64,000 nt of DNA from Amycolatopsis benzoatilytica AK 16/65 (lineage in GTDB: Bacteria > Actinomycetota > Actinomycetes > Mycobacteriales > Pseudonocardiaceae): positions 7,444,388 through 7,508,387 of the forward strand of contig NZ_KB912942.1 in NCBI RefSeq assembly GCF_000383915.1, in the 5' to 3' direction. Below the pieces are notes generated by a model that did no database searches, was not told where the DNA came from, and was given only the letters and a program-made list of their open reading frames with translations. Position numbers and translations under genes: made by a program. The number at the start of each line of letters is the position of its first letter. Position 1 is the first letter of the stretch. Of the stretch, positions 1-64,000 are shown in pieces.

Positions 1-2
1 TC

Positions 3-317
3 GCCGACGGCGGACTGGCGCAGGCCCTCACCGAGACTGTCCTGATCGGACAGTGCGGGGCCCGGGTCTTCCTCGACCGCGACCAGGACCCGTTCGTGCA
101 GCTGTTCTCCGAGTCGTCCGGCCGCGTCTTGGTGGCCGTCCCGCGCACGGAAGAGCTGCGGTTCACGGAAATGTGCACCGCCCGCGGCCTGCCGTGGCGC
201 AAGACCGGCGTGGTCGACCCGGAGTCGGGAACGCTGGAACTGCAGGGCGTCACCGAGTTCACCACCCAGGAACTGCGCGAGGCGTGGGAGAGCACGCTGC
301 CGGCGCTGTTCAACTGA
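3..317 (+). CDS. purL: Phosphoribosylformylglycinamidine synthase II, C-terminal end (partial)
   Basis: The reading frame enters from the left edge and ends at a TAA/TGA-class stop after ALFN. About 104 residues are visible. The run ADGGLAQALTE, the GARVFLD stretch and the closing part with SGRVLVAVP match the C-terminal AIRS-like lobe of PurL, which converts FGAR, ATP and glutamine-derived ammonia to FGAM in purine synthesis. PurF and PurM lie 8-10 kb downstream on the same strand, supporting the call and matching the purL-purF-purM order of mycobacteria. The N-terminal six-sevenths of the protein, including the catalytic centre, lies outside the window. The gene ends just before a long palindrome that probably stops transcription. 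Confidence 0.92.
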   Translation, partial: ADGGLAQALTETVLIGQCGARVFLDRDQDPFVQLFSESSGRVLVAVPRTEELRFTEMCTARGLPWRKTGVVDPESGTLELQGVTEFTTQELREAWESTLPALFN

Positions 318-328
318 GGCGCTAGCCG

Positions 329-381
329 GCCGTGAAGGGAACATTGAGGGACTCAGAGTCCCTCAATGTTCCCTTCACGGC
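329..381. repeat. 53-nt perfect palindrome (copy A of a repeat family)
   Basis: Two 26-nt arms are exact reverse complements around a single central A. The arm begins GCCGTGAAGGGAACA and ends TTGAGGGACTC. It lies between the convergent purL and pentapeptide-repeat genes. Its right arm contains the TGA stop codon of the pentapeptide gene. It could act as a bidirectional terminator, but no clear T-tract follows. Related copies are at 25851-25898 and 27797-27851. Confidence 0.9.
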
Positions 382-1328
382 TTTGCGGCCTGGTCCGCCA
401 CCGCGACCCAGCTGTTGTTCCCGGACCGCGCCAGCTGCCACCCCTTCGGCAGCCGCACCTCGGCGTCGTCCACAAAGGACGTATCGGTGAACACCGCTTC
501 CTTGGCGAACACCGTCTCCTTGAACGTCGTCCGCCCCGCGAACCGGGTTCCGGTGAAGTCTGCCCGCTCCGCGAACTCGGTTCCGGAAAACCACGCCCGG
601 TCCTGAAAAACCGCGTCCCGGCAGTGAAAATTGCCTACCAGCCGCCCAGGACCGGTGCCCGCCGCGGTGAAAAACGCCGCCCCGGTGAACACGCAGCCGC
701 TGAAATTGGTGCTGCTGTACAGCGAAGCGTTCCGCAGCAGCAGTCCGCCGATCCGGCGGCGGGAAAGATCGAAGTATTCCAGCGCCGCCCCGGTCAGATC
801 GAGATCCGGTCCCGGGCCGGGCGCGTCAGCGGGCGGCAGCAGATCGCCGACCAGGCGTTGCGCGGTGAGCCGGACCTGCAGTTCGCGTTCTTCGTCCGGA
901 GTGCCGGGGTTCCCGGAGTAACGGCCGTGCGAATACGGCCGCCGGAGGTAGGAGCACAGCACGTCCAGCACGGTCTGCCGGTACTCCGGGCGGCTGCGCG
1001 CCAGCCCGGCCAGTGCGTGCAGAGCGCCGACACGCACCTGGTCGGCGTCGTGGCCGAGCAGTTCCACCGACTTGGCGAACCGCTCGTCCGAGATCCGTTC
1101 CCGGTCGACGTCGTGCCGCTGCTGTTCGATCGTCTGCCGGGCCTCTTCGACCCGGCGGCGGCGATCGTTGAGCCACAGTGCGTACAGCGCCACCACTGCA
1201 CCGCCGGCGAGCCCGCCAGTCTTCAGCGCGTCACTGCGGCTGGTGGCGGGGTCGGCGAGCAGCCAGCCGCCGACCCCGCACAGCAGAACCACGGACGCGA
1301 CGAACGTCCACAGCAGAGGCGAACGCAC
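375..1328 (-). CDS. Membrane-anchored pentapeptide-repeat protein
   Basis: The 317-residue protein starts with GTG. Two hydrophobic segments near residues 5-24 and 38-53 are followed by a charged, probably helical region (RRRRVEEARQTIEQQRHDV). The C-terminal half carries pentapeptide-type repeats of the A(D/N)LXX kind, for example the run with FSGCVF, FTGAAF, ADFTGTRF and AVFTDTSF, which fold as a right-handed quadrilateral beta helix. Such proteins are diverse; biochemical role cannot be assigned. The start lies 3 nt after the stop of the upstream proline-rich gene and has no clear ribosome binding site, so translational coupling is likely. The last codon and stop are supplied by the arm of the palindrome at 329-381. 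Confidence 0.8.
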   Translation of the reverse strand: MRSPLLWTFVASVVLLCGVGGWLLADPATSRSDALKTGGLAGGAVVALYALWLNDRRRRVEEARQTIEQQRHDVDRERISDERFAKSVELLGHDADQVRVGALHALAGLARSRPEYRQTVLDVLCSYLRRPYSHGRYSGNPGTPDEERELQVRLTAQRLVGDLLPPADAPGPGPDLDLTGAALEYFDLSRRRIGGLLLRNASLYSSTNFSGCVFTGAAFFTAAGTGPGRLVGNFHCRDAVFQDRAWFSGTEFAERADFTGTRFAGRTTFKETVFAKEAVFTDTSFVDDAEVRLPKGWQLARSGNNSWVAVADQAAKP

Positions 1329-1331
1329 GAA

Positions 1332-2198
1332 TCAGAAGGCGAAAACGGTGAAGGAGCTGATGCAGAGGTTGCCGTTGTTCGGGTCGAGCAGCATCAAGCC
1401 GTTGGCCGTCTTACCGGACATCGAGCCGCCGAGCGTGGCGGTCGACAGGTACGGGTTCGCGTTCAGCTGCTTGATCGTGAGCTGCGGGTCGCTGCTCACC
1501 GCCTCGTCGATGTTCTTCTGCGCGGACCCACTGCTCTTGGCGCTGGCGCACAGCATCGCGGACGCACCGGCGCTGTCCTTGGCGTTGAGCTTGCCGATGA
1601 AGTTGTCGGCGAGCTGCTTAACCTGGGCGGTGTCCGCACCGCCGCTGCCCGGAGTACCGCTGTCGGTCGGCTCGGACGGGTCGTCCGACGGCAGCTGCGC
1701 CGACGACGAAGCCGGTGCCTGCTGCGACGGCACCGGAGCTTGCGACTGGTTCTGCGCCTGGTTGTCGCTCTTGTCCTTGCTCAGGAAGAAGCCCGGCGCG
1801 ACGAAGCCGGTGATGCCCAGTGCGGCGACCAGCACGACCGCGACCGCGATGCCGATCCACAGCCCGGTCTTGTTGCCCTTCGGCGGCTCGCCGCCCGGGC
1901 CGCCGGGGTACTGGCTCTGGTCCCAGCCCTGCTGCGGGAACTGCTGAGTGCCCTGGTAGGGCTGCTGCGGGTACGGTCCGCCCGGGTACTGCTGCTGGGC
2001 GTTCGGGTCCCACGCCGGCTGTTGCTGCTGAGCGTTCGGGTCCCACCCCGGCTGCTGCTGCGCATTGGGATCCCAGGCCGGCTGCTGCTGGGCGTTCGGG
2101 TCCCACCCCGGCTGCTGCGGCACGCCGCCGGAGCCCGGCTGCTGCCAGCCCTGGCCGTACGGGTCCCCGCCCTGCCCGGGCTGCGGTGGGTAAGTCAT
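1332..2198 (-). CDS. Proline/glutamine-rich membrane protein with DUF4878-like extracellular domain
   Basis: The 288-residue protein begins at the ATG preceded by a GGAAGG motif about 11 nt upstream; longer in-frame extension runs antisense to the neighbouring muramidase and is not real. Residues 1-105 are low complexity with four copies of WDPNAQ. A single membrane segment follows (GLWIGIAVAVVLVAALGITG). The exterior part has a Gln/Ser/Pro linker and then a small domain of about 100 residues (VKQLADNFIGKLNAKD to the C terminus) that resembles the NTF2-like lumazine-binding or DUF4878 domains of actinobacterial surface proteins. Function is unknown. It is probably cotranscribed with the pentapeptide-repeat gene 3 nt downstream. 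Confidence 0.75.
   Translation of the reverse strand: MTYPPQPGQGGDPYGQGWQQPGSGGVPQQPGWDPNAQQQPAWDPNAQQQPGWDPNAQQQQPAWDPNAQQQYPGGPYPQQPYQGTQQFPQQGWDQSQYPGGPGGEPPKGNKTGLWIGIAVAVVLVAALGITGFVAPGFFLSKDKSDNQAQNQSQAPVPSQQAPASSSAQLPSDDPSEPTDSGTPGSGGADTAQVKQLADNFIGKLNAKDSAGASAMLCASAKSSGSAQKNIDEAVSSDPQLTIKQLNANPYLSTATLGGSMSGKTANGLMLLDPNNGNLCISSFTVFAF
1989..2117 (-). repeat. Tandem 30-33 bp coding repeat (WDPNAQ units)
   Basis: Residues 28-70 of the proline/glutamine-rich membrane protein are encoded by four degenerate units of QQP(G/A)WDPNAQ, with one unit carrying an extra Gln. The DNA copies differ at synonymous sites, so the array is not a recent duplication. It forms the cytoplasmic tail of the protein. 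Confidence 0.8.
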
Positions 2199-2319
2199 CT
2201 TCGGTTCCGCCTTCCTGCTGCACCGACTCGCGCCGCGGTCTGACGCCCCGCCGGCCCTGGCGGTTCCGTCTCCGCCCCAGGTCTGCATTGTGCAAGGCGA
2301 GTGAAGCCGGCATAAAAGC

Positions 2320-2365
2320 GGCTCCCGGTCGCCGTGCCCGGAACTGGACGCGGCGACCGGGAGCC
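2320..2365 (-). terminator. Intrinsic-type terminator of the GH25 gene
   Basis: A perfect 15-bp stem (GGCTCCCGGTCGCCG with its complement) surrounds a 16-nt loop, 12 nt after the stop of the muramidase gene on the minus strand. The minus strand continues with CTTTTAT, a short T-tract. This separates the muramidase transcript from the downstream proline-rich gene. Confidence 0.8.
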
Positions 2366-2377
2366 AGCGACCCGTGA

Positions 2378-3268
2378 TCAGCCGTTGGCGAGTGCCTGGA
2401 GCCGGTCGTAGGCGCCGTTGAAGGTGTCCTGGTCGATCGGGCTCGAGGTGTACTGCCACACGGTGTAGTAGCCCCAGTTGTACGGCAGCGGTCCCGCCGT
2501 CGACGAGTACCGGGCGATCCACAGCGGCGCGGTGCTGGAGAAGTCGCCGTCGACGCACTGATTCCACCAGTTCGTCGACGTGTAGATGACCGGCCAGCGG
2601 CCGGTGAGGTCGTGATAGGTGTCGTGGAAGTCCTTGATCCACGCTGTCATCGCCGACGGGCTCAAGCCGTAACACGTTGCGCCGTAAGGGTTGTACTCGA
2701 TGTCGAGCACGCCGGGCAGGGTCTTGCCGTCGCCGGACCAGCCGCCGCCGTGCGAGACGAAGTAGTTCGCCTGCGCCGCGCCGCTGGACGTGTCCGGCGT
2801 GGCGAAGTGGTATGCGCCGCGGATGAAGCCCTGGTTGTAGGAACCGTTGTACTGCTGGGCGAAGTACGGGTTCGTGTAACTCGTGCTTTCGGTGGCCTTG
2901 GTCCAGACGAACCGCTTGCCCTGGCCCCACCAATAGCCCCAGTCGACGTTGCCCTGGTATCCGGACACGTCGATGCCGTCCACCGTCGCCGCGACCTGGT
3001 TCGGGAGCGCGGTCGCGGGTTGCGGCTGCTGCGCGGCCGCCTTCGACGCCGGAGTGGATTGGTCGCCCTCGACGCGGCGGATCTGCGACCCCAGCACGTG
3101 GTTGTGTGCCTGGATGTCAGCGTTGACGGCGTTGATCTCCCGCGTCGAAAGCGGGGACTGGGCGCCTGCCGCGGTCGCCTGGGTCGCAGCGCCGAGCAGG
3201 AGCGCCACAACGGGGACGGTCAGCGCGGAAAGCAGTGCGGTGCGCCGGCCTCTTCGGGAAATGGACAT
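2378..3268 (-). CDS. Secreted GH25 muramidase (lysozyme), copy 1
   Basis: The 296-residue protein has a signal peptide (MSISRRGRR then a hydrophobic core, cleavage probably near ATAAGA, residue 35). The catalytic domain starts at DVSGYQGNVDW with Asp100 and has the DIE motif at residues 189-191, the acid pair expected for GH25 N,O-diacetylmuramidases that cut the MurNAc-GlcNAc bond of peptidoglycan. HGGGWSGDG, TGRWPVIYTS and WQYTSS are also family features. Residues 36-95 form an Ala/Gln-rich linker. A second, shorter GH25 gene follows the same orientation immediately upstream, so this is a tandem paralogue pair. Likely role: cell-wall turnover or lysis of other bacteria. Confidence 0.93.
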   Translation of the reverse strand: MSISRRGRRTALLSALTVPVVALLLGAATQATAAGAQSPLSTREINAVNADIQAHNHVLGSQIRRVEGDQSTPASKAAAQQPQPATALPNQVAATVDGIDVSGYQGNVDWGYWWGQGKRFVWTKATESTSYTNPYFAQQYNGSYNQGFIRGAYHFATPDTSSGAAQANYFVSHGGGWSGDGKTLPGVLDIEYNPYGATCYGLSPSAMTAWIKDFHDTYHDLTGRWPVIYTSTNWWNQCVDGDFSSTAPLWIARYSSTAGPLPYNWGYYTVWQYTSSPIDQDTFNGAYDRLQALANG

Positions 3269-3442
3269 CGTCGAATCCCTTCACGGATACCCTCGCGGAG
3301 GGCGGCTATGTGCAGGTAGCCGCCACGGGGGAGATTCTTGAGGACGGATCCGCGTTTGTCATCAAGTTCCGTGAAGATGAATGGACGGGTGGGTGATTTT
3401 CATCGGGGAGTGATGAGCAATTCGTGACGTTGTCGCGAACGT

Positions 3443-4237
3443 TCACCCGAATGCCAGATTGCGCAGCGCGGCCTGCGTTCCGTTGAGCCAGTTCTGGTCG
3501 CCGGGCAGCGCGCCGGCGTCCGCGAACTGCCAGATGGCCTGCTCCCGCCAGCCCGCGGGCAGCTCGCCGATCTGCGAGTTGTAGCGCGCGATCCACAGCG
3601 GATTCCCTCCGAAAGAAGGGTCGTTTCCGGTGCATCGTTTCCACCAGCTGGTGGACGTGTAGATAGTCGGCAGCCGTCCGGTGCGGGCGCGATAGGTGTC
3701 GGAGAACGAGCGGATCCACGCGACCATGCCAGCCGCGTCTTTGCCGTAACACGTGTCGCCGTAAGGGTTGTATTCCATGTCGAGCGCACCGGGCAGGGTC
3801 CTGCCGTCGCCGGACCAGCCGCCGCCGTGCGCGAGGAAGTAGTTCGCCTGGCTCGCGCCGTCGGACACGTCCGGGAGGCCGAAGTGATAGGCGCCGCGCA
3901 CGATCCCGGCGTCATAGGAGCCGTTGTACTGCTGACTGAACTGCTTGCTGACGAACGTGGTGCCCTCGGTCGCTTTGACATACACGAACTTCGCGCCCGC
4001 CCCGACCGCGGCAGCCCAGTCGACCGGGCCTTGATGGCCGCTCACGTCGTGGCCGAGGTACTGGTCGTCTGTCGAGTAGCCGATCGGCAGCCCGAGCACG
4101 CCTTCGTGCTTTTCGATCTGCGAGCCGGCGTAGTTGTCCTCCGGGTTCGGCCCCGCCTCGGCCGGGGTGGCGAACGACGCGCCGGCGATGCCGGCGACCA
4201 GAACCGCGCTCCAGCGCAGCAGCAGACGACGCTTCAC
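3443..4237 (-). CDS. Secreted GH25 muramidase (lysozyme), copy 2
   Basis: The start chosen is the second GTG (264 residues), because AAGGAG lies 6 nt upstream of it; a GTG five codons earlier would overlap this ribosome binding site. A signal peptide ends near ATPAEA (residue 28). The catalytic domain contains DVSGHQGPVDW with Asp64 and LDMEYNPYG with Asp153 and Glu155, the GH25 catalytic acids. It shares the HGGGWSGDG block and the QQYNGSY block with copy 1, indicating an old duplication; the N-terminal linker is shorter. Predicted to hydrolyse peptidoglycan glycan strands outside the membrane. The 174 nt between the two GH25 genes hold no obvious terminator. Confidence 0.92.
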   Translation of the reverse strand: MKRRLLLRWSAVLVAGIAGASFATPAEAGPNPEDNYAGSQIEKHEGVLGLPIGYSTDDQYLGHDVSGHQGPVDWAAAVGAGAKFVYVKATEGTTFVSKQFSQQYNGSYDAGIVRGAYHFGLPDVSDGASQANYFLAHGGGWSGDGRTLPGALDMEYNPYGDTCYGKDAAGMVAWIRSFSDTYRARTGRLPTIYTSTSWWKRCTGNDPSFGGNPLWIARYNSQIGELPAGWREQAIWQFADAGALPGDQNWLNGTQAALRNLAFG

Positions 4238-4339
4238 CTGGGGCTCCTTCACCGGACACGTGTACTCCTGCGCGTCACGATGCCCGGAAGATCAAGGTTC
4301 AGCGACTCGATGATCACTCTGGAGAGTGGTCGGCCCAGG

Positions 4340-4993
4340 TCAGCGGCGTTCTTCGGCGATCGCCTTGAGCAGGTGCTCGGCCGGGACCACTGCCGTGATC
4401 AGGTCGTGCGGGTTGATCGCGATCGGATGCCCGGCGAGCAGGTTGACGATGTCGCGGCCGAGCACCGCGCGGGCGAGCGGCCACTCGCGCGGCACGAGGG
4501 CCTTCGTGGTGTAGGCGGGCACCATGACCCGGCCGTCCGCGTTGTGGAAGCCGATAACCGTGCGCTGCAGCGGCGACATGGCGTAGACCAGCAGCGTCGA
4601 ATCGAGGATGACGCGCGGCAGGTCTTCGGCGGGCCGGTGCTCGGCGCGGACCAGCTGCAGCAGCCGCTCGAGTTCGTTGCGAGGCTCCGGGAAACCGAGC
4701 GCCTTCGGCGAGGGCCGGTAGCGGTCGTTGGGGTGGAAGTCCTCGACGACCTCGCCGGTGCCGTTCACCGGGTACGCGCCGACGACGGCCCACGACGGCA
4801 CCGGGCCGCGGGCGTCGAACGCCTCGTCGATGACGTACAGCCAGCTGTTCGGATTGGTCCGGGCGTTGGTGCGCATCTCGGGGGTGATCTCGGGTTTGCC
4901 CTGCGGTCCTTGGCGCGGGTACGCGTTGCGCCGGGCGCGCTTGCCTGCCGAAGTCCGGGAAACCATCCGATCTGCTTCGTCCCGCTGCGCCAT
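4340..4993 (-). CDS. Type VII secretion system-associated family protein (probable)
   Basis: The 217-residue protein starts at an ATG with GAAGG about 10 nt upstream. The part with WAVVGAYPVNGTGEVVED, the block RYRPSPKALGFPEP and INPHDLI resemble a streptomycete family annotated as T7SS-associated; the C-terminal part is SseB-like. This family match is from memory of motifs. The first 40 residues are basic (SAGKRARRNAYPRQGP) and no signal peptide or membrane segment is present, so a cytoplasmic protein is expected. It is divergent from the Rv0807-like gene with 59 nt between starts. No ESX ATPase genes are adjacent, so the link to secretion is weak here. Confidence 0.55.
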   Translation of the reverse strand: MAQRDEADRMVSRTSAGKRARRNAYPRQGPQGKPEITPEMRTNARTNPNSWLYVIDEAFDARGPVPSWAVVGAYPVNGTGEVVEDFHPNDRYRPSPKALGFPEPRNELERLLQLVRAEHRPAEDLPRVILDSTLLVYAMSPLQRTVIGFHNADGRVMVPAYTTKALVPREWPLARAVLGRDIVNLLAGHPIAINPHDLITAVVPAEHLLKAIAEERR

Positions 4994-5052
4994 CGCCGTC
5001 CTTCGGTGCCGGGTGCCTGAAAGTCCGTCTGCGATCACTCTACTGTTGAGGC

Positions 5053-5433
5053 ATGGCCTCTTCGCGTTCGGTCGATCCCGCTCAGTTACGGGCGGCGGTG
5101 ATGGCCGTTTCGGACTGGTTGCGAGGTGCCGGGCCGGATCCGGGCCGGCCGGCGATGGCCGCCGCGGTGCGCGCGACGCTGCGCACGCTCGCCCAGGACG
5201 CCCCCGGCCACACCGTCGAGGTACGGGTCCCGCCGTTCGCGGCGGTGCAGTGCATCGAAGGCCCGCGCCACACTCGCGGCACCCCTCCGAACGTGGTCGA
5301 AACCGACGGCCGGACCTGGCTCGAACTGGCCACCGGGCTGCTCGGCTGGGACGAGGCGGTGGCCGCCGCGCGGGTGTCCGCGTCGGGCAGCCGCGCGGAC
5401 CTGTCGCACTGGCTGCCGGTCGTGCGGATCTGA
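5053..5433 (+). CDS. Sterol carrier family protein (Rv0807-like)
   Basis: The 126-residue protein is close in length to mycobacterial Rv0807 and holds the same position upstream of purF. Visible features are an N-terminal helical region (AQLRAAVMAVSDWLRG), then VEVRVPPFAAVQC and the block TRGTPPNVVETD followed by WLELATGLLGWD, which resemble the SCP2-like or MDMPI C-terminal fold. A hydrophobic ligand is plausible for this fold, but none is known. The start is the ATG 12 codons before VMAVSDW. The name is inherited from fold similarity and does not imply sterol metabolism. Confidence 0.7.
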   Translation: MASSRSVDPAQLRAAVMAVSDWLRGAGPDPGRPAMAAAVRATLRTLAQDAPGHTVEVRVPPFAAVQCIEGPRHTRGTPPNVVETDGRTWLELATGLLGWDEAVAAARVSASGSRADLSHWLPVVRI

Positions 5434-5612
5434 TTTTTCCGTGGGCAATCGCTTGCGGACAGTGTCGCCGAAGGCCCACACTCCGTAGAATCGCCCGGTG
5501 GACCGGCCCGTGCCGCCCTGTCCGGAGCGGTGCCCCACGTGTACTTTGGGTAGTCGGACCTAGTTTTGGCAGACGATCGAACGGCATCGAGCGGCGAGGA
5601 AAGGCCCAGGTC

Positions 5613-6491
5613 ATGAACGCGGTGAACGCGTCCGCTGGCGAGCAGAGCCTCGGCCCGACGGCGCGCCGGATGATCCTCGGCTCGCAGCTTCGGAAGCTCC
5701 GTGAGGAAGCGGGCATCACCCGGCAGCAGGCCGGCTACAACATCCGCGGCTCGGAATCGAAGATCTCGCGGCTGGAACTGGGTCGCGTCGGCTTCAAGGA
5801 ACGCGACGTCGCCGACCTGCTGACGATGTACGGCGTCGCCGACGAGAACGAGCGCAAGTCGTTCCTCGACATGGTCAAGCAGTCCAACGAAGCGGGCTGG
5901 TGGCGGAAGTTCGGCGAGACGGTGCCGAACTGGTTCACCGACCTCGTCGGTTTGGAGGAGGCGGCGTCCCGGATCCAGACCTGGGAGCCGTTGTTCGTGC
6001 CCGGTCTGCTTCAGATCGAGCAGTACGCCCGGGCGATCTTCAGTCATGGCCGGCCGGAACTCGCCGACGAACGCGTTGACCAGCTGGTAGCGCTGCGCAT
6101 GCGGCGGCAGAAGATGCTGGCCCGTCCGGACGCGCCGCGGATCTGGGCGGTGCTCGACGAGTCGGTGCTGTTCCGGCCGATCGGCGGGCCGAAGGTGTTC
6201 AAGCAGCAGCTGGAGTACCTGCTCGAGGTGACGACGCTGCCGCACGTGTCGGTGCAGATCCTGCCGTACTGCCGGAGCGGTCTGTCCGCGGAACACGCGT
6301 TCTCGCTGCTGCGCTTCGCCGAGTCGGAGCTGCCGAACATCGTGTACGTCGAGTACCTGACGGGCGCGCACTACCTGGACAAGCGCGAAGAGATCGAGAA
6401 GTACAGCCGGGCGCTGGACCTGCTGGCCGTGGACGCGGAGACGCCGGAGCGCAGCCGGTCGCGGATCGCCAAGCGTAAGGCGGAGATCTAG
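5613..6491 (+). CDS. XRE-family regulator with DUF5753 domain
   Basis: The 292-residue protein starts at the ATG after GAGGAAAGG. Residues 25-80 form a helix-turn-helix domain (LRKLREEAGITRQQAG, then ESKISRLELGRVGF). The remainder is the DUF5753 ligand/oligomerisation region, with WEPLFVPGLLQIEQYAR, RMRRQKML and the YVEYLTGAHYLDK block. Regulators of this type are abundant in filamentous actinomycetes and are paired with small DUF397 proteins that modulate them. A DUF397 gene begins 554 nt downstream on the same strand. They are reported in development and antibiotic control in Streptomyces; the target here is not visible, apart from a candidate operator upstream of the partner gene. Confidence 0.9.
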   Translation: MNAVNASAGEQSLGPTARRMILGSQLRKLREEAGITRQQAGYNIRGSESKISRLELGRVGFKERDVADLLTMYGVADENERKSFLDMVKQSNEAGWWRKFGETVPNWFTDLVGLEEAASRIQTWEPLFVPGLLQIEQYARAIFSHGRPELADERVDQLVALRMRRQKMLARPDAPRIWAVLDESVLFRPIGGPKVFKQQLEYLLEVTTLPHVSVQILPYCRSGLSAEHAFSLLRFAESELPNIVYVEYLTGAHYLDKREEIEKYSRALDLLAVDAETPERSRSRIAKRKAEI

Positions 6492-7045
6492 GCCGTCGCT
6501 CTCGGGCTCCCTCTTGCCGGGTCGGGCATGAGCGCTGTCTCCACAGCGCGGCGTCCGGTCCGACTGCGAAACCGACTTCGAGTTGCCGCGACCTGCTGTT
6601 CGTCCCACCCCGCGTCTGGTTTCCCGCCGAACGGGGAACGAGTAGCCGAATTGAGAACAATCGCACCCGTTATTCATCACCGTGCGTGCATCAGTCCGGA
6701 AAACCCTTTCGCTGACCTGGTCGGACGTCACTCCCGTATCGACTCGGTACTTCACTTTCCGTGTCCGCCGTTCACTCCTCGCGCCCAGTGGCGGCGAGTC
6801 TCGGACACTCTGCGCTCAAGAATCCCGAATCTGCTGACGTTCAGTAGTGTGTAGCCCGTTCGGGTAGTGCTCGAATCACCTGACCGGGAACTTCTACTGA
6901 AACCGCTCGTCACGCAGTGAGAAATTTGCAGGAAATTCTGCACGTGCATTTACCGCTGCATGCGCGCGTGCTAGCGTCCCCATCACAGGCAGATGCACAT
7001 GCAGATTCCTGAGCTTTCCCTCGTTCTTCTTGGAAGGTGGGCACC
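6492..7045. other. 554-nt intergenic region between XRE regulator and DUF397 gene
   Basis: No convincing coding sequence was found. Short ORFs on both strands have atypical composition (Arg/Ser-rich) and no ribosome binding site. The last 120 nt are locally AT-richer and contain several TGCA motifs and the probable promoter of the DUF397 gene. Confidence 0.6.
6927..6942 (+). promoter_or_regulatory. Candidate operator with TGCAG/CTGCA arms upstream of DUF397 gene
   Basis: The sequence TGCAGGAAATTCTGCA has 5-bp inverted arms. Further TGCA motifs follow at about 6945, 6957 and 6992-7000, and a TAGCGT hexamer at 6972-6977 may be the -10 element. The spacing places the palindrome near the -35 position of that promoter. 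Binding by the upstream XRE/DUF5753 regulator is an inference. Confidence 0.4.
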
Positions 7046-7285
7046 ATGGCTGAACGGTTCGAGAACGGCATTCCGGCCGACCGCCTGACCGGCGCGCAGT
7101 GGCGCAAGGCCAGCTATAGCGGCGCGGTGGGCAACTGCGTCGAGGTCGCCCCGCTGACTTCCGGCGAGATCGCGATGCGGAACTCCCGTTTCCCCGAAGG
7201 CCCGGCGCTCGTCTACACCCGCGCGGAGATGGCCGCCTTCCTCGCCGGTGCGAAGGACGGCGAATTCGACGATGTCCTCGGCTGA
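7046..7285 (+). CDS. DUF397 protein, partner of XRE/DUF5753 regulator
   Basis: The 79-residue protein starts at the ATG 8 nt after GGAAGG; a GTG three codons earlier overlaps that ribosome binding site. It has the DUF397 signature: WRKASYSGAVGNCVEVA, then the MRNSRFPEGPAL block, and a C-terminal F-x-A-F segment (MAAFLAGAKDGEFD). Proteins of this family are small acidic modulators encoded beside XRE/DUF5753 regulators. Its 3-prime end overlaps the next gene by 14 nt, so the two are translationally coupled. Confidence 0.88.
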   Translation: MAERFENGIPADRLTGAQWRKASYSGAVGNCVEVAPLTSGEIAMRNSRFPEGPALVYTRAEMAAFLAGAKDGEFDDVLG

Positions 7286-7658
7286 GGCGAGCGTGGTCGG
7301 CTCCGGTTTCGACATCGAGCGCGGCCTGCGGCAACTGATCGCCCGTGGCTACCAGTTCGTCCACCCGACGAACGAGCTCGGCGAGGTGCAGGCCGTCGTC
7401 GGAGTGCGGGTGCACGACAACGTGGTTGATGTCGTCCGGCTCAACGCTGAGGACGACGTGGAGGCCGCCCGCCTTCCCGGCGGCGAGCAGAACATCTTCG
7501 AGCCCGCGTCGACGCTCTGGCGTTCGCGTGGCGAGGCCGGCCAGGTGATCGGCGAGGTGCTGGCGCTTCCCGAGCGACACTCCGACGCCGTCCCGGCCGC
7601 GAACGGCTGCTGGGTCCCCGGCCGCGGTGGCCGTTCGAAGTGGCTCGCTGCCCGCTGA
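7272..7658 (+). CDS. Uncharacterised protein coupled to DUF397 gene
   Basis: The 128-residue protein begins at an ATG inside the end of the DUF397 gene (14-nt overlap). The sequence is rich in Val, Asp and Glu with a predicted alpha/beta pattern (IERGLRQLIARGYQFVHP, VVGVRVHDNVVDVVRL). No signal peptide, membrane segment, or recognisable catalytic motif is present. I do not recognise the family. The overlap and codon use of the frame support a real gene; its context implies a role with the DUF397/XRE pair. Confidence 0.7.
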   Translation: MSSAEASVVGSGFDIERGLRQLIARGYQFVHPTNELGEVQAVVGVRVHDNVVDVVRLNAEDDVEAARLPGGEQNIFEPASTLWRSRGEAGQVIGEVLALPERHSDAVPAANGCWVPGRGGRSKWLAAR

Positions 7659-8113
7659 TTCGCTCAGTCGGCGCAGGTTCGCGGCGACGTGCTGGCTGTC
7701 CCGATCAGCCAGTCCGCCCGGGCCCTCGGCGTCGGCGAGGCCGCGGTACGCGAAGGTCCGCCGGCGTGCCGCCGAGAGGTTAGACCGGCTGGGCGTGTCC
7801 CGGCCTTCTGGTTCGTCTCGACTGACTCGCCCGGACTGGTCCGCGCGAGCGGTGCCGCCCAGCGTGCCGCCCACCTCGGCCCGCCGATCCGGCATCCCGC
7901 CGCGCCCCGGAGTTTCAGGCCCCGCACGAAGTGTCCCGATCCACTGCGTGCGGGGCCTGGTTCATTTCCGTCACGATCACCCGATCCGATCCGAGAGCAC
8001 TGCTCGCGCAGACCTCCCCCGTAGTGGTCAGAACCACGTCACGGACCGGCTGGCCGCGCGGTCCAGCCCTTACACTGGTGGCGGCCCGCCCACGTCGTCC
8101 TGGGAGCTCCTCG
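7659..8113. other. 455-nt intergenic region upstream of purF
   Basis: No supported gene. Competing ORFs on both strands have no ribosome binding site and atypical composition. It contains the hairpin at 7916-7966 and presumably the purF promoter; a long ORF reading into purF from 7931 is only the upstream extension of the purF frame. Confidence 0.6.
7916..7966 (+). terminator. Hairpin terminator after the DUF397 operon
   Basis: The arms CAGGCCCCGCAC and GTGCGGGGCCTG are exact complements, extended inward by AGTG/CACT after a 2-nt internal bulge. The stem is followed by GTTCATTT. It lies 257 nt after the preceding gene and 148 nt before purF, and probably shields purF from upstream transcription. 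Confidence 0.7.
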
Positions 8114-9640
8114 GTGGTTTCCGACCCCTCCGTAAGTCCTGATCAACCCGAACCGGAACCTCGTGAGGAGTGTGGCGTCTTCGGCGTCTGGGCTCCCGGG
8201 GAAGAAGTCGCCAAGCTCACCTACTACGGCCTTTACGCCCTGCAGCACCGCGGGCAGGAGGCAGCCGGCATCTCGGTTTCCGACGGCTCGCAGATCGTCG
8301 TCTTCAAGGACCTCGGGCTGGTCAGCCAGGTCTTCGACGAGCAGGTCCTGCAGTCGCTGCAGGGCCACATCGCGGTGGGGCACTGCCGGTACTCCACCAC
8401 CGGCGCCACGATCTGGGAAAACGCCCAGCCGATCTTCCGCACCACTGCCACCGGCAGCGGCCTGTCCTTCGCGCACAACGGCAACCTGGTCAACACCGCC
8501 GAACTGCACGAACGCACCGTCGCCGCCGGGCTCAAACCGCACGCCGGGCTCACCGGATCGTCCAGCGACTCCGACCTGGTCTGCGGACTCCTCGCGGCGA
8601 CCGCCGCGGACAAGGGCATCGAAGCCGCCGCGATGGATCTGCTGCCCACCCTCAAGGGTGCGTTCTGCCTGGTCTTCTCTGACGAGAACACCCTCTACGC
8701 CGCCCGCGACCCGCACGGCGTGCACCCGCTGGTGCTCGGCCGGCTGGAGCGCGGCTGGGTCGTCGCCAGCGAGACCGCCGCGCTCGACATCTGCGGTGCG
8801 TCGTTCGTACGCGAGGTCGAGCCGGGCGAGCTGATCGCGATCGACGCCGAAGGGCTGCGCTCCTCGCGGTTCGCCAACCCGGAACCCAAGGGCTGCGTCT
8901 TCGAGTACGTCTACCTGGCGCGTCCGGACACCTCGATCGCCGGCCGCAGCGTGCACGCCACGCGCGTCGAGATCGGCCGCCGGCTCGCCGCCGAGCACCC
9001 GGCGGACGCGGACCTGGTCATGCCGGTTCCGGAGTCCGGCACCCCGGCCGCGATCGGCTACGCGCAGGGCTCGGGCCTGCCCTACGGCACCGGCCTGGTC
9101 AAGAACGCCTACGTCGGGCGCACCTTCATCCAGCCGTCGCAGACCATCCGGCAGCTGGGCATCCGGCTGAAGCTGAACCCGCTGCGCGACGTCATCCGCG
9201 GCAAGCGCCTGGTCGTGGTGGACGACTCGATCGTCCGCGGCAACACCCAGCGCGCCCTGGTGCGGATGCTGCGCGAGGCCGGTGCGCTCGAGGTGCACGT
9301 GCGGATCGCTTCGCCGCCGGTGCGCTGGCCGTGCTTCTACGGCATCGACTTCGCCTCCCGGGCGGAACTCGTCGCCAACGGCGTCGACCTGGACGGCATC
9401 CGCCGGTCCATCGGGGCCGATTCGCTCGGCTACATTTCGCTGGACGGCCTGGTCGCGGCCTCGGAGCAGCCGAAGAGCCGGTTGTGCACCGCCTGCTTCT
9501 CCGGCGAATACCCGATTCCGCTGCCCGACGACGCACTCATCGGCAAGCACCTGCTGGAAAGCATGGACGCGGCCGGTGGCGCGGCGACCCCGGTCACCGC
9601 GGCCGGGTACGGTGCCGAAGACGCCGTCCGGCGTCCGTGA
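8114..9640 (+). CDS. purF: Amidophosphoribosyltransferase
   Basis: The 508-residue enzyme catalyses the first committed step of purine synthesis: PRPP and glutamine to 5-phosphoribosylamine. The GTG start is chosen because GGAG lies 7-8 nt upstream and the frame then runs through a 19-residue Pro/Glu-rich propeptide to the nucleophile Cys20 in EECGVFGVW, which must be unmasked by processing. The N-terminal glutaminase domain has YGLYALQHRGQEAAG, GHCRYSTTG and the SFAHNGNLVN block. The C-terminal PRTase domain has VVVDDSIVRGNT near residue 368. Cysteines in LCTACFSGEYP near the C terminus fit the iron-sulfur ligands of the Bacillus-type enzyme. purM follows after 41 nt. Confidence 0.97.
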   Translation: MVSDPSVSPDQPEPEPREECGVFGVWAPGEEVAKLTYYGLYALQHRGQEAAGISVSDGSQIVVFKDLGLVSQVFDEQVLQSLQGHIAVGHCRYSTTGATIWENAQPIFRTTATGSGLSFAHNGNLVNTAELHERTVAAGLKPHAGLTGSSSDSDLVCGLLAATAADKGIEAAAMDLLPTLKGAFCLVFSDENTLYAARDPHGVHPLVLGRLERGWVVASETAALDICGASFVREVEPGELIAIDAEGLRSSRFANPEPKGCVFEYVYLARPDTSIAGRSVHATRVEIGRRLAAEHPADADLVMPVPESGTPAAIGYAQGSGLPYGTGLVKNAYVGRTFIQPSQTIRQLGIRLKLNPLRDVIRGKRLVVVDDSIVRGNTQRALVRMLREAGALEVHVRIASPPVRWPCFYGIDFASRAELVANGVDLDGIRRSIGADSLGYISLDGLVAASEQPKSRLCTACFSGEYPIPLPDDALIGKHLLESMDAAGGAATPVTAAGYGAEDAVRRP

Positions 9641-9681
9641 CCACAAGTCAATCGAGCATGTCCAGTAGGGAGTCCGCTTCC

Positions 9682-10752
9682 GTGAGCGAGTCCACGAGCG
9701 CCACGTACGCCGCCGCAGGCGTCAGCATCGACGCCGGCGACCAGGCCGTCGAGCTGCTCAAGCCACACGCCGAGCGGGCCACCCGGCCCGAGGTGCGCGG
9801 CGGGGTCGGCGGTTTCGCCGGGCTCTTCTCCTTCAAGCTCGACAAGTGGAAAGACCCGATCCTCGCGTCGTCCACCGACGGTGTCGGCACCAAAATCGCT
9901 GTCGCGCAGGCGCTCGACAAGCACGACACGGTCGGCATCGACCTGGTCGCGATGGTCGTCGACGACCTGGTGGTGACCGGGGCCGAGCCGCTGTTCCTGC
10001 AGGACTACATCGCGGTCGGCAAGGTCGTGCCGGAGAAGATCGCGGCGCTGGTCGGCGGCATCGCCGAGGGCTGCGTCCAGGCCGGCTGCGCGCTGCTCGG
10101 CGGCGAGACGGCCGAGCACCCGGGGCTGATGGGCGAGCACGACTACGACCTGTCGGCCACCGGCGTCGGCGCGGTCGAGGCGTCCGCGCTGTTGTCGCCG
10201 GAGAAGGTCCGCCCGGGCGACGTCGTGATCGGAATGGGCTCGTCCGGCCTGCACTCCAACGGCTACTCGCTGGCCCGGCACGTGTTGCTGGACATCGCAC
10301 GGATGCCGCTGGGCGGGCATGTCGAGGAGTTTGGCCGCACGCTCGGCGAGGAACTGCTCGAACCGACCAAGATCTACGCGAAGGACTGCCTCGCGCTGGT
10401 CGCCGAGGCCGAGGTGCGCACGTTCGCGCACATCACCGGCGGCGGCTTGGAGGCCAACCTGGCCCGGGTCATGCCGCGAGGGCTGGTCGCCCAGCTCGAA
10501 CGCGGCACCTGGACGCCGGCCCCGGTGTTCGCGGTGATCGGGCAGCGCGGCAAGGTCGAGCGCGCCGAGCTGGAGAAGACGTTCAACATGGGCGTCGGGA
10601 TGGTCGCGATCGTGTCCGCCGAGGACGCGGACCGGGCGCTGGCGGTGCTGACCGCCCGGCACGTGCCCGCGTGGATCCTCGGCGACGTGCGGCCGGCGGA
10701 AGACCCGGACGGCCCGCGCGCGGTCCTGTCCGGCGACCACCCGCGGTTCTGA
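9682..10752 (+). CDS. purM: Phosphoribosylformylglycinamidine cyclo-ligase (AIR synthetase)
   Basis: The 356-residue enzyme makes AIR from FGAM and ATP. The chosen GTG start has GGGAG 9 nt upstream; an ATG eight codons earlier at 9658 is possible. Family motifs are TYAAAGVSIDAGDQAVELLK, GGFAGLF, STDGVGTK, DDLVVTGAEPLF, GGETAEHPG and ITGGGLEANL. It is the fifth step of the purine pathway, directly after the PurL reaction, and is cotranscribed with purF. The length is typical. The downstream 53 nt before arfB contain a 16-bp palindrome. Confidence 0.96.
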   Translation: MSESTSATYAAAGVSIDAGDQAVELLKPHAERATRPEVRGGVGGFAGLFSFKLDKWKDPILASSTDGVGTKIAVAQALDKHDTVGIDLVAMVVDDLVVTGAEPLFLQDYIAVGKVVPEKIAALVGGIAEGCVQAGCALLGGETAEHPGLMGEHDYDLSATGVGAVEASALLSPEKVRPGDVVIGMGSSGLHSNGYSLARHVLLDIARMPLGGHVEEFGRTLGEELLEPTKIYAKDCLALVAEAEVRTFAHITGGGLEANLARVMPRGLVAQLERGTWTPAPVFAVIGQRGKVERAELEKTFNMGVGMVAIVSAEDADRALAVLTARHVPAWILGDVRPAEDPDGPRAVLSGDHPRF

Positions 10753-10763
10753 GCCCCGCGAAA

Positions 10764-10779
10764 AACCGGTTAACCGGTT
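10764..10779. repeat. 16-bp perfect palindrome between purM and arfB
   Basis: AACCGGTTAACCGGTT is its own reverse complement and also two tandem AACCGGTT palindromes. It starts 12 nt after the purM stop and ends 26 nt before the arfB start. It could be an operator or part of a weak terminator; no T-tract follows. Confidence 0.5.
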
Positions 10780-10805
10780 CGCCGGGTACTTGAGACACTG
10801 AAGGC

Positions 10806-11234
10806 ATGGCGGAGGACGTACGCGTCGGCGCCCGGTTCGTGATCCCGGGCGCCGAACTGCGCGAGCGGTTCTCCCGGTCGTCCGGACCGGGAGGGCAGGG
10901 CGTGAACACGACGGACTCGCGCGTCGAGCTGTCGTTCGACGTCGCGAGCTCCGCGGTGATCCCGTCCGCGCTGAAAGAACGCATCACGGCCCGGCTGGGC
11001 AGCCGCCTGGTCGACGGCGTGCTGACCATCGCGGCCAGCGAGTACCGGTCGCAACTGATGAACCGCGACGCGGCTCGCGAGCGGCTGGCGGACGTGCTGG
11101 CGAAAGCGTCCGCCCCGCCGCCAGCCAAACGGCGTCCCACCAAGCCTTCCCGAGGCTCGAAGGAACGACGCCTGGCCGCGAAGAAACGCCGCGGCGACGT
11201 GAAACGCGGCCGCGGCGGCCGGTTCGACGATTAG
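10806..11234 (+). CDS. arfB: Peptidyl-tRNA hydrolase ArfB (ribosome rescue)
   Basis: The 142-residue protein has the release-factor GGQ motif at residues 29-31 in SSGPGGQGVN, followed by the expected strand-turn region (DSRVELSFDV), and a long basic C-terminal tail (KRRPTKPSRGSKERR, then AAKKRRGDVKRGR). This is the ArfB/YaeJ architecture: the tail enters the empty mRNA channel of stalled ribosomes and GGQ hydrolyses the peptidyl-tRNA. It lacks the codon-recognition domain of true release factors. Its stop overlaps the stop of the convergent GNAT gene by 4 nt. Confidence 0.93.
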   Translation: MAEDVRVGARFVIPGAELRERFSRSSGPGGQGVNTTDSRVELSFDVASSAVIPSALKERITARLGSRLVDGVLTIAASEYRSQLMNRDAARERLADVLAKASAPPPAKRRPTKPSRGSKERRLAAKKRRGDVKRGRGGRFDD

Positions 11235-11956
11235 CTCAGCGACAGGTGCACGCATTCGCCGTCGACGTGAAATCCCGCTCGGCGGTACACCGTGCCGATT
11301 CCCACGTCGCCCGGAGTGAGGAACGCCGTGCGCACGCCGCGTTCATGCGCGCGCCGGGTGATGAGCGCGGTGATCGCCGCCGCGATACCCCGGCCGCGGT
11401 AGTCGGCGGCCACCGCGATGCCGCCGATTTCCGTGGTGGCGGCGACGATTTCCATCGCGATTCCGCCGCCGACGATCGTGTCGCCGTCCTCGGCCAGGAT
11501 CGTGAGGCGGTCGCGGCTGCGTTCGATGTCGGCGTCGGAGACGTCGGGCGCTTCGCCGAACGCGACATTCTGCACCGATCGAAGCCGGCGGAGATCATCG
11601 TCGGTGGCTGGTTCGCGCAGCCGGATTCCTTGTGGCGCGGGAAGATTGACGCGGTCCTCGGCGGTACAGGTCATGACGGGCACGCGCCGTTCGAGGGTGA
11701 ACCCGTGCGCGGTGAGCGCGGCCTCGACGGCCGGGGCGGATTCGGTGAAGAACTCCAGCCGGGGCAGCAGGTTTCGCTCCCGGTAGGCGGAAACCAGGGC
11801 GGTGACGTCGGCGGACGAGGGAGTCGCGCCGTCGTCCGGGATGGCGTAGTTGAGCATCGGGTGGTTCGTGTCCTTGGCGAAGGTGGCCAGGAACGGGCCG
11901 ATCCGCGCGGAGTCGCGGCCGATCGGTGCGGTGGAGCGGACGTACGCCTGAAGCAT
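11231..11956 (-). CDS. GNAT-family N-acetyltransferase
   Basis: The 241-residue protein begins at ATG (MLQAYVRSTA). The C-terminal half holds the acetyl-CoA binding signature: strands ITGG-like GIAVAADYRGRGIAAAITA, that is (Q/R)xxGxG/A as YRGRGIA, followed by VRTAFLTPGDVGIGTVYRRAGF. The N-terminal half (FLATFAKDTNHPMLNYAIPD) resembles the degenerate half of GNAT proteins that first bind substrate. Substrate is unknown. The ribosome binding site is weak (AGG 13 nt upstream), so the start is uncertain; the open frame extends 31 codons further but into sequence that looks noncoding. Confidence 0.8.
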   Translation of the reverse strand: MLQAYVRSTAPIGRDSARIGPFLATFAKDTNHPMLNYAIPDDGATPSSADVTALVSAYRERNLLPRLEFFTESAPAVEAALTAHGFTLERRVPVMTCTAEDRVNLPAPQGIRLREPATDDDLRRLRSVQNVAFGEAPDVSDADIERSRDRLTILAEDGDTIVGGGIAMEIVAATTEIGGIAVAADYRGRGIAAAITALITRRAHERGVRTAFLTPGDVGIGTVYRRAGFHVDGECVHLSLS

Positions 11957-12226
11957 CTGGGGTGGAAGCCTTTCGGAAGGAATGCCCAATCGGGGAAGTG
12001 GTGCTGCCCGGACGTCGCGACGCGCACCGCAGCGGAAGGCGGGCAGCACGAAACAACCGAACTGATCGGCACACCGGGCGCGGGGCGAACCGAGCCTGCG
12101 GGATCAGGCCAAGTCCCGGCCGGTGCAGGCCGGGGCGGAGCACATAGGCATTCCTTCGTCCGAAACGAACTTCCCGCTCATGCTCGCACCCCGCGCAACC
12201 GAATTACCGGCAGGTCCACAGTGGAC

Positions 12227-13123
12227 TTACCGGAACGCGACCGCCCGTGCCCGGTCCACGATCCGCGCCAAGTGCAGTCCGCGTCGGACGTCGCAGGGGT
12301 GTGTCGTCGTCCCGCTGGCCACCATCGCGGCGAAATCGTCCAGCAGTGCCGTGTACGAGTCCGTCGCCGCGCCTCCGCGGCCCAGGGTGCGGAGGCCGTG
12401 GTCGCCGTAGACCGAGTACTCGACCACTGTCGGCTGGACCGGCATCCGCAGCGACAGCGTCGCGGTGCTCGTGATTCCGCCTTCGTGTTCCAGCAACAGC
12501 TGCCACAGGTCGTCGGGACCGCAGTGCGCGGCGAGGACGTCGATGATCGGGCCGAGCGCCGCGTCGAGCAGGTCGAACGCGTGCGGTCCGATGTCCGCCA
12601 ACGCACCGGCCGTCGGGTCTTGCCGCCAAAGCGACGTCGCGTATTTCCCGGCGAGCAGCGCGCCGGACAGCCAGCGCACGTCACCGCCTCGCCAGCCGTC
12701 GGTGGACGTGACGCCGGCCAGCCAGTCGCGGGTCTGCTGGGCGAAGCGCAAGGTCAGCATCACCAGCGACGCGACGCCGGCCGAGGTCACCGCTTCGGCC
12801 AGGCGTTGCGCGCTGGCCAGGTCGGCGGCGATCGGCTTTTCCAGGATCAGGTGCTTGCCGGCTTCCGCCGCCCGGGTCGCCAGCTCCGCCTGCACGGCTG
12901 GCGGCACCGCGAACGCGAGGGCGTCGACTTGGGAAAACAGTTCGTCCAGGTCATTGGTCGGCACGGCGTCGTACGCCTGAGCCAGCTCGGCAGCGGCCTC
13001 CGGACGCCGGCTCCACACGGCGCTCAGCACCGTGCCTGGATGATCCGCCAGCCCGGGGGCGTGCACCGTAGTCGCCCACGGTCCGGTTCCGACGAGGCCG
13101 ACGCGCAGCTGGTCCTGTCCCAC
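12227..13123 (-). CDS. Gfo/Idh/MocA-family oxidoreductase
   Basis: The 298-residue protein has the N-terminal nucleotide-binding motif VGLVGTGPWATTVHAP, the EKP motif (HLILEKPIAADL) that contains the catalytic Lys of the family, and a C-terminal domain with DIGPHAFDLLDAALG. Members oxidise sugars, inositols or related substrates with NAD(P). The GTG start at 13123 is chosen because a 26-codon extension to an ATG at 13201 would enter the cobalamin riboswitch on the other strand; neither start has a strong ribosome binding site. It is divergent from the B12 transport operon but no role in B12 metabolism is indicated. The 270 nt before the GNAT gene have no clear feature. Confidence 0.85.
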   Translation of the reverse strand: MGQDQLRVGLVGTGPWATTVHAPGLADHPGTVLSAVWSRRPEAAAELAQAYDAVPTNDLDELFSQVDALAFAVPPAVQAELATRAAEAGKHLILEKPIAADLASAQRLAEAVTSAGVASLVMLTLRFAQQTRDWLAGVTSTDGWRGGDVRWLSGALLAGKYATSLWRQDPTAGALADIGPHAFDLLDAALGPIIDVLAAHCGPDDLWQLLLEHEGGITSTATLSLRMPVQPTVVEYSVYGDHGLRTLGRGGAATDSYTALLDDFAAMVASGTTTHPCDVRRGLHLARIVDRARAVAFR

Positions 13124-13170
13124 GCCCGGAAGTGTAGGTGTGTCCGCAGTCGCTACCGGCGGGTGCCCGC

Positions 13171-13285
13171 GGTGCGTTAACGTCGACAGGTTCTTCGCCA
13201 CGAACGGGGGAAGCCGGTGGGAATCCGGCGCTGACCCGCAACCGTGAGCGGCCCGCGCGGGCCGTGAGCCGGATCGCCCGTCGTG
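13171..13285 (+). ncRNA. Cobalamin riboswitch
   Basis: The sequence has the B12-box consensus in order: GGGGGAAGCCGGTGGGAATC, CCGGCGCTGACCCGCAAC, CGTGAGC, a GC-rich variable hairpin (GCCCGCGCGGGC), and GAGCCGGATCGCC. These match the conserved core (GGTGNGAAxTCC, GCNGACCCGCAACCGTGA, GAGCC-GGA) of AdoCbl-sensing RNAs. Boundaries are approximate. It lies directly upstream of a surface protein plus ECF transporter, so B12 would repress their expression, probably by masking the translation start 25-30 nt downstream. Confidence 0.92.
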
Positions 13286-13312
13286 GTCCGATCGATGCGA
13301 GGTTCATCTGAC

Positions 13313-13969
13313 ATGCAGTTCGTGCACGCGCGGAACTGGGGACGAGTCGTCGTCGGCTGCGCTCTCCTGATCGCCACCGGTCTCGGCGGAGTGTCCTCCG
13401 CCTCGGCGACGGTGTCTGGCAAAGGCACCCCGGGCTACTGCCAGGACGACAACGGCGTCACCGTCATCGTCGACTTCCAGGGGCTCGGCGGCGAAACCCT
13501 CATCCGATGCGCTCCCGGCAAGCAGGAAAACGGCGTCACCGCGCTGCAAAACGCCGGGCTTGAGCTGACCGGCGCGGGCAAGTACGGCCTCGCGGTGCTG
13601 TGCAAGATCGAGGGCAAGCCCGCCGATCAGGCGTGCACCGGCATGCCGCCGGAGAGCGCCTCCTGGAGCTTCTGGACCGGCGAGCACGGCAAGTGGGCAT
13701 CGGCGCAGGTCGGCGCGCAGAGCTGGAAGCCGCCGGCCGGGGCGTTCGAGGGCTGGTCGTTCGCGATGGGCAAGAGCTACGCCGAATACCCGCCGCCGCG
13801 GGTCGAGCCGGTGCGCAAGGCCAACGCGCCCGCTCCGGCGCCAGCGGCCGCGTCCGAGGGTTCAACCGGGTTCCCTTGGGGCCTGGTGATCGGCATCGCG
13901 GTCGTCGTCGTGCTCGCAGCGGCCGGCACGGTCATCGCGATGCGCCGCAGGCGTGCTGCGAACGACTGA
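13313..13969 (+). CDS. Surface-anchored DUF4430 (transcobalamin-like) protein
   Basis: The 218-residue protein starts at the ATG 10 nt after GCGAGG; an in-frame ATG 6 codons upstream is less likely. A signal peptide ends near SSASATVSG (about residue 30). The extracellular domain, residues 30-150, contains VTVIVDFQGLGGETLIRC, GVTALQNAGL and SWSFWTGEHGKW, a pattern like DUF4430, the fold of the C-terminal domain of eukaryotic transcobalamin. After an Ala/Pro linker comes a transmembrane helix (WGLVIGIAVVVVLAAAG) and a basic tail (MRRRRAAND). Riboswitch control and the following ECF genes suggest that it captures corrinoids at the surface. Binding is inferred, not shown. Confidence 0.75.
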   Translation: MQFVHARNWGRVVVGCALLIATGLGGVSSASATVSGKGTPGYCQDDNGVTVIVDFQGLGGETLIRCAPGKQENGVTALQNAGLELTGAGKYGLAVLCKIEGKPADQACTGMPPESASWSFWTGEHGKWASAQVGAQSWKPPAGAFEGWSFAMGKSYAEYPPPRVEPVRKANAPAPAPAAASEGSTGFPWGLVIGIAVVVVLAAAGTVIAMRRRRAAND

Positions 13970-15035
13970 TCCGCGGGCGCTGCACCCCGGCGCATGGTGG
14001 GGGTGGGCGCTCGCGCTCGCTGTCGCCGCGAGCCGCACCACGAATCCGCTGCTGTTGGCGCTGGTCATCGCGGTTGCCGGGTTCGTCGTGGTGCTTCGTC
14101 GCGGCGACGCGCCGTGGGCTCTGGCGTTCCGGATGTACGCCTGGGTCGCCGGCGTGATCCTGGTGTCCCGTGTGCTGTTCCGGATCCTGATCGGGGGAGA
14201 CGAAGGCGGGCACGTCCTGTTCACGCTGCCGACTATCCCGCTGCCGAAGGTCGCTGCCGGCATCCAGCTTCTCGGCCCCATCTCGGCCGAGGCGTTGCTG
14301 GGCGGCTTTTACGACGGCCTCCGGCTGGCCGCGATCGTGCTGTGCGTCGGTGCCGCGAACGCGCTGGCGAACCCGAAACGCCTGCTCAAAGCCGTTCCCG
14401 GAGCGCTGTACGAGGTGGGCACGGCGGTCACGGTCGCGCTTTCGGTCGCGCCGCAGTTGGTCGAGAGCGTCCAGCGAGTGCGTCGTGCGCGCCGGCTTCG
14501 GGCCGGTCGGACGCGTGGTTTGCGTTTCGTGAAGGGGATCTTCGTGCCGGTGCTGGCCGACGCTATGGACCGGTCACTGCAGCTCGCCGCGGCGATGGAT
14601 TCCCGCGGTTACGGACGGCGCGGCTACCTTTCGCCGCGCATCCGGCTGCTCATCGCGACCTGCGTGCTGGCTGGGCTGGTCGGCGTCGCGGTGGGCGTGT
14701 ACGGCGTGCTGGACGGGTCGTCGTCGTGGCTCGGCCTCCCGATGCTGATCGTCGGCCTCGGCCTGGCCGCCGCCGGATTCGTGGTGGGAGGACGGCAAAT
14801 CCAGCGCACGACTTACCGGCCCGATCCGTGGCGGCTGCCGGAAACGCTGGTCGTGTTGTGCGGCGTCGCCACCGCGGTGCTGATGCTGGTGGCGGACCCG
14901 GTTTCGCTCGCTACCTCGGCCAGTCCGCCGACCTGGCCGGAGCTGCCGCTGCTGCCGACGGTCGCGGTGCTGCTCGGCGTGTTGCCCGCTTGGTTCGCGC
15001 CGCGTCCGGCGCTGGCGTCGGAGGTCGCCCAATGA
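13953..15035 (+). CDS. ecfT: ECF transporter T component
   Basis: The 360-residue membrane protein starts at a GTG overlapping the previous gene by 17 nt. It has several hydrophobic helices (LLLALVIAVAGFVVVL, the block YAWVAGVILVSRVLF, later LIATCVLAGLVGVAVGVYG) and the EcfT coupling helices with Ala-Arg motifs: RRARRLRAG and AAMDSRGYGR. These contact the paired ATPases. The protein is longer than typical EcfT because of an extra C-terminal membrane region. It joins the ATPase and the substrate-binding S protein; the downstream gene overlaps by ATGA. Confidence 0.9.
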   Translation: MLRTTDPRALHPGAWWGWALALAVAASRTTNPLLLALVIAVAGFVVVLRRGDAPWALAFRMYAWVAGVILVSRVLFRILIGGDEGGHVLFTLPTIPLPKVAAGIQLLGPISAEALLGGFYDGLRLAAIVLCVGAANALANPKRLLKAVPGALYEVGTAVTVALSVAPQLVESVQRVRRARRLRAGRTRGLRFVKGIFVPVLADAMDRSLQLAAAMDSRGYGRRGYLSPRIRLLIATCVLAGLVGVAVGVYGVLDGSSSWLGLPMLIVGLGLAAAGFVVGGRQIQRTTYRPDPWRLPETLVVLCGVATAVLMLVADPVSLATSASPPTWPELPLLPTVAVLLGVLPAWFAPRPALASEVAQ

Positions 15036-16687
15036 TCGAGTTCTCGCACGTCAGCGTCACCTACGACGGGGCGGACCATCCGGTGCTCCGCGACGTCAGC
15101 TTCGTCATCGAGGAGGGCGAACTCTGTCTCGTCGCAGGCCGGACCGGAGTCGGCAAGTCGACATTGCTGGGTGCGATGAACGGGCTTGTCCCGCACTTCA
15201 CCGGCGGCGTGCTGTCCGGCCGGGTCGAGGTCGACGGCCGGGACACCGCGACCCATCCGCCGCGCGAGCTGGCGTCGGTGGTCGGCATGGTCGGGCAGGA
15301 TCCGCTGGCCGGGTTCGTCACCGACACCGTCGAGGAAGAACTCGCCTACGCGATGGAGCAGCTCGCCATCGCGCCGGACGTGATGCGCAAGCGCGTCGAG
15401 GAAACCCTGGACTTGCTCGGTATCGCCGAACTCCGCAACCGCCCGCTTCGGACGCTTTCGGGCGGGCAGCAGCAGCGGGTCGCGATCGGCGCTGTGCTCA
15501 CCGCGCACCCGAGCGTGCTGGTGCTGGACGAGCCGACTTCGGCGCTCGACCCGACCGCGGCCGAGGAAGTGCTGGCCGCGATCACCCGCCTGGTGCACGA
15601 CCTCGGCACGACGGTCGTGGTCGCCGAGCATCGGATGGAGCGCGTCGCGCAGTACGCCGACCGCCTGCTTTACCTGCCTGGCGACGGCACCGTCGTGTCC
15701 GGCCCGCCGGCGGAAGTCTTCGCCGAGACTGACGTCGCACCGCCGATCGTGGAGCTGGGCCGGCTCGCGGGCTGGTCGCCGCTGCCGTTGTCGGTACGCG
15801 ATGCCCGCCGTCTCGCCGGTCCGCTCCGGGACCGCCTGTCCAAACACCCCAATGCCACATTGGGTGCGTCAGATGCACCCAATGCCACATTGGGTGCACC
15901 GCATGCACCCAATGCCACATTGGGGCGCGCTGGGGAGGTGGTGCTCAAGGCGAATGGGGTGTGGGTCCGGTACCGCGGAGTGCACGCGGTTCGCGGTGTC
16001 GACCTCCAGCTGAACCGAGGCGAAGTCGTCGCGTTGATGGGCCGCAACGGCTCGGGCAAGTCCTCGCTGCTGTGGGCGCTGCAGGGCAGCGGACCCCGGT
16101 CGGCAGGCGTCGTGGACGTGCTCGGCGTGGACCCGAAGACGCTGCGGACCCGCGCCGCTCGCACCCGGGTCGGCCTGGTCCCGCAAACCCCGGCGGACCT
16201 GCTGTACCTCGATTCGGTCGCGGCGGAATGCCGCCAGGCCGACGCCGAATCCGGCGTGGAATCCGGTACCGCGCGCGCGTTGCTCGACCGGCTCGTCCCC
16301 GGGGTCGCCGACGAGACGAACCCGCGCGACCTGTCCGAGGGCCAGCGCCTGGCCCTGGTCCTCGCCGTGCAGCTGGCCGCCGCGCCGCCGGTCGTCCTGC
16401 TCGACGAGCCCACTCGCGGCCTCGACTACCCGGCGAAGCGGCACTTCGCGGCCATCCTCGCCGGCCTCGCCGCCGGCGGACACGCCGTCCTGCTGGCCAC
16501 CCACGACGTCGAGTTCGTCGCGTCCGCCGCACACCGCGTCGTCGTCCTCGCGGAAGGTGAAGTGGTCGCCGACGGCCCGACCGCCGATGTTGTCGTGGCC
16601 TCGCCCGCCTTCGCGCCGCAGGTGGCCAAGATTCTCGCTCCGGAACCCTGGCTCACGGTCGAGGCAGTGGCAAGGGCGCTAGCGTGA
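15032..16687 (+). CDS. ecfA: ECF transporter fused ATPase (A and A-prime halves)
   Basis: The 551-residue protein contains two ABC ATPase domains. Domain 1 has Walker A GRTGVGKST (about residue 37), signature LSGGQQQR, Walker B VLVLDEPTS and the H-loop AEHRM. Domain 2 has GRNGSGKSS (about residue 336), signature LSEGQR, VVLLDEPTR and the H-loop ATHD. The signature of domain 2 is LSEGQ rather than LSGGQ. Between them, residues 272-298 are encoded by three copies of a palindromic repeat with a 30-bp period and read NATLG plus spacers. It overlaps ecfT by ATGA and ecfS by GTGA, so the four genes form one operon. Confidence 0.93.
   Translation: MIEFSHVSVTYDGADHPVLRDVSFVIEEGELCLVAGRTGVGKSTLLGAMNGLVPHFTGGVLSGRVEVDGRDTATHPPRELASVVGMVGQDPLAGFVTDTVEEELAYAMEQLAIAPDVMRKRVEETLDLLGIAELRNRPLRTLSGGQQQRVAIGAVLTAHPSVLVLDEPTSALDPTAAEEVLAAITRLVHDLGTTVVVAEHRMERVAQYADRLLYLPGDGTVVSGPPAEVFAETDVAPPIVELGRLAGWSPLPLSVRDARRLAGPLRDRLSKHPNATLGASDAPNATLGAPHAPNATLGRAGEVVLKANGVWVRYRGVHAVRGVDLQLNRGEVVALMGRNGSGKSSLLWALQGSGPRSAGVVDVLGVDPKTLRTRAARTRVGLVPQTPADLLYLDSVAAECRQADAESGVESGTARALLDRLVPGVADETNPRDLSEGQRLALVLAVQLAAAPPVVLLDEPTRGLDYPAKRHFAAILAGLAAGGHAVLLATHDVEFVASAAHRVVVLAEGEVVADGPTADVVVASPAFAPQVAKILAPEPWLTVEAVARALA
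15848..15924. repeat. Three 17-bp palindromes at 30-bp period inside ecfA
   Basis: CCCAATGCCACATTGGG occurs exactly at 15848-15864, 15878-15894 and 15908-15924. Each has 7-bp arms (CCCAATG/CATTGGG) and a CCA spacer. The 13-bp spacers differ in part (TGCGTCAGATGCA, TGCACCGCATGCA) but begin TGC and end TGCA. The 30-bp period keeps the ABC frame and encodes NATLGASDAP, NATLGAPHAP and NATLG. The element is intergenic-repeat-like but sits in a coding linker. Confidence 0.95.
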
Positions 16688-17472
16688 CCGACTTCCTCGG
16701 CCCAGCCGTCCGTATCCGGCACCGCTCAGCGCTAGTGCTGACCATCGCGGTCGTGCTCGGACTGGCGATGTTCTGCTGGCCATTGCTGTCGAGCGGTTCG
16801 GTCGGCACCTCCGCGCACGTGTCCGACGCGCCGTTCGTCTTCCTCGTGACGCTGCCCGTGCTGATCCTGATCGTGCTGGCCGAACTGACCAGCGGCGGTC
16901 TCGACGCGAAGGCGCTCGCGCTGCTCGGCGTGCTGTCCGCGGTGAACGCCGCGCTGCGTCCGCTGGGCGCCGGCACCGGCGGGATCGAGCTGGTGTTCTT
17001 CCTGCTCGTGCTGGCCGGCCGGGTCTTCGGCCCGGGATTCGGTTTCGTCCTCGGCTCGACGTCGTTGTTCGCGTCCGCTCTGCTCACCGGCGGCGTCGGG
17101 CCGTGGCTGCCGTTCCAGATGCTGGCGTCGTCGCTGGTCGGCCTCGGTGCCGGGCTGCTGCCGCGCCGGGTTCGCGGCCGGGGGGAAATCGCGATGCTGG
17201 CCGGCTACGGCGTGCTCGCCGCGTACTTCTACGGCCTGGCGATGAGCATGTTCACCTGGCCGTTCCTGGCGAACCAGACCGCGCTCAACTTCGTCCCGGG
17301 CGGCCCGCTCGGCGACAACCTGCACCGGTTCCTGGTGTTCACCGTGCTGACGTCCACGCTGGGCTGGGACACCGGCCGCGCGATCACGAACCTGACCGCG
17401 ATCCTGGTGCTCGGTCCGGCGATCCTGATCGTGCTCCGCCGGGCCGCGCGCCGAGCCGCGTTCATTCGCTGA
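16684..17472 (+). CDS. ECF transporter S component, probably for cobalamin
   Basis: The 262-residue membrane protein begins at a GTG overlapping the ATPase stop. It has about six to seven hydrophobic segments, including LVLTIAVVLGLAMFCWPLL, the FLVTLPVLILIVLAEL stretch and YGVLAAYFYGLAMSM. The internal blocks KALALLGVLSAVNAALRP and GRVFGPGFGFVLGS, with a Gly-rich loop, are typical of S components of the CbrT/HtsT-type ECF family. Substrate assignment to cobalamin is inferred from the upstream riboswitch. Its 3-prime end overlaps the convergent hydrolase gene by 11 nt. Confidence 0.85.
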   Translation: MTDFLGPAVRIRHRSALVLTIAVVLGLAMFCWPLLSSGSVGTSAHVSDAPFVFLVTLPVLILIVLAELTSGGLDAKALALLGVLSAVNAALRPLGAGTGGIELVFFLLVLAGRVFGPGFGFVLGSTSLFASALLTGGVGPWLPFQMLASSLVGLGAGLLPRRVRGRGEIAMLAGYGVLAAYFYGLAMSMFTWPFLANQTALNFVPGGPLGDNLHRFLVFTVLTSTLGWDTGRAITNLTAILVLGPAILIVLRRAARRAAFIR

Positions 17473-18298
17473 CCGAGCGGCCGATCTTGTCCAGCACCTC
17501 CACGAACTGGGCCATCCCGGCCGCGTCCGGGAAGTGCGAGGTGTCGACGTCGTGCACCTCGAACCGGTTCTCCGGGGTGCCGTCGTCCGCCTCGGCGATC
17601 ATCCGGTCCTGGAGGGCGAGCGGCACCACGTGGTCGCGCAGGTGCCGGACGTAATGCCGCGGCACTCGTCCCCATCGGGAAGCGGTGCCCCGAGAGTCGG
17701 TCGAGCCGCGTCCGAGGAGGTCGTCCGGGGCCATCGCGTTCAGCAGGCCGAAGAACTCGCCGTCGGTCGCGTCCGCGCACAGTGCTTCCTTGGCCGCGGC
17801 CAGCGCGGCGGCTGAGCCGGACCGCCAGTTGAACCGCATCGCCCCGATCACGGTGGGGTCGGCCGCGAGGAACCCGGCCAGCGCAATCGCCTGCGACGCC
17901 GTACCTTCCGGCGTCGCCAGGTACTCGTCGGGAGTGGCCAAGCCGACACAGCAGAAGGCGGCGTCGTAGACCAGCGCGGCCACCAGCTCTGGCACTTCTT
18001 CCGCGACCAGGGTGATCAGCGCGCCGCCGATGCTCGATCCGACCAGTACGACCGGACCCAGCTGGGCGGCTCGACGCACGACGGCCACGGTGGCCGCGAC
18101 CTGATCCGCCACCGTCACCCCGGCCAGCGCCGACGGTTCGGCCGCGAATGCCGCGAGGTCCTGCGGGGCCTGGTAGGACAGCCGGAACTGCTGCTCCGGC
18201 TGCGGCACCCCCACCCCGCGGTATCCGTGCCGCACCAGCTCAGCGGGGGCGGCGGACACGCCGTTGGCACCGGCGGCGAAGACGAACGTCGAAGTCAT
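17462..18298 (-). CDS. Alpha/beta hydrolase
   Basis: The 278-residue protein shows an alpha/beta hydrolase pattern: an early strand-turn FVFAAGANGVSAAP, the nucleophile elbow LVGSSIGGALI (GxSxG as GSSIG), and a late His in DVDTSHFPDAAG. The acid residue is not certain. No signal peptide is present. It resembles small salicylate-ester or esterase-like hydrolases in actinomycetes. The start is ATG with a weak ribosome binding site. Substrate is unknown. It is convergent with the ECF operon and shares 11 nt with ecfS, so antisense effects on the ends are possible. Confidence 0.8.
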   Translation of the reverse strand: MTSTFVFAAGANGVSAAPAELVRHGYRGVGVPQPEQQFRLSYQAPQDLAAFAAEPSALAGVTVADQVAATVAVVRRAAQLGPVVLVGSSIGGALITLVAEEVPELVAALVYDAAFCCVGLATPDEYLATPEGTASQAIALAGFLAADPTVIGAMRFNWRSGSAAALAAAKEALCADATDGEFFGLLNAMAPDDLLGRGSTDSRGTASRWGRVPRHYVRHLRDHVVPLALQDRMIAEADDGTPENRFEVHDVDTSHFPDAAGMAQFVEVLDKIGRSVSE

Positions 18299-18367
18299 GC
18301 CGCACAGTGAAACGGGCCGCGACCTGTTCGCGCCGCGGCGAAAGGTTGCGGACCCGATCAACGAAAG

Positions 18368-19228
18368 TCAGGCGTAGGAGTAGAACCCGCGGCCGCTCTT
18401 CTTGCCGAGCAAGCCGGCGTCGACCATGCGCAGCAGCAGCGGCGGCGAGGAGTACAGCGGCTCCTTGAACTCGGCGTACATCGAGTCCGCGATCGCCTTG
18501 ATGGTGTCCAGCCCGATCAGGTCGGACAGCCGCAGCGGACCCATCGGGTGCGCCGTGCCCAGCTCCATCCCGCGGTCGATGTCCTCCGCCGAGGCGAAGC
18601 CCGACTCGATCATCCGGATCGCCGACAGCAAGTACGGCACCAGCAGCGAGTTCACGATGAAACCCGCCCGGTCCTGCGACCGGATCACCGTCTTGCCCAG
18701 CGCCGCGGTGGCGTGCTCCTCGGCCCGGCGGGCGGTTTCCTCGCTGGTCAGCAGCGAGGGAACCAGCTCGACCAGCGGCAGCACCGGCACCGGATTGAAG
18801 AAGTGGATGCCGACCACCTGCTGCGGACGGCCGGTGGCCATGCCGAGCTTCATGATCGGGATCGACGAGGTGTTGGACGCGAATACCGCGTCCTCGCGCT
18901 CGACGATCTTGTCCAGCTGCCGGAACACGTCGACCTTGGCCTGTTCCTGTTCCAGGATGGCCTCGATCACCAGATCGCGGTCCGCGAACTGGGCGATGTC
19001 GGTGGTGAACCGCAGCCGCCCGAGAGCCGCTTCGGCGTCCTCGGCGGCCAGCTTGCCGCTGCGGACGCCGCGTTGCAGCGACTTCTCGATGCGCGCCTTG
19101 CCCGCGTCGAGGGCGGGCTGGTTCACCTCGGTGACCAGCACGTCCAACCCGGATCGGGCATGCACCTCGGCGATGCCGGAGCCCATCAGCCCGGCTCCGA
19201 CCACGCCTACTCGCGCTAAGTCTGACAC
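18368..19228 (-). CDS. fadB2: 3-hydroxybutyryl-CoA dehydrogenase
   Basis: The 286-residue length equals mycobacterial FadB2. The start is the second of two close GTG codons, because GGAG lies 8 nt before it but only 2 nt before the first. The N-terminal Rossmann motif is VGVVGAGLMGSGIAEVHA, the catalytic region contains VGIHFFNPVPVLPLVELV and the C-terminal domain has SRDRAGFIVN-like QDRAGFIVNSLL and GLDTIKAIADSMY. The enzyme oxidises 3-hydroxyacyl-CoA with NAD(P) in fatty-acid or butanoate metabolism. It is a monocistronic gene, followed by the hydrolase 70 nt further. Confidence 0.93.
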   Translation of the reverse strand: MSDLARVGVVGAGLMGSGIAEVHARSGLDVLVTEVNQPALDAGKARIEKSLQRGVRSGKLAAEDAEAALGRLRFTTDIAQFADRDLVIEAILEQEQAKVDVFRQLDKIVEREDAVFASNTSSIPIMKLGMATGRPQQVVGIHFFNPVPVLPLVELVPSLLTSEETARRAEEHATAALGKTVIRSQDRAGFIVNSLLVPYLLSAIRMIESGFASAEDIDRGMELGTAHPMGPLRLSDLIGLDTIKAIADSMYAEFKEPLYSSPPLLLRMVDAGLLGKKSGRGFYSYA

Positions 19229-19272
19229 CCGCACAACTCCTTAGTCACCCACTGGCAAGCACGGGAAAACGG

Positions 19273-19343
19273 GCAGCACACAACGCGCGAGGGCGTAGCC
19301 GGGCCGGTAAGCCCGATCCCACCCTCGCGTGTCGTGTGCCTGC
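19273..19343 (-). terminator. Long imperfect hairpin after the DUF3073 gene
   Basis: The minus-strand sequence GCAGGCACACGACACGCGAGGG pairs with GCAGCACACAACGCGCGAGGG's complement over about 20 bp with three mismatches or bulges, enclosing a 28-nt loop. It begins at the DUF3073 stop codon. It probably terminates that gene and isolates fadB2. Confidence 0.65.
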
Positions 19344-19344
19344 G

Positions 19345-19530
19345 TCAACGGCGGTACTCGTCGTACCCGTCGTCGTACGGGTCCTCGTACCGGTTGTTGT
19401 CGTCCTCGTGCTTGTCCGAGGAACTACTTGACAGCTCGCGCTGCAAAGCATCGAAGTCGGTTTCGTGGGAGCTGTACTTGAGCTCGCGCGCCACCTTCGT
19501 CTGCTTGGCCTTAGCCCGGCCGCGCCCCAT
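19345..19530 (-). CDS. Small acidic DUF3073 protein (Rv0810c-like)
   Basis: The 61-residue protein starts MGRGRAKAKQTKVARELKYS, a basic N terminus conserved in DUF3073, and ends in an acidic tail rich in Asp and Tyr (EDPYDDGYDEYRR). Mycobacterial Rv0810c has a similar length and also lies after purM. The YSSHETDF part is a further family block. Function is unknown. The gene precedes the hairpin at 19273-19343. Start is the ATG; extension upstream gives Arg-rich non-conserved sequence. Confidence 0.88.
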   Translation of the reverse strand: MGRGRAKAKQTKVARELKYSSHETDFDALQRELSSSSSDKHEDDNNRYEDPYDDGYDEYRR

Positions 19531-19737
19531 GGCTCGACCCCCTCGCACAGGGGCGGGGCGGCCGGGGGAATCGGCGGCCCCGCATCGTCTCGACAGTTCT
19601 TTCCTGCTCACACCGTACCGTGTCCCGGGGGTCCGGTGCGACGTGGCACGGTGTGCTCGTCGCGACAGTGTCCGCCGGACGCCGGTTACCGGCACGTCGG
19701 CGCCGATCAGTGCTGGTCGGCGTGCCACGATGCTCGG

Positions 19738-20634
19738 GTGCTCCGACCCTTCGCGGCTTATCTGCGGGTGTACGAACCTCTGCCCGCGCTAGGCGATCCG
19801 CCCGCGCAACAGCTGGTGGAGGCCGTTTCCGCGGGCGGGCTCAGCCGGATCGGGATCGGCGCCCGGGAACAGCTGATGTGGCTCAAGTCACAGATCGCTA
19901 CGCCGAGCCGGCTGCTGCCCGCCGAACTGCGCGACGGACAGCCCGCGGCGAGCCTCAGCACCGACGTGCTGGTGCTCGATCCGGCCGACGTCCCGTCCGG
20001 CCACTCGGTCGAGGGGCCGTTCGTCTGCCCGCTCGAGCTGCGCGCCCGCTCGGCCGCCGCGCTGAGCACCTTCCTCGCCGACTCCGAGCCCGCGCTGCGG
20101 ATCGCGATCCTGAACGCCGGCGGCGTGACCGCGGACCAGGCCCGGTCGCGGACGAAGGCGGCGATGTCCGACCTCAGCGCGACCGCCGCGCACATCCTCA
20201 CCACCACCTGGACGGTGCCGCTGCCCTGGTTCTCACTGATCGACCCGGACGAACGCAAGCTCGTCCTCGGCTCCGGCCCGGACGACCCGGACCGGGAGGC
20301 GTCCTGGCGCACCCCGCTGTCCGCCGCGATCCAGCGGGCGTCCGACGCCGGCGAGCTGATCGAGTCGACATTCGGCGACTCCGGTCCCGGCCGGGTGCTC
20401 GCGCAGACCCGTCAGTGGCTGGAGAGCTTCGACCCGGGCTCGGTCGTCGAACTGGACTACGGCGGCCTCGTGCAGCTGTTCGCCGACTCGCTGCTCGACG
20501 CGGACTCCACCGCGGACGAGGTGCACGACATCCTGGACGCGCTGCGCACCGGCAACGTCGAGGAGCTGGCCGGCCTGTTTTCCCAGCTACGCGAGTTCTG
20601 GGGCGATATCGCGGCTAGGGAACACGCCAACTGA
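19738..20634 (+). CDS. Conserved actinobacterial protein of unknown function
   Basis: The 298-residue protein starts at a GTG (VLRPFAAYLRVYEPLP) that begins the strongly biased coding frame. No ribosome binding site is evident, so the mRNA may be leaderless. The sequence is rich in Ala and Leu with helical segments (ARSAAALSTFLADSEPAL). Blocks LLPAELRDG and HILTTTWTVPLPWFSLIDP look structured, but I recognise no catalytic motif. No signal peptide or membrane segment is visible. The 3-prime end overlaps the convergent asparaginase by 20 nt. Confidence 0.75.
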   Translation: MLRPFAAYLRVYEPLPALGDPPAQQLVEAVSAGGLSRIGIGAREQLMWLKSQIATPSRLLPAELRDGQPAASLSTDVLVLDPADVPSGHSVEGPFVCPLELRARSAAALSTFLADSEPALRIAILNAGGVTADQARSRTKAAMSDLSATAAHILTTTWTVPLPWFSLIDPDERKLVLGSGPDDPDREASWRTPLSAAIQRASDAGELIESTFGDSGPGRVLAQTRQWLESFDPGSVVELDYGGLVQLFADSLLDADSTADEVHDILDALRTGNVEELAGLFSQLREFWGDIAAREHAN

Positions 20635-21559
20635 CCCGCAGCTCGCCGACCGGCTGACCGCCGCCGAGCACCGGCGGGCGCACCAGGTCGGCGAGGTCTT
20701 CCGGCACCGCGACGCCCAGCCGGTCGAGTACCGCCATGGCCAGCGGCACCCAGGCCCGCTTGGCCCCGTCCGCGATCTTGATCGCGCCCGCGGTGCCATC
20801 GCCCAGCGCGAACGCGAGCACGCCTTCCGCGCCGCTCTTGGCCAGCAGCCCGGGGACGGCGCGCATCAGCCGGGTGTCCTCCCGGCCGGTGCCCGCGACC
20901 AGCCACGGGTGGGCGCGCATCGCGTCGGCGACCCGGCGCTCGTCCGAATCCGGCTCGGCTTGCACGAGCCGGCCGAACGCCCGGGCCAGGCCGGTCGGCG
21001 AGAAAGCGAACAGCGGCGCGCCGCAGCCGTCTACCCCGATGGCCGCGATCGGTTCGCCGGTCAGGTCCTCGACCGTCCTCGCGAGCTGGACCTGCAGTGG
21101 GTGGTCCGGTCGCTGGTAGCCGTCGGTCGGCCAGCCGTTCGCGACGCAGGTGGCGAGCATCGCGGCGTGCTTGCCGGAACAGTTCATGGTGATCTTGAGC
21201 GGCTCGTCGGCGGCCTGCCGGGCGTCCTCGCCGATCGGCAGCTCGGCCGGGCAGGCCAGCGCGTCCGGCGTGAGCCCGGCCCCGGACAGCATCGCGGCGA
21301 CCCGCTCGACGTGTCCGGTCTCGCCGGAGTGCGACGCGCAGCCCAGCGCCAGGTCCGCGCCGTCGTAACCGAGCCCGGCGCGAAGCATCCCGACGCCTTG
21401 CAGCGGCTTGTTCGCCGACCTCGGGAAGAACGGGCTGGTCACGTCGCCCGCGGAGAGCCGGGCCGAGCCGTCCGGCGCGGTCACCACGAGACACCCGTGA
21501 TGGACGCTTTCGACGAACCCGTTCCGGACGACGTCGACGAGGATCGGCTGGCCGGTCAT
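20615..21559 (-). CDS. L-asparaginase II-family protein
   Basis: The 314-residue protein has the family motif KITMNCSGKHAAML near the middle, the start PILVDVVRNGFVESVHHG, and AGTGREDTRLM. These belong to the bacterial asparaginase II (PF06089-type) family, which is unrelated to the Escherichia coli AnsA/AnsB fold and hydrolyses asparagine to aspartate and ammonia. Start ATG overlaps the stop of the upstream RsiG-like gene (ATGA), so they are translationally coupled. The combination of a nitrogen-release enzyme with a developmental anti-sigma factor in one operon is unusual. Confidence 0.85.
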   Translation of the reverse strand: MTGQPILVDVVRNGFVESVHHGCLVVTAPDGSARLSAGDVTSPFFPRSANKPLQGVGMLRAGLGYDGADLALGCASHSGETGHVERVAAMLSGAGLTPDALACPAELPIGEDARQAADEPLKITMNCSGKHAAMLATCVANGWPTDGYQRPDHPLQVQLARTVEDLTGEPIAAIGVDGCGAPLFAFSPTGLARAFGRLVQAEPDSDERRVADAMRAHPWLVAGTGREDTRLMRAVPGLLAKSGAEGVLAFALGDGTAGAIKIADGAKRAWVPLAMAVLDRLGVAVPEDLADLVRPPVLGGGQPVGELRVSWRVP

Positions 21560-22173
21560 TCCTCGGCGCGTCTCAGCTCGCTGTCCAGCAGCTGGTCGAC
21601 GGTGGCCGCGCCGCTGCTGTAGCGCGCGGCGATCTCCGCGTTCAGCGTGTCCATCACGCCCTGGACCTGGCGGCGGAAGGTGGAGACGGACGCCTCCTCT
21701 GCCGCGTACGTTTCCAGCGCCTCGGCGAGCTTGTCGTCCGCGAGCGACCCGACGTCGGTGAGCCCGCTGTCGCCGATCAGCGCCTCCGCGTGCCTGCGGT
21801 GCTCGCCGGCCCGGGACGGTTCGAGCTGCTGATGTCTGCCCGAACCGGTGGCCGGCCCGATCGCGTTGTCGGACAGGATCGCCGCGAGCCGGTCGACGAT
21901 GCTGTCCGCACCGCCGCCAGACGACCGCCGCTCCTGTTCGGCGCGCACGATGTCGATGCGGGCGTGCAGGAGCCGGCGCAGGTAAGAGAGGTCGGTCTCT
22001 TCCTGTGCGGCTTCGTCGCGCCGCTCGCGCAGCACCGGCAGCGGCAGGTCGCCTAATCCGGTGAGATATCCCGGGGCGAGGACGCGGTCGATCCGCCGGC
22101 GCCCGCCGGGACGCACTTCGATCACGGGCACATCCTGCTCCACATTCCCCGGCGACGCTACCGTCGCGTTCAC
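21556..22173 (-). CDS. rsiG: RsiG-like c-di-GMP-responsive anti-sigma factor
   Basis: The 205-residue coiled-coil protein has two copies of the c-di-GMP signature E(X)3S(X)2R(X)3Q(X)3D reported for streptomycete RsiG. The second copy is exact: Glu160, Ser164, Arg167, Gln171 and Asp175. The first is Glu59, Ser63, Arg66, His70 and Asp74, with His instead of Gln. In Streptomyces, RsiG with c-di-GMP sequesters the sporulation sigma factor WhiG. The GTG start has GGAG 5-6 nt upstream inside the end of ygfZ, one nt away. Family identity is inferred from motifs; no whiG is in the window. Confidence 0.8.
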   Translation of the reverse strand: MNATVASPGNVEQDVPVIEVRPGGRRRIDRVLAPGYLTGLGDLPLPVLRERRDEAAQEETDLSYLRRLLHARIDIVRAEQERRSSGGGADSIVDRLAAILSDNAIGPATGSGRHQQLEPSRAGEHRRHAEALIGDSGLTDVGSLADDKLAEALETYAAEEASVSTFRRQVQGVMDTLNAEIAARYSSGAATVDQLLDSELRRAEE

Positions 22174-22174
22174 T

Positions 22175-23296
22175 TCAGCTCCGCAGCCGCTGCGCCGCTT
22201 CGCGGCCGGGAGCAGCGTGTTCGCCCGGCACCGAGTCCGGATCGACGGTGGCCTGGACGATTCGGTCCCCGTCGCCGGCCAGCAGCTCCGCGCCGCCCGG
22301 CACCGACCGCTTGACCAGGGCGAGCGCGATCGGCCCGAGCTCGTGGTGCTGCGCGACGCTGCCGATCCGGCCGACCACGCGCTCGCCGAGCTTCACCGGG
22401 TCGCCGGTCTCCGGCGTGATCTCGGGCGAGCCGTCGAGGTGCAGCAGCGCGAGGTACCGCGGCGGGCGGCCGACGTTGTGCACCTTCGAGACCGTCTCCT
22501 GGCCGCGGTAGCAGCCCTTGGCGACGTGCGCGGCCGAGCCAATCCAGCCGACCTCGTGCGGGATCGTGCGCTCGTCGGTGTCGACGCCGAGGCGCGGGTG
22601 CCGGGACTCGACCCGCAGCGCGTCAAAGGTCCAGCTGCCGGCCGGCCGGGCGCCCGCGTCGGTCAGCCGCTGCCACCACTGGGTGAGCTGCGCGCGCGGA
22701 ACGACGAGATCGACCGCGCTACGGGTCGGCCACGGCATCCGCCGCGCGAAACCGCCGTCGGGCAGCGGGACGACCGAGTACGGCCCGGCGTCCAGCTCGA
22801 ACCCGAGCACGCTGTCGGTCTCCGGCCCGAGCACCGACAGCATGGCGAATTCCGCGGTGACGTCGCGGATTTCGACCTTGGACCAGAACTTCATCGCTTC
22901 GAGGTACTCGCGCAGGGTTTGCTTGCCGCCCTTGGGCAACGCGCTCGTCGCGACCGCGCCCGGGTCGCTGTCCAAGTAGACGGTTTCCCCGGTGTGGGCG
23001 AGCACGAAGTGGGCGTCGACATGGCCCTGGCTGTCCAGGACGAGCGCTTCGGTCCCGGTGTTCGCGGCCAGCTCGGTGACGTGCTGCGAGATCACCAAAT
23101 GCAACCAGGACAAGCGTTCTTCGCCGGTGACGGCCAGGATTTCGCGGTGCGAGCGGTCGATCACGACCACTCCGCGAGCGGCGGTGCGCTGCTCGGCGAA
23201 CGGATCGCCCCAATGCCACGGAACTCCCGCTTCCGGGTGGCCATCGGGCGCGGCGACCGCGCGGGGGATTTCGAGCAGCGGCGAGCTGTACGGCAT
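22175..23296 (-). CDS. ygfZ: YgfZ/GcvT folate-binding protein (Rv0811c-like)
   Basis: The 373-residue protein carries the YgfZ hallmark K-G-C-Y-x-G-Q-E as KGCYRGQETVSKV (about residue 286). The N-terminal part resembles GcvT (HLVISQHVTEL, SWLHLV). YgfZ proteins bind tetrahydrofolate and help repair or assemble certain iron-sulfur enzymes. It is the first gene of an operon with rsiG and asparaginase. The divergent PabC-like gene starts 31 nt away, so the two share a promoter region and a possible folate theme. Start ATG (MPYSSPLLEIPR). Confidence 0.92.
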   Translation of the reverse strand: MPYSSPLLEIPRAVAAPDGHPEAGVPWHWGDPFAEQRTAARGVVVIDRSHREILAVTGEERLSWLHLVISQHVTELAANTGTEALVLDSQGHVDAHFVLAHTGETVYLDSDPGAVATSALPKGGKQTLREYLEAMKFWSKVEIRDVTAEFAMLSVLGPETDSVLGFELDAGPYSVVPLPDGGFARRMPWPTRSAVDLVVPRAQLTQWWQRLTDAGARPAGSWTFDALRVESRHPRLGVDTDERTIPHEVGWIGSAAHVAKGCYRGQETVSKVHNVGRPPRYLALLHLDGSPEITPETGDPVKLGERVVGRIGSVAQHHELGPIALALVKRSVPGGAELLAGDGDRIVQATVDPDSVPGEHAAPGREAAQRLRS

Positions 23297-23327
23297 AGCA
23301 GTAAGGGTAAGTGAGTACCGTGGGGAG

Positions 23328-24173
23328 ATGCGCGTTCTCGCCTTCCTAGACGGTTCACTGGCCGACCCCGATGCCGCTCACCTTCGGGTGGACGACCTCG
23401 GCCTGCTGCGCGGGGACGGGGTGTTCGAAACCATCCTCGTAGCGGCCGAAAAGCCGCGCGAATTGGGCCCGCACCTCGATCGGCTCGCCCGCTCCGCGGC
23501 GATGCTGGACCTGCCCGCACCCGATCTCGAAGGCTTCGACCGAGCCGCGCAAGCGGTCATCGAGGCGTGGCAAGGCGGGCCGGAAATCGCACTGAAACTC
23601 GTGTACACACGGGGTGTCGACGGCGATCCGGCAGGCAAGCCGACGGCGTTCGCGATGGGCTTGGAGATCGAGGAGAAGGTGCTGCGGGCCCGCGCCGAGG
23701 GCGTCTCCGTGGTGACTCTCGAACGCGGCATCGACACCGAGCTGTCGTCCCGCGCGCCGTGGCTTCTGCTCGGCGCGAAAACGGTTTCCTACGCGATCAA
23801 CATGGCCGCGCTGCGTGAGGCATCGCGACGCGGAGCACAAGATGTGATCTTCACCGCTACCGACGGATCGGTGCTCGAAGGACCGACCTCGACGGTGGTG
23901 CTGGCGAAGGACCGGACGCTGTACACGCCGCCGTCGACCATCGGAATCCTGCCGGGGACGACGCAGCACGCGCTGTTCCGCGGCGCGGAAAAGGCCGGGT
24001 GGACGGTGAAGGTGGAGCCGCTGTCGGTCGCCGACCTGCTGGCCGGCGAAGGGGTGTTCCTCGCGTCGTCGGTGCGGAAGGTGACCCGGGTGCACACTGT
24101 GGACGGGACGGTGCTTCCGGATTCGACCGCGCTGCAGGCGGAACTGCTGGCGGCTTACGAGAGCGAGTACTGA
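23328..24173 (+). CDS. pabC: Aminotransferase class IV, probable aminodeoxychorismate lyase
   Basis: The 281-residue PLP enzyme shows class IV motifs: DDLGLLRGDGVFETI at the N terminus, the PLP-binding Lys in LLGAKTVSYAINM, and LEGPTSTVV. Rv0812 of M. tuberculosis, in the same place, has been described as the PabC of folate synthesis, which converts 4-amino-4-deoxychorismate to para-aminobenzoate. Branched-chain or D-amino-acid aminotransferase is the alternative. GGGAG sits almost directly before the ATG, so ribosome binding is unusual. The divergent ygfZ is folate-dependent. Confidence 0.85.
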   Translation: MRVLAFLDGSLADPDAAHLRVDDLGLLRGDGVFETILVAAEKPRELGPHLDRLARSAAMLDLPAPDLEGFDRAAQAVIEAWQGGPEIALKLVYTRGVDGDPAGKPTAFAMGLEIEEKVLRARAEGVSVVTLERGIDTELSSRAPWLLLGAKTVSYAINMAALREASRRGAQDVIFTATDGSVLEGPTSTVVLAKDRTLYTPPSTIGILPGTTQHALFRGAEKAGWTVKVEPLSVADLLAGEGVFLASSVRKVTRVHTVDGTVLPDSTALQAELLAAYESEY

Positions 24174-24349
24174 TTCGCCTCGAGGTAGGCGATGTCGCGC
24201 AGGTAGAGCCGATCGTGGCCGGCCGCGAGGTGCTTCGCGAAGCCTTCGTGGCCGGCGGCGGCGCGGATGAACGCGGGGACGCGGGAGGCGTCGCCGACCC
24301 GGACGACCGTGTTCAGTCCGCCGGCGAATACCTGCCGATCTTCGGTCAT
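24155..24349 (-). CDS. Small uncharacterised protein of a ParB-like pair
   Basis: The 64-residue protein (MTEDRQVFAGGLN start) overlaps the preceding 137-residue gene by ATGA and overlaps the end of pabC on the other strand by 19 nt. The motif HEGFAKHLAAGHDRLYLRDIAYL looks like a folded single domain with the helix RVPAFIRAAA. No signal peptide, no catalytic motif recognised. Context is with the DGHHK gene. Function unknown. Confidence 0.6.
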   Translation of the reverse strand: MTEDRQVFAGGLNTVVRVGDASRVPAFIRAAAGHEGFAKHLAAGHDRLYLRDIAYLEANQYSLS

Positions 24350-24759
24350 CGGACCGGCTGTCCCGCCCGGATCACGACTGCGGACGGAGCGACGCCCTCC
24401 GCCCGGTACGCGCTGATCTTGTGGTGTCCGTCCAGCAGCAGCGGCCGCGCTCCGGAAAGCACCACCGCGACCGGCCGGTGCCCTGACCGGATCGCCGTCC
24501 GGTAGTACGCCACCCGCGCGTCGTCGTCGCCCGGCCAGGCGCGGAACGGGATCAGGCTGTCCGGTTCCAGTCGTTCCGGCCCGCTCAGCCGGTATTGCCC
24601 GTCGACGAGCAACGCCAGCAGCTCGCGGAGCGTCTCCGCCAGCGGACGGCGCACCTGTCCGGTCGCCAGCGCGATGCGCAGCGACTGCGGCAGTACCACC
24701 CGGCCCCCGGTGTTCAGCTCCAGGAAACCGGCGCCGCCGGTGATCGTTACCCGTTCCAC
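24346..24759 (-). CDS. ParB/sulfiredoxin-fold-like small protein with DGHHK motif
   Basis: The 137-residue protein contains AVVLSGARPLLLDGHHKISA with DGHHK at residues 110-114, the hallmark of the ParB/sulfiredoxin-like nucleotide-binding fold (DG.HR/K). The N-terminal 60 residues lack DNA-binding features. No C-terminal helix-turn-helix follows, so it is not a partition protein. It may be a phosphotransferase or hydrolase of the ParB-like superfamily. The start GTG has GAG 4 nt upstream and follows the end of the pxpC remnant by 2 nt. With the overlapping 64-residue gene it forms a two-gene unit. Confidence 0.6.
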   Translation of the reverse strand: MERVTITGGAGFLELNTGGRVVLPQSLRIALATGQVRRPLAETLRELLALLVDGQYRLSGPERLEPDSLIPFRAWPGDDDARVAYYRTAIRSGHRPVAVVLSGARPLLLDGHHKISAYRAEGVAPSAVVIRAGQPVR

Positions 24760-24761
24760 GC

Positions 24762-25022
24762 TCAGAAGGACGTGTGAAACCGCGCCCAGGTTCCAGGGCG
24801 TGCTCGACCGAGTGCAGCCAGCGATCCTCGGCGGACGCTTGCGATCACCGGATATCCGCCGGTAATCGAGCGGTCGGACCGGAAGACCAGCGGAAACCCG
24901 TTAGGCGGCACCTGCATCGCCTCGGTGAGCGCGCCCTCGCTCGGCAGCTCCGAACTGGACACAGTGGACACTCGGCGTAACGGTGGCCCGGAAAGGCGGA
25001 CCCCCACTCGTCTCCCGGAACC
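24762..25022 (-). pseudogene. C-terminal remnant of pxpC/KipA-type carboxyltransferase gene
   Basis: An 81-86 residue open frame has GVRLSGPPL, ELPSEGALTEAMQVPPNGFP and TGGYPVIASV, then PGTWARF. These match the C-terminal end of biotin-dependent carboxyltransferase/allophanate hydrolase subunit 2 (PxpC, KipA). A full family member is about 280-330 residues, so roughly the last quarter remains. It begins directly after the nitrobindin stop codon, in the same frame. Likely a deletion scar; expression as a small protein cannot be excluded because codon use remains biased. No pxpA or pxpB is nearby. Confidence 0.75.
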
Positions 25023-25634
25023 TCAGCCGACCACGCGGCGCAGTATCGCGGAGACGTGCGGCTGCATTTCCTGGCCCATCATCGCGCGTTCCTCGACATA
25101 CCCGAGGTCGCCGTTCACCAGGCCGTAGAGCCGCTGTGCGGCGGTGACGTCCTTGGCGGTCGCGGTGCGGATGACCGCGTCCGTGCCGAGCTCCCAGGAC
25201 GTCTGGTTGCGCGGCTTGCCGTAGAACAGCTCGACGATGCCAGAGCTGTGTGTGAGCAGCAGTTCCAGGGTGTCGTCCGCCTGCGGCCGCCAGAACCCGG
25301 TCTCCCGGGCGGCTGGGCGCAGCACGCTGCCGTCCTCGTTCAGCAGCCACGAGCGCGCCTCGTGGATGAGGAACGGGCGGCCGTCGTGGGCGACGGTGAG
25401 CTGCTGCGCGAACTTGATCGGCCCGTCGATCGTCGGGTAGTCGACCTCGCCCTCGCCGCGCCAGACGCCGACCATCGGAAGCAGCGCGAGGCATGCGTCG
25501 TTCAGGTCCGCGCCGAGCCGCAGGTTCGCCGTGTCGTTCGGGATCGGCAGGTCGTCCCACAACGGCAGGTTGCGGTCGCGCGTGCTCGCGGCGCGTTCCT
25601 CGGCGGCCGCGATCGCCTCGTCGCCACTCGTCAT
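25023..25634 (-). CDS. Nitrobindin-like heme protein (Rv0813c family)
   Basis: The 203-residue protein has the start of the ten-stranded barrel, LLPMVGVWRGEGEVDYPTI, with the GxWxGxG motif of nitrobindins, and a C-terminal His in EMQPHVSAILRR that fits the heme ligand. It is also related to the THAP4/FABP-like fold. Members isomerise peroxynitrite or bind nitric oxide. Position after the pabC-like gene and before the sulfur genes corresponds to mycobacterial Rv0813c. The ATG start follows the stop of the small membrane ORF by 5 nt. Confidence 0.9.
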   Translation of the reverse strand: MTSGDEAIAAAEERAASTRDRNLPLWDDLPIPNDTANLRLGADLNDACLALLPMVGVWRGEGEVDYPTIDGPIKFAQQLTVAHDGRPFLIHEARSWLLNEDGSVLRPAARETGFWRPQADDTLELLLTHSSGIVELFYGKPRNQTSWELGTDAVIRTATAKDVTAAQRLYGLVNGDLGYVEERAMMGQEMQPHVSAILRRVVG

Positions 25635-25639
25635 GCCGG

Positions 25640-25738
25640 TCAGCGCTGGTCGGCGTACAGCCGGTAGACGACGTAGACCGCGAACCACACGGTGGCGATG
25701 CCCGCGATGATCAACAGAGTCGTAAACAAGGTCTCCAC
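25640..25738 (-). CDS. 32-residue membrane protein, probably leaderless
   Basis: A GTG start with a TATTCT hexamer ending 8 nt before it (7-nt spacer) suggests a leaderless transcript. The translation starts VETLFTTLLIIAG, continues with IATVWFAVYVVYRLYA and ends with DQR. This is a single transmembrane helix with a short basic-acid tail. It is 5 nt upstream of nitrobindin and would be cotranscribed with it. The frame is too short for most ORF searches. Evidence is position, hydrophobicity and promoter spacing. Confidence 0.6.
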   Translation of the reverse strand: METLFTTLLIIAGIATVWFAVYVVYRLYADQR

Positions 25739-25745
25739 GGCGAGG

Positions 25746-25751
25746 AGAATA
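25746..25751 (-). promoter_or_regulatory. Probable -10 element for the small membrane ORF/nitrobindin
   Basis: TATTCT on the minus strand (TANNNT type) lies 7 nt before the GTG start, matching the spacing of leaderless actinobacterial promoters. Confidence 0.5.
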
Positions 25752-25850
25752 GTCCGTCCCGGCTCATCTGGCCCCACGCAGGGTCGCCGCGGTGAGAACG
25801 GTCACCACCAGCAGGGATCACCGTCGTGAAGCCAACCCCGCCCGAACGCA

Positions 25851-25898
25851 GCGAAGGGAACTTCGAGGGACTCGGCGGTCCCTCAAAGTTCCCTTCGC
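25851..25898. repeat. 48-nt palindrome (copy B of repeat family)
   Basis: Arms GCGAAGGGAACTTCGAGGGAC and its near complement have one mismatch in 21 bp and enclose TCGGCG. It shares GAAGGG and GAGGGA with copies A and C. It lies 11 nt after the sseC-like gene on its 3-prime side and may act as a terminator. Confidence 0.85.
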
Positions 25899-25908
25899 GG
25901 AATGTGGA

Positions 25909-26214
25909 TCAGGCGACCGAAATGGCCAGCTGGTGCAGGCCCGGTCCCTCCGCCTTGACATTCGCCTCGCCGTTGCCGGTGCGGTGCAGCGCGCGCACCG
26001 TCCAGGAACCGGCGGCCGCGTAGAACCGGAAGTCGCCGTCCGGGGAGGACACCACCTCGCCTGCGAAGTCGCCGCCGCCGTCGAGCAGCCGGACGAACGC
26101 GCCGCCGACCGGTCCGTCAGCGCCGGTGACCTTGCCCGCCAGCACGACCTGGCCCTTGGTGTCGAAGTCCGCCGGAGTCGCTTCCTGCGCCGGGGCGCTG
26201 CAGCCGTCTGCCAT
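25909..26214 (-). CDS. sseC: SseC-like DUF1416 protein of the sulfurtransferase operon
   Basis: The 101-residue protein is the same size as mycobacterial SseC (100 residues) and directly follows the sulfurtransferase with TAATG overlap. Sequence blocks are GKVTGADGPVGGAFVRLLDG, GDFAGEVVSSPDGDFRFY and GSWTVRALHR, resembling a transthyretin-like or DUF1416 fold. The MADGCSAPAQ start includes a Cys. Its role in sulfur transfer is inferred only from conserved linkage to cysA2. Confidence 0.88.
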   Translation of the reverse strand: MADGCSAPAQEATPADFDTKGQVVLAGKVTGADGPVGGAFVRLLDGGGDFAGEVVSSPDGDFRFYAAAGSWTVRALHRTGNGEANVKAEGPGLHQLAISVA

Positions 26215-27050
26215 TACTTCGCTCCCAACTCGACCGGCACGCCAACCAGCGAGCCGTATTCCGTCCACGAACCGTCGTAGTTCTTCACGTCGCTCTGCCC
26301 GAGCAGCTCGTGCAGGGCGAACCAGGCGATCGACGAACGCTCGCCGATGCGGCAGTAGGCGATGGTCGCCTTGCCCTCGTCGAAGCCGGCCTCGGTGTAG
26401 AGATCCTTGATCTCCTGCTCGGACTTGAAGGTGCCGTCCTCGTTGGCGACCTTCGCCCACGGCACGTTCAGCGCGCCCGGGATGTGCCCCGGCACCTGGG
26501 ACTGCTCCTGCGGCAGGTGCGCCGGGGCGAGCAGCTTGCCGGAGAACTCGTCCGGCGAACGCACGTCGATGTAGTTCTTCGCGCCGATCGACTGGACGAC
26601 CTCGTCGCGGAACGCGCGCAGCGACAGGTCCTGCTCCTTGGCCTGGTACTCGGTGGCCTCGCGCTTGACCTCGTCGGCGTTCAGCTCGCGGCCGTCGAGC
26701 TCCCACTTCTTGCGGCCGCCGTCGAGCAGCTGCACGTTCTCGTGGCCGTAAAGCTTGAAGTACCAGTACGCGTACGCGGCGAACCAGTTGTTGTTGCCGC
26801 CGTAGAGGATGACGCGGTCGTCGTTCGAGATCCCCTTCTCGGACAGGAGCTTCTCGAAGCCTTCCTTGTTGACGAAGTCGCGGCGGACTCCGTCCTGCAG
26901 GTCCTTGCGCCAGTCGAGCTTCACCGCGCCGCGGATGTGCCCGTTGTCGTAGGCGGTCGTGTCCTCGTCGACCTCGGCGAACACCACGCCGGGGGTGTCC
27001 AGGTTCTCCTCGGCCCACTGAGTGGTGACCAGGACGTCTTCTCGGCTCAT
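26214..27050 (-). CDS. cysA2: Thiosulfate sulfurtransferase (CysA2/SseA type)
   Basis: The 278-residue protein has two rhodanese domains; only the second contains the active Cys, at about residue 233 in AYCRIGERSSIAWF. The first contains VLYGGNNNWFAAYAYWYFKL. The CRIGER loop fits thiosulfate:cyanide sulfurtransferase. The mycobacterial counterpart CysA2 (277 residues) precedes SseC. It transfers sulfane sulfur, perhaps to thiocarboxylate systems. Start ATG (MSREDVLVTTQ). Downstream of a DUF4395 gene and a putative cysteine leader, it is part of a sulfur operon. Confidence 0.93.
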   Translation of the reverse strand: MSREDVLVTTQWAEENLDTPGVVFAEVDEDTTAYDNGHIRGAVKLDWRKDLQDGVRRDFVNKEGFEKLLSEKGISNDDRVILYGGNNNWFAAYAYWYFKLYGHENVQLLDGGRKKWELDGRELNADEVKREATEYQAKEQDLSLRAFRDEVVQSIGAKNYIDVRSPDEFSGKLLAPAHLPQEQSQVPGHIPGALNVPWAKVANEDGTFKSEQEIKDLYTEAGFDEGKATIAYCRIGERSSIAWFALHELLGQSDVKNYDGSWTEYGSLVGVPVELGAK

Positions 27051-27080
27051 GGGAAGCGAACTCTCTTTCTGGATTAGTGC

Positions 27081-27515
27081 TTACGAGGACACGCGTGCGG
27101 GACGGAAACGCTGGACGAGCAGGTACACCTGGCATCCGAGGCAGAAGTTGAAGGCCGCGTTGAGGAACGCGGCGAACAGCGCGAACGCGGTCGCGACGAT
27201 GCCGAGCGGCTCGACGCCGGCCACGAACCCGATCGTGCCGATCAGGGCGAACACGAAGCCGACCGTTTGCGCGAAGCGCAGCGGGGCCGCGTCCTCGCGT
27301 TCGGTCGTCGGCCCGAGCCGCGGTGCGACAGCCACGCGGTACAGCACCGAGTACGGAGACGGCTTGAGTCCGATGAAGGCACCGATCGCGAAGACCACGG
27401 TCTGTGCGGCGAGGAGCGGCCACCACTGCGTGACCAGCACGACGGCGAGCACCACCGTGGTCACGATCGCGGCGAACCTGGGGCCTCGAGGGTCTACGGC
27501 CGGTCCGGCGGACAT
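27081..27515 (-). CDS. DUF4395 membrane protein
   Basis: The 144-residue protein has three to four membrane segments (FAAIVTTVVLAVVLVTQWW, LLAAQTVVFAIGAFIGL, FVFALIGTIGFVAG). It ends with the DUF4395 block NFCLGCQVYLLVQRF, which has CxxC spacing in a hydrophobic setting. Members lie in sulfur operons near rhodanese and thioredoxin-like genes, as here. Role in sulfur or redox transport is inferred. It precedes the sulfurtransferase and follows the leader peptide ORF. Confidence 0.9.
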   Translation of the reverse strand: MSAGPAVDPRGPRFAAIVTTVVLAVVLVTQWWPLLAAQTVVFAIGAFIGLKPSPYSVLYRVAVAPRLGPTTEREDAAPLRFAQTVGFVFALIGTIGFVAGVEPLGIVATAFALFAAFLNAAFNFCLGCQVYLLVQRFRPARVSS

Positions 27516-27594
27516 GGTTCCTCCTGCTCGATCTTGCTGAGTGCGGGGGAGCGTGCGAACAGCACGCGACGAAGACAGGTGGGACGGGCGCGAT

Positions 27595-27693
27595 TCAGCG
27601 CCAGCTGGTGCCGGACTGACACAAGCTGCTGCGCACGCGGCAGAAGTCGACCGCGCGGCGCTGCGTCAGGAGGGTGATGGGCAGCTCGTCCAC
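27595..27693 (-). CDS. 32-residue cysteine-containing leader peptide (probable)
   Basis: A leaderless GTG start follows TACCCT by 7 nt. The translated peptide starts VDELPITLLTQRR and continues AVDFCRVRSSLCQ. This resembles the small leader ORFs with LTxRRxVDxCRxxxxLC found before sulfur-assimilation genes in actinomycetes, where cysteine availability controls downstream translation or termination. It precedes DUF4395, sulfurtransferase and sseC. The match is from memory of the motif. A termination structure was not clearly identified. Confidence 0.75.
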   Translation of the reverse strand: MDELPITLLTQRRAVDFCRVRSSLCQSGTSWR

Positions 27694-27700
27694 AATTTGG

Positions 27701-27706
27701 AGGGTA
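27701..27706 (-). promoter_or_regulatory. Probable -10 element for the leader peptide
   Basis: TACCCT (TANNNT) lies 7 nt before the GTG, the usual spacing for transcription starting at the first base of the start codon. A weak -35 TTCCGA precedes by 17 nt. Confidence 0.55.
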
Positions 27707-27796
27707 CCGAGGGTCGGGTGCGCTCGGAACCGTGTTCATTCCTTGGGACGAGGCCCGGGGAGTGGGATCGGCTGCGGTCTATCGGGGTGCCAGTAA

Positions 27797-27851
27797 GTCC
27801 GTGAAGGGCCCCTTGAGGGAATCAGATTCCCTCAAGGGGCCCTTCACGGAC
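27797..27851. repeat. 55-nt perfect palindrome (copy C of repeat family)
   Basis: Two 27-nt arms are exact complements around a central A. The arm starts GTCCGTGAAGGG and ends TTGAGGGAATC. Compared with copy A, five internal bases differ on each arm with matched changes on the other. It lies between the leader region and thiX. Confidence 0.93.
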
Positions 27852-27909
27852 TGCAGGAGGCTTTTCCCGGCTGTGCGAGCGGGGCGCGGCGGGACTGGCG
27901 GCGGCGCGG

Positions 27910-28353
27910 TCAGCTGGCGGCGGGCACCAGGTGCGGGCGGAGCGCTTCCAGCAGCTCGGGGCCCCTCGGCACGCCGCCCACGCGCAGCAGCTCCCGGCCT
28001 TCCGGGTCCAGCGCGAGCGTGGTCGGCGTGCTGAGCACCGACAATGCCTGCGCGACCTCGGGACGTTCGGTGACGTCCAGGTCGACGTGGTGCAGGCCGT
28101 CGGTCTTCTCCGCGAGCGAGGAAAGAATCGCCCGCGTGTGCCGGCACGGGGCGCAGAACGTGGTGGAGATCTGCACCAAGGTGACGGCGGATCGCGGATC
28201 AAGGGCAGCGGCGACCGGGGCGGGAAGTGCGCTGGCGGTACGGGTCGCGGCGGCCGGTTTGGCCGCGCGGATCTTGCCGTTGCGGGCGCGCAGCAGCAGA
28301 CCCGCGATCGCGGCGACGACGAGCGTCGCCAGCAGCACCCACATTCCGGTCAC
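27910..28353 (-). CDS. thiX: Membrane-anchored thioredoxin-like protein
   Basis: The 147-residue protein has an N-terminal membrane helix (WVLLATLVVAAIAGLLL) and a thioredoxin fold with active site Cys67-Ala-Pro-Cys70 in FCAPCRHT. The cis-Pro region is STPTTLALD. It corresponds to Rv0816c of M. tuberculosis. The periplasmic side orientation would make it an extracytoplasmic thiol oxidoreductase. GTG start with GGAGG 8 nt upstream; starts 4 nt after lmeA stop, so the two are coupled. Confidence 0.9.
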   Translation of the reverse strand: MTGMWVLLATLVVAAIAGLLLRARNGKIRAAKPAAATRTASALPAPVAAALDPRSAVTLVQISTTFCAPCRHTRAILSSLAEKTDGLHHVDLDVTERPEVAQALSVLSTPTTLALDPEGRELLRVGGVPRGPELLEALRPHLVPAAS

Positions 28354-28357
28354 CGGG

Positions 28358-29260
28358 TCAGCCTCCGTGCATCGTCGAAAGGTCGGAGAAGTTCACGTCG
28401 TGCGCTTCTCCCTTGATGGTCACCGATCCGCTGTCCACCCGGACCGCGGTCGGGGTGACCGACAGCGGCAGCCTGGACGTGCTGATCGATGCCTGGAAGT
28501 TCGGCAGCAGAGCTTTCTGCACGGCATCCGGAACGACCGTGGTGCTCTGGTCATTCCCGAACTGCAGCCGGTGCGGGGTGATCGTGATCGACTTGCCCTT
28601 CAATTCGATCAGCGCGAAGCAGAAGATCTCCACCTTCTGCCCGGCCACCTGGACGTCGCCGGAGATGCGCAGGCCGGCGGCCGGGCTGTCGGCCGGTTCG
28701 CCGGCCGAGTTGGTCGGCGTCGGATCCGGCTCTTTGCCCTGCTCGGTGTCGCCGTACTTCACGTACGCCTGGGTGGACTGCTCGATCTTCAGGTTCTTGA
28801 TCTTGTTCAGCGGCGCGACGCGGGCCAGATCGGCCGCCTTGATGGTGACCGCGCCGGTCAGCTTGCCGATCTTCACCGCCTTGGTGTTGCCGGACGTGAG
28901 GTCCGACAGCGGCGCGAGGACATCCTCCAGCTCGGCGCTCACTCGAACGTCGCGCAGTTCGTTGCCGACCGGCACGCCATCCGCGGAAACGGTGATGTGA
29001 CTGTAGTCACCCGAGAGTGCCTGGACGGTGAACGGGAAGCCGTGGATGTTGACCGACGGATCGTCGGCAAGATTGAGCTGGGCGCGGGCCTTCTGCGAGA
29101 TCATGTGCTCGGCGAACGCCGCCGCTCCGAAATCGGCACCGACCAGCAGAAGCACCAGCACTGTCAGCACGATGAGCCACCGCCGTACGCGCCTTCCGCG
29201 GCGTCCTTCGGCGGGGTGCGGGGCCGGTCGGTCGTCCCGGGTCACGGGCCTGCTCGCCAT
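28358..29260 (-). CDS. lmeA: DUF2993 lipomannan elongation-type protein (LmeA-like)
   Basis: The 300-residue protein has an N-terminal membrane anchor (RWLIVLTVLVLLLVGADFG) and the LmeA/DUF2993 domain: NIHGFPFTVQALSGDYSHI, GVPVGNELRDVRV and LKGKSITITPHRL. In mycobacteria LmeA supports lipomannan elongation by MptA in the periplasm. Whether this organism makes the same glycolipid is not shown. ATG chosen with CAGGAG 10 nt upstream; the upstream extension is Arg-rich. It lies divergently from glnR with 174 nt between starts. Confidence 0.9.
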   Translation of the reverse strand: MASRPVTRDDRPAPHPAEGRRGRRVRRWLIVLTVLVLLLVGADFGAAAFAEHMISQKARAQLNLADDPSVNIHGFPFTVQALSGDYSHITVSADGVPVGNELRDVRVSAELEDVLAPLSDLTSGNTKAVKIGKLTGAVTIKAADLARVAPLNKIKNLKIEQSTQAYVKYGDTEQGKEPDPTPTNSAGEPADSPAAGLRISGDVQVAGQKVEIFCFALIELKGKSITITPHRLQFGNDQSTTVVPDAVQKALLPNFQASISTSRLPLSVTPTAVRVDSGSVTIKGEAHDVNFSDLSTMHGG

Positions 29261-29434
29261 CGCGTCGATTCTCCTGTTCGGGTGGACTTCGTCGTGGGGC
29301 GGGTCACGCCGGAGCGATAAGCCCAGGTGTGATCGATCCAGCACGAGCTAGGTGCTCGCGTGTTCACCCGCTATTCTCACTTAGCACCGACCGACGCCAC
29401 GTTTGAGGCGACCAACCTGAAGGCGGTGCGGCTC

Positions 29435-30166
29435 ATGAGCCTGGACCTGCTGGTGCTCACGGCAGAAGCGGACGCTACCTCGGTACTGCCCGCGCTGGAC
29501 CTGCTGCCGCACACCGTACGCGTCCGCGAGCCAGAGGTGACCGCCCTCCTCGACGCGGGCCACCGGGACGTCATCCTGCTCGACGCGCGCAGCGACCTCG
29601 CGTCCGCGAAGAGCCTGTCCCGGCTGCTCAAGGGCACGGATGACGAAGCGGGCACTCCGGTCATCGCGGTCATCGGCGAAGGCGGCCTGGTGGCGGTCAA
29701 CGCGGAATGGCGCACGGACGACATCCTTCTTCCCACTGCCGGCCCGGCGGAGGTCGACGCCCGGCTGCGGCTCGCCACCACGCGCGACGGAGTTGGCACG
29801 CAGGTGGACGCTGAACTGCGCGTCGGCGATCTCGTTATCGACGAAGCCACCTACACCGCGAAGCTGCGCAAGCGCACGCTTGAGCTCACGTACAAGGAGT
29901 TCGAGCTCCTCAAGTACCTCGCGCAGCACGCCGGCCGCGTCTTCACGCGCGCGCAGCTGCTGCAGGAAGTGTGGGGTTACGACTTCTTCGGCGGCACGCG
30001 CACGGTCGACGTCCACGTACGGCGGCTTCGCGCGAAGCTCGGCCCGGAGCACGAGCAGATGATCGGCACGGTCCGGAACGTCGGCTACAAGTTCGAGCGG
30101 CCAGCCAAGGGCTCGAAGCCCGCGATCGCCGTTCCGTCCGATGCTTCGGAGCTCACCTCTCACTGA
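29435..30166 (+). CDS. glnR: Nitrogen regulator GlnR
   Basis: The 243-residue response regulator starts MSLDLLVLT, as in actinobacterial GlnR; an earlier start at 29360 is unlikely. The receiver domain has the expected Asp50 in DVILLD but atypical surrounding residues; GlnR is an orphan regulator that works without classical phosphorylation. The C-terminal winged helix contains [29 protein letters not shown] and [15 protein letters not shown]. It controls ammonium assimilation genes. Upstream AAGGCGG is near the start. mshD starts 22 nt after the stop, an arrangement shared with mycobacteria. Confidence 0.95.
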
Positions 30167-30188
30167 CTTTCGCCGGTAGGGTCGATTC

Positions 30189-31100
30189 GTGGCTATCGAC
30201 CTGAGCGGCTGGACTGCGACCCCGGACGACGCAGCAGTGCGCGCGGTACTGCTCGCTGCCAAAGCGGCGAACGGACGTCCGGAGGCCGACTCGACCGGTC
30301 CGCTGCCGCGCGAGTTCGACGGCGGGCTGCATCTCGTCGCGCGTCTCGACGGCGAGCCAGCCGGTTATGTCCACCTTGATGTCGAAGGCGATTCGCACGG
30401 CCACCAGGTCGCCGAACTGATCGTGCATCCGGCGTTCCGCCGCCGCGGGCTCGGTACCGCGCTCGCGCGGGCGCTGGCCGAACGTGCCGAGGACGGCTTC
30501 CGGGTGTGGGCGCACGGCGACCACCCGGGCGCGGCGGCGATCGCGGCGAGCCTCGGGTTCGCGCCGGTGCGGGAACTGCTGGTGTTGCACACGCCGGTCC
30601 GGAACTGGCCAGAGCCGGTCTTCCCCGCGGACGTCACGCTGCGGACGTTCACGCCGGGTCAGGACGAGCAGGCCGTGATCGAGGTGAACGCGCGCGCTTT
30701 CGACTGGCATCCCGAACAGGGCAGCCTCACGGTGGGCGAACTGCGCGAGACGGAATCAGCCGACTGGTTCGACCCGTCCGGGTTTTTCCTCGCGGAACGG
30801 GATGGCCAGGTCGTCGGCTTTCACTGGACCAAGGTGCACCAGGCGGTCGAGGGCGCGTTCGGGGGCGATCCGGCCGGCGAGGTCTACGTCGTGGGCGTCG
30901 ACCCGCGAGCGCAAGGCGGAGGGCTGGGCAAGGCGCTTACGACGGCGGGACTGCGGCACCTCGCCGACGCGGGGGTGCCGCAAGTGATCCTCTACGTGGA
31001 AAGCGACAACGGACCCGCCGTGACCGTTTACGAGAAGCTGGGCTTCACCCGGTACGACGCGGATGTCCAGTACGCGCGGCAGCGCGGCGAAGGCACCTGA
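30189..31100 (+). CDS. mshD: Mycothiol synthase
   Basis: The 303-residue protein has two GNAT domains: the first with HQVAELIVHPAFRRRGLGT, the second with VVGVDPRAQGGGLGKALT. MshD acetylates Cys-GlcN-Ins with acetyl-CoA in the last step of mycothiol synthesis. The length and GlnR neighbour match Rv0819. It has a GTG start. The organism therefore uses mycothiol as a low-molecular-weight thiol, consistent with actinobacteria. A bidirectional terminator follows at 31116-31155. Confidence 0.95.
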   Translation: MAIDLSGWTATPDDAAVRAVLLAAKAANGRPEADSTGPLPREFDGGLHLVARLDGEPAGYVHLDVEGDSHGHQVAELIVHPAFRRRGLGTALARALAERAEDGFRVWAHGDHPGAAAIAASLGFAPVRELLVLHTPVRNWPEPVFPADVTLRTFTPGQDEQAVIEVNARAFDWHPEQGSLTVGELRETESADWFDPSGFFLAERDGQVVGFHWTKVHQAVEGAFGGDPAGEVYVVGVDPRAQGGGLGKALTTAGLRHLADAGVPQVILYVESDNGPAVTVYEKLGFTRYDADVQYARQRGEGT

Positions 31101-31115
31101 GAGCGCTCATACGAC

Positions 31116-31155
31116 GCTGCCCGGAAGCCGGAGGACTTCCGGGCTTCCGGGCAGC
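31116..31155. terminator. Bidirectional hairpin between mshD and pstA
   Basis: Perfect 14-bp stem (GCTGCCCGGAAGCC with its complement) with a 12-nt loop, between the stops of the convergent mshD and pstA. No strong T-tract on either strand. Confidence 0.75.
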
Positions 31156-31188
31156 GGTTCGGGCTCGAGAAACGGCCTCGTGGCCCGA

Positions 31189-32241
31189 TCAGCGGTTCAC
31201 CCGTGCGTAGCGGGCCGCGACGCGGGCGATCAGGTTCAGGACCAGCACCACGAGGATCAGCGTCAGCGCGCCTGCCCAAGCGCGGTCGAGCGCGGTGTCG
31301 TTCGGCTGTCCGGCTTCGTCGAATACGAACAACGGCAACGAGGCCTGCGGCCCGTCGAAGGGGTTGAAGTTGATCGCTTGCGCGCCGAACACCGTCAGCA
31401 ACACTGGCGCGGTCTCGCCCATCACACGCGAAATCGCGAGCATGACGCCGGTGACGATGCCCGCCGTCGCCGTCGGCAGCACGACGCGCACGACAGTGAC
31501 CCATTTCGCGACGCCCAGGGCATAGGACGCTTCGCGCAGCGTCGCCGGGACGAGCTTGAGCATTTCCTCCGTCGACCGGATCACGGTCGGCAGCATCAGC
31601 ACGATCAGCGCGAGCGAGCCGGCGAAACCGGAGTACGGCTGTCCGAGGAGCACGATCCACAGCGCGAGGACGAACAGACCCGCGACGATCGACGGCAGAC
31701 CGGTCATCACGTCCACCAGAAAGCTCACCACCCGGCCAAGCCTGCCGGTCGAGTACTCGACCAGATAGATCGCGACAAGGATGCCGAGCGGAGCAGCGAT
31801 CGCGGTGGCGATGCCGACCTGCTCCAGCGTGCCGATGATCGCGTGGTAGGCACCGCCGTTCGCGTCCGATTCAGCGACCGAGCGCATCGAGTGCGTGAGA
31901 AAGTCGCCGTCGAATCGGTTGAGGCCGCGGAAGACCGTGTAGCCGAGCACGCCGACCAGCGCGAGCACCGCGAACAGTACGGTCGCCAGCAGCAGGTTCG
32001 TCATCAGCCGGTCTTTGGCGTGCCGGCGGCCTTCGATGAGCGCCGATACCGCGGTCAGCCCGATGACGTAGAGGACGGCCGCGATCAGGATGAACCCCGC
32101 GTACCCGCTCATCGGGGTGAGCAGGAACAACAGCGCGGTGGCGGCGACCGCGCCCACCGCCGTCGCGGCCTGACCGCGCCAAGTGAGCCGCGGCCTGGCC
32201 AACGGGTTGCTGGCCAGTGGCTCGTGCAGTCCGACGGTCAT
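31189..32241 (-). CDS. pstA: Phosphate ABC transporter permease PstA
   Basis: The 350-residue membrane protein has at least seven hydrophobic segments. The characteristic coupling region includes MLKLVPATLREASYALGVAKW, the EAA-loop equivalent, and IATAIAAPLGILVAIYL. The first two membrane segments at residues 25-75 are an extra N-terminal region. Together with PstC it forms the inner-membrane channel for phosphate. It overlaps pstC by 4 nt (32238-32241). ATG start (MTVGLHEPL). Confidence 0.93.
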   Translation of the reverse strand: MTVGLHEPLASNPLARPRLTWRGQAATAVGAVAATALLFLLTPMSGYAGFILIAAVLYVIGLTAVSALIEGRRHAKDRLMTNLLLATVLFAVLALVGVLGYTVFRGLNRFDGDFLTHSMRSVAESDANGGAYHAIIGTLEQVGIATAIAAPLGILVAIYLVEYSTGRLGRVVSFLVDVMTGLPSIVAGLFVLALWIVLLGQPYSGFAGSLALIVLMLPTVIRSTEEMLKLVPATLREASYALGVAKWVTVVRVVLPTATAGIVTGVMLAISRVMGETAPVLLTVFGAQAINFNPFDGPQASLPLFVFDEAGQPNDTALDRAWAGALTLILVVLVLNLIARVAARYARVNR

Positions 32242-33179
32242 GCCTTCTTCTCCTTGTTCCCGCGCCGTACGATCGCGCGAGCGCCGAAGTTGACCACCAG
32301 CGTGATCGCGAACAGGATCAGGCCCGAGGCGATCAGCGCGCTCCGCCCGAGTTCGCCCGCGTCCCCGAATTTGTTCGCGACGTTGGCCGCGATGGTCGCT
32401 CCGGCCGGGTCGAGGATGTGGAAAGTGATTACGTTGCTGGAGGAGAGCACGAGAGCGATCGCGATCGTTTCACCGACCGCCCGGCCGAAGCCCAGCACGA
32501 TCGCGCTGACCGTGCCGGAGCGCCCGTACGGCAGGACCGCCATGCGAATGGTCTCCCAGCGGGTCGCGCCGAGCGCGAAGGCGGCCTCGATGTGGTCGGT
32601 CGGGGTCTGGATGTAGACCTCCCGGCACAGCGCCGCGATGATCGGGAGCACCATCACCGCGAGCACCACACCGGCGGCGAACATCGACTTGCCGTAGGTG
32701 CCGTTGGAGGAAGCGAACAGCGGGATCCAGCCGAACCACTTGTTCAGGAACTGCGAGATCGGGATCAGCGTCGGGACCAGCCAGATCAGTCCCCACAGGC
32801 CGAACACGACACTGGGGACCGCGGCGAGCAGGTCGACGATGTAACCGAGCGGGCGCGCGATGGCCTTGGGCGCGTAGTGGCTGATGTAGAGGGCGACGCC
32901 GATCGCGATCGGCACCCCGATGACCAGCGCGATCAACGAGGTCATGACGGTGCCGAAAACCAACGCGGCGATCCCGAAGACGCCGGACTGGTCGGGGTCC
33001 CACTCCAGCGTGCTGAAGAAGTTGGACTTGCCGTGCTGCAGAGCGGGAAGCGCTTCGGCGATCAGGAACCCGCCGATCAGCACGAGCAACGCCAGGATGA
33101 ACCACCCGGAACCCTTGGCGAGCCAGCGGAACAGCGCGTCGCCGCGGCGGGACGGATGTCGGGACAGATCCGCCTTCAA
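32238..33179 (-). CDS. pstC: Phosphate ABC transporter permease PstC
   Basis: The 313-residue protein has six membrane segments, with FILALLVLIGGFLIAEALP, the GTVMTSLIALVIGVPIAIGV block and the EAA-type loop HIEAAFALGATRWETIRMA. The start is uncertain. A TTG at 33179 is the first standard start in frame but has no ribosome binding site. An ATC triplet 10 codons upstream at 33209 has GAGGAG 6 nt before it and would encode ATANTTAEN-like residues. Between pstS and pstC is a hairpin that could lower expression of the permeases relative to pstS. Confidence 0.9.
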   Translation of the reverse strand: MKADLSRHPSRRGDALFRWLAKGSGWFILALLVLIGGFLIAEALPALQHGKSNFFSTLEWDPDQSGVFGIAALVFGTVMTSLIALVIGVPIAIGVALYISHYAPKAIARPLGYIVDLLAAVPSVVFGLWGLIWLVPTLIPISQFLNKWFGWIPLFASSNGTYGKSMFAAGVVLAVMVLPIIAALCREVYIQTPTDHIEAAFALGATRWETIRMAVLPYGRSGTVSAIVLGFGRAVGETIAIALVLSSSNVITFHILDPAGATIAANVANKFGDAGELGRSALIASGLILFAITLVVNFGARAIVRRGNKEKKA

Positions 33180-33233
33180 GTTCTCGGCGGTGGTGTTGGC
33201 AGTGATTTCGCGCTCCTCGTTTCTTCAGCGCGG

Positions 33234-33267
33234 CGGCCTCGCCGGACGGTGGTGTCCGGCGAGGCCG
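33234..33267 (-). terminator. Attenuating hairpin between pstS and pstC
   Basis: Perfect 14-bp stem (CGGCCTCGCCGGAC with its complement) with GGTGGT loop in the 109-nt gap between pstS and pstC. It may partly terminate transcription so that the binding protein is made in excess of the permeases. Confidence 0.65.
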
Positions 33268-33288
33268 TGATGATGCGCTTGTCTGGTC

Positions 33289-34395
33289 TTACTTGAGCGA
33301 GTCGATCGCGGCCTGAACCTTGGTCTGCAGGTTGCTCGGCAGCGGGACGTAGCCCTGCTTGGTCAGCGGCGACTGGCCGTCGTTGCTGGCAAGGTAGGAC
33401 AGGAAGCTCTTCAGCAGCGGCAGCTTCTGCCCGTCGTTGCCGCCCGCGCAGACGATCTCATAGGTCACCAGGAGGTTCGGGTAGGCGTTCTCGTCGGTGT
33501 TGCTGTAGTCGAACTCCAGCTTGAGGTCGTTACCCTGGCCGACGAGCTTCGCCTTGGAGAGGAAGTTCTTCACGTTGTCGGTCGTGAGCTCGACGAACTT
33601 GCCGCCGGCGTTGCCGACCTTGGCGTAGGGAATGTTGCTCTGCGTGGCGAAGGACAGCTCCATGTAGCCGATGCCGCCCGGGGTGCTCTTCACGCCCTGC
33701 GCGATGCCCTGCGTGCCCTTCGAGCCCTGGCCGCCGGCGGCGGGCCAGTCCTTGTTCGCCGGGTGCGGGAAGTCGGCCTTCGCCTCGTTGGCGAGGTAGT
33801 TCGAGAAGTTGAAGCTCGTGCCCGAGCCGTCGGAACGGTGGAAGGTCTGGATGCCCAGCGAGGGGAACGTGACGCCCGGGTTGTCCTTGGCGATCTCCGG
33901 GTCGTTCCAGTTCTTGATCGCGCCGGTGAAGATCTTCGCGAGCACGGAAGCCGAAAGATTGAGCGGCTTCGTCACGCCCGGCACGTTGTAGCCGATCGCG
34001 ATGGGGCCCGGGACCATCGGCAGGTCGATGGCCTCACCGCTCTTGCAGCGTGCGTCAGCGGCCGGCTTGTCCTTGTCCGACAGCGGGAAGTCCGAGCCGG
34101 AGAAGTCCGTCTGGCCCTGCTGGAACTGCTGAACGCCCTTGCCGGAGCCGCCGCCCTGGTAGTTGATCGTGGCGCCGGCGCACTGGTTCTGGTAAGCCTT
34201 GATCCACTCCGACATGGCGTTCGACTGCGCAGTCGAACCGGCGGAGATCAGCGAACCCTTCGCGCACTTGATGTTCGACGTGGGCTGTGCGCTCGAGTTG
34301 CCCGAGGCCGCGTTGTTGTCGCTGCCGCACGCGCTCAGGAGCAGAGCACCGGCCGCGAAAACGCCGAACGCGGCGCCGTGCCGCTTGATATTCAC
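33289..34395 (-). CDS. pstS: Phosphate-binding lipoprotein PstS
   Basis: The 368-residue lipoprotein starts at GTG with GGAGG 8 nt upstream. The lipobox is LLSAC with Cys23. Family blocks include IKCAKGSLISAGSTAQSNAM, GSGKGVQQFQQGQTDFSGSD, FHRSDGSGTSFNFSNYL and GGIGYMELSFA. It binds phosphate outside the membrane and delivers it to PstC/PstA. The PHO-box-like repeats upstream predict PhoP-dependent induction on phosphate starvation. Confidence 0.96.
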   Translation of the reverse strand: MNIKRHGAAFGVFAAGALLLSACGSDNNAASGNSSAQPTSNIKCAKGSLISAGSTAQSNAMSEWIKAYQNQCAGATINYQGGGSGKGVQQFQQGQTDFSGSDFPLSDKDKPAADARCKSGEAIDLPMVPGPIAIGYNVPGVTKPLNLSASVLAKIFTGAIKNWNDPEIAKDNPGVTFPSLGIQTFHRSDGSGTSFNFSNYLANEAKADFPHPANKDWPAAGGQGSKGTQGIAQGVKSTPGGIGYMELSFATQSNIPYAKVGNAGGKFVELTTDNVKNFLSKAKLVGQGNDLKLEFDYSNTDENAYPNLLVTYEIVCAGGNDGQKLPLLKSFLSYLASNDGQSPLTKQGYVPLPSNLQTKVQAAIDSLK

Positions 34396-34486
34396 GTGAG
34401 GATCCTCCAACACTGGCAAGAACTGTCCGCACGACGGTCCATCGCGCAAGGGCACGCTAAGCAATGGCGGTGGACTGAAGGAGGAC

Positions 34487-34508
34487 CCCAGTTGAACGAG
34501 AGGTGAAA
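34487..34508 (-). promoter_or_regulatory. Probable PHO box of pstS
   Basis: On the minus strand two contiguous 11-nt units TTTCACCTCTC and GTTCAACTGGG match the streptomycete PhoP direct-repeat pattern (G(G/T)TCAYYYR). They lie 92 nt upstream of the pstS start. PhoP binding is inferred. Confidence 0.75.
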
Positions 34509-34658
34509 GGCCGTTAGATCAGGTCTCGAACCCATCACGGCAAACGCTCCGTAATAACTCCACGTCTCAGCGCGTTGTGACGCGCTTCTCAGTGTCCGCG
34601 GGCGCGCTTCGGACTGCCCTGTTCGAGGGATGACGGACGAGGCGAACACGCGTCTTAT

Positions 34659-34691
34659 GTTCACCTTCCGTTCACTGTCTCCCCTTCGCCC
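34659..34691 (+). promoter_or_regulatory. Probable PHO box of pstB
   Basis: Two 11-nt units GTTCACCTTCC and GTTCACTGTCT are contiguous, followed by the weaker CCCCTTCGCCC. This is a strong match to the PhoP core-repeat pattern. It ends 65 nt before the pstB start. The two PHO boxes in the divergent region are about 150 nt apart. Confidence 0.8.
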
Positions 34692-34756
34692 GGACATCGC
34701 TCGCCCGTACCCTTGGAGGTCTAGCAGACCTGGAAAGAAGTGAGCGTTCACCGCAC

Positions 34757-35533
34757 ATGGCCAAGCGAATCGACGTCAAAGACCTGGACATCTACTACGG
34801 CAAGTTCCACGCCGTGGACAGCGTCACGCTGAACGTCCCGCCGCGGAACGTGACCGCGTTTATCGGGCCGTCGGGCTGTGGCAAGTCGACCGTGCTGCGC
34901 ACGCTGAACCGGATGCACGAGGTTATCCCCGGTGCTCGGGTCGACGGCCAGGTGCTGCTCGACGGCGAGAACATCTACGCTTCGGCGGTGGATCCGGTGC
35001 AGGTGCGCCGCACCATTGGAATGGTGTTCCAGCGCCCCAACCCGTTCCCCACGATGTCCATTAAGGACAACGTGGTGGCCGGTCTGAAGCTCGGCGGCGT
35101 GAAGGGACGCAAGCAGCTCGACGAGATCGCCGAGCGCGCCCTGCGCGGTGCCAACCTGTGGAACGAGGTCAAGGACCGGCTGAACAAGCCGGGCGGCGGC
35201 CTGTCCGGCGGTCAGCAGCAGCGGCTCTGCATCGCGCGGGCGATCGCGGTGCAGCCGGACGTCCTGCTGATGGACGAGCCGTGCTCGGCGCTGGACCCGA
35301 TCTCGACGCTCGCGATCGAGGACCTGATCGGTGAGCTGAAGAAGGAATACACGATCGTCATCGTGACGCACAACATGCAGCAGGCGGCGCGGGTTTCGGA
35401 CCAGACTGCCTTCTTCAACCTGGCCGGGGTCGGCCAGCCGGGCCGGCTGATCGAGCTGAACGACACGGAAAAGATCTTCTCCAACCCGGAGCAGAAGGCC
35501 ACCGAGGACTACATCTCGGGCCGGTTCGGCTGA
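34757..35533 (+). CDS. pstB: Phosphate ABC transporter ATPase PstB
   Basis: The 258-residue ATPase has Walker [11 protein letters not shown]-loop VFQRPNPFP, signature [14 protein letters not shown], Walker [14 protein letters not shown] and H-loop VTHNMQQA. It energises phosphate import by PstCA. Unusually the gene is divergent from pstSCA and lies on the opposite strand, with its own PHO box. This places it as the PhoT counterpart of M. tuberculosis (Rv0820). ATG start. A strong terminator follows. Confidence 0.97.
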
Positions 35534-35546
35534 TCTGTCTCTTGTG

Positions 35547-35586
35547 GACGGCCGCTCCGGGAGTTTCCCGGGCGGCCGTCTTTCTT
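35547..35586 (+). terminator. Terminator after pstB
   Basis: GACGGCCGCTCCGGGA and TCCCGGGCGGCCGTC form a long stem with a short loop (one bulge), followed by TTTCTT. Confidence 0.82.
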
Positions 35587-35624
35587 GTGCGGGAAACAGA
35601 AAGCCAGTTTTTGCTGGTCGGTAA

Positions 35625-35660
35625 GAAAAAACGCCGCCCGCGCGGTCGCGGACGGCGTTT
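35625..35660 (-). terminator. Terminator after phoU
   Basis: On the minus strand AAACGCCGTCCGCG pairs with CGCGGGCGGCGTTT (one mismatch) around ACCG, followed by a run of six T, a canonical intrinsic terminator 15 nt after phoU. Confidence 0.85.
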
Positions 35661-35674
35661 GTCGTTGTGCTGTA

Positions 35675-36349
35675 TCAGATCGTCAAGTCTTCGTCGTCGC
35701 TGCCGTAGCCGGGCATCCGGCCGGTGACCACGAAGATCATCCGCTTCGCGACGGAAACCGCGTGGTCGGCGTAGCGCTCGTAGAAGCGGCCGAGCAGGGT
35801 GACATCCACCGCGGACGCGACGCCGTGCGGCCATTCGCGGTCCATCAGCACGGTGAACAGGTGCCGGTGCAGGTCGTCGACCTGGTCGTCCGCGGCCTCA
35901 AGATCCTTCGCGGCGGACACGTCCTTGGTCTTGATGACGGCTTCGACCTGGCGAGCGAGCGCGACCGCGGCGCGGCCCATCTCGGCGAAGTACGGCTTGA
36001 CCGCGTCCGGCAGCACCGGATCCGGGTGCCGGCGGCGAGCGGCCTTGGCGACGTGCAGGGCGAGATCTCCCATGCGCTCCAAGCTTTCCGCCGCGTGGAT
36101 GGCGGCGAGCACGGTGCGCAGATCGGTGGCGACCGGGGCCTGCAGCGCCAGCAGCGCGTACGCCTGCTCCTCGCATTCGGCGCGCGCGTCGTCGACCTTC
36201 GCGTCGTCGCTGATCACCTGCTCGGCGAGGCCGAGGTCGACCTCCAGCAATGCCTTGGTCGCCCGCTCCATGGCGTCGGCCACCTGGACCGACATCGCGG
36301 CCAGGTTTTCGGCGAGCTGATCGAGTTCGACATGGTAGGCCTCACGCAT
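35675..36349 (-). CDS. phoU: Phosphate transport regulator PhoU
   Basis: The 224-residue protein is helical with two PhoU repeats: residues 1-100 containing QVADAMERATKALLEVD and MGDLALHVAKAARR, and 120-215 containing LGRFYERYADHAVSVAKRM. ERxxDH-type metal motifs are visible as ESLERMGD and YERYADH. PhoU represses Pst uptake and PhoR signalling when phosphate is plentiful. It corresponds to PhoY2 (Rv0821c), the persister-associated gene of M. tuberculosis. Start ATG (MREAYHVELDQL). Confidence 0.95.
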   Translation of the reverse strand: MREAYHVELDQLAENLAAMSVQVADAMERATKALLEVDLGLAEQVISDDAKVDDARAECEEQAYALLALQAPVATDLRTVLAAIHAAESLERMGDLALHVAKAARRRHPDPVLPDAVKPYFAEMGRAAVALARQVEAVIKTKDVSAAKDLEAADDQVDDLHRHLFTVLMDREWPHGVASAVDVTLLGRFYERYADHAVSVAKRMIFVVTGRMPGYGSDDEDLTI

Positions 36350-36433
36350 GAGCAACACCCTACGGCGTGGACCGGCCGAATACCGCATCGCAGGGTGAAC
36401 CGCGCGTGAACCCCGCCTAACGAATCCGAGCGG

Positions 36434-39400
36434 TCAGCCCTGGCTGGTATTGGGCTGCGAAGCGGCGTTGGCGGGTGGCGCACCAGCCGGGTTTCCGGCC
36501 GGTTTGTCACCGGGCAGCGGAGTGTTGTCGCGCACGGCGTCGAAGAGGTTCTTGTTCTTGTCCGGCAACAGGACCTCGTTGCCGCGCTTGTTCGCGGTGC
36601 CGACGGTGGGCACGGTGAGGAAGGTGATTTTGGACGAGTCCAGTCCGCGCATCGACTGGGCGAGCGTCATCATCTGCTGCACGCCGAGGTTGTCGCCGAA
36701 GGTGGCGCGCGCGAACGCGGTGATGAAGCCGGACAGCTTGCCCGGGTCGAGCACGACGTCGGACGACATGACCTTCTTCAGCAGCGCGCCGATGAACTCC
36801 TGCTGCCGCTTGATCCGGCCGTAGTCGGACGTCGGGTCGCCCTTGACGTGCCGGGCTCGCACGTAGCTCAGCGCCTGGTCGCCGGAAATGGTGACGTCGC
36901 CGGTCTCCGCGAGCACCTTGCCGAGCACCGTGTCGTCGATCGGCTTCTCGTTGTGCACGGTGACTCCGTGCACCGCGTCGACCATTTCCTTGAAGCCGTT
37001 GAAATCGATGCCGACGAAGTGGTTGATCCGCAGACCGGTGAGTTTCTGGATCACCTTCGTCATGCATTGCGGGCCGCCGACCGAGTAGGCGGTGTTGAGC
37101 TTCGCGATCTTCTGCTCGGGCACGACTTCGTCGGTGTTCTGCGACTTGGCCGGGTCCCAGCGATTGCAGTCCGGCCGGTCGATTTCCAGGTCGCGCGGGA
37201 ACGAAACGACGACGACTCGTTTCCGGTCCGCGGGAACGTGCGCGACCATGACGGTGTCGGACCGGGCACCGGGGATGGCCGAGGGATCGCCGACATTTTC
37301 CTCCGCGGAGGCACCGTCCCGGCTGTCCGAGCCGACCATCAGGAAGTTCTCGTCGTTGGCCTGCGCCTCCGCGTTCTGGATGTCGGACGAATTCTCGTCG
37401 AGCGCGCTGACCTGCGTGAACTTGGCGTCGAACCAGTTGACAGCACCCCACGCGACGCCCGTTCCGACGAAGATGGCGACCGCGAGGACGATGAGCGCGA
37501 TCCGGCCGATCCGCATGTTGCGTGCGATGTGCCGCTGTTTCTTTTCCTGCAGCCGGGTCTGCTCGTGCTGCTCTTCGCTCTCTTCTTCTTTGTCCTCTTT
37601 GTCGATCAGGACGACCCGCTGAAGCGCCGTGCGCGTCTGCTCGAGCAACGCCATCGAACGGGTGGTGAGCCGTTCGCGGCGTTCCCGTTTCTTCGCTTCC
37701 TCGGCCGCCGCGTCGTCGTGCGCGGCGGAGAACCGGGCGAGACTGTGGTCGATCTTGCGGCGGTACTGGGTCGCCTCGTCGATCGCCTCCATCTCGTCGG
37801 TCATGGTGAGCGGATCCATGTCCGCCCGGGCCGCGGCAGCCGATCGCGCCGGAGCACGCCGAGGCCGCTTCCCGGCGGCGGGCGTCACCCGGGTGCGCTC
37901 GGGATCGACTGGGCTGAGCTGCGTGCGCTCCGGGTCCTGACCGGGTTCCGGCTGTTCTTTCGAGTCGAGACCGATCCCCTTGACCGGCGTGAACTGAGTC
38001 CGGTCGGCGGCCTGCGGGTTGCCTTCGACGGCGGCGCTGGTCTGAGGCCGATCGGTTCCGGGCGCGCGGCGTTGAGGCCGGGCACCCGGGCCCCGCTCCG
38101 CTGCCGCGGGGCCGAGTTGAGTCCGCTCCGGATCGGCCGGGGCGTTGCCCCGCGCCCCGGACACCTGCCCGGGGCGTCCGGCTGGCTGGTCCGGTTCGAG
38201 CGCCGAACTGAGCCGGGTCCTCTCGGAGTCGGCCGTTCCGTTGCCGGCCGGGGTTTCGCTGCCCGACCCGACCGGACGGCGTCCAGCGTCGGGCAGCCGA
38301 CGGCCGGTGGCGTCCGGACCGGGTTGACGCGGTCCGGCCGCCCCGGGCCGACGGGGTCCCGGTGAGTCGGGTCGGCCGGTGGCGTCGGAGCCGGGCTGAC
38401 GGGGTCCCGGTGAGTCGGGTCGAGGACGACGCGGTTCCAAGGCGTCGAGCCCGTTGAGCTGAAGACCGTCCGGACCGGGTCGGCGGGGTCCAGCCGAACC
38501 CGGCCCCGCGACTGGCGTCCCACCGAGCGACTCGGCACCGTGCGGACGCCGAGGCCCCGGCGGTTCCGCCGACACCGTCGCACCGCGCCGAGGACGTGGG
38601 GGAGGCCCGTCCGGACGTCCGCGCCGAGGTCGCATACCTGGCTCCGGAGAACTCAAGTCCGGATCAGCTGAGTCCGGCCGCTCCGCGCCGGGCCGCGCCG
38701 GGCCCGCTTCCGCGGCACCATGGCCGATGCCCGCGCGACGGCCATTCGAGCGAGGCTCACCCGGTCGTCCAGCGGCACGTTCGTCAGCGATGCCGGGTCG
38801 CCCCTCGGCCCTGCTGGACCGTTCCCCGGCGATCTCCGGCTGTCCCCCGGCATCGCCGAACCGACCTGCTGGACCGTCGGCGCGCGACCCGTTCGATGGC
38901 ACCGCAGGTCCGCCTCGGTCTCCAGGCCGAGGCGAACCGTCGCCGGTCCGATACGGCGCGGTCGCACGCCGCCGTCCGCCGCCAGGTGCGTCGTCTTGCG
39001 GTTCGAACGCGTCGAAGACCGGCCCGCCGAGGAGCGCGCGGCCGCCCACTCGAGCCGTGCGCGCGCCATTGGAGTCGCCGTTGCTCGGGTGCGGCCGGCC
39101 CTCGCTCTGCTCGGGTCCGCCGAATCGACCTTCGTGCGCGGGTGCTGCCGCGTCGGCTGGACCCCCGTGCCACCCGTTCGCCCGCTTCCCCGGCGCAGCG
39201 AAGCCGTCGCCAGTCTTGGCACCGCGGCTGCCCGGACGCTCGGCATCCGGTCCGGCTCCCTCGTCCGCCGGGCGGCTGTGCCGATTGCCCAGCCCATTCG
39301 CTTGCCCGTTGCCAGGCGTCGCGGTGCTGTCGGCGGTTCCTCCGCGCAGGCTTCCGAATCCGTTCGCGCCGTTGGCCGCCGATCCGTTTTCGACCGGCTC

Positions 39401-39850
39401 GCCATGCGGTGCGGCAAACCCGTTGGCCGAACCATTGGCTGACGGTCGGCCGTTGGCAGAACCGTTGGTTGCGGGCTCTCCGTGCCGACCGCCGAACCCG
39501 TTCGCGGACCCGCCCTCCGCGGGATCGCCATGCCGCCCGCCGGCCCCGTTGGCCCGTCGCCGACCAGGCCCGGCCGTCTCGCGGCCGTCCGCGCCCGGAT
39601 GCCCGGCCTCGGGCTCAGCCCGCCGCCGCCCCGGCGCGCCTCGGTCGATGTCCGCGCGGCGACTGACTGGTTCCGCGTGCCGGGTGGGCGGATCCTCCGG
39701 AAAGGCTGGGCGTTCCCCGGTGTGCCGCGCGACCACGTCGGACACGCTGATGCCGCCATGCGTGTCCATCGAACGGCGGCGGCCGCCGCGAGGGCGGGCC
39801 GTGCTGTCGGAATGGCGACCGGTGCCGTGGGTGTCGTGCTCGTCGGGCAC
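36434..39850 (-). CDS. Very large LytR-CpsA-Psr (LCP) protein with long disordered N terminus
   Basis: The 1138-residue protein has a GTG start with GAGGAG 5 nt upstream. Residues 1-660 are disordered, rich in Gly, Pro, Arg and Ala with repeated GPRRPG and GxPR motifs. Residues 535-660 contain five (D/P/S)(E)RT(Q/R)(L/F/V) sites such as PERTQLGP and PERTRVTPA. A charged Glu/Lys segment, a membrane helix at about 783-803 (IALIVLAVAIFVGTGVAWG), then the LCP domain at about 837-1097 with SDSRDGA, SFPRDLEIDRP and YGRIKRQQ follow. LCP enzymes attach cell-wall polymers such as arabinogalactan. Mycobacterial Rv0822c is about 684 residues, so this one is far longer. Confidence 0.9.
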   Translation of the reverse strand: MPDEHDTHGTGRHSDSTARPRGGRRRSMDTHGGISVSDVVARHTGERPAFPEDPPTRHAEPVSRRADIDRGAPGRRRAEPEAGHPGADGRETAGPGRRRANGAGGRHGDPAEGGSANGFGGRHGEPATNGSANGRPSANGSANGFAAPHGEPVENGSAANGANGFGSLRGGTADSTATPGNGQANGLGNRHSRPADEGAGPDAERPGSRGAKTGDGFAAPGKRANGWHGGPADAAAPAHEGRFGGPEQSEGRPHPSNGDSNGARTARVGGRALLGGPVFDAFEPQDDAPGGGRRRATAPYRTGDGSPRPGDRGGPAVPSNGSRADGPAGRFGDAGGQPEIAGERSSRAEGRPGIADERAAGRPGEPRSNGRRAGIGHGAAEAGPARPGAERPDSADPDLSSPEPGMRPRRGRPDGPPPRPRRGATVSAEPPGPRRPHGAESLGGTPVAGPGSAGPRRPGPDGLQLNGLDALEPRRPRPDSPGPRQPGSDATGRPDSPGPRRPGAAGPRQPGPDATGRRLPDAGRRPVGSGSETPAGNGTADSERTRLSSALEPDQPAGRPGQVSGARGNAPADPERTQLGPAAAERGPGARPQRRAPGTDRPQTSAAVEGNPQAADRTQFTPVKGIGLDSKEQPEPGQDPERTQLSPVDPERTRVTPAAGKRPRRAPARSAAAARADMDPLTMTDEMEAIDEATQYRRKIDHSLARFSAAHDDAAAEEAKKRERRERLTTRSMALLEQTRTALQRVVLIDKEDKEEESEEQHEQTRLQEKKQRHIARNMRIGRIALIVLAVAIFVGTGVAWGAVNWFDAKFTQVSALDENSSDIQNAEAQANDENFLMVGSDSRDGASAEENVGDPSAIPGARSDTVMVAHVPADRKRVVVVSFPRDLEIDRPDCNRWDPAKSQNTDEVVPEQKIAKLNTAYSVGGPQCMTKVIQKLTGLRINHFVGIDFNGFKEMVDAVHGVTVHNEKPIDDTVLGKVLAETGDVTISGDQALSYVRARHVKGDPTSDYGRIKRQQEFIGALLKKVMSSDVVLDPGKLSGFITAFARATFGDNLGVQQMMTLAQSMRGLDSSKITFLTVPTVGTANKRGNEVLLPDKNKNLFDAVRDNTPLPGDKPAGNPAGAPPANAASQPNTSQG

Positions 39851-40089
39851 TCGGTCTCCTCTCGCACGTCAGGCGCCTGGCTGGGCGGCTCACCTTTGAA
39901 CACCCGGCAGCTGCACCGGGTCTCCCAGGACTCGTCGTACCGGGGGAACTTTTCGTTATCGTACGGATACCCGCCGTTCGTGACGACACCCTCCCGCGAA
40001 TTTCTTCACCATGCGTCGACGTGGTCCGCACTGAAGCGGACGAACAGGTGAAGATCGGGGGCAGTGAATGGAGTAACCGCGGAGCCGCG

Positions 40090-40749
40090 TTACTCAGAGT
40101 GCGTAACCACTCGGGACGTCTTACGGTCGTGGAAAGCGACCTTGTTGCGTCCGGCGCGCTTGGCGGCGTAAAGGAGGTTGTCCGCCCGGTGGAGCTGGCG
40201 CGACCCGGATCCGGTGCCGTGCGCGAGGCCGACGCTGATCGTCACCTGCAACCCGGACTGGAGTTCTGACCAGGGATGACGGGCGATCCTCGCGCGGGCC
40301 GCGTCGGCGATCCGCACAGCGTGCCGGTGATCGACTCCGGGCAGGACGAGAGCGAATTCTTCGCCGCCATATCGTGCGCAGAACGCGTCGGGCGGCAGCC
40401 CCTCTTGGAGCAGATCGGCGACCCGGCAGAGAACGCGATCGCCGAGAAGGTGACCGTATGTGTCGTTCACCGACTTGAAACGGTCGAGGTCGACCAGCGC
40501 GACGGCGACCGCGGCGGCCAGTTGAGGCAGCCGCTGGTCGAGATAACGACGGTTGTAGCTCGAGGTCAGGGGGTCGCGCAGGCTGCCCGCCCGCGCGATG
40601 TCCAGTGCGGACCGCAGGTGCTGATAGGCCCGTCGCCAGTCGCCGCGCGTCGCGAACCGGTCCGCGACCGACTCGTGCAGCGTGAGCAAGTCTGGCGCGG
40701 CCTCCCCCGTTCCGAGTTCGTCCTCCGCCGACACACCGACCTCCGCCAC
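40090..40749 (-). CDS. GGDEF diguanylate cyclase
   Basis: The 219-residue protein has a short helical N terminus (WRRAYQHLRSALDIARAG) and a complete GGDEF domain: DPLTSSYNRRYLDQRL, ALVDLDRFKSVNDTYGH, and the active-site loop RYGGEEFALVLPG. GGEEF is competent for c-di-GMP synthesis. The product-inhibitory RxxD is absent at the usual place five residues earlier. No transmembrane or PAS domain. GTG start without a clear ribosome binding site. It may supply c-di-GMP for RsiG, which is also encoded in the window. Confidence 0.9.
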   Translation of the reverse strand: MAEVGVSAEDELGTGEAAPDLLTLHESVADRFATRGDWRRAYQHLRSALDIARAGSLRDPLTSSYNRRYLDQRLPQLAAAVAVALVDLDRFKSVNDTYGHLLGDRVLCRVADLLQEGLPPDAFCARYGGEEFALVLPGVDHRHAVRIADAARARIARHPWSELQSGLQVTISVGLAHGTGSGSRQLHRADNLLYAAKRAGRNKVAFHDRKTSRVVTHSE

Positions 40750-40862
40750 TTCATGGTTGTCGACTTATAGGAGCGGCGGCTTGAGTCATCGGTACGCGCG
40801 AAGATGAATTTCGCTCAAGTGGACGACGCACCTCCGGCGATGTCACGCTACGCAGTTTCCGG

Positions 40863-41426
40863 TCAGAGGGCGGAAAATGGCAGCTTGTCCTTGAGCTGGG
40901 AAAACTGATCACGAGCCCAGTAACTCGCGTCAGTCGCCGGATCGGTGATCCACTGTGTGTAATCGGCCCACGGAATCCAGCGCCAGCCGCCGACCTCCTC
41001 GGGGTTCGGTTCGGGGTCGTCCTCGGCCCAGGCGGCGAACACCGGGCAGAACTCGTTCTCGACGATTCCCTGGAACGGCGGCGTGCGATAGCGGTACTTC
41101 GGCAGCACGCACTCCAGGTCTTCGATCGCCGGCATTCCGAGCTCGTACGACGCACGCCGGCGCACGGCGTCTTCCAGCGCCTCGCCGGGCGCGGGGTGTC
41201 CGCAGACGCTGTTCGTCCACACGCCCGGCCACACCTTCTTGTGCAGCGCCCGCTGCGTGATCAGCAGCGCGTGGTCCGAACGGCGCAGGACATAACAGGA
41301 AAACGCGAGGTGCAACGGGGTGTTCGCATGATGGCTGGCTAGCTTCGGCCCGGTCTCCCCGGTGGGCACCCCGTCCTCGGTCACGAAGACGACGCGTTCG
41401 GTTTCCGTTTCAGTGCTGGTGTTCAC
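40863..41426 (-). CDS. idi: Isopentenyl-diphosphate delta-isomerase type 1
   Basis: The 187-residue Nudix-like enzyme contains WTNSVCGHPAPGEALEDAVRRRAS, with the active Cys in NSVCGHP, and KYRYRTPPFQGIVENEFCPVF with the Glu motif. These are type I Idi signatures. It interconverts IPP and DMAPP in isoprenoid synthesis. It starts with GTG (VNTSTETETERV). A role in carotenoids, menaquinone or secondary terpenes cannot be told from the locus. Neighbours do not include isoprenoid genes. Confidence 0.95.
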   Translation of the reverse strand: MNTSTETETERVVFVTEDGVPTGETGPKLASHHANTPLHLAFSCYVLRRSDHALLITQRALHKKVWPGVWTNSVCGHPAPGEALEDAVRRRASYELGMPAIEDLECVLPKYRYRTPPFQGIVENEFCPVFAAWAEDDPEPNPEEVGGWRWIPWADYTQWITDPATDASYWARDQFSQLKDKLPFSAL

Positions 41427-41576
41427 TCCGGCTACTGAACACCACGTGCCCGTCGACGGATACCGCGAGGCGGGTGGCCGTTTCGACCGATTCGAGCGGC
41501 GGGCCTTCCTGGAACGGGTGATTCCGCAGTCTGGGTTCGGGGACGTGAGAGCTGGCCGACCTAGCCGACCTGTGGG

Positions 41577-42440
41577 TCACCGGCTGGCAAGGTGTTCGAC
41601 GAGCAAAGAAGTGAGCGCTTCCGGGGCCTCTTCCGCTACCCAGTGCGACACGTCTTCCAGCATCTCGAACCGGTACGGCCCGGTGCACCAGTCCGCGGTG
41701 GCCAGCGCCGCGACGGAGCCGAACGCGACGTCCTCGGTGGTCCACACGTACATCGTCGGCACCGAAATCTTGCCGATCTTCCCGCCCGGCCGCCCAGCCC
41801 GGTACCAGTTCAGCGCGGCGGTGAGCGCGCCCGGCTCGGACAGCCGCCGCACGTACTCGTCGATCTTGCTCGGCGGGATGCGCCGGTCGAAGATCTCGCG
41901 CAACGCCTTGGCGTTGTCGGCCAGCATCCGCCGCTCGGTGGCCGGAGTCTGGCGCCATTCGGTCATGTACGCCGACCGCAGGTGCTGGTCCTCGTCGGTG
42001 CGCATCGCCTCGGCGAGCGCGCCCGGATGCGGTGTGGAGACGACGGCGAGGCTGCGCAGCCGATCCGGGTGCTCGTCGGCCGTCCACCACGCGACCGCGC
42101 CTCCCCAGTCGTGGCCGATCAGGTCGAACTGGCCCCAGCCGAGCGCGTCGGCGATCGCCACCACATCGGACACCAGCGTCGCGATGCCGTACCCGGCCGG
42201 ACGCTCGGGCCGCACCGCGGGCGAGTAGCCGCGCTGGTCCGGCGCGACCGCGCGATAGCCGAGCACGCCGAGCGTCGCTACCTGGTGTTCCCACTCCACG
42301 GCGGCCTGTGGAAAGCCGTGCAGCAGCAGGACCGGGCGGCCGTCTCCGGGGCCTGCGGCGATGGCGTCGAAAGAGCCGGCTTCAGTCGGGATGGTCAGCT
42401 GGTCGATCACAGGACGCACTCTACGGACTGGGGCCGACAT
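41577..42440 (-). CDS. Alpha/beta hydrolase, epoxide hydrolase/dehalogenase-like
   Basis: The 287-residue protein has the HGFPQ oxyanion motif (VLLLHGFPQAAVEW), APDQRGYSPA, the nucleophile Asp in the elbow GHDWGGAVAW, and a late His in DVSHWVAEEAP. The Asp nucleophile with HGFPQ identifies the epoxide-hydrolase/haloalkane-dehalogenase branch. Two Tyr residues that help epoxide opening may be in the cap, such as Tyr in SAYMTEW, but their roles are not certain. Start could be ATG 42440 or GTG 42410; neither has a strong ribosome binding site. Confidence 0.85.
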   Translation of the reverse strand: MSAPVRRVRPVIDQLTIPTEAGSFDAIAAGPGDGRPVLLLHGFPQAAVEWEHQVATLGVLGYRAVAPDQRGYSPAVRPERPAGYGIATLVSDVVAIADALGWGQFDLIGHDWGGAVAWWTADEHPDRLRSLAVVSTPHPGALAEAMRTDEDQHLRSAYMTEWRQTPATERRMLADNAKALREIFDRRIPPSKIDEYVRRLSEPGALTAALNWYRAGRPGGKIGKISVPTMYVWTTEDVAFGSVAALATADWCTGPYRFEMLEDVSHWVAEEAPEALTSLLVEHLASR

Positions 42441-42564
42441 TTCGAGTCCGACGCTGTGATCTGAGCGACAAGGGAACAAATTAGTTGAGTCGACCGTTGG
42501 CAACTTTGCATGGCTTGGTCAGCACCCCAGAAGCTGGCCACAGTTGTCCGAAAGGGGATTCGAC

Positions 42565-42984
42565 ATGCTGATCCGGACCGACCCGTTCGCCCAGTTCGAC
42601 CGCCTGACCCAGCAGTTCTTCAGCGGTGCCGGCACTGCCTCGCGCACCGTCCCGATGGACGCCTACCGCTCCGGCGACGAGTACGTGGTCCAGTTCGACC
42701 TGCCGGGGATCGCTCGCGACTCCATCGACGTGAGCGTCGAGCGCAACGTGCTGACCGTCCGCGCTGAGCGCGCCGGAGTCGCGGTCGAGGACGCGCAGGT
42801 CCAGGTGTCCGAGCGACCGCGCGGCAAATTCTCGCGCCAGCTGTTCCTCGGCGACACCCTCGACACCACGCGGATCGCCGCGGACTACATCGACGGCGTG
42901 CTGACTCTGCGCATCCCGGTTTCGGAGAAGGCCCAGCCGCGCAAGATCGCCGTCGGCGGCGCGCCGCAGGAGATCGACGCCTGA
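42565..42984 (+). CDS. Hsp20/alpha-crystallin small heat-shock protein
   Basis: The 139-residue protein has the alpha-crystallin domain: [51 protein letters not shown] and the C-terminal [13 protein letters not shown] block. It holds unfolding proteins for refolding. ATG start with AAAGGGG 8 nt upstream. The C-terminal I-x-I/V anchoring motif is RKIAV. The promoter region has only a weak TTGAGT/AACT pattern and no clear HspR site. A bidirectional terminator follows. Confidence 0.93.
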
Positions 42985-42992
42985 AAATCGCG

Positions 42993-43036
42993 ACTTGTCC
43001 CCAGGTTGTCCACATGTGGATGATCTGGGGACAAGT
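42993..43036. terminator. Bidirectional terminator between hsp20 and dus
   Basis: Arms ACTTGTCCCCAG and CTGGGGACAAGT are exact complements, with a 20-nt loop that contains the palindrome TCCACATGTGGA. It lies between the convergent hsp20 and dus genes. Confidence 0.75.
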
Positions 43037-43050
43037 GCTGTCTGGGCAGG

Positions 43051-44196
43051 TCAGCCGCCGGAGTGCATGTCTTCGGCTTCGGGGACGCAGTCGTCGTCCG
43101 GGTCGTCCAGCCAGCCGTGCGGGAGCGTCACTTTGCCGGGCGAACCCTGCCGACCGCGCGGGCCGGTCGCGGTGGCCGGGAAGGGGGCGTCGTGGTCGAG
43201 CTGGGCGATCAGGTCGTCCAGCTGGCTGAGGCTGGTCACCATCGCGAAGCCGCGGCGCAGCTCGGAGCCGACCGGGAAGCCCATCAGGTACCAGGCCATG
43301 TGCTTGCGGATGTCGCGCATCGCCTTGTCCGGGCCGTCGTGCTCGATCAGCAGTTCGGTGTGCCTCCGCAGGACTCGCGCGACTTCGCCGAGGTTCGGGC
43401 CGTCCGGGACCTCTCGTCCTTGGAACGCCGCCTCCAGCTCCCCGAACAGCCATGGCCGACCGAGGCAGCCTCGCCCGACGACGACGCCGTCGCAACCGGT
43501 TTCGGCGACCATGCGCAGTGCGTCGTCGGCGGTGAAGATGTCGCCGTTGCCCAGCACCGGGATGCTGGTCACTGCCTCCTTGAGCTCGGCGATCTTCGAC
43601 CAGTCGGCCTGACCGGAGTAGCGCTGGGCGGCCGTGCGGGCGTGCAGGCTGACGGCGGCGGCACCCTCGGCTTCGGCGATGCGGCCAGCGTCGAGGAAGG
43701 TGCGGTGGTCGTCGTCGATCCCGACGCGGAACTTCACGGTGAACGGCACGCCGCCCTCGGCAGCGGCTTTCGCCGACTCGCGCACGATGTCCGCGAACAG
43801 CTTCCGCTTGAACGGCAGCGCCGCGCCGCCGCCCTTTCGCGTCACCTTCGCGACCGGGCACCCGAAGTTCGAGTCGACGTGATCGGCGAGTCCCTCGCCG
43901 ACGATGATCCGCACGGCTTCGGCCATGGTCTTCGGGTCGACCCCGTAGAGCTGCATCGACCTCGGCTTTTCGTTCTCGCCGAAGGTCATCATGTGCATCG
44001 TGCCGGGGTGCCGTTCGACGACGGCGCGGGCGGTGATCATTTCGCACACGTAGATGCCCGCGCCGTACTCCTGGCAGAGCTGCCGGAACGCGACATTGGT
44101 GATGCCCGCCATCGGTGCGAGCACGACGGGAGGATCGACCTGGTAGGGGCCGATCTTCAACGCGGGTGTACTCAACGTGGCAGTCACGGCATCCAT
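43051..44196 (-). CDS. dus: tRNA-dihydrouridine synthase (DusB family)
   Basis: The 381-residue FMN enzyme has APMAGITNVAFR, QLYGVDP, VDSNFGCPVAKVTRKGGGAA with the catalytic Cys, FTVKFRVGID and LGNGDIFTADDAL. It reduces uridines in tRNA. The length fits mycobacterial Rv0823c, located after the same LCP gene. Starting ATG is eight codons after a longer in-frame start. A C-terminal tail of about 50 residues (RRGFAMVTSLSQL to the end) is family-typical for actinobacteria. Confidence 0.95.
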   Translation of the reverse strand: MDAVTATLSTPALKIGPYQVDPPVVLAPMAGITNVAFRQLCQEYGAGIYVCEMITARAVVERHPGTMHMMTFGENEKPRSMQLYGVDPKTMAEAVRIIVGEGLADHVDSNFGCPVAKVTRKGGGAALPFKRKLFADIVRESAKAAAEGGVPFTVKFRVGIDDDHRTFLDAGRIAEAEGAAAVSLHARTAAQRYSGQADWSKIAELKEAVTSIPVLGNGDIFTADDALRMVAETGCDGVVVGRGCLGRPWLFGELEAAFQGREVPDGPNLGEVARVLRRHTELLIEHDGPDKAMRDIRKHMAWYLMGFPVGSELRRGFAMVTSLSQLDDLIAQLDHDAPFPATATGPRGRQGSPGKVTLPHGWLDDPDDDCVPEAEDMHSGG

Positions 44197-44317
44197 TGTC
44201 GCTTGTGACCTACCGCACACGCATTCGGGCAGCTCGGCCGATGGTGACCATCTCGTGTCCGAGCATGAGTAGTGCTACGGATCCGATCAAGGCGGCCTCT
44301 GGCCGACGCTGTCCGGT

Positions 44318-46483
44318 ATGACCACGGATGCTGCAACGCTCCACCGCCTCGCTGGCGAACTGGACGACCTCGGCCGCCGCCTGACGCATGTCGGCACCGA
44401 GCTGCGCGCAGTGCGCCTCCCGCCGGAGACTGGCTCGGCGACGGCCGTCTCGACCGGACAGGCGACCGAGGAGACCACCCAAGCCGCGGCGGCAGCGACT
44501 CAGCCGACGGCGGGCCAGCCAGTCGCGCCGGGCTATCCGTCCGCGCCGGGTCAGGCGACCGCGCCGGGCTACCCTGCTGCGCCAGGCGTCGGCCCGTACC
44601 CGGGCTACCCAGCTGTGTATGGACCTCCGTTCCGCCCGGGCTACTACCCGTACGGAACGCCGTACCCCATGCCGCACCCGGCCGCCGCGCCCCACCCGTC
44701 GAAGCCTCACCCGGGTGTCGGGCAGTCGGCTGCCGGGCAGTTCGACGATGGGCGTCCCGTCGCCGAGCAGCCGGGCACCGGCCAGTGGACCGGGCAGCAA
44801 AGCGCCGCCGGAGCTGTGGCTGAGCACCCGGACGCAAGCCAGGCTGCAGCCGAGCAACGGGCGTACGACCAGCCCGTCGCCGGCTACCCGGGCTATGCCC
44901 CACCTGCTGCCGGAGCAGGACCGGAAACTCAGCCGCCAACCGGCTATCCGCTGCCGCATCCCGCCGCGCCTTACCCGCAGCCTTACGTCCCCGCGCCCAC
45001 CCTCCGCGAGCGGCTGAGCCGGGAAGGTGCCGGTTCGCGGCTGCTCGCTTGGGTCGGTGGTGCGGTGACGCTGCTTGGCGTTGTGCTGCTGCTGATTCTC
45101 GCCATTCAACGCGGTTGGCTGGGACCGCTGCCGCGGGTGGCCGTCGGTGCCGCGTTCGGCGGGATCCTCGTGGCGACGGGTGCGTGGCTTCATCGCAAAC
45201 CGGCCGCGCGCACCGGTGCGTTCGCCCTTGCCGCTACCGGCATCGCGACGCTTTACCTGGACACGATCGCTGCCACCTCCTTGTACGACTTCCTCCCGGT
45301 GCCCGCCGGAATCGCGGTCGGCCTGGCGATCGCGGTGGGCGGTGTTCTGCTTGCGGTCAAATGGGAATCCCCTCTGCTGGCGAATGCCGTGGTGGGTGCT
45401 TGCGGAGTGTGTGCGCCCATGATCACGTGGGGCTTCACGGATGAGCTCGTGACGTTCCTTCTCATGATCCAGATCGCCACGGTTCCTGTCCACCTCCGAC
45501 GGGCGTGGTGGCCACTTTCGTTTACCGCGGCGATCCCGCCCTTGACAGCGGCACTGATCGGGATCGGGCTGCGCACCTTGACGATTCCGGCGATCATCGC
45601 GACCGGAGTCGTCAGCGCTGGGACTGCGCTGATCACGTTGCGACGAAACGATAATGAACCATACGCCTTGTCGGTCCTCGCGCTCGCTCCGCTGCCGATC
45701 CTGGTCTACGCGCTGCTGCTGCCGAAGCCGGAATCGGTGTTCCTGGCGGGGGGAACGGCTGTCGTGCTGCTCGTGACGTGGCCCATCGTGCGAGGGAACG
45801 CGGGGACCGTCGCGGGTATCGCCGGCCTCGTCGCCGCAATGCAAGCGACCCTCACCGAATTCGACGGCGGATCGATCCTGCTCGGGGAAGCGGTGGCGCT
45901 CGCGTTTGCCGCGAAGTTCACGCGAAATCGTTACGTGCTGGGTGGTTCCCTTGGCTTCGCAGTGATCGGCGGCCTGCTCGCGATCGGTTCGGACCTCAAC
46001 CCAGTCATGTTGCTGGTCGCACGGGCCCATTCGACCGCTGTTCTGCTCACGGCGCTGACGGCGGCCGCGCTGCTTCTCGCTGCGGCGATCGCTTTGCCGT
46101 GGGCGGCAATTCGGCTCGACGTGGTGAAGTCGGCCAGCCTTGCTCCGTGGCTGCCCGCGGGCTTGGGCGCGCTCTACGGCGCCGCTGGGCTGGTGCTTGC
46201 CGCGGCCATGCTGGTCATTCCGGGCCGTGCGGGATTCCTGGTCGGGCACACGCTTGTGACGGTTTCGTGGACCGTGGCGGCCTTTGTCCTTCTCCTGCGC
46301 GGGATCGAAGTGATCGCATTGCGGATCACCGGCCTGGTGCTGGTCGCCGCGGCAGTGGCCAAGCTGGTGCTGTTCGACCTCGCGGCGCTGGACGGATTGG
46401 CTCGGGTGGGCGCGTTCCTCGGAGCCGGGCTGATCCTCTTGGCCGCGGGTGCGCGATACGCCAAGCTTGTCGCGTCGCGCTGA
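44318..46483 (+). CDS. DUF2339-family polytopic membrane protein
   Basis: The 721-residue protein starts MTTDAATLHRLAGELDDLG, a short coiled coil, then residues 50-230 are low-complexity Pro/Ala/Gly/Tyr. The rest has about 18-20 membrane helices, such as AVTLLGVVLLLILAIQRGWLG, then ATGIATLYLDTIAA and VLVAAAVAKLVLFDLAAL. DUF2339 proteins have unknown function. Codon use is less GC3-biased than the housekeeping neighbours. A strong terminator follows. Confidence 0.8.
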   Translation: MTTDAATLHRLAGELDDLGRRLTHVGTELRAVRLPPETGSATAVSTGQATEETTQAAAAATQPTAGQPVAPGYPSAPGQATAPGYPAAPGVGPYPGYPAVYGPPFRPGYYPYGTPYPMPHPAAAPHPSKPHPGVGQSAAGQFDDGRPVAEQPGTGQWTGQQSAAGAVAEHPDASQAAAEQRAYDQPVAGYPGYAPPAAGAGPETQPPTGYPLPHPAAPYPQPYVPAPTLRERLSREGAGSRLLAWVGGAVTLLGVVLLLILAIQRGWLGPLPRVAVGAAFGGILVATGAWLHRKPAARTGAFALAATGIATLYLDTIAATSLYDFLPVPAGIAVGLAIAVGGVLLAVKWESPLLANAVVGACGVCAPMITWGFTDELVTFLLMIQIATVPVHLRRAWWPLSFTAAIPPLTAALIGIGLRTLTIPAIIATGVVSAGTALITLRRNDNEPYALSVLALAPLPILVYALLLPKPESVFLAGGTAVVLLVTWPIVRGNAGTVAGIAGLVAAMQATLTEFDGGSILLGEAVALAFAAKFTRNRYVLGGSLGFAVIGGLLAIGSDLNPVMLLVARAHSTAVLLTALTAAALLLAAAIALPWAAIRLDVVKSASLAPWLPAGLGALYGAAGLVLAAAMLVIPGRAGFLVGHTLVTVSWTVAAFVLLLRGIEVIALRITGLVLVAAAVAKLVLFDLAALDGLARVGAFLGAGLILLAAGARYAKLVASR

Positions 46484-46496
46484 TCTTCGGGATGTC

Positions 46497-46537
46497 CCCC
46501 GATCCGGCGAAGGAAAGTTCTCCGGATCGGGGTTTTC
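46497..46537 (+). terminator. Intrinsic terminator after DUF2339 gene
   Basis: Perfect 11-bp stem CCCCGATCCGG/CCGGATCGGGG with a 14-nt loop and a following TTTT, 14 nt after the DUF2339 stop. Confidence 0.88.
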
Positions 46538-46671
46538 CCTTGCTGTAGCAGAAGAATTCTCTCGATGGTCGGGCGTGGGAAACGTCCGGCCGACGCGGCC
46601 GGACGGAAAAGCCGCGCGAAACTGTCGGTGCCTCGTGGTTACCTTGGACGCCTACCGAGGAGGCAGCGATC

Positions 46672-47073
46672 ATGACCTACACCCACGACTCCAAACTCAT
46701 TGACCGCGCTGGCGAATCCGTCGCATGGCTCAGCACTGTCACGCCGAAAGGCCGACCCGCGCCACGTCCGGTGTGGTCTGTCCTCGACGGCGAAGACATC
46801 TTGGTGTTCAGCAAGCCGGACACCGCGAAGCTGCGGCACATCGCCGCCAACCCTGAAGTCAGCTTCCATTTGAACAGCAATGATCAAGGCGGGAGCATCA
46901 TCGTCGTCAACGGGCGGGCGCACGTGGACGAGGCCAAGGCCTCCGAGGCACCCGGGTACCTGGGCAAGTATCAGCGAAGGTACGCCGGCATCGGATACCC
47001 CGACGCCGCCGCGTTCGATGCCGACTACTCGGTCCGCATCCGGATCGTGCCGGAGAAATCCTGGGGATTCTGA
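46672..47073 (+). CDS. Pyridoxamine-phosphate-oxidase-fold (F420/FMN) protein
   Basis: The 133-residue protein has the split beta-barrel fold: VAWLSTVTPKGRPAPRPVW, the ILVFSKPDTAKLRHIAANP block and SFHLNSNDQGGSIIVVNGRA. TIGR03667-type F420-dependent reductases share this pattern, but FMN is an alternative. The ATG has CGAGGAGG 8 nt upstream. It is monocistronic. Substrate unknown. Confidence 0.85.
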   Translation: MTYTHDSKLIDRAGESVAWLSTVTPKGRPAPRPVWSVLDGEDILVFSKPDTAKLRHIAANPEVSFHLNSNDQGGSIIVVNGRAHVDEAKASEAPGYLGKYQRRYAGIGYPDAAAFDADYSVRIRIVPEKSWGF

Positions 47074-47480
47074 CGCAGGTGTCGTTGAGGCCGGAAGTCG
47101 AGGTGCAGGCAGAGCTGCCGTCCGCTAGCGGCTGCGGCGGACACAGAGGCCGGTGAGGACTGACGCGGACGAGCCGACGACGGGTGCTGGGTAAGGGAAT
47201 CTTGGGCAAGCAACCGGGAAGACACCCGAGGAGGGGGCGGATGGAACGTCTTTGACCACGCGACGCCGTGGGTGTCGCTGAACGCGGGAGGGGCCGGATT
47301 CCGGGTTCGGCAGCCCTGCATGGGAGCGGATCGGGAGAGGTGCGCGCCCCGGCTTGGCCAGGCGGATCCGGCGTCGGGTTGATGGCCCGGGTTTTCGGCT
47401 GCGGGCGCGTTGGGTACTTCGCAGCGTGGCACCGTCGGATTCCGACGGCGATGCTTCGGCGACCACCGGTGGAGCCTGTC
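47074..47480. other. 407-nt intergenic region
   Basis: No supported gene. An in-frame extension of the downstream DUF6328 frame is present but is low-complexity and has no ribosome binding site, and a short hairpin (GTCCGC/GCGGAC, near 47120-47145) may end the upstream transcript. Confidence 0.6.
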
Positions 47481-48320
47481 ATGCCCGACGTACCCGATTT
47501 ATCCGATCTGTCGTACAACGCGAGCGGCGCCGTTGGCTTCGGCACCACGCGGGCGGGTGCCCGCGCGTCGAGGGCGGGCGGTCGTGCTGGGCCAGACTGC
47601 GGTGCTGAGCCGGGACGTGATGGTGGTCCGGGCGATCGCGGCCGCGGTCGTTCGAATCGCGGTAGCGGGCCGGGCGGTGACGGTGTGCCAGGCCGTGACA
47701 CCGAGCCGGACCGTGACACCGCGCTGCACCGTGACACCAAGTTGGATCGTGACGCCGAGCCGGACCGCGAGATCCGGTTGGGCCCTGGTGCGAAGCCGGA
47801 GGGCGGCAGCGGATTGGGCAGCGACACGGAGACGGGCCGGGAGGTCGCGGTGGGCAGCGAGACGCGGAGCCAGATGCTGCAGCGGAACGTCGGCGAGCTG
47901 CTGCAGGAGTTGCGGGTCGCGCAGGCGGGTGTGCAGATCCTGTTCGGGTTTCTGCTCGCGGTGGTCTTCACGACTCCGTTCCGTGAAGCCAGCGGGTTCG
48001 AGAAGGCGCTGCACCTGCTGGCAGTCCTGCTCACGGTCGCGTCAACGGCGTTGCTGATGGCGCCTGCGGCCTGGCACCGGGTGCTGTTCCGGTCCGGGCA
48101 ACGGGGGGAGATCCTGCGCGTCGGCAACCGCGTGGTGCTGGTCGGGTTCGGATGTTTGGCGGGTGCGATCACGGTGACCGTCGGGCTCATCGCGAAGGTC
48201 GTCTACGGGCCGGTCGCGATGGGCCTGATCGGCGGGCTCGCGCTGCTGCTCTTCGGGCTGCTGTGGTTCATCGCGCCGGGGCTGCTCGCCGGCGACCGGC
48301 TGCGACGAGATGATCACTGA
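47481..48320 (+). CDS. DUF6328-like membrane protein with charged repeat N terminus
   Basis: The 279-residue protein starts at ATG with GGAG 6 nt upstream. The N-terminal 130 residues are Gly/Arg/Asp-rich and contain a five-copy hexapeptide repeat (residues about 71-100). A conserved helical block follows, RNVGELLQELRVAQAGVQIL, and then four membrane helices including FGFLLAVVFTTPF and LHLLAVLLTVASTALLM. The conserved part is DUF6328. Function unknown. The DNA repeats may be recombination-prone. Confidence 0.8.
   Translation: MPDVPDLSDLSYNASGAVGFGTTRAGARASRAGGRAGPDCGAEPGRDGGPGDRGRGRSNRGSGPGGDGVPGRDTEPDRDTALHRDTKLDRDAEPDREIRLGPGAKPEGGSGLGSDTETGREVAVGSETRSQMLQRNVGELLQELRVAQAGVQILFGFLLAVVFTTPFREASGFEKALHLLAVLLTVASTALLMAPAAWHRVLFRSGQRGEILRVGNRVVLVGFGCLAGAITVTVGLIAKVVYGPVAMGLIGGLALLLFGLLWFIAPGLLAGDRLRRDDH
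47691..47780 (+). repeat. Five 18-bp coding repeats ((D/H)RDTxx hexapeptide)
   Basis: Five consecutive 18-bp units encode GRDTEP, DRDTAL, HRDTKL, DRDAEP and DREIRL inside the DUF6328-like gene. The DNA core CCGTGACACC is conserved in the first three units. Confidence 0.85.
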
Positions 48321-48445
48321 ACGGCGTATGACCAGATCGGCGTTTGTCAGGCATCGGACAAAAACTCCATACCAGTAAAGGTGTTCATCAAGCCGTCGGC
48401 AGTCGTTGCCGCAGCGGTCGGGATCGCCACGTAGCTTCCTGGCTC

Positions 48446-50275
48446 GTGACTGACTCTTCCCGGCGGAACTTCCTGCGTGGTGCCGGCCTTCTCGGCGCGG
48501 GCGCGGCGGTGTCCGCTCTTCCTGGCCTGAACGGGGTCGCCGCGGCGGATCCCGTGGTTGCGCAACGGCCGGACGGTGACAGCCCGCGGTTCACGATCGC
48601 GGTCATGCCGGACACCCAGTACCTCTTCGACGAGGATCGGGGCGACTCGGCTCCGGTGGACGCTTCGCTGTCGTATGTACTGGAGCACGCGCGTTCCGAC
48701 AACGTTGTCTTTCTCGCGCATCTCGGCGACCTCACGCAGAACGGGCAGGCGCAGGAGTTCGCGGGCATCAGCAGGTCGTTCCAGCGGCTCGACTGGGCGC
48801 GGTTCCCGTACAGCACGCTGGCGGGCAACCACGACGTCAACGGCTCCACCGACGATCAGCGAGGCCGGACGCCGTACCTGGACGCGTTCGGGCCGCAACG
48901 GCAGCGGAACTCGCCGACGTTCCGCGGCGCGTCCAAGGACGGGTACAACACCTACCACGTGTTCCGTGCCGCCGGCCGGGAATGGCTGGTGCTGGCGATG
49001 GACTGGCGGCCGTCCGCGGGCGGGTTCGCGTGGGCCAAGCAGGTGCTCGCACAGCATCCGCACCTGCCCGCGATCCTGACCATTCACGACCTGGTCTACG
49101 GCGACGATCAGGGCAAGGCGTTCCTGTCGGACTTCGGCCAGCACGTCTGGGACGACTTCGTCAACGAGAGCGACCAGATCTTCCTCACCCTCAACGGGCA
49201 CTACTGGCCGCCGGCCCGGATGGTCAAGCGCAACGCCGCCGGGCACGACGTGCACCTGCACATCACGAACTACCAGGACCGCTACTACGGCGGCAGCGGC
49301 ATGATCCGGCTGTACCAGTTCGACGTCGCTCGCGGGGTGATCGACGTCCGCACCTTCTCGCCGTGGCTCGACGGCAAGCGCGATCTCAGCGAGCTGCAGC
49401 GCATCGAGGCCGAGCGCAGCACCGACGTCGACTACTTCAGCATCGACATCGACTTCGACCAGCGGTTCGCCGGCTTCGCGCCGATTCCGGTGCCGCCGGC
49501 CCGGCCGGTGAAGCCGCAACTGGTGCCGGGCACCGTCGCTTACTGGCGGTTCGAGGGGGGACGGGCAGGGACTCCGGTGCCGGACAACGCGCTGGTCAAG
49601 GACCTCACTGGCAGGGGCAACGACCTGCGCCGTGTGACCGTGCCGGGCAGCGGGGCCGCCGCGCTGACCTACTCGGCGGACTTCGCGCTCCGTCAGCCGT
49701 CGCACGCGAGCCTCCGATTCGACGGTGCCCGCAATCCCAATCGCGGTGCGTACCTGCAGACGGTCGACAACGCGCCGATGAACAGCCTGACCTTCCAGCG
49801 CGGCTACACCTTCGAGGCGTTCATTCGCCTGCCGGACGACTTCCGCGACGGCAACCACGGCTGGTGCGGCATCTTCGCGCGGCTGGGCAGCGGCCGAATG
49901 GCCGGGAAGACTGGCGACGACCCAGACGAATCGGCCGCGACGCTCAGCCTTTCCGACGGTGCCGAGCTGCAGTGGGCAGTGTTCCCGTTGAACCAGGATC
50001 GAATCTCGACCAACTGGGGACACGAACTCCCGCTGGCGAAGTGGTGGCACGTCGCGGTCGTCAACGACGCCTCGCGCAGCACCCTGTACGTCGACGGCTG
50101 CCCGCTCCTGCGCAACCCGAAGACGCCGGCGAACGGCCTGGCGAACCCGGGCGGCAATTGGCTGGTCGGCGCTTCGTCCTACGGCGGCAAGGTGGAACGC
50201 AGCTTCTACGGCGAGATCGGCGAAGTTCGGATCGTCGACCGGCCGTTGGCACCGCGGGAGTTTCTGCTGGGCTGA
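48446..50275 (+). CDS. Tat-exported metallophosphoesterase with LamG domain
   Basis: The 609-residue protein starts at GTG with a twin-arginine signal (DSSRRNFLRGAGLLGAGAA). The calcineurin-like domain has Asp56 in VMPDTQYL, GDL at 94-96, GNHD near residue 133 and THD-like TIHDLVYG. The last motif reads NGHYWPPA, so the second His of the usual GHxH is missing. From about residue 365 a LamG/concanavalin-like domain follows with GTVAYWRFEGGR and GYTFEAFIRLPDDF. It is probably secreted and binds carbohydrate or surface ligands while cleaving phosphoesters; activity is uncertain. No ribosome binding site is evident. Confidence 0.85.
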   Translation: MTDSSRRNFLRGAGLLGAGAAVSALPGLNGVAAADPVVAQRPDGDSPRFTIAVMPDTQYLFDEDRGDSAPVDASLSYVLEHARSDNVVFLAHLGDLTQNGQAQEFAGISRSFQRLDWARFPYSTLAGNHDVNGSTDDQRGRTPYLDAFGPQRQRNSPTFRGASKDGYNTYHVFRAAGREWLVLAMDWRPSAGGFAWAKQVLAQHPHLPAILTIHDLVYGDDQGKAFLSDFGQHVWDDFVNESDQIFLTLNGHYWPPARMVKRNAAGHDVHLHITNYQDRYYGGSGMIRLYQFDVARGVIDVRTFSPWLDGKRDLSELQRIEAERSTDVDYFSIDIDFDQRFAGFAPIPVPPARPVKPQLVPGTVAYWRFEGGRAGTPVPDNALVKDLTGRGNDLRRVTVPGSGAAALTYSADFALRQPSHASLRFDGARNPNRGAYLQTVDNAPMNSLTFQRGYTFEAFIRLPDDFRDGNHGWCGIFARLGSGRMAGKTGDDPDESAATLSLSDGAELQWAVFPLNQDRISTNWGHELPLAKWWHVAVVNDASRSTLYVDGCPLLRNPKTPANGLANPGGNWLVGASSYGGKVERSFYGEIGEVRIVDRPLAPREFLLG

Positions 50276-50803
50276 TCGGCCTCGGGAGCCAAACCAGGAA
50301 GCTCGGCGCGAGTCGAGGCAGTGCTGGCGCGGGGTGGCCTGGTGAGGCGGGGCTGGGAGCCCATCGGGCTAATCGTCGGGTGAGAACCGTCGGATTGTGA
50401 CAGCGGGTACGTGGTTGGAGGCGGCGCAGCCGGAATGGCGAGGGCGGGCATTGGCGCGGGTGGAACTTCCCGGCCAATGCCCCATGCCCGGCGGCGTGGA
50501 CCCTGGTCTGCACCTATGCGGGGCCAGCCTTCGGCGCGAACCCGAGATCGACGAAATCGGGGTTCGTCGGAACCCCGGGTGTGGCTGGTCGGCACCTGGC
50601 TCAGGGCCGGTCCGGGACGCAGCCTGGACCGGCCCCGACTTGCCTCGAATCCAGACCTACGCTGTTGCGAAGTCTGCCTCGAATCAGGCCCACGCTGACG
50701 CGAAGCTTGCCTCGATTCGACTCCCGAGGTCGCCGCGAAAGCCCGTCGCGCACGCACGCCGAGACCCCGGCCAGCCCGGGCCGGCCCCGGCTCGGCCTGC
50801 GGT
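50276..50803. other. 528-nt intergenic region with short direct repeats
   Basis: No credible gene. ORFs in several frames are Arg/Pro-rich and have no ribosome binding site. It contains TGCCTCGAAT-type direct repeats at 50641, 50675 and 50708 (33-34 bp apart) and a GAACCC/GGGGTTC hairpin near 50540-50570. Confidence 0.6.
50641..50720. repeat. Three degenerate 33-34 bp direct repeats
   Basis: TGCCTCGAAT occurs at 50641 and 50675 and TGCCTCGATT at 50708. Each is followed by a divergent CxxACGCTG-like stretch and GCGAAG. They lie in the intergenic region downstream of the Lrp gene and are not CRISPR-like. Confidence 0.6.
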
Positions 50804-51301
50804 TCAGGCGGTCAACCTGCCCCAGGAGTAGTCCTGCTTGGCCAGCTTCAGGTACACGAACAACTCCGTCGACACCACTCCCGCGATCGGCCGGACCTCG
50901 TCGCCCAGCACGGTCAGCAAGTGGTCGTCGTCGCGGCACAGGACTTCGGCCAGGAGGTCGAAGCGGCCTGAGCACAGGGCGACCTGATGCACGTCGCCGA
51001 CCTTGGCCAGTTGCTGGGCTACCTCTCGGACGTCACCGTCCACCGTGATGCCGACCATCGCCCTCCGCGTCAGGTCGACGTGTTCTGGTGCGGTCACGGC
51101 GACTATCTGCACCATTTCCTCGCGGAGCAGCCGCTGGACCCGCTGCCGTACCGCGCCCTCCGAAAGACCTACCGCCTTGGCCAGTGCGGTGAACGATGCC
51201 CTGCCGTCTTCCTGCAACAACGCGATGAGCGTCCGGTCGGTCCCGTCGAGCGTTCTCGGCGCACGCGCTTCCTCGATTTTCGTACGGTTTTCGTCACCCA
51301 T
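50804..51301 (-). CDS. Lrp/AsnC-family transcriptional regulator
   Basis: The 165-residue protein has the N-terminal helix-turn-helix (LIALLQEDGRASFTALAKAV, then RQRVQRLLREEMV) and the RAM domain (AMVGITVDGDV, VHQVALCSGRFDLLAEVLC). It is divergent from an APC amino-acid permease with 191 nt between starts, so it probably senses an amino acid and controls that transporter. ATG start. An additional 16 residues before the helix-turn-helix are charged. Confidence 0.92.
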   Translation of the reverse strand: MGDENRTKIEEARAPRTLDGTDRTLIALLQEDGRASFTALAKAVGLSEGAVRQRVQRLLREEMVQIVAVTAPEHVDLTRRAMVGITVDGDVREVAQQLAKVGDVHQVALCSGRFDLLAEVLCRDDDHLLTVLGDEVRPIAGVVSTELFVYLKLAKQDYSWGRLTA

Positions 51302-51492
51302 GCCGTCCCTCCCTGTGTTTCGGCATGTGATTCGTCAGACGCGCAGCGTATCGGCCCGAGCGCTAGAGCAGGAGCCCCTTTCCCGGTTTCTTCGCCGGAT
51401 GGCGGAGCCGGTGTGTTCGCGCACGCCGAATGCCCTGTTCGGGCAATGGCGGGGTACGGTCTCGGGCCGCCGCCAGTAGGGAGGAATATTCC

Positions 51493-53025
51493 ATGACCGA
51501 AGCCGTCGCCGCGCCTGTGGTGCCGGCCAAGGGGCTCCGTTCGCACGCACTGGGCATGGTGTCGTCGACGGTCATCGGCATGTCGTCGACCGCCCCCGCC
51601 TATTCGATCGCCGCGACGCTCGGGTTCATCGTGCTTGCCGGAACCGGGTTCAAGGCAGCCGCTTTCGTTCTGCTGTCGTTCGTGCCGGTGCTGTTCGTGG
51701 CGTTCGCGTTCCGCGAGCTGAACGCCGCCGAACCGGACTGCGGGACCAACTTCACCTGGGCCACCCGGGCGTTCGGCAGCCGGGTCGGCTGGATGACCGG
51801 GTGGGTCGTGCTGGTCGCGCAGCTGCTGGTGATGAGCAGCCAGTCCGCGCTGACCGGCCGGTACACCCTCCTGCTGTTCGGCTTGGACGACTTGGCGAAC
51901 GACCGGGCGGTGACGACCGCGATCGGGGGCGCGTGGCTGCTCGCGCTGTGCTGGCTCTGCTATCGCGGCATCGAGGTCTCCGCCCGTGTCCAGTGGATCC
52001 TCCTCGGCATCGAACTCGCCGTCCTGGTGATCTTCTCCGTCGTCGCCCTCTCGCACGTCTACCACGGCACTGCGGGCCTGCAATCCGCCAAACCGAGCTG
52101 GGACTGGCTCTGGCCGAGCGGAGTCGGCCTCGGGCCAGCGGTTTCGGCGGTGCTGCTGGCGGTCTTCATCTACTGGGGCTGGGAGAGCTCGCTGTCGGTG
52201 AACGAGGAGTCGACGGACCCGCGGCACGCGCCGGGGCGGGCCGCTATCCTCTCGACCGTCCTGCTGGTGCTCAATTACCTTCTGGTGACCGTCGCGGCAC
52301 TCGCGTTCGCCGGGGTCGGCAGCCAGGGGATCGGGCTGGCCAACGAGGCGAACGCGGAGGACGTGCTGGCCGGACTGGGCGGCGCGGTGTTCGGGACATC
52401 CGGGTTCGGCAAGGTCATCGGGTTGTTGATGATCGTGTCGGTTCTGACCTCCGGCGCGGCCACCAGCCAGGCGACGATCATGCCCGCCGCGCGCACCACG
52501 CTGTCCATGGCAACGCACGGCGCGCTGCCGAAGGTGTTCGCCAAGGTGCACCCGAAATACCAGACGCCTTCCGTGACTACCTGGGTGTTCGGGCTGCTGT
52601 CGCTCCTGCTCTACGTACTGCTGGCGTTGTGGAGCAAGAACGTGCTGGCGGATTCGGTGGACGCGGTCGGACTGACGATCGCGATCGAGTTCACGGTGAC
52701 GGCGCTCGCGTGCGTCTGGGTGTTTCGCCGGACGCTGCTTTCCAGCGTGCGGAACTTCGTGATGCGTGGACTGCTGCCCTTCGCCGGCGGAATGTTCTTC
52801 TTGGCGATCCTCGTGCTCGCCGTCATCGCGTACGCGAAGCCGGATGCCGGGGAGACGACTGTGTTCGGCATCGGTGGCGTCGCGGTGATTGGGGTCGTGG
52901 CGATCCTCGTCGGGTTCCCGTTGATGTTCGCGGCGCAACGCGTGTGCCGTGACTTCTTCGCGGGACGTCGCCTGACGCGCGGCGTGGTCGCGCGCGACGG
53001 CGAGGTGATCGAGAGCTACCGGTAG
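51493..53025 (+). CDS. APC-family amino-acid permease
   Basis: The 510-residue protein has 12-14 membrane helices and the APC start GMVSSTVIGMSSTAPAYSIA, then CGTNFTWATRAFGSRVGWM. The ATG has GGGAGG 8 nt upstream. It is divergent from the Lrp regulator. The substrate is not evident; the conserved glycine-rich helix 1 and the absence of an N-terminal extension fit cationic or neutral amino-acid carriers. The C-terminal tail faces the cytoplasm. Confidence 0.9.
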   Translation: MTEAVAAPVVPAKGLRSHALGMVSSTVIGMSSTAPAYSIAATLGFIVLAGTGFKAAAFVLLSFVPVLFVAFAFRELNAAEPDCGTNFTWATRAFGSRVGWMTGWVVLVAQLLVMSSQSALTGRYTLLLFGLDDLANDRAVTTAIGGAWLLALCWLCYRGIEVSARVQWILLGIELAVLVIFSVVALSHVYHGTAGLQSAKPSWDWLWPSGVGLGPAVSAVLLAVFIYWGWESSLSVNEESTDPRHAPGRAAILSTVLLVLNYLLVTVAALAFAGVGSQGIGLANEANAEDVLAGLGGAVFGTSGFGKVIGLLMIVSVLTSGAATSQATIMPAARTTLSMATHGALPKVFAKVHPKYQTPSVTTWVFGLLSLLLYVLLALWSKNVLADSVDAVGLTIAIEFTVTALACVWVFRRTLLSSVRNFVMRGLLPFAGGMFFLAILVLAVIAYAKPDAGETTVFGIGGVAVIGVVAILVGFPLMFAAQRVCRDFFAGRRLTRGVVARDGEVIESYR

Positions 53026-53029
53026 TTCC

Positions 53030-54181
53030 TTACGTCTTCGGCAGCGCGCAGTAGGCGGCCACCGGCTGCGCGAACAGATCCTCCGTTACGGCCGGGTTGA
53101 GCGTCAGGCTGTATTCGTTGTCCGCGACGACCACCTGGCGCTCGCCGTCCGGGCTGCTGAGCCAGGTGCTTTCGTAGCCGAGCACGGCCCCGGTGTGCGT
53201 CCAGACCGGGCCGCACGGGGTCTGCGTCTGGCCGACGCCGAGACCGTATCGGCCGGCCGCGGGGTCGTGGCCCATCGGCACGGTCGTCTCCAGCTCCTCT
53301 TGTTGTGCCGGCGGCAGCAGCTTGCCGGCGAACAGTGCGCGTTCGAAGTCCGCCAGATCATCTACAGTGGACACCATGGCGCCGGCGGAACCGGTGGTCT
53401 GCACGTTGGACGAGGTGACGTCGCGGACCGGCGATGTCGAGCCGTGCACGTGGAAGTAGCCGTTGAGCCGCGGTGCCGGCAGTGTCGGGTCACTGGTCGG
53501 GAACGTGGTGTCGGACAGTCCGAGCGGGGTGATGATGCGGTGCGCGACCTCGACGGCAGGCGGGTTTCCGGTGGCCGCCTGGATCACCATTCCGGCCAGC
53601 ACGTAGTTGGTGTTCGAGTAGTGCCAGGCGGTGCCGGGTGCAGCGGTCGGCTTGTTCGCCAGGGCGGCGTTGACCAGGTGCCGTGGTACGTACGGTTCAT
53701 TCGGGTTCAGGTTGGCGGAGTAGCCCTGAGCGAACTGGCCGGCGAGGTAGTCCGGCAGGCCGCTGGTGTGGTTGAGCAGTTGCCGGAGGGTGATCTTGGT
53801 GCCGTCGTTGCCGTTCTTCGCGACGACACCGGGCAGCCATTTGTCGACGGTGTCGTTCAAGGACAGCTTGCGTTCGGCTTCCAGCTGGAGCAGTACGACG
53901 CTGACGAAGGCCTTGGTATTGCTGCCGATCCGGAACTTCGCGTGCGGATCGGGCGGAGCCTTGGCGAAGTAGTCGCCGAACCCTGATCTGGCGTACTCCG
54001 CGTCGTTTCCTTTGCGTGCCATGCCGATCGCGCCGATGACCCCGTCCGGGCCAGTCAGTTTGGCCAGTCCGGAAGCGAGCGCGCTTCCCGGCGCGGCCAC
54101 GGCGACGCCGGCGGACAGTGTCGTCGCGGCCGTCATGAAGATGGCAATTACCTTGCTGCGCAACACTTTGCGAAGTTTCAT
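53030..54181 (-). CDS. Secreted serine beta-lactamase-fold hydrolase
   Basis: The 383-residue protein has a signal peptide (FMTAATTLSAGVAVAA). The class C/D-Ala-D-Ala carboxypeptidase motifs are S87-N-T-K90 in RIGSNTKAF, Y-S-N near residue 188 in WHYSNTNYV, and H-T-G in WTHTGAVLG. It may be a DD-carboxypeptidase, esterase or beta-lactamase; HTG instead of KTG is common in esterase/DD-peptidase members. The ATG has GGGAGG 7 nt upstream. It ends 4 nt after the convergent APC permease. Confidence 0.92.
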   Translation of the reverse strand: MKLRKVLRSKVIAIFMTAATTLSAGVAVAAPGSALASGLAKLTGPDGVIGAIGMARKGNDAEYARSGFGDYFAKAPPDPHAKFRIGSNTKAFVSVVLLQLEAERKLSLNDTVDKWLPGVVAKNGNDGTKITLRQLLNHTSGLPDYLAGQFAQGYSANLNPNEPYVPRHLVNAALANKPTAAPGTAWHYSNTNYVLAGMVIQAATGNPPAVEVAHRIITPLGLSDTTFPTSDPTLPAPRLNGYFHVHGSTSPVRDVTSSNVQTTGSAGAMVSTVDDLADFERALFAGKLLPPAQQEELETTVPMGHDPAAGRYGLGVGQTQTPCGPVWTHTGAVLGYESTWLSSPDGERQVVVADNEYSLTLNPAVTEDLFAQPVAAYCALPKT

Positions 54182-54227
54182 GGGTTTTCCTCCCGAGTGC
54201 GGGCGAACTCTCGCAACAAGCGTAACG

Positions 54228-55562
54228 CTAACAGCGGCGCAAAAGATCTTCTTCAGTCTCTCGGGGGACAAGGAGCGTCGCGTGCCCGTTTCGGACTCCT
54301 ACCAAAGGGGGACGCCCGACCAGATTGTAGTTCGAGGCAAGGGAATGGTGGTATGCGCCAGTGCACGGAACGGCCAGCAGATCACCTACGTGGATGTCGT
54401 CGGGAAGACAGACGTCTGCGAGGACATCGCCGGACTCGCAGTGTCGGCCGACCACTGTCATCGGCGTACGCGCTGCCTTCGTGCGACGGCCAACGAGACG
54501 CGCGGTATAGCGCGCGCCGTACAACCCCGGGCGCGGGTTATCGCTCATGCCGCCATCGACAGCGACGAAAGTGCGCGCGCCACGTTTGACCGCGCATACG
54601 CGGTACACGGTGATCCCGGCCGGTCCTACGATCGCGCGGCCGGGTTCGATTATCAGTCGCGGCAGGGGAAAATCGTGCGAAGAGCATTCGTACCCGAGCG
54701 CGACGCGTAGCCGTCGCGCGTAGCCGCCTAGGTCGAAGGACGCATCACGGTCGACGTACGGGACGGCGTGCCCACCTCCGAGGTCTAGCTCGCGCAAGGT
54801 GATGCCGTACTGATCGCGTACGCGGACAAGGACTTCGACCATCCGACGCGCGGCTTCTTCGTAACGGTCCACGCGCGACACTTGCGACCCGATGTGGCAG
54901 TGCAGGCCGCTCAGTCGCAGGCTTGGCTGTGAAAGTACCGCCGCGACAGCACGGTCGACGTTGTCGCGTACGTCGGCGCGCAGCGAGAAGCCGAACTTCT
55001 GCCCTTCGGTGCCGGTAGTGATCGCAGCGTGCGTGTTGCCGCTTACGCCAGGCGTCACGCGAATCAGGACGCGCTGCGCGCCTTGTGCGAGCGCGCCGAG
55101 CTGTTCGACTTCGTCCAGCGAGTCGAGCACGATGCGGTCGACGCCGTACTCGAGGGCGGCCTTCAGGTCTTCAGGTGTCTTCGCATTGCCGTGCAGCAGA
55201 ATGCGCTCCGCAGGGAAGCCGACGGCGCGCGCGACGGCGATCTCGCCTGCCGAGCAAGTGTCGAGCGACAGTCCTTCTTCGGCGACCCAGCGCAATACTG
55301 CGCGCGTACAGAGCGCCTTGCTCGCGAATGCGACGTCTGCTTCCGGCAGTGCGCGACGGTACGCACGCGCGGTCTCGCGCACCTGTGCCTCATCGAGGAG
55401 GTAGGCAGGTGTGCCGAAGCGCGCGGCCAGGTGGCTGACCGGCGCGCCGGCGAAGAGGAGCTCGCCACCTTCGCCGAGTGTCGTGCCTTGCGGCCACAGG
55501 CCCGGTTCGAGATGGTCGGCGGCCTCGCAGCCGAGACTCGGGAGCAGCTCGCTGAGCGTCAC
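54228..55562 (-). CDS. lysA: Diaminopimelate decarboxylase-like protein (LysA family)
   Basis: The 444-residue PLP enzyme has Lys82 in VAFASKALC, HCHIGSQ, EPGRAIVGPAG, CESGDVL and YHHSLASNYN. These fit a fold-type III diaminopimelate decarboxylase; the last motif normally reads YxxSMASNYN, here SLASNYN. The GTG start has GGAGG 6 nt upstream. Codon use is more relaxed than nearby genes (frequent CGT, GCA, ACA, GTA). It may be a second lysA, used for another amino acid or metabolite. The dapA-like gene 172 nt upstream suggests a short pathway cluster. Confidence 0.85.
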   Translation of the reverse strand: MTLSELLPSLGCEAADHLEPGLWPQGTTLGEGGELLFAGAPVSHLAARFGTPAYLLDEAQVRETARAYRRALPEADVAFASKALCTRAVLRWVAEEGLSLDTCSAGEIAVARAVGFPAERILLHGNAKTPEDLKAALEYGVDRIVLDSLDEVEQLGALAQGAQRVLIRVTPGVSGNTHAAITTGTEGQKFGFSLRADVRDNVDRAVAAVLSQPSLRLSGLHCHIGSQVSRVDRYEEAARRMVEVLVRVRDQYGITLRELDLGGGHAVPYVDRDASFDLGGYARRLRVALGYECSSHDFPLPRLIIEPGRAIVGPAGITVYRVCAVKRGARTFVAVDGGMSDNPRPGLYGARYTARLVGRRTKAARTPMTVVGRHCESGDVLADVCLPDDIHVGDLLAVPCTGAYHHSLASNYNLVGRPPLVGVRNGHATLLVPRETEEDLLRRC

Positions 55563-55734
55563 GGTTACCTCCGGGCGATGTCGATCGTGCCGAACATCGC
55601 CAGCACACGGCGCCGCCGTGTGCCCGGAACGCCCCAGAAACGTCCCCCTGACGCTTCCGCCGGTACTGCTGATGCGTTCTTAACGCGCGAGTAACCTCGG
55701 CCACACGCCGGTTGAGCTGGTCTTTCGGGAGGCG

Positions 55735-56637
55735 TCAGTCGAGTCCCCAGCAAGACACGATGTCGTGCAACCGCTCCCGCTCGGCGGCGGTCAGCAACCG
55801 GCTCGGCGGCCGGACGTCGGGGCGGCACAGGCCGAGCTGAGAAAGCGCGTCCTTGACCACGCTGACGTTGTTCGCGTTGCTTTCCGCGGCGCGCATCTGC
55901 TCGAACGGACGGATCCGATCCCAGATCTCCATCGCGCCGGCGAAATCGTGGCTGCGCAGGCGGCGGAAGAAGTCGAGCGAGAGTCGCGGGGCGACGTTCA
56001 CCAGGCCGGACGTGAAACCGGTCGCGCCGACGGCGAAGTAACCAGGGGCGGACAGTTCGGCGAGGCCCGCGATCCAGACGAAGCGCTCGTACCCAGCGTC
56101 TCGCGCGACAGTGCGGAAGCGCACTGGGTCCGGCACGGCGTACTTCACGCCGATGACGTTCGGCGCTGCCTCGGCGAGCTGCGCCAGGTCTTCGCCTTCG
56201 ATGGCGGGGTTGCGCACGTACAGGACGACCCCGAGATCGGGCACTTCGTCCGCTATAGCGCGGTGGTAGTCGATCCAGCCCGCGCGCGACACGTACGGAT
56301 GCACTGGCTGGTGGATCATCACCATGTCCGCACCGTTGGCACTCGCGTGCTTCGCCGCCTTCGCAGCCGTACGCACGTCATGTCCGACGCCAGCGAGCAC
56401 GCTCGCTTCGCGTGCGGCCTTCGTGGTGAGTTCGAGGCACTGTCGCGTCTCTTGTTCTTCGAGCGCGTAGAACTCGCCGGTGTTGCCGTTCGGAGTGACG
56501 ACCTCGACGCCGTTCAACACGAGCCGTTCGACGAGCCGCTCGTAGGTCTCGGCGTCCACGTCGCCGGCTGCGGTGAACGGGGTTACCGGGATCGCTACCA
56601 CGCCGGCGAGTCGCCGGCGCTGTTTCTCGAAGGCCAC
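55735..56637 (-). CDS. Dihydrodipicolinate synthase-family aldolase
   Basis: The 300-residue protein has PVTPFTAAGDVD, NGNTGEFYALEE, Tyr140 in VVLYVRNPA and Schiff-base Lys165 in VIGVKYAV. It lacks the usual GTTGE and substrate Arg pattern of DapA and resembles the keto-deoxy-sugar/NAL/KDG branch. Start GTG (VAFEKQRRRL) with no strong ribosome binding site; the transcript may be leaderless. The neighbouring lysA-like gene suggests related metabolism, but the substrate is unknown. Confidence 0.85.
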   Translation of the reverse strand: MAFEKQRRRLAGVVAIPVTPFTAAGDVDAETYERLVERLVLNGVEVVTPNGNTGEFYALEEQETRQCLELTTKAAREASVLAGVGHDVRTAAKAAKHASANGADMVMIHQPVHPYVSRAGWIDYHRAIADEVPDLGVVLYVRNPAIEGEDLAQLAEAAPNVIGVKYAVPDPVRFRTVARDAGYERFVWIAGLAELSAPGYFAVGATGFTSGLVNVAPRLSLDFFRRLRSHDFAGAMEIWDRIRPFEQMRAAESNANNVSVVKDALSQLGLCRPDVRPPSRLLTAAERERLHDIVSCWGLD

Positions 56638-56731
56638 GAGCAGATCCGATCTGATATATGATGTCTCGACGAGGTGGAGGGTAACACGAGGCGCCAGGAC
56701 ACTTGTCCCGCTTTATCGGATGAGTGTCCTG
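56638..56731. promoter_or_regulatory. Regulatory region of dapA-like gene with inverted repeat
   Basis: It contains an AT-rich GATCTGATATATGATGTC motif (56648-56665) like a regulator operator overlapping the promoter. An inverted repeat CAGGACACT/AGTGTCCTG spans 56695-56731. Both lie between the divergent dapA-like gene and the methyltransferase. Regulator is not in the window. Confidence 0.4.
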
Positions 56732-56783
56732 ATGCCGGAGAAAACGGCAGGTGGAAGCTGGGCGCGCGGGATAATCTGGGCGG

Positions 56784-57491
56784 ATGCCGGACGCGATCTT
56801 CGCTCACCCTCGACTAGCGCGGATCTACGACGCGTTCGACGGCGATCGCCGAGACCTGGCCGCGTACCTCCGCATCGCGGACGAGTTGGGGGCCTGCAAG
56901 GTGCTGGACGTCGGCTGCGGAACGGGCTGCCTGGCAGTCCTGCTGGCCGAGTCCGGGCGCACTGTCGTAGCGGTGGATCCAGCGGAGGCGTCGCTCGCCG
57001 TAGCGCGGGCCAAAGACGCCCGGGTGACTTGGCGGCACGGAGACGCGACGACTTTGCCCGAGCTGGACGCAGACCTTGCCGTCATGACCGGGAACGTCGC
57101 ACAGGTGTTCCTGACCGACGAGGAATGGGCCGCCACGCTGCGCGGAATCCGGGCGGCGCTGCGGCCCGGCGGACATCTGGTGTTCGAGACCCGCCGGCCG
57201 GAGTTCCGCGCCTGGGAAAGCTGGGGTGAGTCCGTCCGCGTCCTCGACGTGCCCGGGGTCGGTGAGGTGGAGGAACGCCGCGAAGTCACCGAGGTGCGGC
57301 TCCCACTGGTCTCGTTCCGCTTCCGGTACACCTTTCTAACCGACAACACCATCCTGGCTTCGGATTCCACGATCCGATTCCGAAGCCAGGACGAGATCGT
57401 TGTCAGCCTGCACGAGCAGGGCTACCGGGTGCTGGACGTCCGAGATGCCGCTGACCGGCCTGGTCGCGAATTGGTTTTCCTCGCCAGGTGA
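56784..57491 (+). CDS. Class I SAM-dependent methyltransferase
   Basis: The 235-residue protein has motif I VLDVGCGTGCLA, motif II VAVDPAEASLAVAR, AVMTGNVAQVFL and LRPGGHLVFETRRP. It resembles small-molecule methyltransferases. Start ATG (MPDAIFAHPRLA). Its stop abuts the stop of the convergent M20 peptidase gene. Substrate unknown. Confidence 0.88.
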   Translation: MPDAIFAHPRLARIYDAFDGDRRDLAAYLRIADELGACKVLDVGCGTGCLAVLLAESGRTVVAVDPAEASLAVARAKDARVTWRHGDATTLPELDADLAVMTGNVAQVFLTDEEWAATLRGIRAALRPGGHLVFETRRPEFRAWESWGESVRVLDVPGVGEVEERREVTEVRLPLVSFRFRYTFLTDNTILASDSTIRFRSQDEIVVSLHEQGYRVLDVRDAADRPGRELVFLAR

Positions 57492-58724
57492 TCAGCCCCG
57501 CAGCGCGTCCAAAGCGAACGCCGCGTACATCGCCACGCCAGCCGCCATCGCCGGTTCGTGGAAACGGACCCGGTTGGAGTGGTTGTCCTCGGTCGTCGCC
57601 GGATCCGCGCCTGGCTCGCGCGCGCCAAGGAATGCGAACGCGCCCGGAACCCTTTGCAGCACATAGGAAAAATCTTCCGCTCCCATGATCGGCGCGGACA
57701 ATTCCTCGACGTTCTCCGCCCCCAGCAGCTCCGCGCCGAGCGACAGCACGCGCGCGGCCACCGCCGCGTCGTTCACGGTCGGCGGGTACCCCGGGTCCAC
57801 TCCGGCCGACACCCGGCACCCGTGCGCCGCCGCGACCGCCTCGCAGACCTTCGGCAGTTCCTCGCGCACGAACGCTCGCGTCGCGTCCGACAAGGTGCGA
57901 ATGGTCCCCTCGAGCACCGCCGTCTCCGGGATGATGTTCGTCGTCGTGCCGGCCGCGATGCGGGTCACCGAGACCACCGCCGGGTCGAACACGCTAATTC
58001 GGCGGGACACCATCGTCTGCAGCGCGCCGACCATCGCCGCGGCGGCGGGCACCGGGTCGATCGCGTCGTGCGGGGCGGCGCCATGGCCGCCGCGGCCGGT
58101 GACCTCGACGCTGAACGTGTCCGCCGACGCCATCATCGGGCCGGGCCGCACCTGCAGGACGCCGCTCGGGCTGTTGGCGATCGTGTGCAGGCCGAAGGCG
58201 CTCGTCACGCGCGTGCCAGCCGCGTCCAGCACTCCTTCGTGGATCATGTGCCGTGCGCCGTGGTAACCCTCTTCGCCCGGCTGGAACATGAACACTACGG
58301 AGCCGGCGAGATCGTCCACCCGGGATGCGAGCAGCCGGGCCGCCGAGGCGAGCATCGCGACGTGCGTGTCGTGCCCGCAGGCGTGCATCGAACCGTCGAC
58401 TTCGGACGCGAACTCCAGTCCGGTGTCCTCGTCGAGCGGCAGCGCGTCCATATCGGCGCGCAACAGCACCGCCGGGCCTGGACGGGAGCCGTGGAGTACG
58501 CCGGTGAGCGCCGTGGTGGTGCGGCCGTCGGTCAGTTCGATCGGCAGATCGGCCAGTGCGGCGCGGATCGCGGCTTGGGTCTTCGGCAGCTGCAGGCCCT
58601 GCTCAGGGTGCCGATGCACGGTGCGGCGAAGCTCCACGGTGCGGTCTTGCAGCTGCCGTGCGGCGTCGAGCAGCCCGGCGTGTCGCTGGCCGGGCAGGGT
58701 GGGGAGATCGGTGGGTCCGGTCAT
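57492..58724 (-). CDS. M20-family amidohydrolase
   Basis: The 410-residue protein has a metal motif MHACGHDTHVAML, PGEEGYHG with the catalytic Glu, HGAAPHDAIDP and GAEDFSYVLQ. It is similar to N-acyl-L-amino-acid amidohydrolases and hippurate hydrolases. ATG start chosen because the frame upstream is atypical. Likely cytoplasmic. The substrate cannot be named. Confidence 0.93.
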   Translation of the reverse strand: MTGPTDLPTLPGQRHAGLLDAARQLQDRTVELRRTVHRHPEQGLQLPKTQAAIRAALADLPIELTDGRTTTALTGVLHGSRPGPAVLLRADMDALPLDEDTGLEFASEVDGSMHACGHDTHVAMLASAARLLASRVDDLAGSVVFMFQPGEEGYHGARHMIHEGVLDAAGTRVTSAFGLHTIANSPSGVLQVRPGPMMASADTFSVEVTGRGGHGAAPHDAIDPVPAAAAMVGALQTMVSRRISVFDPAVVSVTRIAAGTTTNIIPETAVLEGTIRTLSDATRAFVREELPKVCEAVAAAHGCRVSAGVDPGYPPTVNDAAVAARVLSLGAELLGAENVEELSAPIMGAEDFSYVLQRVPGAFAFLGAREPGADPATTEDNHSNRVRFHEPAMAAGVAMYAAFALDALRG

Positions 58725-58800
58725 GGCTCGATAGTGGCACCTCGCACGCTTCAGGCGCACCGTGCGTGCGTTCCTCCGCGAGGCGGAATACGGTGTGCGC

Positions 58801-59283
58801 ATGGCGGTGCAAGAGCCGGTCACGGGCTTCGCGATAGCGGTGGTCCGTGAGGACGGTCGGTGGCGGTGCAGTGCGCTTGATTCCTCGGCGCTTACGGAAT
58901 TGGACGCGGCGATCACCGAGCTGGGGAAACTCCGCTCGACCGGGGCGGCATTCGGCCTGTTGGCCGTCGACGACGAGTTCTTCGTGATCGTCCGGCCCAG
59001 CCCTCGGGGACCCTCGCTGTTGCTGTCGGACGCCGCGGCGGCGCTCGACTACGACATCGCGGCGGATGTCCTCGACGTGCTGCGCGTCGATCCCCCGGAC
59101 GAGGACGACGACGCGGTGTGGCCGGAGGGCGACCTCGACATCCTGGCCGACCTCGGCCTGCCGGGCGGGGAGCTGGAGGTGATCGTCGGCGAGGTCGACC
59201 TGTACCCGGACGAACAGCTCCAGATGATCGCCCAGCGCTGCGGCTTCGACGCCGAGTACTCGAAACTGCTGGATACGCTCTGA
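58801..59283 (+). CDS. tRNA adenosine deaminase-associated protein
   Basis: The 160-residue acidic protein precedes tadA and resembles the family given that name in actinomycetes. Blocks are GFAIAVVREDGRWRCSALD, GLLAVDDEFFVIVRP, YPDEQLQMIAQRCGFDAEY. An ATG at 58801 or a GTG 13 codons earlier may be used. It lies directly upstream of tadA and the two overlap or nearly abut. The biochemical role in editing is unknown. Confidence 0.85.
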   Translation: MAVQEPVTGFAIAVVREDGRWRCSALDSSALTELDAAITELGKLRSTGAAFGLLAVDDEFFVIVRPSPRGPSLLLSDAAAALDYDIAADVLDVLRVDPPDEDDDAVWPEGDLDILADLGLPGGELEVIVGEVDLYPDEQLQMIAQRCGFDAEYSKLLDTL

Positions 59284-59306
59284 GACGGCCGGACGACACC
59301 GAGGCC

Positions 59307-59747
59307 GTGCGGGCCGCATTGAACGCGGCCCGCGCCCCCGGTGCCGACGTGCCCATCGGCGCGGTCGTCTTCGACCCGGATGGCCGCCCGCTCGCCGCGG
59401 CCCGCAACGCGCGGGTCGAGCTGGCCGACCCGACGGCGCACGCGGAGATCCTCGCGCTGCGCGCGGCGGCCCGCGAGTTCGGCGACGGCTGGCGGCTCGA
59501 AGGCTGCACGCTCGCGGTCACCGTGGAGCCGTGCACGATGTGCGCCGGCGCGCTCGTCCTCGCCCGCATCAGCCGGCTGGTGTTCGGGGCATGGGAGCCG
59601 AAGACGGGCGCGGTGTCGTCGCTCTGGGACGTCGTGCGCGACCGGCGGCTCAACCATCGTCCGGAAGTCAGCGGCGGCGTGCTCGAGGAGGAGTGCGCGG
59701 CCCTGCTCGAGGCGTACTTCGCGGACCGCAGGCAGGCCGAGGGCTAG
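59307..59747 (+). CDS. tadA: tRNA adenosine-34 deaminase
   Basis: The 146-residue protein has the deaminase motifs HAEI (DPTAHAEILALRAAARE) and PCTMCAGALV. TadA converts A34 of tRNA-Arg(ACG) to inosine. The GTG at 59307 is chosen, but the open frame extends upstream through CTG at 59280 (overlapping the previous stop), and the true start is uncertain. The motif spacing is intact. The tRNA-Ser gene follows 53 nt later. Confidence 0.92.
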   Translation: MRAALNAARAPGADVPIGAVVFDPDGRPLAAARNARVELADPTAHAEILALRAAAREFGDGWRLEGCTLAVTVEPCTMCAGALVLARISRLVFGAWEPKTGAVSSLWDVVRDRRLNHRPEVSGGVLEEECAALLEAYFADRRQAEG

Positions 59748-59799
59748 CCCGGCGCACCCCCGCCGCGAGCCGGGAGGGGGGTCCGGTATTGTTCTCGGC

Positions 59800-59886
59800 G
59801 GTGGCGTGTCCGAGCGGCCGAAGGAGCACGACTCGAAATCGTGTGACGGTTAATCCCGTCCGTGGGTTCAAATCCCACCGCCACCG
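59800..59886 (+). tRNA. tRNA-Ser (CGA anticodon)
   Basis: An 87-nt cloverleaf with acceptor arms GGTGGCG/CGCCACC and discriminator G. The anticodon stem CACGA/TCGTG encloses CTCGAAA, giving the anticodon CGA. A long variable arm (GACGG/CCGTC) and T-arm GTGGGTTCAAATCCCAC are class II features of serine tRNAs. CCA is not encoded. Confidence 0.96.
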
Positions 59887-59894
59887 CTCGCGAC

Positions 59895-59936
59895 GAACCC
59901 CGGCTGGGCACTCCAGCCGGGGTTCGTTCGTTCTTC
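59895..59936 (+). terminator. Terminator after tRNA-Ser
   Basis: Perfect 13-bp stem GAACCCCGGCTGG/CCAGCCGGGGTTC with a 5-nt loop, followed by GTTCGTTCTTCC. Confidence 0.85.
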
Positions 59937-60083
59937 CTCCGGCGTCCCCGGAGGAGCACCTTTGTACCTCTACGCGCGGCTGGTGTTTTTTGGCACCGGA
60001 TCCGCCGACGCGATCCCGCAGCTGGGTCGAGGCGGTCCAAGAAGCGATGCCGAAGCATTGGTGACGGTCCTACGCTGGGGTTC

Positions 60084-60881
60084 ATGAATCTTCCGCCAGT
60101 CGGCAAGACCGCAGTCGGGGTCGCGGCACTGCGCGCGTTGGAGAGCAGCCGGCCGGACCGATTGTTCGACGATCCCTATGCCGGCGCTTTCCTCGACGCC
60201 GGCCGCGACGTGCTCGCCGGTGATCAGGAGCGGCAGCGCGGCCTCGGTGTGGTGTTCGCTCAGCAGGTCGCGGTCCGCACCCGGTTCTTCGACGATTTCG
60301 TCGCGGGCGGGAGGCAGACCGTGCTCATCGCGGCTGGGCTCGACGCTCGCGCGTTCCGGCTCGACTGGCCGGACGGTGCGCGGGTGTTCGAGGTCGATCT
60401 GCCGGAAGTGCTGGCGTTCAAGGATTCCGTGCTGGCCAAGCAGGGCGCGCGGCCCCGGTGTGCGCGCACGGAGGTTCCGGCGGATCTGCGCGGCGACTGG
60501 GCGGCCGCGTTGACCGAAGCCGGATTCGACCGGGAACAGCCGACGGTGTGGCTCGCCGAAGGGCTGCTCGTCTACCTCAGCCGGGAGGAGGCGGAGCGGT
60601 TGCTCACGACGATCACGGAATTGTCCGCACTGGGCAGTCGGATCTCGTTCGAACATCGGCCGGACGGCGACCAGGACGGTCTGCTGGAGAAGGCGCGCGA
60701 CATCGGCTGCGCGGTTACCGCGTTGTGGCGCGGCGGTCTTGGCGGCGACGCCCCGGAATGGCTGACCGCGCACGGCTGGGCGCCGGAGACGGTCACCGTC
60801 GCGGAGCTGGCGGTCAACTATGGCCGGGAACCCTTGGAGATCACCCGCGGCGGTTTCGTCTCCGCCACCCGGTTGGGGTAG
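60084..60881 (+). CDS. SAM methyltransferase, TIGR00027/LCM type
   Basis: The 265-residue protein starts MNLPPVGKTAVGVAALRA. It has QTVLIAAGLDARAFRLDWP, VFEVDLPEVLAFK and VWLAEGLLVYLSREEAERLL, which match the leucine carboxyl-methyltransferase-like family common in mycobacteria and actinomycetes. It is upstream of an MFS gene by 44 nt and may be cotranscribed. Substrate unknown. Confidence 0.9.
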   Translation: MNLPPVGKTAVGVAALRALESSRPDRLFDDPYAGAFLDAGRDVLAGDQERQRGLGVVFAQQVAVRTRFFDDFVAGGRQTVLIAAGLDARAFRLDWPDGARVFEVDLPEVLAFKDSVLAKQGARPRCARTEVPADLRGDWAAALTEAGFDREQPTVWLAEGLLVYLSREEAERLLTTITELSALGSRISFEHRPDGDQDGLLEKARDIGCAVTALWRGGLGGDAPEWLTAHGWAPETVTVAELAVNYGREPLEITRGGFVSATRLG

Positions 60882-60925
60882 AAGTCCTTTCTCCATAACG
60901 AGTTCTGCCCACTAGGGTAAGCCGG

Positions 60926-62188
60926 ATGGGTGGGGGACTCGGGCCGGATTTTCGCAAGCTGTGGTGGGCCGCCACAACCAGTACGGCGGGCAGTGCGATC
61001 GGGACCGGGGCGATCCCGCTGGTCGCGATTCTGGTGCTGCACGCCGACGCGGCACAGGTGTCGTTGCTTGCCGCGGCACCGCGGCTCGCTGGAGCGTTGC
61101 TTTCGCTGCCGGTCGGCGCGGCGGTGGAGTTCCGGGCGAAACGGCCAGTGATGATGGCCGCGGATGTGTTGCGATTTCTGGCGCTGGCAAGCGTTCCGCT
61201 CACGATTGCGTTGAATATGGTCACTTTGCCGCAGTTATACGCGGTGAGCGTGGTGTCGACGGTCGCGCTGGTCACGTTCACCGCGGCGGCTGGTGCGCAC
61301 CTGCGTGCGCTGGTCGCGAAGGACCAGCGCACGGCGGCGGCAAGCCAGCTCGAATCCGCCAACTGGCTCGTCAACGCGGGCGGACCGCCGCTCGGCGGGC
61401 TGCTCGTGTCCGCCGCCGGGCCTGGCCTGACCATGCTGTGCGACGCGATTTCCTATGTGGCGTCGGCGCTTTTCGTCCGGTCGATCCAGTGGCCGGAACC
61501 GCCGCCACCAGAGCGGGGCGGGGCCGGTCGGATCGGGCCGGACCTGGTCGCCGGTTGGCGGTACCTGCTCGGCCACCGCGAGCTGGCGCTGTTGTTCGGC
61601 AACGCGGTGCTGTTCGGGGCTGCGGTGCTGGCCGCGTCGCCGTTGGAAGTCGTGTTCATGCTGGACGAACTGGGTTACCGGCCGTGGCAGTACGGCCTGC
61701 TGGTCGGCCTGCCGTGCCTCGGCGGCGTGGCGGGCTCGTGGCTCGCGCCGCGCTTGTCGAACCGGTTCGGGCCGCGCCGGACGCTGTTCTGGGCGGGCCT
61801 CGGGCGGACGCCGTGGCTGCTGCCGATCCCGTTCGTCGGTCCCGGCCCCTGGGGGATGCTGGTCTTCCTGACCTGCGACACCTGTCTGCTGTTCGCCGCC
61901 GGGATCTTCAACCCGCTGTTCGGCGCGCACCGGATGGACGTCACCCGGCCGGACATGATGGCGCGGGTGGTCGGCGCGTGGTCGGTCGGAGGACGGCTGG
62001 CGTGGCCGCTGTTCATCGCGGCCGGAGGCGCGGTGGCGGCGCTCGCCGGGACGCGGATCGCGATTGGCGCGGTGGCTGTGTTGTGCCTGCTCAGCGTTCC
62101 GTTCCTGCTGTTCACTCCGGCAGAACCGGGACTCCGAACGGCTCCAGGAACGTCGTCGCTTCGCCGATCGCGGCGAGTCCGCGGGTGA
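60926..62188 (+). CDS. MFS transporter
   Basis: The 420-residue protein has about 12 membrane segments, with FRKLWWAATTSTAGSAIGTG and AAPRLAGALLSLPVGAAVEF. The signature resembles Enterobactin-exporter/EntS-like MFS carriers. The ATG lies 44 nt after the methyltransferase. Its last 77 nt overlap the end of the convergent gene 62112-62675 on the other strand, more than usual for this window. Substrate unknown. Confidence 0.9.
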   Translation: MGGGLGPDFRKLWWAATTSTAGSAIGTGAIPLVAILVLHADAAQVSLLAAAPRLAGALLSLPVGAAVEFRAKRPVMMAADVLRFLALASVPLTIALNMVTLPQLYAVSVVSTVALVTFTAAAGAHLRALVAKDQRTAAASQLESANWLVNAGGPPLGGLLVSAAGPGLTMLCDAISYVASALFVRSIQWPEPPPPERGGAGRIGPDLVAGWRYLLGHRELALLFGNAVLFGAAVLAASPLEVVFMLDELGYRPWQYGLLVGLPCLGGVAGSWLAPRLSNRFGPRRTLFWAGLGRTPWLLPIPFVGPGPWGMLVFLTCDTCLLFAAGIFNPLFGAHRMDVTRPDMMARVVGAWSVGGRLAWPLFIAAGGAVAALAGTRIAIGAVAVLCLLSVPFLLFTPAEPGLRTAPGTSSLRRSRRVRG

Positions 62189-62675
62189 CTGCCTCGGCGA
62201 TGGCGGCGCACGCCTCCCGCACCGCCTGGTCGGCCGATCGGTCGCCGGTCAGCGACGCCTCGATGGCCGGTGCGGCGGCCTCGGCGATCCGCAGCACTTG
62301 TGCGGAGGTCTGATTCGCCAGCCGGTCCAGCAGTTCAGCCAGATCGAAGCCGACCGCGGCGGTGCGGGCGGCGGCTTCGGCGGCCTGCCGGTAGTGCGCG
62401 TCGAGTTCGTCGGCGCTGCCCCGGAACTGGGCGGCCGGCTCGCCGCCCCACTTGCGTTCCGCGCGGTGCGCGCCGCGCTCGAACTCCAGCCGGGCCATCA
62501 CGAGCACGTCGCGGCCGCTGGAGAGGGTGCGGGCGGATTCGCGGATGGACTGCGGCGAACAGTCCAGCTGGCGCAGCGCGGCGATCGGGTCCGGGGCACG
62601 GATCCCAGCGGCAGCGGTGCCCAACGACGCCAGCCCGGCGGCCGCCTTGTCCAGCGCCGGGTGCAGGAACGGCAT
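62112..62675 (-). CDS. Helical ESX-like protein, second gene of pair
   Basis: The 187-residue protein (MPFLHPALDKAAAGLASLG) is largely alpha-helical and Ala-rich, with GRDVLVMARLEFERGAHRAERK and WGGEPAAQFRGSADELDAHY. It overlaps the previous gene by ATGA and the MFS gene antisense by 77 nt. It resembles ESX-associated or WXG100-linked helical proteins, but no WXG motif was found. No signal peptide. A toxin or secretion substrate role is only a guess. Confidence 0.55.
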   Translation of the reverse strand: MPFLHPALDKAAAGLASLGTAAAGIRAPDPIAALRQLDCSPQSIRESARTLSSGRDVLVMARLEFERGAHRAERKWGGEPAAQFRGSADELDAHYRQAAEAAARTAAVGFDLAELLDRLANQTSAQVLRIAEAAAPAIEASLTGDRSADQAVREACAAIAEAVTRGLAAIGEATTFLEPFGVPVLPE

Positions 62676-62968
62676 CAACTGAGCAGCGCCGTCGCGATCG
62701 TCGGCGGCTGGTGGCAGCGCTGCGCGGCGATCCGCAGCAGCCCGGCGAGTTCGGACGTGGCATCGCCGAGCATCCGGGCGTCGACGTCCCGGGCGGCCAG
62801 CGCGGCCTCCCACTGGGCGGCGATTTCCCGGGCGGGCGCGGAAATTCCCCACGGCGTCGACTCCAGCCGCGCCTGTGCGAACCGGCCCGCTGCCTGGTCC
62901 GCGTCGACAGCCGCCCGGTCGAGCGCATCCGCGGCGGCGGTGAGCCGCTCGCTCGTCGAACCTGCCAT
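62675..62968 (-). CDS. Helical ESX-like small protein, first gene of pair
   Basis: The 97-residue protein starts MAGSTSERLTAAADALDRAA with GGAGG 5 nt upstream. It is alpha-helical and about 100 residues, the size of WXG100/EspC-type proteins. It contains STPWGISAPAREIAAQW and DATSELAGLLRI, but the tryptophan is followed by G-I rather than xG. The partner gene overlaps its stop by ATGA. Tentative. Confidence 0.55.
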   Translation of the reverse strand: MAGSTSERLTAAADALDRAAVDADQAAGRFAQARLESTPWGISAPAREIAAQWEAALAARDVDARMLGDATSELAGLLRIAAQRCHQPPTIATALLS

Positions 62969-63090
62969 CGGGACCTCCGCTTCCGGGAGGGCGCGAACCG
63001 CGGCTCAGCACCCTCTGCACCAGATCTAACCCCATCGGGGCGGCACCGGTCACTCGGCCGGGTGGGCACGATTCCACATCATGGCGATCC

Positions 63091-63119
63091 TTGACCGTGA
63101 GCACGCGGGTGCGCACAAT
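63091..63119 (+). promoter_or_regulatory. Sigma70-type promoter of the 29-codon upstream ORF
   Basis: TTGACC at 63091-63096 and CACAAT at 63114-63119 are separated by 17 nt. The ATG of the short ORF starts 8 nt after the -10 (7-nt spacer), so transcription may begin at the start codon. Confidence 0.65.
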
Positions 63120-63126
63120 CAGCGCT

Positions 63127-63216
63127 ATGCCAGGGATCCGGGAAGCACGCAGCACCAACGAGGGCATCGCCGCCCTGCTGCTGCGCCGCGGCCGGCTCGG
63201 CTCTCCTCCCGCGTAG
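63127..63216 (+). CDS. 29-residue probable leaderless upstream peptide
   Basis: The small ORF begins MPGIREARSTNEG and ends LLLRRGRLGSPPA. The promoter just upstream predicts that its ATG is at the mRNA 5-prime end. It lies 43 nt before the TauD-like gene and may be a regulatory uORF. It has no Cys and does not match the sulfur leader motif. Expression is unproven. Confidence 0.5.
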   Translation: MPGIREARSTNEGIAALLLRRGRLGSPPA

Positions 63217-63259
63217 GCGATTCCACCGCCCCATCCGCCTCTTTCCCGGGAGTACCGCC

Positions 63260-64000
63260 ATGTCTGTGGGCTTGCCTGCCCGCCTGCGCTCAGCCACCAC
63301 GCCGGACGACGGAATATTCGAAGGACCGCGGGTCCTTCCCGACCGAGACGACCGGCCCTACGAACTTTTTCGCCTTCGCCCGCTCGGCCGGCTCATCGGG
63401 GCCGAGCTGTCCGGGGTCGACCTCGCCGAGCCGGTCACGCCGCGGCTGCGGGAGGAACTCAACCGCGCACTGCTGGAGTGGAAGGTGCTGTTCTTCCGCG
63501 ACCAGCGCATCACCTCGCAGCAGCAGCGCGCGTTCGCCGCGAACTGGGGCGAGCTGGAGACCAACCCGTTCATCCCGCAGGGCGAGCACGACCAGGTCGT
63601 GCGGTTTACCCGCACCGCCGGGATGCCCGGGTACGAAAACATCTGGCACACCGACGTCACCTGGCGGCCGAACCCGGCGCTCGGCTCGGTGCTGCGGCTG
63701 GTCGAGGTCCCGCCGATCGGCGGCGACACGATGTGGGCGGACATGGCCGCCGCGTACGACAACCTGCCCGCCGAGGTCCGCGCGCGGATCGACGGGCTGA
63801 CCGCGGTGCACGACTTCGTTCCCGGCTTCGCCCGGTTCACCGACCCGGAGCTGCTGGCCGGCTGGCAGGACGCGTACCCGCCGGTCGAGCACCCGGTGGT
63901 GCGCACGCATCCGGAGACCGGGCGGCGCACGCTGTTCGTGAACCAGGCATTCACCACGCACATCGTCGGCCTGGCGCGTGCGGAGAGCGACCGGCTGCTG
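63260..64000 (+). CDS. TauD/TfdA-family dioxygenase (partial, right edge)
   Basis: At least 247 residues from the ATG at 63260, continuing beyond the window. The Fe(II)/2-oxoglutarate motif HxD is H130-T-D132 in IWHTDVTW. Other blocks are RLIGAELSGVDL, FFRDQRITSQQQ and GDTMWADM. TauD-type enzymes oxidise sulfonates or related compounds, using 2-oxoglutarate. The distal His lies outside. A sulfonate substrate would fit the sulfur theme, but TfdA- or clavaminate-type substrates are possible. Confidence 0.88.
   Translation, partial: MSVGLPARLRSATTPDDGIFEGPRVLPDRDDRPYELFRLRPLGRLIGAELSGVDLAEPVTPRLREELNRALLEWKVLFFRDQRITSQQQRAFAANWGELETNPFIPQGEHDQVVRFTRTAGMPGYENIWHTDVTWRPNPALGSVLRLVEVPPIGGDTMWADMAAAYDNLPAEVRARIDGLTAVHDFVPGFARFTDPELLAGWQDAYPPVEHPVVRTHPETGRRTLFVNQAFTTHIVGLARAESDRLL

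Follow-up and report, generated by a model that had tools for sequence, protein, structure and literature searches.

A dispersed palindromic repeat with a 30-bp pitch, likely REP-like and mobile, read in frame in the linker of a putative ECF-type ATPase of Amycolatopsis benzoatilytica

The window analysed here, a stretch of 64,000 nucleotides from Amycolatopsis benzoatilytica AK 16/65, contains an open reading frame for a protein with two ABC ATPase halves, whose context points to a double ATPase of the ECF type. Inside this frame lie three copies of the 17-mer CCCAATGCCACATTGGG, starting at 15848, 15878 and 15908, with a pitch of exactly 30 bp and in frame (Table 1). By its coordinates the array corresponds to residues 273-298, between the two ATPase halves, and it reads HPNATLGASDAPNATLGAPHAPNATLGR. 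The initial annotation had described three exact copies with a 30-bp period, encoding NATLG-type units in the linker of an ECF ATPase, and the coordinates and the reading frame bear this out. When up to three mismatches were allowed, the window held seven matches to the 17-mer (six of them being the three copies seen on two strands), where shuffled sequences lead one to expect 0.08. In a structure model of the ATPase (17 aligned sequences, mean pLDDT 74.7, pTM 0.53) residues 249-298 have a pLDDT below 50, and the residues encoded by the array are predicted to form a disordered linker. The early suggestion that frame and flexibility permit an array at this place agrees with its in-frame position in an interdomain linker of predicted disorder.

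Table 1. Coordinates of the repeat array, its host gene and members of a second palindrome family
Feature	Position	Strand	Basis
Host ORF, 551 aa, two ABC ATPase halves	15032..16687	+	Pfam ABC_tran, two stretches
Element with 3 flanking bases per side (CAC before, GCG after)	15845..15927	.	53-cluster flank table
Palindromic unit 1, CCCAATG-CCA-CATTGGG, outer unit	15848..15864	+	exact match
13-bp spacer TGCGTCAGATGCA, near-palindromic itself	15865..15877	+	sequence
Palindromic unit 2, middle, exact here	15878..15894	+	sequence
13-bp spacer TGCACCGCATGCA	15895..15907	+	sequence
Palindromic unit 3, outer unit	15908..15924	+	exact match
Second palindrome family, window	317-374		
Second palindrome family, locus L039	633-696		
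Second palindrome family, locus L058	1448-1501		
Second palindrome family, locus L066	1157-1234		
Second palindrome family, locus L074	11552-11668		

The repeat is dispersed, not local. The genome that contains the window (G000, 8.70 Mb) has 107 exact copies of the 17-mer, 63 forward and 44 reverse, and none of the same palindrome read backwards, which served as a control. Leaving the three bases of the loop free again gave 107 copies, so every loop is CCA or TGG. The copies fall into 53 clusters, commonly flanked by C-R-C before and G-Y-G after. Among the 37 with at least two exact copies, 36 space these at multiples of 30 bp; the exception, L038, is made of two neighbouring arrays and was left out of the unit counts, which therefore refer to 52 clusters. 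These have 2 to 7 units each, three being the commonest size (36 of all 53 clusters), and the units are separated by a spacer of 13 bp that is itself mostly near-palindromic, mostly of the form TGCRT-NNN-AYGCA.

The units of an array are not equivalent. An exact sequence is seen in 88 of 104 outer units but in 14 of 63 inner ones (Fisher p 6e-16), clusters having been located via exact copies, so that fully degenerate arrays were missed; the other 49 of the 63 inner units carry at least one change. The commonest inner form (27 of 63) has one changed arm with one specific change, CCCAATGTGGCATTCGG, and this may mark a fixed asymmetric middle module. The window thus carries an ordinary member of the dispersed family, here with its middle unit exact, and not a private expansion. 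The idea that the repeat had expanded inside the gene finds no support, since arrays of three units predominate among the dispersed copies and exactness differs between outer and inner units. A long hairpin pairing the two outer units was considered and rejected, the outer loops of the 36 three-unit clusters being in the same orientation in 21 and in opposite orientations in 15 (hand count). The genome also contains a second dispersed palindrome family, CCGTGAAGGG or like, followed by GA(A/C)TC, then by GATTC or GAGTC, and then by CCCTTCACGG or like, which sits in convergent gaps and in the corresponding slots of relatives (Table 1).

The distribution of the palindrome among genomes is patchy. 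It is carried by 44 of 80 genomes of the genus, the carriers having 1 to 153 copies, and by 52 of 390 genomes of the family. In G213, which belongs to another genus, there are 90 copies, against 0 or 1 in each of its seven congeners; G329 has 15, and the other carriers outside the genus have 1 to 3. A stricter pattern scan of 74 stretches gave as named carriers Amycolatopsis nivea, dendrobii, jejuensis, orientalis, echigonensis and coloradensis, together with Prauserella shujinwangii. A control palindrome of like composition, CCCAAAG-N3-CTTTGGG, occurs in 4 of the 390 genomes with at most 2 copies, and at that rarity we do not retain it as a related sister family.

The palindrome and its pitch are constant, whereas the spacers vary by lineage. 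Two-unit clusters dominate in G213 (55 of 58), and in 50 of these the loops are opposite; spacers there follow the pattern GRCAT-NNN-ATGYC, with TGYC and GRCA as flanks. For G072 the analysis covered 49 clusters, drawn from the first 100 of its 145 copies and leaving aside those at the very beginning of contigs; their spacers are of the kind GRACTTNAAGTYC, and 23 lie inside a larger mosaic repeat. The latter arrays (among L293-L341) have conserved flanks of tens of bases, and many arrays of this genome have an extra palindrome arm resembling GTGAAGG..CCTTCAC on the left.

The ATPase gene itself was found in 70 of the 80 genus genomes at the cut-off used, and 30 loci were fetched. The linker contains the array in G000, G048 and G020 and a degenerate form in G004; it is without an array in the 26 other loci. 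Seven of the array-free relatives are 89-90% identical, with a gene 19 to 20 codons shorter, the 77-bp array replacing about 20 nt of linker. The initial annotation had supposed that the repeat may vary between strains, and both the number of copies and the array of ecfA do differ among related genomes. In a gene tree built after removal of most of the linker the carriers do not form a clade; by our own, untested count, this corresponds to three gains, or to one gain and three losses, in one group of ten members, plus G004. We considered a transfer of the array with its flanks from G000 or G020 into G048 and found no support for it, because the nearest 120 bases on each side in G048 are closer to the seven array-free relatives (91-98%) than to G000 and G020 (86-88%). 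Since the carriers are not a clade and the flanks of G048 resemble those of array-free relatives, gain or loss of the array has probably occurred more than once at this one linker.

Most copies lie outside genes. With genes called by a purpose-made codon-usage model, which may miss some, 50 of the 53 clusters of G000 are intergenic (rechecked), as expected if the palindrome is of an intergenic type, which had been the initial proposal. Convergent gaps outnumber divergent ones by 21:5 in G000, 25:3 in G213, 27:3 among the named loci (15 of these 75 loci lacking a called neighbour on at least one side) and 27:1 in G072. Within the same stretches the convergent share is 18 of 36 gaps with an array against 21 of 151 array-free gaps in G000, and 18 of 38 against 2 of 45 in G213. 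When the neighbouring genes are co-directional, the array is nearer to the stop than to the next start in 22 of 24 gaps in G000, 21 of 24 in G213, 20 of 28 named loci and 12 of 16 in G072.

This placement recalls transcription terminators. No T-run was seen directly after the hairpins when the clusters of G000 and G213 were read by eye, so the arrays do not qualify as textbook terminators. Among the convergent gaps of G000, a canonical terminator was detected in 0 of 18 that hold an array and in 3 of 21 that do not; the corresponding figures for G213 are 2 of 18 and 0 of 2, and these counts do not demonstrate a mutual exclusion of the two. Two convergent sites were compared with relatives. At L063 we took 20 of 30 loci (our own, eight with a single flank and eleven relatives with both flanks); among these eleven the array was present in none and hairpins lay in the gap in all, several of them with T-runs, while G073, G071, G045 and G011 have other long palindromes in the slot, instead or besides. 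At L018, for which all 30 loci were used, none of 29 relatives has the array; hairpins with T-runs are present in 11 close relatives, other inverted repeats in G020, G073 and G034, and more distant relatives have short gaps without an evident hairpin. At both sites, the array thus occupies a slot where close relatives keep a hairpin. The array may act as a terminator behind genes, albeit one without a T-run. Searches of four loci against Rfam gave nothing above the gathering score and only matches to microRNA models below the cut-off.

A minority of clusters is intragenic: 3 of 53 in G000, 6 of 58 in G213, 0 of 49 in G072 and 2 of 75 named loci. In G000 they lie in the ATPase and in two genes named by eye, one NuoG-like and one for an E2 acyltransferase (for the latter, Pfam was run on a named E2 relative); the hosts in G213, also named by eye, are four PKS dehydratase regions, one AMP-binding protein and one C-terminus, and both named loci are NuoG-like. 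All 11 clusters are read in the frame that gives PN(AT/VA)LG, with coding copies in both loop orientations (NAT and NVA), so that the frame-keeping copies in other genes that one would look for do exist. A second test, in which coding-like open frames were sought on both sides in any of the six frames, gave 3 cases in G000, 4 in G213 (the PKS ones), 0 in G072 and 2 among the named loci, again in the PN frame only; since it keeps only the four PKS cases of G213, the AMP-binding and C-terminal ones are less secure.

In the E2 acyltransferase (L057; named proteins P0008-P0011) the array lies between the lipoyl and E3-binding domains in several Amycolatopsis species. P0001 of A. nivea has ten tandem PN(VA/AT/AA)LGAS-A units at residues 539-634, in the linker of a glycosyltransferase/WS-DGAT fusion. 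The PKS arrays of G213 (L212 at 2000 and 6908, L213 at 2664, L227 at 2000) are all at the same place, after HAEG, reading VPNATLG..VALGAK and followed by WPP; the regions around them resemble module copies, and the four were probably copied along with modules.

How far does the uniformity of frame go beyond what open frames alone allow? In the 49 intergenic clusters of G000 used here, frames 0, 1 and 2 are open in 45, 48 and 29 on the plus strand and in 48, 47 and 31 on the minus strand; the 52 of G213 give 52, 49 and 39, and 52, 51 and 40. In these two genomes frame 1 is therefore about as open as the PN frame and frame 2 somewhat less, and in G072 (49, 23 and 49, then 48, 30 and 49) frame 1 is the less open one. 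The chance of uniformity is about 0.0026 with six independent genes (three per genome, G000 and G213) and about 0.02, by hand, if only the four genes passing the second test are counted (PKS alone for G213), so that the uniformity is modest statistical evidence. Matched protein searches, run with one 40-residue stretch in each of its three frames, returned 12, 1 and 0 proteins. The 12 include the window's own protein, the near-duplicate pairs P0001/P0002 and P0003/P0005, and also P0012, a protein lacking any Pfam domain and with an N-terminal array; P0013, the single frame-1 protein, is of the same doubtful kind as P0012.

The closest likeness is to REPs, which are described in PMC3733652 as short (20-40 bp), high-copy palindromes, mainly extragenic, found in convergent and co-directional gaps downstream of coding regions, with a GTAG or CGTC tetranucleotide at one stem end according to the superfamily, and whose intragenic members the authors place in flexible linkers. 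Like REPs and BIMEs, the present elements are high-copy, short, grouped, downstream of genes and occasionally intragenic, and CGTC occurs in about half of the spacers of G000; their unit of 17 bp fits the size of a REP only with its spacer (30 bp). They differ in having no tag fixed across lineages and no Y1/RAYT gene found in their own genome, in their strict, codon-commensurate pitch and near-symmetric units, and in the single frame of all intragenic copies. Rickettsia palindromic elements, of about 150 bp and with nearly half of the R. conorii copies in genes, are likewise in-frame palindromic repeats in unrelated genes, with a recurrent encoded peptide (PMC10969869); our elements are 17-bp units on a 30-bp pitch in actinomycetes, intragenic at the low proportions given above for G000 and G213. 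The enterobacterial RU-1, RU-2 and RU-3, MITE-like small mobile sequences of 103 to 168 bp, are intergenic repeats with open reading frames, also present inside annotated genes, but are not short palindromes on a fixed pitch (PMC2759123). Among the papers searched, none has the 17-mer, CCAATGTGGCATTGG, PNATLGA or PNVALGA in its text, and none of the matches listed for palindromic repeats in Amycolatopsis or Pseudonocardiaceae concerns this element; term searches found no mention of Amycolatopsis in PMC12306157 and nothing relevant in PMC3610266 and PMC4210621.

No candidate for the agent of movement came out of our searches. PF01797, for Y1 (RAYT-type) transposases and the one transposase family searched, has 0 matches in G000. 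A REPtron-like gene between neighbouring arrays was looked for by eye among the called genes of three stretches of G213 with two arrays each, and no transposase was recognised there. CGTC occurs in 57 of 115 spacers in G000, 18 of 55 in G213 and 0 of 48 in G072, and GTAG in 0 of 115, 0 of 55 and 1 of 48, so neither is a fixed tag. In contrast to what one expects of a MITE, no target-site duplication stands out, the best of 700 combinations of offset and length per genome reaching a z of 3.7 in G213 and 3.2 in G000. Insertion into the loop of an existing hairpin was tried as an explanation and is not supported, because the complementarity of the flanks does not exceed that with flanks from other clusters (4.15 vs 4.15 of 10 in G000, 5.41 vs 5.83 in G213). 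Viral contigs, plasmids and phages gave 0 matches to the palindrome, the 96-bp BLAST searches being weak tests. We infer mobility from comparative evidence, that is, from the patchiness and the array-free sites.

Several other explanations have to be weighed. That these are canonical REPs moved by a RAYT, a Y1 HUH transposase, is in our opinion very unlikely: the mosaic arrays, the preference for convergent and co-directional gaps and the occasional intragenic copy are as in PMC3733652, and CGTC is the tetranucleotide of one REP superfamily, but the profile search was empty and the distribution of CGTC and GTAG across the three genomes is not that of a fixed tag. An immobile functional element inherited vertically (a terminator, an mRNA 3' protector or a protein binding site), with patchiness due to loss, has more in its favour, namely the strong 3'-end and convergent placement, the U-tailed hairpins that fill the slot of close relatives at two sites, and the stable predicted folds of four arrays, some with flanks (-48.5 to -75.4 kcal/mol, without a shuffled comparison). 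We nevertheless hold it to be unlikely, given the range of copy numbers within one genus, the contrast between G213 and its congeners, the spacers that differ by lineage around a constant 17-mer, and the copies inside genes.

The two remaining alternatives start from the gene. If the PNATLG peptide had a function in linkers, the palindrome would simply follow from its codons; unrelated linkers share the peptide (ABC ATPase, NuoG-like, E2, WS/DGAT, PKS dehydratase, AMP-binding), and the initial annotation had reasoned that a peptide kept over divergent DNA in distant species would favour such a motif. This is in part what we see, G004 (76-78% identical) having PNAALGTSDAPKATLGTSSAPKATLG at the same ATPase linker, with peptide-like units kept despite the drift of the DNA. 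The rest speaks for a DNA element first: unrelated hosts share the units, the same exact 17-mer makes up the intergenic clusters, close relatives have the same ATPase without the peptide, and coding copies show both loop orientations, so that we consider a selected motif improbable. Even less credible, and the least so of all, is a local tandem expansion of one hairpin by slippage within the gene, without mobility. It would suit the variable numbers of units, the spacers that can be alike within one array and the ten units of the WS/DGAT protein, but the same 17-mer is present in 53 clusters, slippage is not expected to give exact outer units around inner ones mostly altered in one way, and nearly all clusters of G213 are pairs, mostly with opposite loops.

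We think it likely that the window contains a local copy of a dispersed palindromic element which spreads as a REP-like, non-autonomous mobile unit, lies mostly just behind stops, and within genes is found only in the PN(AT/VA)LG frame, in a linker of predicted disorder. Such an element would move in trans by means of some enzyme, or by recombination. Behind genes, its hairpins would serve as a 3'-end structure that replaces the hairpin of relatives. The bias of frame could reflect purifying selection, since the other two frames would give peptides rich in Trp, His and Met or in Cys. A unit and its spacer together span 30 bp, so that a gene can acquire or shed units and stay in frame, and the element would be tolerated in linkers because the PN frame does no harm and the pitch is divisible by three.

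A bolder version of this proposal is tentative, and we would rather bet against it. The element would be commensurate with the genetic code, either strand offering one bland-linker frame (PN-AT/VA-LG plus a spacer like A-S-D-A) in which any number of 30-bp units remains in frame; its movement would need no RAYT and no target-duplicating insertion, the element being exchanged for a short stretch instead (a hairpin behind a gene, about 20 nt of linker within one). It would then be both an exchangeable 3'-end hairpin and a recurrent source of linkers, and would have entered the linker of this ATPase more than twice or so, in several separate events.

The observation is larger than first described, since it concerns a REP-like family with a codon-commensurate pitch. 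It offers a clear case, in actinomycetes, of a REP-like palindrome that supplies peptide linkers to core enzymes; the three reading frames provide an internal control for selection, and close relatives provide array-free sites. Two questions thereby become testable: how palindromes spread without a RAYT, and whether arrays replace terminators at convergent gene ends.
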